From the IMG/VR virus record IMGVR_UViG_3300046007_002960, positions 1 to 28,361 of that record: a stretch of DNA of 28,361 nucleotides; one strand, 5' to 3'. A program made the translations under genes and the position numbers. The stretch is from a virus. Within the stretch, counting starts at the first letter, position 1. Each line of letters opens with the position of its first letter. This document shows, in pieces, positions 1 through 28,361 of this stretch. A model generated the notes under the pieces. The model was not told the origin of the DNA. It did no database searches and worked only from the letters and a program-made list of their open reading frames with translations.

Positions 1-3000
1 AGCCGTAACTCATCAATCTGAACTTGAATTTCTTGTTCTCTAACTTTTAGTTCAACTTCTACTTCTAGAGATGGAACCCCTCCCTCAGTCAAGGCATCAA
101 TAATTTCTTGTACTGACATTCCGGCAGTAATGCCTTCCATTACTTTTGTGGCTAACTCTTCATCTTGACCAATGAGTGCATTGAGTATAATTCCATTAAT
201 TGGATCTATTTCTGTAATAAAATCCTTGATTGGCTTGGGGTCAAATGCCACCGCTGTTGATCTTTGTCCAGCCTCTTGAATTTCTCTAAGTGCATCTATA
301 GTTTCTCTAGGAGCCTTCTTAAAGTTTTCATACATTACTTCAGTAATTTTAACAATGGAGTCTGCACTAACGTCTGCCATCTCTTCAATATTTGTTTGCA
401 TCTGATGAACTTGACGCTCAGTATTGGCAGCGTTGTCAATAAATTCTTGATTGGCATCTTTGTCAAACATTCTTTCGAACATATCAAAGTCGGTTACTGC
501 ACGGATTCCTTTCATTATTGGATTTATATTAACTGCAAAACTTTGAGCACCAGTTAGAATATCGCCAAATGTATTGTCAAAATTCTGAGCCATAGTTCCC
601 TGAACTCTTCCAAGCACTCCAACTTCATTCTCAAACGCGGTCAATGTCTGTTGCGCTGCCGCCCTATTCTTAGCCTGCTTTTCTGGATTGAACATATCTG
701 CAGTAGACCTTGCAATTTCTGCAGCACTCTTATCAGAAAACATTCCTTGTCTCATGGCTGATGCGAATGCTACTCCCCCTGCTGCACCAGATTCTATAGC
801 AATAGCCTTAATTGCTTCCTCTGCCTGCTCCTTTGAAAGGCCGCTTGCAAGCATCTTATTAAAGACTATTCCAAGTTCTCTTCCGCCTGCCTCCGCTCCA
901 CCAAATCTAATTTTTTCAATCAGGGTGGCGTAATCTTCTTTGACTGCAGTTCTTAGATTTTGATCTACTTCTTCAATTCCTGGAACTGCTGAACTAACCG
1001 CCTTAAGTTTTTCTGTAACATCTTCTACTGCAATACCAAAATATTCTGCCGTCTTGGTTGGATCGGCAAATGCAGACATGGCTCTTTCTCTTGCTTCTTC
1101 AGCCGCCTTCTGATACATGATAAATGCGGTAACACCAGCAACTGCAACTCCTGCTGCAGCCATGCCAACTGGACCACCAAGCATAGAAAGCATTCCTCCC
1201 ATTCTTAGTAACCCTGCCCCTGCTGCGCCCTTTGAGGCGGCTAGCGGACTCATTCCTCCTGCGGCTGCAGCGCCTACTGGAAGTTTTGGACCAGCGATCA
1301 ATGCTTGACCGGGTAGCATAGCAGCATTAGCAGCAGCCTGCCTTGCAGCGCCAACAGAAGAAACTTTATTACCAAGAGATCCAAGGCCTAAGAAGTTTCC
1401 AGCAACGTTTTTACCAGCAAACATTTGCATCGCCATCGTTGCTGTCATAACTGCGGTGCTAAGAAGTCCTAATTTAATAGCAAGATCATTTGATGCCCCG
1501 CCCATCATACTGAAACTTGAAATAAGCATTGTTGACATGAATGCAGCATTCATTAGCCCTTGTCCGCGAGGGCCACCCATCTGCATACCATCTCTATCTG
1601 GTCCTATAGTTTGGCCTCTAATTACTCTTTTTGGTGCATTTGCATTGGCTTCTCTCATTCTTTCTCTCAGCCAAAGGGGTACCGCTGCACCAGCGGCGGG
1701 TGCGTAAGGTGATGCACCTCCAGAAAGATATCCTGCAGATCCTCCAGGGCCTCTTCCTATAGCACTAGGACCACCTAAAGAAGCCATTCTATTAGAAGCA
1801 TTTTTAATATCTGTTTCTAGTCTTGCTAAAACAACATTAATTCTTTTTCTTAATTCTGATTCATCAGATATTTTTTTATTTAATTCTTGCTGAAGTTTTA
1901 TTTTCTGATCTAATGGAATCTTGCTATCTCTTGTAATTTTTATTAAGTCTTCTCGTAATAACGCTTCATGTCTTTCAGAAATATTAATCTTTGTAAGGAG
2001 TTTCTCCCGGTGGTCCTGGTAAGTCTGAAGTGATTTTGCTGCTGTTACTCTTCTTTGGGCGAGTCCAAGTTCTTGCTTTTGAACATTTGCTAGTTCCTGT
2101 GCTATAGGTACTGAGCCAGGGGCAACCTTTCCTCCACCCATAAGATCCATATATGGCTTATTCTGTAATAATTGACCTCTTCCAGTAAGCGGGGTGGTAT
2201 AGGAAGGTGCAACACCAACACCAAGCCTTTCTCTTTGACCAGTTTCTTTAATTACAGGAGAGCCACCCTGACGAAGAATATCATCTATCTGCCTTCTCTT
2301 TAAATCAAACGTCCCATACTGATTGCTAAGAATTTGTAGCACCTGTGCTGCCCTATCCCCCTGCCTACCAAGAGTAGCCAATGATGCCTCAACCAACTGA
2401 TAAACTTTGGGGTCATTTATTAATTCATTATCTAATCTATCTAGAGCACCAGTAACTGACTTAATTACTGGCTGTAGGTCTTGGAATGTTAGTCCAGTAT
2501 TTTTCATAATATTAGACCAAGTTTGTTGATCTTTTAATAAACCAGAAATTGTAGATGCAGGAACGCCAGCCTGACCAACTCTTAAATCCTGATTTATTTT
2601 TGATGGAAGGCTTACTACTAAATTACTAAAAACTTGAATCATTTGATTGCCTAGCAATCTTAAACTATCTGACACAGCCTTTGCAAGTCCACCTGTAGCA
2701 ACCAATGCAGACGCAGGAACCATTTTTGATCCAGTAAGATGGGTCTCTTGAGTACCCTTTACAAAACCTTGTACATTACCGCGATTCATTGCAACAAGGA
2801 TGGGTGCAAATTTTTCAGTAGCCGCTCTATTTACAACAAATTCTCCGGGTTCCAACATGGCTGGAATTTTATCTCCACGACCACTTCCAGGAACAAATTC
2901 AGCGCCTCTAGACCCGGCTTGTCTTCTTATTGGAGGTCTTCCTGGAATTGGAGCGCCTGCTACAGCGTAAGATGGATTGATCATTAAAGTTTGCCTTAAC

Positions 3001-4898
3001 TGTGCAGCGTATGCCGTAAGACTACTAGAAAGTTTTCTAAGTGCAACATCCTGTTCCATAAATGATGTTGTAAGACCATCTACACCAAGTTGTGCCGCCA
3101 TAACATCTCTAGTTAATAGTTCAAATCTATCAACTTTCATTCCCATTAACTTTGCACCAATTCTTGTTAGACCCATTAAGAATTTAATGCCATTAGCCGC
3201 CAAGTTACCAAATAAACCTACAAGCATGACTACTGGACCAGCGAGTGCCGTTACAACAACAGCAAACTTAGTAAAGTCTTTTATTGGTCCAGGAAGTGCT
3301 GAGAAGAAATCCATAAATGATCTAATTGCATTTCCAATACCAGAAAGAATTGGAATCATGCTTTCAGTAAGTACTTCACCAAGAGGAAGTAGTGAGTTCT
3401 TCAAAGTTTCAACAGTTCTTTGGAATCTCATAGCACTTGATTGTTGTAATGTTGCTAATTCTTGATTAGCAATTTTTGCAAGTTCTGTGCTGCTTGCAGA
3501 GGCTAACTCCATTACCTCTAATGTCTGTGAACCTTGTCTTCTTAAGTTAGCAAACAAAGCAGACATACGGGCAAACTGATACTTACCAAATAGTTTTTCA
3601 ATGACCTGCGCCCTTGCAAAATCATCTAGCCCAGCAAGGGCATCCTGTAATTCAAATACCATAGGAATTAGTTGACCACGGCTATTAGAAATAATATCTT
3701 CTAGAGAAATACCAAAACTTGCAGCCGCTTCTCTTGCTTGCCTTGTGGGGTTAATGAGCCTACCAAGACCAGATTTCAATGCGTTAGCGGCTTCTCCTGC
3801 TGCCACTCCACCCTCACGCATAGCCACAAGAAGAAGTGACATATCTTTAATGTCACCATTCAAAGACTGAATAACTGGGCCGACTCTTGGAATTGCACCA
3901 GCAAGATCTTGAAGGTTTGTAGAGGTTTGATTTTCTACTGCGTTAAGGAAGTCAATGGACTCTGCGAGTTCGTTCGTGTTGAGTTTGAATGCATTTTGAA
4001 TAGACAAGGTTGCCTGCATAGCCTCTTGTCTTTCTACTTCTCCTAGTACTGAGAGTCTTGTAGTCTGACGAATTGAATCTAATAATGCCTGCCCCTCCTT
4101 ACCAGTTTGAGCAATATCTGCTGCCAATGCAGCAGTATCTTTTGCGGCAATACCATATGCAGCACTAATATCGTATGCAAGTTGCTCAACCTGCTCACGC
4201 ATTTTCTTGGTAGCGCCCTCAACAGAGGTTGCTAGGTCTGCGCCATAGACTTTCTCAAATCTAGTTAGTTCTTTATCAATTTCTCTGAACTGTTTTGATA
4301 CAAGTGCGGTAAACATAATTAATGGAAGGGTGAAGCCAACCATCAACTGGCGACCAGTCCATTGTGTATTCTTGCCAAAGTTTAGCATTCTTGTACTTCC
4401 GCCGTCAATTAATTCATTGAAGATGGAAAACTTCTTAGCCGCCATCGCGCTTTTACTTGATAAAGCGTCTAATGATGTTGGGGTTATAATTGCTGCTCTA
4501 CCTGCACCACCAACACCAGCGCCCAGAGGGACAAGCATTGACTGCTGCATCATAACTTGCTGTTGAGCAAGTTTCTTCATCATACTGTTTTGTTTAGCAT
4601 AACCAGCAAATGCTTCTCTAAAGTACTGCCGCATTGTTAAGCGGTTTCTAGCAATAGCCTGACCAAAATCATCTACGGCTGTATTTGTCTTTACCATTTG
4701 AGTGGTAAAGCCACCTATTTGACCAGCACTAGCCATAAACGTAGTAGCAAGAGTTGCCTGAGTTTTCATAGCACTCTTGTCTAATGCATTAAATGCAGTA
4801 GTAAGCGTAGCAATTTGCCCTGTAAGGGCCTTAATTTGAGCCTGAGCGGGACTTAGGTTGGCATTATAAGTAAGGGTGGAGTGAATGACGTTAGCCAA
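1..4898 (-). CDS. Tail tape measure protein (partial, C-terminus beyond left edge)
   Basis: A reading frame open from 4898 to the left edge encodes at least 1632 residues. It should set tail length and occupy the tail lumen, with a role in DNA delivery. Visible features are an alanine/glutamine-rich helical N-terminus, a TP901-type tape-measure core around residues 180-480, and several hydrophobic stretches (about residues 183-200, 538-569, 1109-1159 and 1224-1266), as is usual in tape measures. A motif with the core IPAMLEPGEFVVN lies near residues 669-683 and recalls motifs in other large tape measures. I chose the TTG start at 4898: a GGGAGGAG Shine-Dalgarno lies at 4912-4905 with 6 nt spacing and no earlier in-frame ATG fits. 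The start overlaps the end of the chaperone gene by 8 nt. No lytic enzyme domain was recognised in the visible part. Confidence 0.93.
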   Translation of the reverse strand, partial: MANVIHSTLTYNANLSPAQAQIKALTGQIATLTTAFNALDKSAMKTQATLATTFMASAGQIGGFTTQMVKTNTAVDDFGQAIARNRLTMRQYFREAFAGYAKQNSMMKKLAQQQVMMQQSMLVPLGAGVGGAGRAAIITPTSLDALSSKSAMAAKKFSIFNELIDGGSTRMLNFGKNTQWTGRQLMVGFTLPLIMFTALVSKQFREIDKELTRFEKVYGADLATSVEGATKKMREQVEQLAYDISAAYGIAAKDTAALAADIAQTGKEGQALLDSIRQTTRLSVLGEVERQEAMQATLSIQNAFKLNTNELAESIDFLNAVENQTSTNLQDLAGAIPRVGPVIQSLNGDIKDMSLLLVAMREGGVAAGEAANALKSGLGRLINPTRQAREAAASFGISLEDIISNSRGQLIPMVFELQDALAGLDDFARAQVIEKLFGKYQFARMSALFANLRRQGSQTLEVMELASASSTELAKIANQELATLQQSSAMRFQRTVETLKNSLLPLGEVLTESMIPILSGIGNAIRSFMDFFSALPGPIKDFTKFAVVVTALAGPVVMLVGLFGNLAANGIKFLMGLTRIGAKLMGMKVDRFELLTRDVMAAQLGVDGLTTSFMEQDVALRKLSSSLTAYAAQLRQTLMINPSYAVAGAPIPGRPPIRRQAGSRGAEFVPGSGRGDKIPAMLEPGEFVVNRAATEKFAPILVAMNRGNVQGFVKGTQETHLTGSKMVPASALVATGGLAKAVSDSLRLLGNQMIQVFSNLVVSLPSKINQDLRVGQAGVPASTISGLLKDQQTWSNIMKNTGLTFQDLQPVIKSVTGALDRLDNELINDPKVYQLVEASLATLGRQGDRAAQVLQILSNQYGTFDLKRRQIDDILRQGGSPVIKETGQRERLGVGVAPSYTTPLTGRGQLLQNKPYMDLMGGGKVAPGSVPIAQELANVQKQELGLAQRRVTAAKSLQTYQDHREKLLTKINISERHEALLREDLIKITRDSKIPLDQKIKLQQELNKKISDESELRKRINVVLARLETDIKNASNRMASLGGPSAIGRGPGGSAGYLSGGASPYAPAAGAAVPLWLRERMREANANAPKRVIRGQTIGPDRDGMQMGGPRGQGLMNAAFMSTMLISSFSMMGGASNDLAIKLGLLSTAVMTATMAMQMFAGKNVAGNFLGLGSLGNKVSSVGAARQAAANAAMLPGQALIAGPKLPVGAAAAGGMSPLAASKGAAGAGLLRMGGMLSMLGGPVGMAAAGVAVAGVTAFIMYQKAAEEARERAMSAFADPTKTAEYFGIAVEDVTEKLKAVSSAVPGIEEVDQNLRTAVKEDYATLIEKIRFGGAEAGGRELGIVFNKMLASGLSKEQAEEAIKAIAIESGAAGGVAFASAMRQGMFSDKSAAEIARSTADMFNPEKQAKNRAAAQQTLTAFENEVGVLGRVQGTMAQNFDNTFGDILTGAQSFAVNINPIMKGIRAVTDFDMFERMFDKDANQEFIDNAANTERQVHQMQTNIEEMADVSADSIVKITEVMYENFKKAPRETIDALREIQEAGQRSTAVAFDPKPIKDFITEIDPINGIILNALIGQDEELATKVMEGITAGMSVQEIIDALTEGGVPSLEVEVELKVREQEIQVQIDELR

Positions 4899-5220
4899 TT
4901 TCTGCTCCTCCCATTAACTTATATTGGGTACCCATGTCAGAGGTAATACCCTGACTGATAGCGCCAGCCACGTTTTGATCTCCTGTTAACCTGGCTGCTG
5001 CACGGGCCTTGACTTCTTCTAAGGTAGACACTCTTTCGTCTATATCCTTATCGATCTTTTCATCAAGGTCTACCCCCTGCAGGGCTGCCATGAATTTTTG
5101 CTTTCTCCGTTCAGATTCATACATTGCGTTTAGTGTTGCAGCAATTTCTGGCATGGATAGCGACGATTCAAGTTCATCGTAATCCTTCCAATGTCCCAGA
5201 AGGAATACTTCTCCTACCAT
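4891..5220 (-). CDS. Tail assembly chaperone, downstream (T) part expressed by -1 frameshift
   Basis: This is the second frame of the G/GT-type tail assembly chaperone pair, directly before the tape measure. From the ATG at 5220 it would give 109 residues, rich in charged helical sequence. However, the only nearby Shine-Dalgarno (GGGAGGA, 5243-5237) is 16 nt away, which is too far for efficient initiation. The frame is the -1 frame relative to the upstream gene and stays open back to 5277, just downstream of an in-frame TGA (5280-5278). A CCCAAAC slippery heptamer sits at 5277-5271. Slippage there would join 99 residues of the upstream protein to 126 residues of this frame, giving a 225-residue fusion. 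By analogy with lambda gpG/gpGT, the fusion would recruit the tape measure during tail assembly and be absent from virions. Confidence 0.85.
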   Translation of the reverse strand: MVGEVFLLGHWKDYDELESSLSMPEIAATLNAMYESERRKQKFMAALQGVDLDEKIDKDIDERVSTLEEVKARAAARLTGDQNVAGAISQGITSDMGTQYKLMGGAEIG

Positions 5221-5231
5221 AGAGGCTAGGT

Positions 5232-5567
5232 CTAGATCCTCCCAGCGAGTTCCTGAGCCGTCGCCACTAGGTTTGGGTCATTCAGCCTAATATCGGCAGC
5301 AACCTCAAGAATCTTGTACATGGTCTGAAGATCTACAGACTCCTCAAGTTCCGTCTTTGACTCTGCCAAGTCTGGAGCAAACTGACGGAAGGCAATTGAA
5401 GTACAGGTGATAAGAACATCTAGAAACTCATCCTCTGTCTTAACATCTGAAGCCTTTGACCATTCTTTCATTACTTCTCTTAAATTCTTTAAATTCAATG
5501 GCTTTACTGTGATGGTGCGACCATCTAGAAGTTCTAATTCAACTGTTTCATAAACCTTAGTAGCCAT
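5232..5567 (-). CDS. Tail assembly chaperone, upstream (G) part
   Basis: A 111-residue protein encoded between the tail tube and tape measure genes, where gpG-type chaperones sit. It begins MATKVYETVELELLDGRTITV, with a beta-rich N-terminus followed by an acidic, helical C-terminus. The start at 5567 is preferred over the 19-codon-longer frame because an AAAGGA Shine-Dalgarno (5579-5574) precedes it by 6 nt. Upstream of it lie a 14-bp hairpin and a TATAAT-like element. The gene contains the CCCAAAC slippery site at 5277-5271, so most ribosomes should finish here at the TAG at 5234-5232 and a minority should make the longer fusion. The assignment rests on position, size and the frameshift signal rather than a recognised domain. 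Confidence 0.85.
   Translation of the reverse strand: MATKVYETVELELLDGRTITVKPLNLKNLREVMKEWSKASDVKTEDEFLDVLITCTSIAFRQFAPDLAESKTELEESVDLQTMYKILEVAADIRLNDPNLVATAQELAGRI
5271..5277 (-). promoter_or_regulatory. Programmed -1 ribosomal frameshift site (CCCAAAC)
   Basis: In the reading frame of the upstream chaperone the minus strand reads C CCA AAC, a perfect X XXY YYZ heptamer. A TGA in the -1 frame (5280-5278) ends just upstream, and the -1 frame is then open through 4891. The new-frame peptide after the slip begins PSGDGSGTRWEDLD, a flexible linker of the kind seen in other chaperone fusions. I did not establish a downstream pseudoknot. Confidence 0.85.
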
Positions 5568-5589
5568 AAAAAATCCTTTCTCGTTTGTA

Positions 5590-5600
5590 AATATTATACC
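5590..5600 (-). promoter_or_regulatory. Possible promoter -10 element before the chaperone genes
   Basis: GGTATAATATT on the minus strand lies just after the hairpin and about 22 nt before the ATG at 5567. It contains a perfect TATAAT and resembles the TATAATATAA element upstream of three other late genes here. No convincing -35 box at 16-18 nt spacing was seen. Confidence 0.35.
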
Positions 5601-5606
5601 CCATAA

Positions 5607-5643
5607 ATGATAAAGACGCGACAAAAAGCCGCGTCTTTATCAT
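5607..5643 (-). terminator. 14-bp perfect hairpin after the tail tube gene
   Basis: An inverted repeat with arms 5607-5620 and 5630-5643 (14 bp, no mismatches) and a 9-nt loop lies between the tail tube stop codon and the chaperone start. On the minus strand only a short T-rich run follows, so termination may be partial. The position fits attenuation between the very abundant tail tube protein and the low-copy chaperones. It could also protect the 3' end of the upstream mRNA. Confidence 0.6.
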
Positions 5644-5658
5644 AAGCCTATTTAATTA

Positions 5659-6426
5659 TTAGTAGATTCTATCAACGATCTTGCCGTATGCAGCATTGCC
5701 GTCTGGAGCCTCGTTCTCTGTTGAAGGCATAACGCGGAAGTTGACAGGGAACACAGTAGCATCGTCACGACGAACGCCGACGCCAACTGCATCTACTGAT
5801 ACAGCGCGGTAAAGAATGTAAATTCTTTCAGCCTTGCCAGAAGGACCAGTCTCAGCAACTGAGGTTGGTGCAGAACCAATAAAGCAAACTGAACGTTCTA
5901 CGGGAGCAATACCCAAGGAGCCACCATTAAGGTGCAGGATATTCTGACCCTGAGCAAAAACATCGTTGCCGCCTGTGGAAACCGCAGTAGTGCTAGCGGA
6001 TACGGGGCTTGTGTTGGTGCCATCAGCATTAGCAATAAGGTTGTAGTGTGCAGTAGCAGATGCTGTTTGGTAGTCACCAGTTGCGCCAGTCTGTCCACCG
6101 ATTGCAACATAGAGGTTTTCAAGAGTGGCTTCTGTAAGGCTTGTAGCCACCGTTACTGATTGAGAAGTCTTGAAGAGTCTTGCTACATCTAGAAGTTGAT
6201 CAACCATAACTTCATTGTATGTTGGCTCAATGTTTAGAGTAACGCCTTCCATGGTGTAACCCATGTGTGACCATGAAGCACTAGAAGCATCAACGACCTT
6301 GGTGGGGTCCTGAGCAGTAGCGACTGAAGAAGATAGATTAATTCTATTGTTCTCTTTGCCTGGGCGACCAACGTAAACTGTTGCTGCGCCTACAATAATA
6401 TTCTTAGCATTAAAGTCTCTAGCCAT
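5659..6426 (-). CDS. Major tail protein (tail tube subunit)
   Basis: A 255-residue protein placed between the tail terminator and the chaperone/tape-measure genes, the standard position of the tail tube subunit. The sequence is beta-rich with many Ser/Thr/Ala/Val residues. The N-terminal half contains a segment around residues 56-75 (MEGVTLNIEPTYNEVMVDQ) of the sort found where tube subunits describe their linkage to the tail axis. One of the strongest Shine-Dalgarno sequences in the window, AAGGAGGT at 6444-6437 with about 10 nt spacing, precedes the ATG. Together with the hairpin after the gene, this suits a highly produced structural protein. No sheath protein gene accompanies it, which supports a siphovirus-like tail. 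The family assignment is from context and length, not a catalytic motif. Confidence 0.85.
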   Translation of the reverse strand: MARDFNAKNIIVGAATVYVGRPGKENNRINLSSSVATAQDPTKVVDASSASWSHMGYTMEGVTLNIEPTYNEVMVDQLLDVARLFKTSQSVTVATSLTEATLENLYVAIGGQTGATGDYQTASATAHYNLIANADGTNTSPVSASTTAVSTGGNDVFAQGQNILHLNGGSLGIAPVERSVCFIGSAPTSVAETGPSGKAERIYILYRAVSVDAVGVGVRRDDATVFPVNFRVMPSTENEAPDGNAAYGKIVDRIY

Positions 6427-6494
6427 TTATTTTTTCACCTCCTTGTTTGGGGAAATAAATCGCTTCCTCACTAATTATGTTATCATGTGCTTGA

Positions 6495-7055
6495 TTATTT
6501 TGTGTATTCATAGGTTATTTTCAAGCATGTAATAAACTTGGGAAGAAAACTGTCGATTCGTTTTTCATCAGCAATGTAGTTATCTTGGTCTACTGTAATA
6601 TACTTAAACCTTACTGTAGATGCTGATGCGGTAGAGGCTAGGTAATTATTGACATTCACCGCCGACTGATCGTATTTTTCTAAAGCCTCTACAATCCAAT
6701 TTTTAACATAATAAATTTGTGGAATATCGCCAACTATGATATAGTCTGCCTCTTCTTTTTGCATAGGCCAGAAGGTTCCTTGTTTTGGAACAAAAATGTA
6801 GTCATAAAGGACGTACGGCATCTGTGCTGAGTCTGGAGCAAGGCTTTCGGTTACTGGATAAAATGGTTGAAATGTGAATGATCCTGTGTCCCATACTGTA
6901 GGAGAGGTTTTCCATCTATCTGACTCGTATACGGTAGATGCTGTTACTGGATAACTTTCTGGTGTATCTTTTATATCACCTTTAGCCAGAGCCCAAAGAT
7001 AATTATTAATATGAACTACAGCAAGTTCTGTAGGGTTGGGAGTACTATTGTACAT
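6495..7055 (-). CDS. Tail terminator / tail completion protein
   Basis: A 186-residue protein encoded immediately before the tail tube gene. The N-terminal helix (residues 8-25) is followed by a mixed alpha/beta segment with regularly spaced beta strands near the C-terminus (FKYITVDQDNYIADEKRID), the general plan of tail terminators and completion proteins of long-tailed phages. It should cap the tail tube and join it to the head. The start overlaps the end of the preceding gene by 11 nt, suggesting translational coupling, with GGTGAG about 8 nt upstream. I assign the role by gene order; the exact class of completion protein is uncertain. Confidence 0.65.
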   Translation of the reverse strand: MYNSTPNPTELAVVHINNYLWALAKGDIKDTPESYPVTASTVYESDRWKTSPTVWDTGSFTFQPFYPVTESLAPDSAQMPYVLYDYIFVPKQGTFWPMQKEEADYIIVGDIPQIYYVKNWIVEALEKYDQSAVNVNNYLASTASASTVRFKYITVDQDNYIADEKRIDSFLPKFITCLKITYEYTK

Positions 7056-7752
7056 AAGCAGTACTCACCGCCCCTGCGATTATATCCGCATCTATTTCTG
7101 CTTTTTTCATTGCATCTGCTACCATTCCATTATTAATTCTTGGAATCATCATGCCTCTCTTTTGCCTTATAGAGTCTTCTATTCTTTCATAGAATTTAAA
7201 CTTCTTCAAGACCCAAGTAGCGCGGTATCTCATGAAGTGAGCAACCTCTCTTTCAAAGTTACCTCCGACTTCACCACCAGGATTTGGAACATACACCTCT
7301 TTAGCACTTACCCAATCACCAGACCCCTTTAATTGAAATACCAGTCTTGGTTTAAGTTTAGGTCTAATGGTAATAGGTTCACCCGCTTCCATAACTTCTG
7401 CCTTATTAGGGAACGGGTATCCTTCTCTATTTGGATGTTTCGCTGGAACAAAGGTGTAAGTCATAACCGCACCCTCAGGAACGTCTGTAACCACCCCTTT
7501 AAATAACCTTGAACTCTTGTCTCCTACCCTATCAAACTCATATATATGGTGGAATGATTTAGTTGCCTTTCTAGCCAATGAATCCATGTACACATCAAAG
7601 TAGTTTTTTACTAGAAATGCTGCGCCACGACTAATCATTCTTTTATTTGCAGGTTTATTATAAGTTCTTTGTAATAGAGTTCCATCGTAAGTTGCTAGGG
7701 CTAAAACTTTTTCTGGAAACTTTCCTGTGTTAAATGCTTGCATTTTAGCCAT
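7045..7752 (-). CDS. Neck / tail completion protein, HK97 gp10-like in position
   Basis: A 235-residue basic protein encoded between the head-closure gene and the tail terminator. The segment around residues 45-70 is helical. A beta-rich middle follows (residues 85-140, with VTDVPEGAVMTYTF and PITIRPKLKPRLVFQL), then a charged C-terminal helix. Phage genes at this location usually encode minor neck or tail-completion proteins of the HK97 gp10 kind. The ATG at 7752 overlaps the TAA of the upstream gene (TAATG), and an AGGTG lies about 8 nt before it, so translation is coupled. No enzyme motif was seen. It might instead be a minor capsid protein. Confidence 0.55.
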   Translation of the reverse strand: MAKMQAFNTGKFPEKVLALATYDGTLLQRTYNKPANKRMISRGAAFLVKNYFDVYMDSLARKATKSFHHIYEFDRVGDKSSRLFKGVVTDVPEGAVMTYTFVPAKHPNREGYPFPNKAEVMEAGEPITIRPKLKPRLVFQLKGSGDWVSAKEVYVPNPGGEVGGNFEREVAHFMRYRATWVLKKFKFYERIEDSIRQKRGMMIPRINNGMVADAMKKAEIDADIIAGAVSTAYVQ

Positions 7753-8189
7753 TACTGCAGCACCTGAACTTCTTGCCTCATAAGTACTGTTTCATATTCT
7801 ATAACTCTACCGTCAAAGTTCATAACTGGAGTGCTTCCTCTTGGCTCAAAGATGGTAGAGTTTTGAAAGCCTCCCTCTGTAGCAGGGTCTTGATTTTCTT
7901 TGTAAATAATCTCATAATCATTACGGATGTTTACGACCCTTCTATCTGAAGGTATAACTTCTGAAGTTCTTAATTTGACCATTGAATTTAAGATGTTAAT
8001 ATAATTTTCAACATCGAACGCAGTAGAGTTATCTCCAACACCTTTACGAAGTACTGCTCTCGCCATGCAGTCAATAGTTTTCTCAAATATCCATGACTTT
8101 GTTACTCTGCCAACAGAGTCCTGATTGATTAAAGCAATATAAATATCCGCCTTCATGGTGTATGAAGTACCAGCAATACAATTGCCCAT
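7752..8189 (-). CDS. Head-tail connector / head-closure protein
   Basis: A 145-residue protein in the connector module between the large adaptor-like protein and the neck protein. The sequence alternates beta strands, with a C-terminal segment MNFDGRVIEYETVLMRQEVQVLQ typical in character of head-closure proteins (small beta-barrels). The gene starts directly after the TAA of the upstream gene, with GGTGA a few nt before the ATG. It ends in a TAATG overlap with the next gene. This tight packing supports a co-translated connector module. The function is inferred from order and size only. Confidence 0.55.
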   Translation of the reverse strand: MGNCIAGTSYTMKADIYIALINQDSVGRVTKSWIFEKTIDCMARAVLRKGVGDNSTAFDVENYINILNSMVKLRTSEVIPSDRRVVNIRNDYEIIYKENQDPATEGGFQNSTIFEPRGSTPVMNFDGRVIEYETVLMRQEVQVLQ

Positions 8190-9098
8190 TTAAATCACCA
8201 GATATCTGGGCTGCAGATACTTTGCAAGAATGTTGTCTACCATAAGGTTTCCTGTCCCTGTGGCAGAGTCTGCGCCATATTTAATATCGTATGAGTCATT
8301 AGATAACTGGGCTATATTCTTATTGCGTATATTAAAGTCATTGCATAGATAATCTTCTACTAACAAGGCTGCCGCTAATTCAATATCTGATGGGACGTAC
8401 TCATGCCCAAAGATACCTTCTACCTTGTATAAATAGTTTTTCTTAAATTGCCCATCATAGTAGAATACAGAGAATTTTGGGTACTCTAGCATTTCTTTAT
8501 TTTTAGTAGAAGAATTAACAATCTTAATTCTGTCCCCGGAAGTTCCAATTTCAATTGGGTACTCAAACTGGTATGTAGTAGAATCTACCTCATATGTAAG
8601 AATGTCATCTTCATATATCTTAGAGATACTGATTATATTGTCATTTAATTGCAAAATGTCTGTGTTATTGCCATATATGTCAATGCTTCTGTACTCTTTG
8701 TAGAATCCAAATCCAAGAAAACTGTCTATGGATAGCCGCGCTCTTTTTTCAAGTTTTTGTAAGGTACTGGATGAAGCAGAAGTTGGAATATCCGCCAAAT
8801 CTCTGATTCTATCTGGGGATGCATACGGCCTTACAAGGCCAGCATATACTATGTTGGTAGAAGACGAAGACTGTGAAATTTCTTGATAGGTAATTTTTAT
8901 ATTACGATCATACTGCGTTGTAGTGCTGTTTAATGAGACCGTAAATACAGATGATGCTACCGCCACAGCACTTCCTGATTGTAGTGCCTGATTGGTGTCT
9001 AAATCGGATACGCTGAATAGAACACTTGTTGCACTTGCAGCAGTTGTATTATAGATAATATTTAAACCAGCATTATCTTTTCTTAGGTATTCTAGCAT
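8190..9098 (-). CDS. Head-tail adaptor (connector) with extra N-terminal beta domain
   Basis: A 302-residue protein encoded first after the capsid gene. Residues about 1-95 are Ser/Thr/Val-rich beta sequence, suggestive of an immunoglobulin-like domain. From about residue 105 the sequence becomes helical with the pattern DRIRDLADIPTSASSSTLQKLEKRARLSIDS, and the C-terminus (residues 245-300) contains IELAAALLVEDYL. These two parts resemble the helical adaptor that stacks under the portal (SPP1 gp15/HK97 gp6-like). The protein is much longer than the usual adaptor of roughly 100-200 residues because of the N-terminal domain and a beta-rich insert. The ATG at 9098 has GGTGGTG upstream. The adaptor role is inferred from context. 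Confidence 0.6.
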   Translation of the reverse strand: MLEYLRKDNAGLNIIYNTTAASATSVLFSVSDLDTNQALQSGSAVAVASSVFTVSLNSTTTQYDRNIKITYQEISQSSSSTNIVYAGLVRPYASPDRIRDLADIPTSASSSTLQKLEKRARLSIDSFLGFGFYKEYRSIDIYGNNTDILQLNDNIISISKIYEDDILTYEVDSTTYQFEYPIEIGTSGDRIKIVNSSTKNKEMLEYPKFSVFYYDGQFKKNYLYKVEGIFGHEYVPSDIELAAALLVEDYLCNDFNIRNKNIAQLSNDSYDIKYGADSATGTGNLMVDNILAKYLQPRYLVI

Positions 9099-9145
9099 TC
9101 AGCACCACCATTATAGGATAATTATATTTTACTACATTATAGATA

Positions 9146-9174
9146 TGGAAAAGGGGCCGATATACATCGACCCC
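9146..9174 (-). terminator. Rho-independent terminator after the major capsid gene
   Basis: On the minus strand, arms at 9174-9166 and 9161-9153 form a 9-bp GC-rich stem (one G-U pair) with a 4-nt loop, followed by TTTTCC. It lies about 25 nt after the capsid gene stop and before the connector genes, and would let capsid protein be made in excess. Confidence 0.85.
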
Positions 9175-9196
9175 TCCCCCACGCGATATTTAATTA

Positions 9197-10315
9197 TCAG
9201 CCAGTTACGGCATTAGCCTTAGCCATTGCAGAAAGTTCTTCAATGTTTAGACCCATGCGGACGTAAACTGTGTACTCTACGGTGTCTTTCTTTGGCTTGA
9301 ACTCACGATGGACAGTAACATCTCTCTGGAAGCCCCAGATTCTGTTCTGTGGGAAGGTGAGGTCAACGTAGTGATCAGGGTATAGTGGAACTTCCATCAC
9401 GGGAATACCGAAGATGGAGGTTGTCATACCAGCGGGACCACCGACGCGGGGCTGTGTGCCACGAAGAATACCAGCAGCGATATCCTCGGGAACACCACCT
9501 GAACCAATTGCGCGTAGATCTGTAAGTAGTGTTTGAACATTCTTTGTGGAAGCGTAGAACTTCAACTCCTGACGACGAGCCTTGAACTTACGGGGCAATG
9601 CGTTGTAAAGTTGCTCAAAGAAGGCGATTGCGGAACCACTCTTGACCTGACCTGCTGTAGTAGCAGCGGTGAAGAATGTGGATGCTGTGGTGAGGGTTGC
9701 AGCGGTACCGAAGTGAGTACCACCAGCAGCGCCGTCAGCCAGTTTAACGAACCCATCGATTGTGTATGGGTAGGTTGTACCAGCGTAGGATGCAGTACCC
9801 TGAGCAGCGAGACCATTGATGGCGATATCTTCAAGATCGTTACCAAACTGACCAGCCATTAGGCGGACAATGTGATCTTCAAGAGCAGAGCCTTCAATGT
9901 TATCCTCAAGTGCCTCAGTTGAGAGTTCGTAGTCCAAGCGGAACTTAGTAGTGACAATTTCAACCTTGGTGAATTGAGCACCACGGTTTGCGAAGCCTGT
10001 TTCGCCTGCACCAGCATCAAAGATGTTTTCACTTGCTTGTGATGCCTTGCGGATCAAGCGTGTACCGACCTGAATCTTATCGAATTCTGCGGTATTTGAA
10101 CGCATGACCTGTCTACGACCATCGTTGCCTAGGACCATCTGATCGAACACATAGTCTAGGAAGCGACGGGATTGTTCTGGAAGTAGCACACCGCCGTTCT
10201 GAGTTAGTGGATTGGTAGTCAAGTTCTCCATATCACCGCTTGAAGCGAGATCTGAAATGATTGCACCAGTACCAACATTTACTGCGGCAGCGGCTTTATT
10301 AATTGCGTCACTCAT
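9197..10315 (-). CDS. Major capsid protein (HK97-fold family)
   Basis: A 372-residue protein encoded directly after the protease/scaffold gene and before the connectors, followed by a strong terminator. It starts with a short flexible Ala/Asn-rich tail. A segment then reads GGVLLPEQSRRFLDYVFDQM (residues about 41-60), reminiscent of capsid proteins of the HK97 fold. A long helical region follows (residues 135-165, ELSTEALEDNIEGSALEDHI), then a typical C-terminal beta region (FGIPVMEVPLYPDHYVDLTF). No long delta domain is present, in agreement with a separately supplied scaffold. A GAGAGGTG Shine-Dalgarno is at 10334-10327, about 11 nt from the ATG. Codon use is GC-richer than in the neighbouring accessory genes. 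I am confident of the role from order and size; the exact subfamily is not settled. Confidence 0.88.
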   Translation of the reverse strand: MSDAINKAAAAVNVGTGAIISDLASSGDMENLTTNPLTQNGGVLLPEQSRRFLDYVFDQMVLGNDGRRQVMRSNTAEFDKIQVGTRLIRKASQASENIFDAGAGETGFANRGAQFTKVEIVTTKFRLDYELSTEALEDNIEGSALEDHIVRLMAGQFGNDLEDIAINGLAAQGTASYAGTTYPYTIDGFVKLADGAAGGTHFGTAATLTTASTFFTAATTAGQVKSGSAIAFFEQLYNALPRKFKARRQELKFYASTKNVQTLLTDLRAIGSGGVPEDIAAGILRGTQPRVGGPAGMTTSIFGIPVMEVPLYPDHYVDLTFPQNRIWGFQRDVTVHREFKPKKDTVEYTVYVRMGLNIEELSAMAKANAVTG

Positions 10316-10347
10316 GCTTTTCTTTGCACCTCTCTTTCTGTTTTAAA

Positions 10348-10881
10348 TTAGTTAAATACTTCTGCGGAACTGAGGAAGCGTCCGCCCCATACTGATTTCT
10401 TCATTATGGGATGCTCTGGGATACTGGATTCCAGTTCACCAGACTTCTTAATTGCCGTTTCTTCTTCTACTGATTCGACGCGATTTGCGATTTCAACGGT
10501 AGCAGAGTTAAGATCGGCTAAACTTTTGGTGACCTCTTCATACTTGGACTGAAGTTGACCAAACTTTTCATCGACTGCCTTAGCAAGTTCGACTACTGCG
10601 CTGGAAAACTTTTCAAGTGAATCGGTATTTGTTTCTACAGACTTATTAATTGTCTCTTCTACGAAGGACTTAATATCGCCAAGGGCCTTCTCCATATCAA
10701 AAACTTCAGAGGGAGTGTCGGCAGCAACTTCAGCATCGACATTATCTGACTTAGCCATTGCAAGAGCCTCAGTAACTACGTCCTCTACAGTTTCTTCTAC
10801 TTCAAACTCTACTTCTTCAGAAGTTTCGTCTGTTGCCTCGGCGGTGTCAAGTTCTTCATGGCTCGTTTCGTTGTCAGCCAT
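10348..10881 (-). CDS. Nested scaffold protein from an internal in-frame start
   Basis: Inside the protease gene, an AAGGAGGTG Shine-Dalgarno (10895-10887) precedes an in-frame ATG at 10881. It would give a 177-residue protein identical to residues 573-749 of the long form. The nested product is very acidic at the N-terminus (Glu/Asp/Thr-rich), has a predicted coiled coil in the middle (SLEKFSSAVVELAKAVDEKF), and ends in a basic segment with HPIMKKSVWGGRF. This is the classic layout of a scaffold that binds the capsid shell by its C-terminus. It parallels lambda C/Nu3, where the scaffold is read from within the protease gene. The Shine-Dalgarno is far better than that of the full-length gene, so scaffold should be made in excess over protease. 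Confidence 0.75.
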   Translation of the reverse strand: MADNETSHEELDTAEATDETSEEVEFEVEETVEDVVTEALAMAKSDNVDAEVAADTPSEVFDMEKALGDIKSFVEETINKSVETNTDSLEKFSSAVVELAKAVDEKFGQLQSKYEEVTKSLADLNSATVEIANRVESVEEETAIKKSGELESSIPEHPIMKKSVWGGRFLSSAEVFN

Positions 10882-12597
10882 TTCAACACCTCCTTCTCGT
10901 TTTTGTAAAGTCAGTTCATTTTCCTCTGAATTATCTGACTTTTTCGTTGACAATGGGTGACCCTTTGGCAACAAATCTGTGTCATATGGCCTGTTTTTGT
11001 ATTTACCTGATTCTACCGCCTTCAAGAATCCTTTGACTCTTGCACACGCCCATTCCTCAGGAGAAAAGTCATTCGATTCAGCAGCGGGATTACTATTAAA
11101 TGCTGCCACGCCGCGCTCAAAAACCTTACGCAGCGTATCGAATTGTACAATTCTAGAATCAACATTACCATATTTTTCATTATGCTTAGAGATGAGAGCA
11201 TTCAATTCCTCAATATATTCATTGGAAATTGATTTTTCTATCTTTCTCTTAGCCGAAACTTTAAGTTTAATTAGTTCAGAAACGTCTTTTGTTACAACAG
11301 TTTCTGTTGGTCTAAATGCATTGCCATGTGTCTTATAGAGTCTTACTGCCGCCCTTGTATTCTCTAAAACGTCTACACGACCTTTTATTAGGATGCCATC
11401 GTCTTTAAATACTACATAGTCTCCAGACTTAACCATTCCATCATCTCTACGGTACATTCTCTTCTTTTTGCGAGGGGTCTTAGGAATACCGCCAGGAAGT
11501 CCTTGCTGTGCATTGCGAGCAGGAGTATTCTCGCTAGTTATTGTTTCTTTATTCATATCATCGTCATCATCAATATCATCATCCATGTCATCGTCCATGT
11601 CGTGCATCTTGCCTTCAAGACTTGATATTCTTCTGAGGGTACTCATTTTATGCCCTACTTTGGTGTCTGTCGCCGCCCAGCCATCGGCACCCTTTCTATA
11701 AACAGTAATAAGAACTGCAGGGTCACCCTCTTCTGCGTTAATGGTAAAGTCAGAGTCTGGCACGTTAATCGAACCAGTTCTTGAAATTCTTGTAATTTTT
11801 CCTCTTGCAGTTCCGCCGCTAGAGTTCCAGGAAACAAAATCGCCAACTCTTAATGAGTCGGCTTTGGAAAGGAAGTTATCTACCAGTTTTCCTATCTCCT
11901 GGTTTTTATTTACATCTGCTGATTCTACCCAGCCAACATCTGTCATATCATGCTTGCAGGATGGGCATTTTAATGATTCAGCCTTTTCTGTTATAGCAAT
12001 TTTGTCTGTGTGACACCAGAATACATTTTCGGTAGAAAATTCAGTAGCCATACCTGAGGTAACAATATCGTCACCAAGTTTTTGAATAGAGAAGATATTT
12101 GCAAATTGATTGGCAGGGCTATCAACTAGGGATAATTCCATGAGTTCATATTCTTTTACTACTCTTAGGGCTCCATTATCTGAGTCTTGGTCGTCCATCT
12201 TATTTTCGTAATCTACAATTCTTCCGCCAATGGAAAAGCCTGTAAGAGTACCATCTAAAACCATTTGCCAGATATTTTCAGCGCCTTTTGAAATGTATGC
12301 ATCTACAAATATACCGCTGTAAGTGTTTCCACTTTCCTTGTCATAGAAGGAATTTTCTCTAAAAGAGACAACCTTTCCAGCGGGAATGGGCTGATGCATT
12401 AAACGAACGTTTCCACGAAAATTTTCGAATGCTTTGCGGGATGCATCTGATAATAAAATATCCCCTTGACGGTCGATGTTATCAAGGGTAGCGAATCCAC
12501 TAACAATTCTGCGCTCTTCATCGATCTTAGCAATGGGCATAGTAAGACGCAGATTGTCTCCGTCTACGTCAAAATGCGCTTTGTTAATATCGACCAT
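10348..12597 (-). CDS. Prohead protease fused to C-terminal scaffold domain
   Basis: A 749-residue multidomain protein. Residues 15-175 are a U35-type prohead serine protease. Candidate catalytic residues are His68 (RLMHQ), Ser122 (TGFSIGG) and Asp159 or Glu154 (ELMELSLVDSPAN). Residues 195-216 carry a C-H...CPSC-H zinc-ribbon pattern. Residues about 251-325 form a small beta domain (GDFVSWNSSGG) resembling DUF2945/SH3-like modules, and an Asp/Met-rich run spans 331-348. A second SH3-like segment follows (SGDYVVFKDDG). At about 505-551 lies a motif centred on EEWACARVKGFL...LPKGHPLS. Residues 573-749 are an acidic, coiled-coil scaffold with its own internal start. The protein should template procapsid assembly and then cleave itself and head proteins. 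No strong Shine-Dalgarno precedes the ATG; instead a TATAATATAA element lies 10 nt upstream. Confidence 0.85.
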   Translation of the reverse strand: MVDINKAHFDVDGDNLRLTMPIAKIDEERRIVSGFATLDNIDRQGDILLSDASRKAFENFRGNVRLMHQPIPAGKVVSFRENSFYDKESGNTYSGIFVDAYISKGAENIWQMVLDGTLTGFSIGGRIVDYENKMDDQDSDNGALRVVKEYELMELSLVDSPANQFANIFSIQKLGDDIVTSGMATEFSTENVFWCHTDKIAITEKAESLKCPSCKHDMTDVGWVESADVNKNQEIGKLVDNFLSKADSLRVGDFVSWNSSGGTARGKITRISRTGSINVPDSDFTINAEEGDPAVLITVYRKGADGWAATDTKVGHKMSTLRRISSLEGKMHDMDDDMDDDIDDDDDMNKETITSENTPARNAQQGLPGGIPKTPRKKKRMYRRDDGMVKSGDYVVFKDDGILIKGRVDVLENTRAAVRLYKTHGNAFRPTETVVTKDVSELIKLKVSAKRKIEKSISNEYIEELNALISKHNEKYGNVDSRIVQFDTLRKVFERGVAAFNSNPAAESNDFSPEEWACARVKGFLKAVESGKYKNRPYDTDLLPKGHPLSTKKSDNSEENELTLQKREGGVEMADNETSHEELDTAEATDETSEEVEFEVEETVEDVVTEALAMAKSDNVDAEVAADTPSEVFDMEKALGDIKSFVEETINKSVETNTDSLEKFSSAVVELAKAVDEKFGQLQSKYEEVTKSLADLNSATVEIANRVESVEEETAIKKSGELESSIPEHPIMKKSVWGGRFLSSAEVFN

Positions 12598-12607
12598 AAC
12601 ACTTCAA

Positions 12608-12617
12608 TTATATTATA
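12608..12617 (-). promoter_or_regulatory. TATAATATAA element upstream of the protease gene
   Basis: The exact decamer TATAATATAA on the minus strand lies 10 nt before the protease ATG at 12597. The identical decamer occurs at 15391-15400 and 25947-25956, each just before a start codon. If TATAAT acts as a -10 box, the transcript would begin only a few nt before the ATG. Confidence 0.4.
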
Positions 12618-12627
12618 TCTAACCTTA

Positions 12628-14226
12628 TTATTGTTGCTGTCTTCCGTCACCCATTGTTGCTCTGGGCAATTCTCCACCGTCAGACTCGTTAGCCTGACGA
12701 TTTTGATCTCTTACTCTGTTCCTGGTGGTTTGAGCAGTCTGCTCTGCGCGAGCCTGAGCATTAAGAACAACTGGAGTATCACCGCTAGGTAGTGTTGACA
12801 TTCCAAGTCTTTCACGAACCTCATTCGGAACAATTACCTGCATTCTCAAATATCTTTCATCGATCTTAGATCTTGTCTCTTCATCTGTAAGAGTAAGTTC
12901 ATTAAACTCAAATTTGAAAGCATCTGTTTTTTCTTGAATAATTTTATTAATTTTCTTTTCTAATGAATCTTGAGCAGGGCGACATACCTGTTCTTTGAAG
13001 GTTCTATCTGCTTCTCTCGCCGCTGCTAGACCTACCCCTTCTGCTGCTCCAACTTTAGATGCAGGAACACGATGAGCCATAAGAATTTCTTCTTTATTCA
13101 TCTTCTTATAGTTGTTGAATGAAGAGTCTTGAATGCTAGTTTCAATTGGCTCCATCTTCATTTCTACTTTTCTTTCAGGGGTGTCGGCAGGAAGTGGAAT
13201 AACCACGGTCCTGTGGCTTTGTCCTCTTAGGTTTCCCTGGAAGAATTCAAACAGTCTCTCCTCCGCGCTCCTTGACATTTTGGCACCTTTAAGCCAGAAA
13301 ATATATCTAGGAACGGCTTTATTCTCAAAGTACTCAAGGTTGAAGCGAGAGGCAAATTCATTTCCCGCCATTGCGTTTTTCGCCGCAACAATTGCTGGAA
13401 GGCCATAGTAAGTATTTGTTGGAGTGTAATTTTTGATGTGAATAATCTCGTTTGGCCTTGGATCGTTGGTGATTGGATTCTTCTCTTCACCCTGAAAGTT
13501 GCGGAAGAATACAGCCTTACCATTGACAATTTGTACGAAACCATCTCTTAGTCTACGCACTCGCATTGTTGGGGCTGGAATGTGACCAATATATCCAATT
13601 TCGCCAGTAGTTTTTCTACCTATTTCGATATAGCCATTTCCTGTAGCCTCTGCGTCAATGTACGCCTTCATTAAAGTCATTGTAAGAGTGTCATCATCGT
13701 TTCTGGTTTCTAGCCAGTCAATCACTCTTGCTTTTTGTCTAGATAGGTTTCTGCGAACGCGACCTAACTCTTCTGGGTCTGATAGAGACTCAATCTTTTC
13801 AATCACGTTAAGAGTTGGCACTAAATCGTACCCTAGGCCAACAATATTCGCCACCTTTGCGTTGATGGCTGCATAGTTTGGAGCAGAAAGTTCATAGATT
13901 TTAGCGAGGGCTGCTTGGTTGTATAAAGGCTCAACAACATCAAAAATTCCATACCCATACTTGTCTGGAATAATCTGCTTTGATGTAGCATCGTCGCCTG
14001 CGTATACATTATCATCAGCCGTGACAATCTCACCACCAGCGGTGATAAGTGCCTTGCTTAATTTTCTGCGAGCAGATCTTTTAAAGTTTTGAGAAAGACC
14101 ATTGAGTTGTAATATAGTTTCGGAGTCTTGGTCAAAGTCATCTTTTTCTACATTCATAAAAGATTCTGATTGATGGCGATCTAAAGATACGCTATCAATC
14201 CATAATTCTTCTGGCTCTTGCTGCAT
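12628..14226 (-). CDS. Portal protein
   Basis: A protein of about 532 residues (540 if translated from the ATG at 14250). It forms the dodecameric vertex ring through which DNA is packaged. The family is recognised from the overall pattern: an early helical segment, a core including YNQAALAKIYELSAPNYAA and a beta portion with the IGYIGHIPAPTMRVRRL stretch. The characteristic EIIHIKNYTPTNTYYGLPAI segment follows, then a helical stem and a wing region leading to MNKEEILMAHRVPASKVG, where portals of the HK97/PBSX type have the same kind of motif. The C-terminus is Gln/Arg-rich. The start at 14226 has AGGAG at 14240-14236 with 9 nt spacing, whereas the one at 14250 has no Shine-Dalgarno. Either start overlaps the 3' end of the preceding small gene. 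The large terminase subunit is not in the window. Confidence 0.93.
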   Translation of the reverse strand: MQQEPEELWIDSVSLDRHQSESFMNVEKDDFDQDSETILQLNGLSQNFKRSARRKLSKALITAGGEIVTADDNVYAGDDATSKQIIPDKYGYGIFDVVEPLYNQAALAKIYELSAPNYAAINAKVANIVGLGYDLVPTLNVIEKIESLSDPEELGRVRRNLSRQKARVIDWLETRNDDDTLTMTLMKAYIDAEATGNGYIEIGRKTTGEIGYIGHIPAPTMRVRRLRDGFVQIVNGKAVFFRNFQGEEKNPITNDPRPNEIIHIKNYTPTNTYYGLPAIVAAKNAMAGNEFASRFNLEYFENKAVPRYIFWLKGAKMSRSAEERLFEFFQGNLRGQSHRTVVIPLPADTPERKVEMKMEPIETSIQDSSFNNYKKMNKEEILMAHRVPASKVGAAEGVGLAAAREADRTFKEQVCRPAQDSLEKKINKIIQEKTDAFKFEFNELTLTDEETRSKIDERYLRMQVIVPNEVRERLGMSTLPSGDTPVVLNAQARAEQTAQTTRNRVRDQNRQANESDGGELPRATMGDGRQQQ

Positions 14227-14518
14227 CTCTCCACGCTCCTGTGTCGCCATAACTTAATAGACCGTTTTCCATACGGTACTTATCTTCTTGGTATTCTTCT
14301 TCCGTTACCCGCCCAATACCAGGAATGAATACTGCCTGACCCTCTGGCTGACCGTAATGCGCTGCTGCTTTACGAATTTCAGCCATCTTAGTAATGTCTC
14401 CACGCTCAGAGGGTATGTTAAGTACATTTTCTTCATCGTCCTTAAACACTCCGCCTTCTGGAAGGAGCCACACATATATTCCGTAATTACTTTTGTCTCT
14501 TACTACTTCAAGTCCCAT
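14195..14518 (-). CDS. Small conserved pre-portal protein, function unknown
   Basis: A 107-residue protein encoded just upstream of, and overlapping, the portal gene. It reads YGIYVWLLPEGGVFKDDEEN, then NIPSERGDITKMAEIRKAAAHYG, then a proline/glycine turn and VTEEEYQEDKYRMENGL, ending in Arg-rich helix. I believe similar small proteins sit beside portal genes in many metagenomic tailed phages, but I know no assigned function. An accessory packaging or portal-associated role is a guess from position. No Shine-Dalgarno precedes the ATG. Instead a TG-extended TATCAT sequence ends 7 nt before it (within 14519-14540), which would fit a leaderless transcript. The protein looks soluble with no signal peptide. 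Confidence 0.75.
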   Translation of the reverse strand: MGLEVVRDKSNYGIYVWLLPEGGVFKDDEENVLNIPSERGDITKMAEIRKAAAHYGQPEGQAVFIPGIGRVTEEEYQEDKYRMENGLLSYGDTGAWRDAARARRIMD

Positions 14519-14551
14519 GTACCAAATGATACCACATTGAACCTTATTTTA

Positions 14552-15385
14552 CTATATTCGGTTCTCTACTGAGCCAATTTTTAGCACACCTTGAGTAATC
14601 TGGAACCCAGATGCGGTGTATAAGTAGAAAGAGTTGACATACTCTTGTCCAAATAGAATCTTAATAAAGTCACCGACTGAACTACTTACCGTCTGCAATG
14701 AGGCAGATCCGGTCAACTGATATATTTGATTATCAACAAGGGAAAGAACTCTTTCACCCTCTTGAAGTAGGTGATTGTCGATATACAAGTTGTCTCCGCT
14801 TATTAATGAGGCGGAGGTAAACATAGATAGGGATGCTGTTGTAGCCGCCGAAACATCGTAAGTAAATCTTGACTGAGAGCCAAATGGCTGGTAGACGCTA
14901 TTTGTTAACGAAGACCTATAGTTATCTTCCTGTGTATCTATTAAATTTAGAGAAAATGAGGCGGAGTCAGATACTCTTAAAGTTTTATTTCCAGCACCTG
15001 TAAACTCCTGATGAAGATACTCTACTGACTCAGCATTCAGAGTATTTTCTAAGATATAGGTATTCTGAATATTGAAGTTACTAGAAGCAGTATCGCCAAA
15101 TCTAATTAGGAAGTTATATCTATCGTAGGTTGCTAGTTTATCGTCAAAGGAGAGGGTGAGGTGAGCCCATTTTTCTGAGGGTAGCGTCGACCCAGATACG
15201 CCATTGACATAGCAAGATACTGAGGCGGTAGGGTATAAAAGTTGTCCCGTTGAATTATTTACTTGAGCCTTGAATAAAGATACATAGGCGGCAGAAGATG
15301 AGAAGACTTCAAATATATTATAGGTCTTATCCTCTGAGTCATTTAATCTAATAAAGCATCCGATTGATCCTAGATATTTAATCAT
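14552..15385 (-). CDS. LamG/concanavalin-like domain protein (virion-associated, predicted)
   Basis: A 277-residue, Ser/Thr/Tyr-rich, mostly beta protein. Residues about 5-120 show the pattern of a concanavalin/LamG jelly roll: short strands ending in KWAHLTLSFDD (residues 72-82), then a segment describing NFLIRFGDTASSNFNIQNTYILE. The C-terminal part (residues 125-277) has further repeated beta strands with many Ser-rich turns. Such domains on phage virions often bind glycans and may decorate capsid or tail. It sits between the accessory cassette and the portal gene, and its ATG follows the exact TATAATATAA decamer by 5 nt with no Shine-Dalgarno. There is no signal peptide or catalytic motif. 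The fold is assigned from pattern and is not certain. Confidence 0.6.
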   Translation of the reverse strand: MIKYLGSIGCFIRLNDSEDKTYNIFEVFSSSAAYVSLFKAQVNNSTGQLLYPTASVSCYVNGVSGSTLPSEKWAHLTLSFDDKLATYDRYNFLIRFGDTASSNFNIQNTYILENTLNAESVEYLHQEFTGAGNKTLRVSDSASFSLNLIDTQEDNYRSSLTNSVYQPFGSQSRFTYDVSAATTASLSMFTSASLISGDNLYIDNHLLQEGERVLSLVDNQIYQLTGSASLQTVSSSVGDFIKILFGQEYVNSFYLYTASGFQITQGVLKIGSVENRI

Positions 15386-15390
15386 TATTC

Positions 15391-15400
15391 TTATATTATA
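15391..15400 (-). promoter_or_regulatory. TATAATATAA element upstream of the LamG-like gene
   Basis: An exact copy of the TATAATATAA decamer on the minus strand ends 5 nt before the ATG at 15385. As a -10 box it would produce a transcript with almost no leader, consistent with the lack of a Shine-Dalgarno there. Confidence 0.4.
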
Positions 15401-15405
15401 TCCGA

Positions 15406-16107
15406 CTAATTATATTCTTTTTTTTGCCACATGCTATTTTTATAAAAACCAATGAATTTTTTTAACTGTATTGACATTTTCTTTTTTGTTAGAGCCTCAT
15501 CATACTCATGTACTTCATTGACCCATTTTTCTCTTTTTATAGGGATAATTTGATACATTGGTGTTCCTGCTGGTATTAATCCGCTGAATCCTTTTTTTAC
15601 ATAAAATGGTAAATTTCCAAAGATTGCATGATTATATATGTCTGAATCTATTATTCCTGTTAAAGTATAAAATGGCAAGTCTGCCCTATTCAATGGGTGG
15701 GTCACTATTGAACTAAACCCTTTTGGCGTTTTAATTATATATGGCATTTTCCAGATAAATTCTAAATTATAAAATTCATCACTATGGTAAGAAATATTTG
15801 ATTTATCTCTTAAATTAATTATTTCTGGTTGTGATGCATAATAGTAATTGACTGTGCCATCTTTATTTTCAATATATATGTCCGTCCAAGTTTTTTGAAT
15901 ATAACCAGAAGTTAAAGAATCTAAAAATGGCATACACATCTTTATGGATGTATCCATAATTCTCCCAGTAACGGGTGAAAATTCTGAATTATTTAAATTT
16001 ATATATTTTTTTTCTTTATACCATTCTGGAATAAAAGATTTTGCTGGTAGCGGAGGGTCTACTGTTAAATAAACATCTTCTGAGGATGGGGTAAATTCTA
16101 TTTTCAT
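15406..16107 (-). CDS. Conserved protein of unknown function, divergent from the halogenase cassette
   Basis: A 233-residue protein with no signal peptide or membrane segment. Recognisable stretches include DPPLPAKSFIPEWYKEKKY near the N-terminus, TSIKMCMPFLDSLTSGYI (about residues 52-69), a tryptophan/proline-rich middle (FIWKMPYIIKTPKGFSSI) and HPLNRADLPFYTLTGIIDSD. It ends with IPAGTPMYQIIPIKREKW, followed by a Lys-rich C-terminus. The PAGTPMYQIIP segment resembles the sugar- or metal-binding strands of cupin-like beta barrels, but I cannot assign a family; I recall related proteins near tailoring enzymes in aquatic phages without being certain. The start at 16107 has GGAG at 16117-16114 with 6 nt spacing, better than the ATG at 16119. 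It shares a 61-bp divergent intergenic region with the dioxygenase gene. Low GC, like the cassette. Confidence 0.75.
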   Translation of the reverse strand: MKIEFTPSSEDVYLTVDPPLPAKSFIPEWYKEKKYINLNNSEFSPVTGRIMDTSIKMCMPFLDSLTSGYIQKTWTDIYIENKDGTVNYYYASQPEIINLRDKSNISYHSDEFYNLEFIWKMPYIIKTPKGFSSIVTHPLNRADLPFYTLTGIIDSDIYNHAIFGNLPFYVKKGFSGLIPAGTPMYQIIPIKREKWVNEVHEYDEALTKKKMSIQLKKFIGFYKNSMWQKKEYN

Positions 16108-16168
16108 AAATATCTCCATTGAAAAAAAACATTATATCTGATACACTTTTATGGTCGAAAGGAAAAGT
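16108..16168. promoter_or_regulatory. Divergent promoter region
   Basis: This 61-bp region separates two divergent genes. On the minus strand it contains GATATAAT, with TATAAT at 16136-16131. On the plus strand a TG-extended TGATACACT lies at 16139-16147. Both would place transcription starts just before the Shine-Dalgarno of the respective gene (GGAG 16117-16114 minus; AAAGGA 16158-16163 plus). The two -10 elements almost touch, suggesting mutually exclusive or coordinated firing. No -35 match was convincing. Confidence 0.4.
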
Positions 16169-16798
16169 ATGGCTCAAATAATTAACGGGCTCTTCCCAGG
16201 TCAATTATATCCTGATACTACTGTTGGAGGATGTATTGATATCTATGAAAATGTCTGGCCTGATCCAGAATTAACAATAAAAATGCTTGAAGATTCTTGT
16301 GCCGATACAGAATCTGGCATTTCTTGGATGCGTGCTGAAACAATAGGTTCTGGTATTAATCAAAGCGCCAGGACTAACTATAACTTAAACGTAACACATA
16401 TGGCAGAGGCTACTGGAAATCAGGCTGCTGCAAATATTCACAATCAATTCTATACAATGCTTCTTGCCACTGTAGGTCCATACGCCAAAAAATATGGAAT
16501 AAATGAAACCTTCTATCATGAAAATTATAGCGTTTTAAGATACCGTGGTGGACAGCAATATCATGCTCATTATGATGGTGGAACCATGACTGGGAGATCG
16601 ATATCTGCAATTTGTTATCTAAATTCTAATTATGAAGGTGGAGAAATTGAATTTGTTAACTTTGGTGTAAAAATAAAACCAGAGCCAGGTATGCTTATTC
16701 TTTTTCCATCTAATTATTCATATTCACATATAGCACATCCAGTAACTGATGGAACAAAATATGCAGTAGTGACTTGGATAAGGGACAGAATACTATGA
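16169..16798 (+). CDS. Prolyl-4-hydroxylase-type 2OG-Fe(II) dioxygenase
   Basis: A 209-residue enzyme of the 2-oxoglutarate/Fe(II) dioxygenase superfamily, closest in pattern to prolyl 4-hydroxylase/PKHD-type proteins. The iron ligands are visible as His134 and Asp136 (YHAHYDGG) and His187 (YSHIAHPV), with Lys197 ten residues after the distal His to bind the 2OG carboxylate. The beta strand pattern AICYLNSNYEGGEIEF (147-162) and the ending YAVVTWIRDR complete the jelly-roll core. The predicted reaction is hydroxylation of a peptidyl or free substrate with release of succinate and CO2. The ATG at 16169 is chosen over the one at 16151 because AAAGGA (16158-16163) lies 5 nt upstream. It is the first gene of a four-gene plus-strand cassette, and its TGA overlaps the next ATG (ATGA). 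The substrate is unknown. Confidence 0.88.
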   Translation: MAQIINGLFPGQLYPDTTVGGCIDIYENVWPDPELTIKMLEDSCADTESGISWMRAETIGSGINQSARTNYNLNVTHMAEATGNQAAANIHNQFYTMLLATVGPYAKKYGINETFYHENYSVLRYRGGQQYHAHYDGGTMTGRSISAICYLNSNYEGGEIEFVNFGVKIKPEPGMLILFPSNYSYSHIAHPVTDGTKYAVVTWIRDRIL

Positions 16799-17412
16799 GC
16801 ATGGAAGATTTTAAAACTAAGGGATACTCCCACATCACTAATGCTATTAGTCCAGAACTAAGAGATTTTGTAACACAATACGCCCTATTTGATGAAATGC
16901 AAGATTTTTCTGCAGATCAAATGCAGGTAGTTGGGGCGCACTCTAAGTACGTTGATCCTGCAATGGAAGCAATGCTGCTACACCTCCATCCATTGATGGA
17001 GAAAGAAACAGGACTAAGTTTATATCCGACATATTCTTTTTATAGAGTTTACAGAAATGGAGACATTCTTCATCCACACAAAGATCGTCCATCGTGTGAA
17101 ATTTCTACAACTGTATGCTTTAATTATAGTTATGATGACTCTGAATATACCTGGCCTATTATTATGGATGAAAACAAAGTTGATATGAAGCCCGGAGATA
17201 TTGTTATTTATAGAGGTATTGACTTGGAGCATTCTAGAGAAATGTTCCTTCCTCCAAATAATGATTGGCACGTTCAGGCATTTCTTCATTATGTCGATGT
17301 AAATGGCCCACATTCATCATTTAAGTATGATGAAAGAGAATCAATTGGGGCATTAAAAACTAATGAAAATATTAAAAACTCTTCAACAAAAAGATATATT
17401 CAATTTACATAG
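16795..17412 (+). CDS. Second 2OG-Fe(II) dioxygenase
   Basis: A 205-residue dioxygenase different from its upstream neighbour. The iron-binding facial triad is His95-x-Asp97 (LHPHKDRP) and His146 (IDLEHSREMF), inside a jelly-roll recognisable from FYRVYRNGDIL, MKPGDIVIYRG and WHVQAFLHYVD. No residue can be assigned with certainty as the 2OG-binding basic residue; the Arg148 two residues after the distal His is one possibility. The start at 16795 overlaps the previous stop as ATGA, with AAGGGA about 9 nt upstream; a TTG seven codons earlier is less likely. The gene ends 8 bp before the halogenase start. Tight coupling to both neighbours argues that all act on the same molecule or in sequence. 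The substrate is not evident. Confidence 0.82.
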   Translation: MSMEDFKTKGYSHITNAISPELRDFVTQYALFDEMQDFSADQMQVVGAHSKYVDPAMEAMLLHLHPLMEKETGLSLYPTYSFYRVYRNGDILHPHKDRPSCEISTTVCFNYSYDDSEYTWPIIMDENKVDMKPGDIVIYRGIDLEHSREMFLPPNNDWHVQAFLHYVDVNGPHSSFKYDERESIGALKTNENIKNSSTKRYIQFT

Positions 17413-17419
17413 GGGAAAA

Positions 17420-19015
17420 ATGAAAACTGATTCTATAACAATTGTAGGTGGAGGATCTGCTGGTTGGATGACGGCTACCACCCTAATAAAAGCATTTCCA
17501 AATAAAAAAATATCGGTAGTTGAGTCTAAAGATGTTCCAATCATAGGTGTCGGAGAGTCTACAATTGGTGGTATTCGCAGATGGACTCACTACATTGGTC
17601 TAGATGAAAAAAGTTTTTTCCCTACAACTGATGCATCATATAAACTCAGCATTAAATTTACTGATTTTTATAAAAAAAATTCTGGATCTTTTCAATATCC
17701 ATTTGGAATTGCTGTTCAAGATCATGTAGATGAGAATCCTTACACAATGTGGTTTTATAAAAAATATTTTTTTCCACATATATCAAATACCGACTTTGTT
17801 GATTCTTTATTTCCATCATCTGCACTTTTTAATAATAATAAATTTTCTTTAAATGAAAATGGAGAGTTCGATAATTTTAATCCAGAGAGAGACGTAGCCT
17901 ATCATTTTGATGCTGTAAAGTTTGGAATTTGGCTAAGAGATTATTATTGTAAACCTCAGGGAGTTCAGCATATTGTTGGAACAGTAAGGGATGTAAAAAT
18001 TTCTTCTGGCGGAATTGAAGAATTAATTTTAGAAGATGGCACAAAAATAAAATCTGATCTTTATGTTGACTGTACAGGATTTAAAAGTTTGCTACTTGGA
18101 GACTATCTTAAAGAACCATTTATTCCATATTCTGATATGTTAGTCAATAATAGTGCCTGGGCGACAAGAATGCCATATAAGGATAAAAGCAAAGAGTTAG
18201 AAGGATATACAAATTCTACCGCTATCGACAATGGTTGGTGTTGGAATATTCCTCTTTGGTCAAGGCTTGGTTCTGGATATGTATATTCTAATGATTTTGT
18301 TTCAGATGAGGATGCATTAAAACAATTCAAAAAATATCTACAATCTAACAAAATGACAATTCCGAGATCTGAAAAAGATGTTGAAGAATTAGAATATAAA
18401 AATATAAAGATGCGTGTGGGGATACATGAAAGAACGTTTGTTAAAAACGTTGTTGCAATAGGTCTATCTGCTGGATTCATTGAGCCGCTTGAAAGCAATG
18501 GATTGTTTAGCGTTCATGAATTTTTATTTAAACTTGTAGATATATTGCAAAGAGGAGATATTTCTCAATTTGATAGGGATATGTATAACGTGTCTGTAAG
18601 AGATACATTTCATGGATTTGCAAAGTTTGTTGTATTGCATTACGCCCTATCTCATAGAGATGATACTGATTATTGGAAACACATAGCCAACAAGTCTTTT
18701 CAAGATAGATACGGAGATCCATATTCTGGACTAATTCAGAGATGTGATGATTTTTATAGTCTGTCGCATAAATACTTTAGCGCCTGGGAGCATCCATTTG
18801 ATATGTCTGGTATAACATTTATTGCTACAGGAATGAACCTAAACATGATGAATGAAAACAGAATAAAGCATATTGAATTTACATTAAATCAAAACATTTT
18901 AAATCAAATACAAGAAAAAATTTCTTCATGGGAAAAAAGAAAAATAAGATGGAAAAATGCTGCAGACAAATCTCCAACACTTGAACAATTTCTATTAGAG
19001 AATTTTTATAGTTAA
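17420..19015 (+). CDS. Flavin-dependent halogenase (tryptophan-halogenase-like)
   Basis: A 531-residue FAD-dependent halogenase. The nucleotide-binding motif GGGSAGW is at 10-16 and GVGEST at 43-48. A lysine in SYKLSIKF (Lys75) aligns by motif with the catalytic lysine of PrnA-type enzymes. VDCTGFKSLL lies at 216-225. The diagnostic WxWxIP motif is intact as WCWNIP (273-278). SAGFIEPLESNGLF, with Glu358/Ser359, corresponds to the active-site/flavin-coupling strap. Length matches the family. The enzyme would use reduced FAD, O2 and halide to make a hypohalous species passed to the lysine for aryl halogenation; no flavin reductase gene is in the window, so FADH2 must come from the host. AGGGG at 17411-17415 sets the start at 17420. 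A cyanophage halogenase (VirX1, from phage Syn10) is a known precedent and prefers iodide. The native substrate and halide are unknown here. Confidence 0.92.
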   Translation: MKTDSITIVGGGSAGWMTATTLIKAFPNKKISVVESKDVPIIGVGESTIGGIRRWTHYIGLDEKSFFPTTDASYKLSIKFTDFYKKNSGSFQYPFGIAVQDHVDENPYTMWFYKKYFFPHISNTDFVDSLFPSSALFNNNKFSLNENGEFDNFNPERDVAYHFDAVKFGIWLRDYYCKPQGVQHIVGTVRDVKISSGGIEELILEDGTKIKSDLYVDCTGFKSLLLGDYLKEPFIPYSDMLVNNSAWATRMPYKDKSKELEGYTNSTAIDNGWCWNIPLWSRLGSGYVYSNDFVSDEDALKQFKKYLQSNKMTIPRSEKDVEELEYKNIKMRVGIHERTFVKNVVAIGLSAGFIEPLESNGLFSVHEFLFKLVDILQRGDISQFDRDMYNVSVRDTFHGFAKFVVLHYALSHRDDTDYWKHIANKSFQDRYGDPYSGLIQRCDDFYSLSHKYFSAWEHPFDMSGITFIATGMNLNMMNENRIKHIEFTLNQNILNQIQEKISSWEKRKIRWKNAADKSPTLEQFLLENFYS

Positions 19016-19296
19016 TGAAAAAACCAGAGTTTGTCTCATCTATTCAACAAATGTTTTCTAAAAATTATTGGAATAAGGTCAATACTATAGAGTTTTTTGC
19101 TTTTATGACTAAACTTTGTATTATTTTTCCAGGACTATTATTTGGTCATCAATGGTGGTGGCTATATATTTTTGCATTAATTTCTAGTGTTGCTTTAATA
19201 TGGTCTTCTACAATAAAAACATTACCAACAATTATTTTATTTAATATAGGATGGTCTATTCTTGCTATTTTGGCAATAATAAAGTATTGGACATAG
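19015..19296 (+). CDS. Small integral membrane protein, three predicted helices
   Basis: A 93-residue protein that follows the halogenase with a 1-nt TAATG overlap, making it the fourth gene of the cassette. After a polar, basic N-terminus (about 25 residues) come three hydrophobic segments: roughly residues 27-45 (FFAFMTKLCIIFPGLLFG), 49-65 (WLYIFALISSVALIWS) and 70-90 (TIILFNIGWSILAILAI). There is no signal-peptide cleavage site or enzyme motif. It could anchor or export the modified product, act on the membrane independently, or be a simple lysis-like accessory protein. Coupling to the halogenase favours a cassette function, but no family is recognised. Its 3' end overlaps the convergent minus-strand gene by 32 bp. 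Confidence 0.72.
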   Translation: MKKPEFVSSIQQMFSKNYWNKVNTIEFFAFMTKLCIIFPGLLFGHQWWWLYIFALISSVALIWSSTIKTLPTIILFNIGWSILAILAIIKYWT

Positions 19297-19681
19297 TATC
19301 ATGCAGCCATGCCTCATCATCTTCTACCCACATTTTTTTGAGAGATACTGGCATACCTAACTCAATTGATCTTTTATATGCAATATAAGATGAGTTTGGT
19401 CCATAATAAGTTTCAACTTCTCCTAATCCTATCTTAAATAAGTGATTAGTAATCATATAAAATTCAGCATACGGACACCAAGCAGCGTATAGCCCCAACC
19501 CTCCGCCTTGTTCATAAATAACTTCCCAAATATCAATGTCTTCTATTTGCAAAGGTCTTAAATAATCCCATTTTTTTGTGGGAGGAAGAATAAGTTTGTC
19601 CGAATCTGACCAGTTAGGATCAAAAACTTCATCTTCATCAGACTTTGTTAATATATTGTATGTTGATTTAAAAAATGGCAT
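19265..19681 (-). CDS. Adhesin partner protein, copy 2 (unknown family)
   Basis: A 138-residue acidic protein, clearly paralogous to the one at 20689-21138. Shared features in order are MPxFKSTYNIL at the N-terminus, DEDEVF, a W-x-DSD segment, LPPTKxWDY, IEDxDIWEVI, GxYAxWCPYAEFYMI, ETYYGxNS and W-V-E near the end, finishing LLLPK versus LILP. It follows its glycine-rich partner gene with a TAATG overlap. The tight one-to-one pairing suggests a chaperone or tip component for that glycine-rich protein. There is no signal peptide or membrane segment. Its 3' end overlaps the convergent membrane protein gene by 32 bp. I believe related proteins exist in pelagic phages but know no function. Confidence 0.75.
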   Translation of the reverse strand: MPFFKSTYNILTKSDEDEVFDPNWSDSDKLILPPTKKWDYLRPLQIEDIDIWEVIYEQGGGLGLYAAWCPYAEFYMITNHLFKIGLGEVETYYGPNSSYIAYKRSIELGMPVSLKKMWVEDDEAWLHDTMSNTLLLPK

Positions 19682-20634
19682 TATGAAATTAAATACCTTA
19701 CTACTACTACTCCTGGCCCCCCATTTGTACCGCCAATAGTGGTATCTGGATATCCCATACCTCCTGCTCCGCCGCCAGTATTCGCAACGCCGGGGACTCC
19801 TTCATTTTGATTTCTACCTCCTGCTCCGCCGCCTCCAGGTCCTGGAAGTCCACCGCCCGCGCCTAAATAAAGGTTTCCTGGTCCATGGCTTCCTCCACCA
19901 CCGCCGCCAGCGCGAACAACTTCTGAACCAGTTATAGAAGATGATAAACCAGATCCACCATTTCCAGCAGCAGAACTAAGAGCAGGGTGACCATGATATC
20001 CAATTCCTCCTGGGTGTCCTTGTCCAGGAGTTCCATTTCCTCCAAATACTGGAACAGAAGCATTTGGATTTGTTGATGGAGTTCCAGCAGATCCTGCACC
20101 ACCACCGCCACCTGATGCAAGATTTCCTCCACCACCTCCAGAACCTCCTGGAGCGCCAGGTGCTGGTTGATTATATAATCCAGTTCCTCCACCACCTAAA
20201 GATATTATAGTGCTGAAAGTAGATGGTCCTCCAGAATTTGCTGGCTGTGCAATAGGATTCCTATTATGTTGAGAATATCCAGTCGCCCCTACTCCAACAT
20301 TTATTGGATTAGAAAAAGTATTTAAATTTAAACTTCCAGTTCTATAGCCTCCTGCACCACCACCGCCACCTAATGGACCAGAGGCTCCTCCACCAGCAAT
20401 AACTAAATATTCAACATCTAGAGATGACAAAGAATTTAAATTGAATGTAGAACTTCCAGTTGTTGTAAAAGTATGTATTCGATATCCACCTGCAGTTGTT
20501 ATTGTTCCTCCTGTAGGAAGACCAGATGTATTAGGATCTTGTCTAAGAAGTTCTGAAATTTGTCCTGAATTTTTTACACCACGATTTTCTGACTGTGGCC
20601 CAAAAGTACCTCTTATACTACTAATAAACGGCAT
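19681..20634 (-). CDS. Glycine-rich adhesin-like protein, copy 2
   Basis: A 317-residue protein with a conserved N-terminal tag MPFISSIRGTFGPQSENRGV. A beta region follows, containing GGTITTAGGYRIHTFTTTG and VEYLVIAGGGASG. A long glycine-rich body then runs to the C-terminus, with runs such as GGGGGAGG and GGPGVVVVRY at the end. Such sequences form polyglycine type II lattices in the receptor-binding adhesin of some T-even phages (S16 gp38), so a role at the fibre tip and in receptor specificity is likely. It is a paralogue of the 21138-22100 protein. AGGAGATATT precedes the ATG. An AT-rich intergenic segment of 54 bp with a 10-bp inverted repeat lies upstream. The stop overlaps the partner gene's ATG. 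Confidence 0.82.
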   Translation of the reverse strand: MPFISSIRGTFGPQSENRGVKNSGQISELLRQDPNTSGLPTGGTITTAGGYRIHTFTTTGSSTFNLNSLSSLDVEYLVIAGGGASGPLGGGGGAGGYRTGSLNLNTFSNPINVGVGATGYSQHNRNPIAQPANSGGPSTFSTIISLGGGGTGLYNQPAPGAPGGSGGGGGNLASGGGGGAGSAGTPSTNPNASVPVFGGNGTPGQGHPGGIGYHGHPALSSAAGNGGSGLSSSITGSEVVRAGGGGGGSHGPGNLYLGAGGGLPGPGGGGAGGRNQNEGVPGVANTGGGAGGMGYPDTTIGGTNGGPGVVVVRYLIS

Positions 20635-20648
20635 AATATCTCCTTATA

Positions 20649-20677
20649 TTATTATAGTTTATTTTTTACTATAATAA
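20649..20677. promoter_or_regulatory. AT-rich inverted repeat between adhesin cassettes
   Basis: Arms 20649-20658 and 20668-20677 form a perfect 10-bp inverted repeat (TTATTATAGT type) with a 9-nt loop, between the two adhesin cassettes. It contains TATAAT on the minus strand. It may be a promoter, a weak terminator or an operator; stem GC content is too low for a strong terminator. Confidence 0.35.
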
Positions 20678-20688
20678 AGATATTGATT

Positions 20689-21138
20689 TTATGGCAATAT
20701 TAATGTTTTATTCTGATTATTTTCATTAGTATATAGCCACATATCTTCTTCCTCAACCCATTTTTTTCTAATTGTTAATGGAAGGCCTAATTCTTTTGCT
20801 CTTTTTATTATCATATTTGTAGAATTTTTACCATAATATGTTTCTATAATTTTATCTTGATAATGATAATTTCCAATTACCCATCCAGTATTATAATTTG
20901 CACCAGTTGAAATCATATAAAATTCAGCATACGGGCACCAAGAAGCATATATTCCTATTGATCCAGACTCTAATATGACTTCCCATATATCTACATCTTC
21001 TATGGTCATCTCTCTTTGATAGTCCCACTCTTTTGTTGGAGGTAAAACTATTGTATCTGAATCCATCCAGTTTTCATTAAAAACTTCATCTTCGTCTGGT
21101 TTTTTTAAAATATTGTATGTTGATTTAAAAATTGGCAT
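20689..21138 (-). CDS. Adhesin partner protein, copy 1 (unknown family)
   Basis: A 149-residue paralogue of the protein at 19265-19681, with the same ordered blocks: MPIFKSTYNIL, DEDEVF, LPPTKEWDY, EDVDIWEVI, GIYASWCPYAEFYMI, ETYYGKNS and KRAKELGLP. It is about 11 residues longer because of a Gly/Tyr-rich insertion (GANYNTGWVIGNYHYQ) in the middle. It starts by a TAATG overlap with the stop of the glycine-rich gene, so the two are translationally coupled. The single conserved Cys in the WCPYAEFY block may be structural. No enzyme signature was seen. The most likely role is a chaperone or tip cap for the adhesin. Confidence 0.75.
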   Translation of the reverse strand: MPIFKSTYNILKKPDEDEVFNENWMDSDTIVLPPTKEWDYQREMTIEDVDIWEVILESGSIGIYASWCPYAEFYMISTGANYNTGWVIGNYHYQDKIIETYYGKNSTNMIIKRAKELGLPLTIRKKWVEEEDMWLYTNENNQNKTLILP

Positions 21139-22100
21139 TATATCGGATACCTAATAATTACTATACCTGAACCTCCATTAGTTCCAGGTGGATCTGGGCT
21201 GTGACCAGCCCCACCCGCACCTCCTCCAGTATTTGTTGTTCCTGGCAATGCCCCTGTTGGAAAATATGACCCGATTCCGCCTCCGCCGACTCCACCAACT
21301 GCATCTCTTGGACCAGGGCTTGGAAGACTTGCTCCAATGTGTGATCCGTTTACTGGGTGCCCCCCGCCGCCGCCTCCGCCTGCATAGGTGGTTGATATTC
21401 CAGAAATTGATGATGTAGATCCAGCGCCACCATTTCCTGATTTTGCAAGTGGGTATGGGTAACCATGATATCCAATTCCACCAGGATTTCCTTGTCCAGG
21501 AATACCATCTGCAAAGGGAGTGGACTGGGACTGGGCAACACCACTAGTTGCTGATTGTCCTGCAGCACTTGCGCCTCCACCGCCGCCACCCCCAACATTG
21601 CCCCCTCCGCCGCCAGACCCTCCATATGACGGTGTTCCAGTTGATGGTATCGCAGCATTATATTTTGCCCCCGCTCCTCCACCAGTAGAAGTAATAGCAC
21701 CAAAAACTGAATTTTGTCCTTTTGCAGAGGCTGGTGGGTCCATGGTGTATGGGCTAAAAGCAACCCCTCCATCTCCAACTGTTACTGGCTGTGGTCCTGA
21801 AATACTTAAAGAGCCTGACCTATACCCTCCAGCCCCTCCACCACCAGATAGTGGGGCGGCTGCGCCACCTCCTGCAACTACTAGATATTCAACATCTCCA
21901 CTAGATGATCCCAAATTAAATGTACTATTTCCAACAGTAGTAAAGGTATGAATTCTATAACCGCCAGCCGTTGTTATTGTACCACCAGATACACCAGAGG
22001 GGCTTTGTCTAAAAAATTCTGCTAGCCCTGTTGAATTTTTTACACCTCTATTTTCAGATTGTGGTCCAAACGTACCGCGAACACTACTCACAAATGGCAT
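21138..22100 (-). CDS. Glycine-rich adhesin-like protein, copy 1
   Basis: A 320-residue protein homologous to the 19681-20634 product. It starts MPFVSSVRGTFGPQSENRGV and continues with GGTITTAGGYRIHTFTTVG and VEYLVVAGGGAAA. Long glycine/proline/serine-rich body segments follow, and the end is GGSGIVIIRY. The conserved N-terminus and C-terminus flank a body whose glycine-rich loops differ between copies, as expected of a receptor-binding element under diversifying selection. The gene directly follows the 932-residue fibre and is coupled to its partner protein by a TAATG overlap. AGGAGA stands about 4-6 nt before the ATG. GC content in the body is high because of Gly/Pro/Ala codons. Confidence 0.82.
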   Translation of the reverse strand: MPFVSSVRGTFGPQSENRGVKNSTGLAEFFRQSPSGVSGGTITTAGGYRIHTFTTVGNSTFNLGSSSGDVEYLVVAGGGAAAPLSGGGGAGGYRSGSLSISGPQPVTVGDGGVAFSPYTMDPPASAKGQNSVFGAITSTGGGAGAKYNAAIPSTGTPSYGGSGGGGGNVGGGGGGGASAAGQSATSGVAQSQSTPFADGIPGQGNPGGIGYHGYPYPLAKSGNGGAGSTSSISGISTTYAGGGGGGGHPVNGSHIGASLPSPGPRDAVGGVGGGGIGSYFPTGALPGTTNTGGGAGGAGHSPDPPGTNGGSGIVIIRYPI

Positions 22101-22108
22101 ATATTCTC

Positions 22109-24907
22109 CTAGAAGTTAAGGTTAGCAGATCCAAGTGCAACATATGAAGATGATCTTCTTACTACAGTAAATGAAAATACATCTACTTTTCCTGATGTAG
22201 AAGTCGCAGTTGGAGTTACTCCAGCAGCCCATCTTATACTAGTTCCTGTGCCATTAATATTTAAAGTAGTTGGAATAACTCCTGATGCTGTTTGTGTAAC
22301 AAATGTATTAACTGTAAATGCTCTACCGTTATCTGTTGGAGCATTAGTTACATTAGCAGTAAAGTTTCCAGTAAATGAATTACTTACCCAGAATACGTTA
22401 CCAAGAGAGTAATCAAGAGTTACTGCGTTTGCTGACTGTGAAACATCAACAACGTCTTCTACCAATTCTTGAATTCTTACGCCACCAGTAAATGCGGGTG
22501 TTCCAGTAAAGATTGGGCTACCAGTAAATGTTGGAGCGCCTGCGACTGTTCCATTAAGTGTAAGAAGACCATTTACTGTAGCAGATCCTGTGACTGTATT
22601 ATTTGCGCCAGTCGCGGTCCATCCACCATTAAATGTTGCGCTACCAGTAGAAGTAAGAGCAGCGAGTGAAACGTTTTGAAGACTTGCATCTGCAGCCTGA
22701 ATGCTGCCAAGGATTAGGCCTACTTCACTAAAGTTTACTGTACTAGTTGGTTTAGTAGTAGCATCCTGGAAGAACTTAATAATAGAGTCAGATGCATCTC
22801 TCACTACACCAGCATATCTACGAGATCTTGTTCTTTGAGAAAGTCCAGATACTGAAGCGGTAGAAATATTTCCAAGCGCTTTAGCGTAACTAAACTGATT
22901 AGAAACTGGCACACCAGTAATAATGTAACTACCATCATATGATGCTGAGACTCCAGATACTGTAACGATATCGTTGATTGAAAATCCGTGCGCTACACCA
23001 GTTGTTAGTGTGGCTACGTTACTTGATAGGGTGGCTACTGTAATGCTAGCGGATAGAGTAGAGACTGATTTTCCATATCCTCCAACTAGACCTAAATCAA
23101 CTAGGTCATTAGTATTCGAATTACCAGCAAAGATTAGTGGGTCGTCAACGGCGAGGTTAGAAGTTGCAACTGTAGTTCCTTCACCACCGAAGGTAATTGT
23201 ACCTACAACATTAACATCACCCTGAATGTTCATATCCCCTTGGATTCCTACACCGCCAACAACGGTCAAGGCACCAGTAGTTGGTGATGTTGATGGTGTT
23301 GGAATTTCAATATGTACATTTACATCTGGGGTAATCTCCATCTGAGTAAGGCCTGAGTCGAAGCCTCCAGCGGCGAAAACAATCTTATTTTCTGAACCCT
23401 CTGCTCCTGTGGCAAACACCATGTTTCCCGTATATCCTGATCCCGCTGTATTGTGGAAGATATATCCGTCACCAGGGCCAGTAATGCCATAAATTTCATC
23501 ATCAAATTGTGACCCTGTAATACCCATTCCCATCCAACCAACAGAATCATCACCATTATCCATATAAGTAATAATGTCAGTTGATGAAGTAGGGTCAGTA
23601 TTTTGGAAGGCTAACTGAGCAAATGAAGATTCTTGAGTTCCCTCATCCCATTGAAATACGGCTACAGCATTTGTAAGACTACCTGTAGACTCAAAGTTTA
23701 CAGCGGAGGCCCCGACATAAAGTTTATCATTTGCAGTAAAGATATCTGCAGCAAGATCTGAGGCCCAAGATACCTGAGTTCCGTCTGTAGTTAAGAACTT
23801 CCCGGCATTACCATTTTGATCTGGGAATGCTCCGTTAGCAACAATTGACCAGATAGTGCTTGCTGATACAGGGTCGTTTCCAGTTGTTTCTGTAACTGCA
23901 ATATAAGTTGACCCACCATATGAAACTAAATCATTTTTAAGGTAGGCTGTTCCACCGTTATAAACGCCAAGCCAGCGAAAACCTTGAGTTAAAACATCCC
24001 AGAATCCTGTATTTGTGGGGGCATTTCCAGTAGTTGTACCCTTAGCAATGTAAAGAATACCGCCATATGAAACAATATCATTCTTTACATATGTCGTTCC
24101 TGATGAGTAGGCATTATTAAATTTAAAGCCTTCTGTAAATACTTCCCAGAATGATGTATTTGTTGGTACATTGCCTGAAGTATTATCCTTAGAAATATAA
24201 AGAATTCCTCCATATGATACAACATCATTTGCTTGATATGCACTTGCTGAAGAATATGGACCCTCAAACTGGATGCCATCTACAAAGGTGTCCCATGAAG
24301 ATGATCCTAGTACTGGATTAGATACAGATGCTGATTCAGTAGCAATATAGGCAGTTCCGCCATAAGTTACAATATCATTCTTTTGATATAAAGTTGATGA
24401 ATTGAATACACCTTTATAGTCTAGTCCTGGTACAAATTGATCCCAGTATGAAGCAGAAGTAGGGACATTGCCACTAGTTGCACCAGTAGCAATATATGAA
24501 ATTCCGCCATATTTTACAACGTCACCTGGCTGGTAGTCCGTAGAATTACTGTAATTTCCTTCATACTGAATACCGTCAACTAGTTTAGACCAGTATGCGG
24601 AAGCAGTTGATGGATTTTGATTTGAATTGTCTTGACTGGCTAAATATACCTTACCACCATATGAAACAACTTGACTTAATTCATAATTTGTTGAATTATT
24701 CCAATCTCCTTCAAAATCGAAGCCGCCGAGCATTTTCTTCCAGTAAGTTAAGTTAGTGGGGACAACTGAGGCAGTAGTTGAATTGAATGTATAAACATAA
24801 ACGTTGCCACCATAGGCAACAACATCATTATATTCGTATGAAGCAGAAACGCTCCAATCACCTTGATAACTAAATCTAATCTTTCCTAGATCAATTAATT
24901 GTGCCAT
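22109..24907 (-). CDS. Tail fibre protein with seven tandem aromatic-rich repeats
   Basis: A 932-residue fibre. Residues 10-359 hold seven repeats of 49-53 residues, each with Tyr in the first strand, a ND(V/I)V-x-YGG core, and a closing FW/YW or SxW segment, similar in plan to carbohydrate-binding modules of the CBM5/12 type. The middle (residues about 360-560) contains Gly/Asp-rich beta sequence and the segment LTVVGGVGIQGDMNIQGDVNV. Residues 639-672 contain HGFSINDIVTVSGV, a motif seen in many aquatic phage fibres. A trimerising-type shaft follows, with repeated Thr/Gly/Phe strings (TFTGSPIFTG). The C-terminus has IRWAAGVTPTATSTSGKVDVFSF, again typical of marine phage fibres. GGAGG is 11 nt before the ATG. 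It should bind the host surface together with the downstream glycine-rich proteins. Confidence 0.85.
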   Translation of the reverse strand: MAQLIDLGKIRFSYQGDWSVSASYEYNDVVAYGGNVYVYTFNSTTASVVPTNLTYWKKMLGGFDFEGDWNNSTNYELSQVVSYGGKVYLASQDNSNQNPSTASAYWSKLVDGIQYEGNYSNSTDYQPGDVVKYGGISYIATGATSGNVPTSASYWDQFVPGLDYKGVFNSSTLYQKNDIVTYGGTAYIATESASVSNPVLGSSSWDTFVDGIQFEGPYSSASAYQANDVVSYGGILYISKDNTSGNVPTNTSFWEVFTEGFKFNNAYSSGTTYVKNDIVSYGGILYIAKGTTTGNAPTNTGFWDVLTQGFRWLGVYNGGTAYLKNDLVSYGGSTYIAVTETTGNDPVSASTIWSIVANGAFPDQNGNAGKFLTTDGTQVSWASDLAADIFTANDKLYVGASAVNFESTGSLTNAVAVFQWDEGTQESSFAQLAFQNTDPTSSTDIITYMDNGDDSVGWMGMGITGSQFDDEIYGITGPGDGYIFHNTAGSGYTGNMVFATGAEGSENKIVFAAGGFDSGLTQMEITPDVNVHIEIPTPSTSPTTGALTVVGGVGIQGDMNIQGDVNVVGTITFGGEGTTVATSNLAVDDPLIFAGNSNTNDLVDLGLVGGYGKSVSTLSASITVATLSSNVATLTTGVAHGFSINDIVTVSGVSASYDGSYIITGVPVSNQFSYAKALGNISTASVSGLSQRTRSRRYAGVVRDASDSIIKFFQDATTKPTSTVNFSEVGLILGSIQAADASLQNVSLAALTSTGSATFNGGWTATGANNTVTGSATVNGLLTLNGTVAGAPTFTGSPIFTGTPAFTGGVRIQELVEDVVDVSQSANAVTLDYSLGNVFWVSNSFTGNFTANVTNAPTDNGRAFTVNTFVTQTASGVIPTTLNINGTGTSIRWAAGVTPTATSTSGKVDVFSFTVVRRSSSYVALGSANLNF
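23831..24880 (-). repeat. Seven tandem ~150-bp coding repeats (CBM-like)
   Basis: Seven consecutive units of 49-53 codons within the fibre gene, starting at residues 10, 63, 113, 162, 212, 261 and 310. Each encodes the sequence order aromatic strand, NDVVSYGG-like core, Y-I-A/S strand, N-P/V-P turn and a closing tryptophan. The fifth and sixth units are the most alike. Confidence 0.85.
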
Positions 24908-24910
24908 AGT

Positions 24911-25171
24911 TTATACTACCTCCAGTATGATATGCCCGTTGTCTCCCCATGAAAATTTGAATGTATTGTAAGTCCACAGCCAATTTACATAATCATCGTT
25001 TTGCTGAGAATATGCGTCGGGCAATCGGATGGACTCGTCACCTACTATCCTGTCTACGGTTAGTCGGCCCTGTGCCTTGTCGATTTTAACACCATAAAAT
25101 GCTTTATCGACTAGATCTTCAACGGTAGTTGATCCAGAATCTACTGTGACAAATGTCTGACCTACTATCAT
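24911..25171 (-). CDS. Small virion-type protein, function unknown
   Basis: An 86-residue protein between a 136-residue virion-type protein and the large fibre gene. Its start overlaps the upstream stop by ATGA, and its stop is 3 nt before the fibre start. The sequence begins MIVGQTFVTVDSGSTTVEDLVDKAFYGVKI and ends WLWTYNTFKFSWGDNGHIILEVV. It looks like a compact beta protein with an acidic middle. No recognised domain and no membrane segment. Position within the fibre block suggests a baseplate, fibre-base or fibre-assembly component, but nothing in the sequence proves it. Confidence 0.68.
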   Translation of the reverse strand: MIVGQTFVTVDSGSTTVEDLVDKAFYGVKIDKAQGRLTVDRIVGDESIRLPDAYSQQNDDYVNWLWTYNTFKFSWGDNGHIILEVV

Positions 25172-25578
25172 TGAACATTCTCCTGTATGCTTAATATAGC
25201 ATCAAAAGAGTTATTAATTACAGTTACTGCACATAGAGATTCGCCTGCATCAAGGACGATTTCTGAAGGATTTTCATTCTCCCCAGATCCGCCTTCCGTC
25301 CTTGGGTCATTATCTGTCTTTGGCATAATGACATGCCGCCTTTGATGTACTCTTGTGCCTTTAGTGAGGTAGTTAAATTGATTTTGTGCATTTTTAATAT
25401 ACACAGCAATTGGCAGAATAGTGCCATAGGTATTGACCATTAAACAGGAGTTGATGCGAGTCTTATTTGATGCGGTGAAAAGAATTGCAGACGCCGTGCC
25501 AATATTCTTATACATAACGGTATTCGCTTGACCGTCTAATGTACTTCCTCCACCGCTTGATACTAGAAACCCTGGCAT
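25168..25578 (-). CDS. Virion-type beta protein, function unknown
   Basis: A 136-residue protein beginning MPGFLVSSGGGSTLDGQANTV, with beta-rich sequence (SAILFTASNKTRINSCLMVNTYG, ILPIAVYIKN) and a Gly/Glu-rich loop around residues 90-105. It has the look of small proteins that sit at the base of phage fibres: an Ile/Val-rich jelly-roll with an end segment EIVLDAGESLCAVTVINNSF. I recall similar small proteins in the fibre blocks of marine phages, without an assigned function. The start has AAGG about 12-17 nt upstream and an AT-rich TATGATAAAA segment between. Its stop overlaps the next start (ATGA). Confidence 0.68.
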   Translation of the reverse strand: MPGFLVSSGGGSTLDGQANTVMYKNIGTASAILFTASNKTRINSCLMVNTYGTILPIAVYIKNAQNQFNYLTKGTRVHQRRHVIMPKTDNDPRTEGGSGENENPSEIVLDAGESLCAVTVINNSFDAILSIQENVQ

Positions 25579-25607
25579 TTCTTTATTTTATCATACCTTC
25601 CGTTTTA

Positions 25608-25943
25608 TTAGGCCGATGCTGTTGTAGATGTTTGATTAATTCCAAATGTAAGGAATGAAACGCTTGCTGAGTTTGCTTTTGCATATAGATAGTCATCATT
25701 ATTTAGAGCAAATCTAAATGTTTCAAGAAGGTCGTTTCCTGGAAGTTTAGTGTTAAAGGTTACATATCCTATATCTTGCTGTATTCCTAGTCCGCCCGGA
25801 TCAATCCATATGGTAACGTCTGTTGCTGATACCGCCTTATTAGTTGCAAATACTGAGCAGACGTATACCCCATCTGACTGAAACAGTAAAGTAGGAGATG
25901 CACTAACTGGATTTGATATACCAAGTCTTCTAATATTCGTCAT
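25608..25943 (-). CDS. Small virion-type protein, function unknown
   Basis: A 111-residue protein with alternating hydrophobic beta strands (PTLLFQSDGVYVCSVFATNKA, DVTIWIDPGGLGIQ) and a C-terminal stretch ending FLTFGINQTSTTASA. It resembles the 136-residue neighbour in general plan (a short jelly-roll that ends in a Leu/Glu/Thr-Phe-Arg-Phe strand) and may be a distant relative. The ATG lies 3 nt after an exact TATAATATAA decamer (25947-25956), and the only GGAG is 13 nt upstream. It may therefore be translated from a leaderless or near-leaderless message. The function is unknown; a fibre-associated role is inferred from neighbours. Confidence 0.65.
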   Translation of the reverse strand: MTNIRRLGISNPVSASPTLLFQSDGVYVCSVFATNKAVSATDVTIWIDPGGLGIQQDIGYVTFNTKLPGNDLLETFRFALNNDDYLYAKANSASVSFLTFGINQTSTTASA

Positions 25944-25946
25944 AGT

Positions 25947-25956
25947 TTATATTATA
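25947..25956 (-). promoter_or_regulatory. TATAATATAA element between fibre genes
   Basis: Third exact copy of the decamer TATAATATAA (minus strand), only 3 nt before the ATG at 25943. It overlaps the stop codon of the upstream fibre gene (TAA at 25954-25952). If TATAAT is a -10 box, the transcript would start at about the start codon. Confidence 0.35.
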
Positions 25957-28360
25957 CTCCAAACCAATAGTTAAAGGCTACATTTGCTGTGCCGCCAGTC
26001 GATCCGCCACCGCCACCAGTAGCATTAAGAATAATACGACCAGAACTGTCGCTGTATACGGCGGTGACATTTGTATGCTGATTATGGACAAACATTCCTG
26101 CTACATAATCTTCTACCGTTTCTTCAAGTTCGTCTAATCTAGCATAACTAGATGATGCGCTAACTAAAGTAAGGTATGTAGCAGATGCAACATCGCGGCG
26201 GAGGTATGACGATGAAGAACTAACTAGTGTTAGATATGTAGCAGATGCATTATCTTGTCTAAGATAAATGTCTGCAATGGATATATTTTGCCAGTAGGAG
26301 GCAGATTGATTGTAAAGTAGAGCCTGACCAGATAGAGGATTATTTAATCTAACATCATGAAGGAACTCTAAGTGGTCTCCGCCATCTATTCTAACGAATA
26401 TACTTCCTACCTGTGCATGAGACCTCTGTACAAAACCAACAGAAATGGCATGTTGTGGGGCTAAGGGTCTGGTGGCGGTTAAAATTCCAGGTGATGCTGA
26501 GACATATAGTTCCGTTCCTTCTGAATAGGAGTCGGTATTTAATTGTCTAACCGTTCCATATGTTGTAATATAACCTAATTCTCCTGGAAGAATTGCTTCA
26601 GTAGTCAATCCAATGGAGTGTGCGGCAGCATAAGTTGATGCTGAATTTGCAAGTGTGAATGAAAGCCTATTACCTTGAGCGCCGTCAATAGCCACCGCTC
26701 TTCCATCTGGAACTGTAACACCTGAATTATTAAACGCCAGTATTACATTCTCCTGGCCTACCTGCAGGTTTACATTTCCTCCCTTTAGACCAATGTCTAG
26801 GGTTCCCTCATCATTATTCCAAACTAACCTGCCTTCTGATGGAGATGTTATTGTTGCAATATTGAATTGAATGTGGTCTAGATCAAAGCCTCCAACAGAT
26901 CCACTAAATACCTCGGAGGAGTTAGTAGATTTTGGCATAAATGTGAATCGACCAGTTGAATCATCAAATCCAAAGAATCCTAACTGAGCAGAAGTTCCAT
27001 CGTGCCACTTGAACTCTACACCACGATCTTTATTATCATCTACTGTTGGAGTTTGGTCTCCGCCTAATGTAATGATTGGATCATCTAGTGTAGTCGTTGT
27101 AGAATTGACAGTAGTGGTGCTACCCATAACGGTAAGGTCACCATAAATTAATGTGTCACCGTCTACGGTAAGGTCATTTGCAACAGTCGTAGTACCAGAT
27201 GCAGATCCGATATTGATTACCTGTGCAGCACCGCCGAAATTAACTTCATACGCAAGATCATTAACAATATTGAAAGATGATGCGCTAGTTGTTATGGCAC
27301 CGCCATCAACATTCACATTACGGTCAACATCTAGGTTGTTATTTATATTAGTTGTTCCAAAATTAGAACCTATTTCGATTGCTGATGCTGAAAGACCAAG
27401 GTTAATATTTGTAGGTTGATTTAATAAATGAAAGGCAGAGGCAGAAGTAGTAATATCTCCGCCATCAATATTTATATCTCCATTAACGTCCAAGTTATTA
27501 TTAATATTGGTAGTGCCAGAAGATGAGCCAATTTTAATATCTGTTGCTGCTATTGCAAAATCAATCTTTGATGTAGATACAAATAAATTGAGTGCAGATG
27601 CTGTTGCTGTAATATTCTGACCATCAAGGTTTATATCGCCATTAACATCTAGATTATTATTTACATTTGTAGTACCGACTGAAGACCCTATCTCAATAGC
27701 GGTAGCAGAAAGACCAATATTGATATCTGTTGGTTCATTCAGTAGGTGGAATGCTGAAGATGTAGATGTTATGTTGCCGCCGTCTACAGCAAGATCTTCT
27801 GTAATAGTTAAGTTAGCAAATGTAGGACTTGATATTGTATTAATATCCTGAGGCAGACTTAGGACTACAGAGGCAGTTTCTACACCAGATCCGGCAACAG
27901 CAATTTGATTATCTGTACCAAAGATATTTGCTACATAATCTCCGGTTGTATCTGTACCAAGAGCAACAGAATCTGGCTCAATCGTAGTAGAAATAGTTAT
28001 TTGACCATTAGTAACATCTACTAGTGTTGCAGAGGCTGCGCCTGTAATATCGCCAGTTAGATTTACACCAATTATTGGATCTGGTTTATTATTGACATTA
28101 TACCAGTTTACTGATGCTGTTGAGTTGATAGAAACAGTTGGAATCCAGCCTTCTCCAATAGAACCAGAGATTGTTATGCCTTCTCCACCAGCCAGATCTA
28201 ATACATAATTACCTGTAGTATCTGTCCCTAGGGCTACTGAATTTGGCTGGACGGTAAGGGCAATACTTGCACTACCAAGGTTATTTACTGTTCCAGTACC
28301 AGTAACATCACCAGTAAAAGTAAGACTAAAATCTTTTTCAATAGTTACTGTGATTGAAGC
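25952..28360 (-). CDS. Large tail fibre protein (partial, N-terminus beyond right edge)
   Basis: The minus-strand frame is open from the right edge to a TAA at 25952-25954, giving at least 802 residues. Visible order: two segments with SVALGTDTTGNYV/GDYV separated by Gly/Thr-rich beta sequence; four repeats of 47-54 residues built on LDVNGDINIDGG...IEIGSSxGTTNxNNN (27173-27793); then TTLDDPIITLGGD and GVEFKWHDGTSAQLGFFGFDDSTGRF, which are familiar from cyanophage and pelagic-phage fibres. Next come ELYVSASPGILTATRPLAP and GSIFVRIDGG, a coiled Ser/Ala/Tyr section with doublets of ATYLTLVSxSSSY, and a C-terminus with a Gly run and NYWFGV. It is most likely a trimeric fibre shaft. An internal TTG (27493) gives only a shorter frame and is not the true start. 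Confidence 0.85.
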   Translation of the reverse strand, partial: ASITVTIEKDFSLTFTGDVTGTGTVNNLGSASIALTVQPNSVALGTDTTGNYVLDLAGGEGITISGSIGEGWIPTVSINSTASVNWYNVNNKPDPIIGVNLTGDITGAASATLVDVTNGQITISTTIEPDSVALGTDTTGDYVANIFGTDNQIAVAGSGVETASVVLSLPQDINTISSPTFANLTITEDLAVDGGNITSTSSAFHLLNEPTDINIGLSATAIEIGSSVGTTNVNNNLDVNGDINLDGQNITATASALNLFVSTSKIDFAIAATDIKIGSSSGTTNINNNLDVNGDINIDGGDITTSASAFHLLNQPTNINLGLSASAIEIGSNFGTTNINNNLDVDRNVNVDGGAITTSASSFNIVNDLAYEVNFGGAAQVINIGSASGTTTVANDLTVDGDTLIYGDLTVMGSTTTVNSTTTTLDDPIITLGGDQTPTVDDNKDRGVEFKWHDGTSAQLGFFGFDDSTGRFTFMPKSTNSSEVFSGSVGGFDLDHIQFNIATITSPSEGRLVWNNDEGTLDIGLKGGNVNLQVGQENVILAFNNSGVTVPDGRAVAIDGAQGNRLSFTLANSASTYAAAHSIGLTTEAILPGELGYITTYGTVRQLNTDSYSEGTELYVSASPGILTATRPLAPQHAISVGFVQRSHAQVGSIFVRIDGGDHLEFLHDVRLNNPLSGQALLYNQSASYWQNISIADIYLRQDNASATYLTLVSSSSSYLRRDVASATYLTLVSASSSYARLDELEETVEDYVAGMFVHNQHTNVTAVYSDSSGRIILNATGGGGGSTGGTANVAFNYWFGV
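27173..27793 (-). repeat. Four tandem ~160-bp coding repeats in the partial fibre
   Basis: Units start at 27793, 27652, 27493 and 27334 on the minus strand and encode 47, 53, 53 and 54 residues. Units 1 and 3 share AFHLLN-x-PT-x-IN-x-GLSA and are the closest pair. Each ends in GTTN-x-NNN, leading into the next LDVNG. Confidence 0.8.
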
Positions 28361-28361
28361 G

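Follow-up and report, generated by a model that had tools for sequence, protein, structure and literature searches.

A small membrane protein gene, here called TM, recurs beside widely divergent phage halogenase genes at seven to nine times the frequency predicted by random placement within the same loci, and we consider it likely that the two gene products work together. In the window, by which we mean the whole 28,361-nt stretch of DNA analysed (a complete 28-kb virus record, IMG/VR IMGVR_UViG_3300046007_002960, probably a genome fragment), such a halogenase gene, HAL, and its TM partner share a cassette with two oxygenase genes, OX1 and OX2 (Table 1). Taken together, we interpret the cassette as a swappable enzyme island at an adhesin locus, built of two modules (a HAL-TM pair and OX1/OX2), a composite explanation that we hold with middling confidence. 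The island as such, with halogenase and 2OG-oxygenase genes beside fibre genes, is of an already-known type in deposited cyanophage genomes; the element that looks new is TM and its link to halogenases, and neither the HAL-TM pair nor the TM family was described in the open-access literature that we searched.

Table 1. Genes of the cassette and of its borders, with coordinates in the window.
Feature	Coordinates	Strand	Description
DUF6065-like gene	15406..16119	-	phrog_7084 3e-39; divergent from OX1; left edge of the island
OX1	16169..16798	+	2OG-Fe(II) oxygenase (putative), 209 aa; PF13640 1e-16; phrog_61
OX2	16795..17412	+	Oxygenase-like with HxD...H triad, 205 aa; phrog_2954 3e-44
HAL	17420..19015	+	Flavin-dependent halogenase, VirX1 type, 531 aa; PF04820 5e-103; phrog_2928
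TM	19015..19296	+	93 aa; N-terminal helix plus three membrane-length helices (predicted); family not in searched libraries
SMALL	19265..19681	-	Partner gene of GLY; right edge of the island; 32-bp overlap with the end of TM
GLY	19681..20634	-	Gly-rich adhesin-like protein adjoining the island; PF21722 5e-12

ORF analysis of the window bore out the sequence-only reading of four intact, coupled plus-strand frames, with an ATGA overlap joining OX1 and OX2 and a TAATG overlap joining HAL and TM, such that the TM start overlaps the HAL stop; the OX2-HAL spacer, given there as 8 bp, measures 7 nt (17413-17419). A second in-frame ATG for HAL lies upstream at 17363, but GGGGAAAAATG at 17420 makes a better start codon context. 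Estimates of dN/dS against relatives ranged from about 0.12 to 0.22 across the four genes (OX1, 0.13; OX2, 0.14), and the cassette is therefore under purifying selection. Promoter-like sites were uninformative (32 seen versus 25 expected). Every large neighbouring gene in the window is encoded on the minus strand, so an orientation opposite the virion genes holds here, but it is not a fixed trait because the halogenase is co-oriented with virion genes in three other loci (L020, L016 and L018). The cassette adjoins tail-tip genes in an actinophage-like structural region, and the window's portal protein is 52% identical to those of Streptomyces phages such as LukeCage and Karimac, such that the host is probably an actinobacterium. 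Unlike the portal, the cassette enzymes best match cyanophages and other marine phages.

By its motifs (GGGSAGW, GVGEST, K75, WCWNIP and E355/E358), its family score (345.9 bits against a Trp_halogenase cut-off of 21 bits) and its alignment to VirX1 (6qgm, its best solved relative; residues 2-530, 6e-95), HAL is assigned to the flavin-dependent halogenases of the VirX1 type, with halogenation as its predicted activity. It is 45% identical to proteins of Synechococcus phages S-B64, S-H35 and Sf-CH11 and 35% identical to the Syn10 halogenase region. Alignments of 89-119 HAL relatives showed its catalytic residues to be 97-100% conserved, in keeping with the enzyme identities and intact catalytic motifs that had been assigned to the cassette at the outset. 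OX1 presents an iron triad and a 2OG-binding basic residue (H134-x-D136, H187 and K197), all invariant in 21 relatives, and scores 61.7 bits against the 27-bit cut-off of 2OG-FeII_Oxy_3 (PF13640), which together identify it as a putative 2OG-Fe(II) oxygenase. An anti-phage defence reading was rejected, its sole match being that of a generic 2OG model to OX1. OX2 has no Pfam match, and its best family, phrog_2954, carries the name 'ferrochelatase', though the residues invariant in 15 OX2 relatives include an HxD...H triad (H93-x-D95, H144); it also matches phrog_3531, more weakly, as does OX1.

A viral scan seeded by TM alone gave 244 relatives, and one with HAL gave 379 confirmed relatives, from which 80 loci were retained. 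Counted over non-redundant, non-edge places in two partly overlapping samples from searches seeded by TM alone, window-type TM genes had a halogenase no more than 400 bp away in 42 of 49 places (window TM as seed) and 34 of 46 places (TM of locus L168 as seed), while for a sister TM family this held in only 3 of 69. Of the cassette genes, that of the small membrane protein, which the sequence-only reading had left as incidental, is the one most strongly tied to the halogenase. Placing TM randomly among the ORFs of its own locus would give 4.3 and 5.2 immediate adjacencies, and we observed 38 (among 45 places) and 35 (among 48). Among same-strand adjacent pairs both gene orders occur (41 HAL-TM, 11 TM-HAL), most often with short overlaps. 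An apparent HAL-TM fusion ORF in L396 was rejected as a clean fusion, being a halogenase with an internal deletion that reads on into TM. Across 50 pairs, mean identity was 72% for TM versus 39% for HAL, with TM the more alike in 98% of comparisons and still about 66% identical where the halogenases were less than 25% identical; the halogenases that TM adjoins can be as little as 21% alike. When presence of TM, assigned by six-frame detection (the ORF caller misses overlapping genes), was mapped onto a tree of 124 halogenases, 20 changes were required, at least 15 of them forced by well-supported branches. That so similar a partner goes with such unlike enzymes suggests that TM does something they all need and not something tied to one substrate.

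TM itself had no convincing match in Pfam, PHROGs or NCBIfam, and none was found in cultured phage records, where a low-complexity filter may hide hydrophobic queries. Thirty-four of its 93 positions are invariant across 42 sequences. AlphaFold2 models (pLDDT 72 from 42 sequences and 78 from 80 sequences) show an N-terminal helix followed by three membrane-length helices, and for both the best structural matches were SemiSWEETs (4rng, Z 8.8 and 8.0, the top VIA matches), followed by the mitochondrial pyruvate carrier (MPC; Z 7.3-7.4, above most unrelated rows). Foldseek E-values exceeded 1, and a Z near 8 is possible for a common helical arrangement. Sequence gave no support for SemiSWEET homology: Pfam (PF03083) and PDB sequence searches returned no match, profile comparison with bacterial SemiSWEETs gave nothing (hhalign probability 0.2%), and TM has FPGL at the position of the SemiSWEET PQ motif. 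We therefore describe TM as SWEET/MPC-like in predicted fold and not as a member of either family. A cellular origin was rejected: the only cellular TM loci found were two in MAGs, both nearer the sister type, with no bacterial HAL-TM pair seen in the two MAG genomes (whose PF04820 matches are distant) and no further convincing TM match in 369 and 198 genomes from their class and phylum.

On these grounds, the composite explanation runs as follows. The island would sit where the adhesin genes are hypervariable, in a phage whose hosts are probably actinobacteria, with HAL and TM as a first, functionally paired module. In this enzyme family, reduced flavin, O2 and halide yield hypohalite, which passes by way of an active-site lysine to an electron-rich aromatic (PMC8407142). 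The window has no flavin reductase gene, which counts against the explanation; for a transplanted halogenase, the reductases of the host can be enough (PMC8407142). A host flavin reductase would supply FADH2, and HAL, with O2 and halide, would form hypohalite at its conserved lysine and halogenate an electron-rich aromatic compound in the infected cell, close to the TM-bearing membrane. TM, in the host membrane, would perform a job common to many halogenases, most likely tethering the reaction there or transporting a small molecule that they share, be it halide, substrate or product. OX1 and OX2 would form the second module, hydroxylases of the 2OG/Fe(II) type belonging to tail-fibre-linked oxygenase islands, which may hydroxylate the compound of HAL or the adhesin. 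A bolder version, which we offer only tentatively, is a two-component membrane halogenation system in which a small, widely shared SWEET/MPC-like protein would serve interchangeable halogenases that differ greatly in sequence, bringing halide or substrate in or taking product out, to yield a halogenated compound in infected cells; if true, that compound would act in phage competition or host control.

The alternative that survives best, although we still think it unlikely, is that OX1, OX2 and HAL modify tail adhesins (GLY, SMALL and the CBM-bearing fibre), where hydroxylation and halogenation would alter receptor binding or stability, with TM incidental. The island adjoins the adhesin genes and changes along with them, and the GLY/SMALL pair lies near 13 of 31 halogenases that have OX1/OX2-type genes within 6 kb versus 3 of 48 that do not (p = 3e-4); cyanophage islands also sit behind fibre genes, and the halogenase of actinophage DSL-LC01 lies downstream of collagen genes. 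Neighbourhood alone argues little, however, because adhesin loci gather many cargo genes. Moreover, 29 of 35 TM-linked halogenases lie away from the adhesin pair, several of them amid replication genes, as in L152 (DnaB, DnaG, TM, HAL, DnaE), and in L101 the HAL-TM pair stands beside aspartyl-hydroxylase, APS-kinase, DUF2061, nuclease and WhiB genes. No TM-fibre association was seen among phage halogenase loci, and GLY proteins contain no tryptophan, though they do have 9-12 tyrosines. Given the link of oxygenases to adhesins and the varied contexts of HAL-TM, the oxygenases look fibre-linked and the HAL-TM pair context-free, as the two-module explanation has it. The DUF6065 family is not specific to the oxygenases: 39 of 79 phage halogenases have a member no further than 6 kb away, about half of them whether oxygenases are present or not.

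Improbable by our reckoning is that a recombination-prone slot has gathered the halogenase, oxygenases and TM as separate morons, TM then having its own phage function, for instance at the membrane or in superinfection. A halogenase is missing from the contigs of some window-type TM genes, and the sister TM family, whose members are longer at the N-terminus (about 117 aa) and fill 367 viral loci, is often met in other phages amid clamp and clamp-loader genes, mostly without a halogenase. TM may therefore have a role of its own, and the modular cassette content described below fits separate cargo as well. Against this, the excess adjacency of TM to halogenases, in both gene orders and next to deeply divergent enzymes, argues for the functional pairing of our composite explanation. 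That explanation is itself weakened by the many halogenases, VirX1 included, that have no adjoining TM, and by the absence of TM from characterised phages.

The contents of related loci showed the cassette to be both recurrent and modular. All four genes occur together again, with intact frames, in L169 (DUF6065, OX1, an extra 183-aa oxygenase-like gene, OX2, HAL, TM) and L153 (TM, HAL, DUF6065, OX1, OX2, DUF6065), so the grouping noticed in the sequence-only reading is neither confined to the window nor accompanied by disrupted frames in those two loci. Other loci hold HAL, OX1 and OX2 without TM (L004, L167, L170, L171/L172) or OX1, HAL and TM without OX2 (L007, L020, L168), and most TM loci have HAL and TM without oxygenases. 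The backbones of L168 and L169 are near-identical to that of the window (portal, 94-95%; a 107-aa gene, 96-98%; the gene at 14552, 93-95%), and identities to the window across the island in L168 and L169, respectively, are 30% and 40% for HAL, 75% and 75% for OX1, 68% and 61% for TM, and 49% and 54% for DUF6065 (in the same place in L169), with OX2 absent from L168 and 66% identical in L169. On the adhesin side, SMALL is 50-57% identical to its counterparts in these two loci and GLY aligns with them partially (52-66%). The island and adhesin genes are thus a hypervariable slot, and the cassette is swapped between near-identical phages. Least probable of all, in our view, is a fixed four-step pathway in which OX1, OX2 and HAL act sequentially on one small molecule and TM exports the product: the translational coupling in the window and the reunion of the four genes in L169 and L153 speak for it, so that the recurrence behind the earlier multi-step idea stands, but in the near-identical phage L168 HAL is replaced and OX2 absent, HAL-TM pairs mostly lack oxygenases and at least four loci hold HAL, OX1 and OX2 without TM, which leaves the single pathway itself the less supported part.

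Ever since halogenases were noticed in cyanophages, what they do for a phage has been an open question on which reviews offer speculation only (PMC2984593, PMC10452541); a conserved TM partner provides a new handle on where, and on what, these enzymes act. Cyanophage genes for halogenases and 2OG-oxygenases are known without an established function (PMC2984593, PMC3037559, PMC9964418), Fe(II) oxygenases are frequent in variable host-recognition islands of marine phages (PMC3909814), and an actinophage halogenase has already been reported (PMC10611076). The window places tailoring genes of the cyanophage type in an actinophage-like backbone, at a fast-changing host-recognition locus.

We lastly compared the cassette with known systems, in which the kinship to VirX1 of cyanophage Syn10 (PDB 6QGM) pointed to in the sequence-only reading was upheld: it aligns with HAL over the full length at about 35% identity, shares its motifs and resembles it in position, lying among consecutive small genes that follow fibre-type genes, but it belongs to a marine cyanophage and has no adjoining TM gene. 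VirX1 has an open active site, a broad substrate scope and a halide order of I > Br > Cl (PMC8407142). Models of the flavoprotein maturases QhpG and LodB, of the same superfamily, are matched distantly by HAL, far under their curated cut-offs (34.8 versus 240 bits and 28.9 versus 400 bits, respectively). These maturases are a precedent for a flavoprotein acting on protein residues. For TM, SemiSWEETs and the mitochondrial pyruvate carrier are the best matches to the predicted fold (three helices, with 73-80 residues aligned at Z 7.3-8.8), whereas sequence and profile similarity are absent and TM lacks the PQ motif. The islands of cyanomyoviruses Sf-CH11 and S-CREM1, as in the window, combine a halogenase and 2OG oxygenases beside fibre genes, that of Sf-CH11 including an OX2-type 'ferrochelatase' gene; the window differs from both in its actinophage-like backbone, its inversion relative to the virion genes and the presence of TM.

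Beside the halogenase cassette, the minus strand carries two tandem copies of a gene pair that encodes a Gly-rich adhesin and a small partner protein (19265-22100), an arrangement that suggests adhesin diversification. The neighboring 932-aa tail protein carries a strong match to a carbohydrate-binding module, which is consistent with a cell-surface adhesin. The DUF6065-like gene belongs to phrog_7084, and roughly one in two of the phage halogenases that we examined has a member of this family no more than 6 kb away, whether oxygenase genes of the cassette's type are present or absent.

Genes of the window considered here
Feature	Position	Strand	Match
DUF6065-like gene	15406-16119	-	phrog_7084
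OX2, oxygenase-like gene	16795-17412	+	phrog_2954
Small partner / Gly-rich adhesin, copy 1	19265-19681 / 19681-20634	-	
Small partner / Gly-rich adhesin, copy 2	20689-21138 / 21138-22100	-	
Tail protein, 932 aa	22109-24907	-	CBM_5_12, 1e-23

Relatives of TM, the cassette's small membrane protein, include a sister family at 367 viral loci (among them L246-L325, e.g., L254 and L274), with a protein of ~117 aa bearing an extra N-terminal helix; sliding-clamp and clamp-loader genes surround it, and most of these loci lack a halogenase. At L396:4840-6285, an internally deleted halogenase continues in frame into a still intact TM portion, reflecting either decay or chimeric assembly. Another relative, in a gammaproteobacterial MAG (L163:7929-9033), adjoins a polyketide synthase gene as well as a TauD-like dioxygenase whose reading frame is broken up; the TM family may thus have a biosynthetic setting in cells.

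PHROGs and many phage records label the OX2 family ‘ferrochelatase’, probably a misnomer judging from its conserved residues, since the invariant positions include an HxD...H triad like that of 2OG oxygenases.
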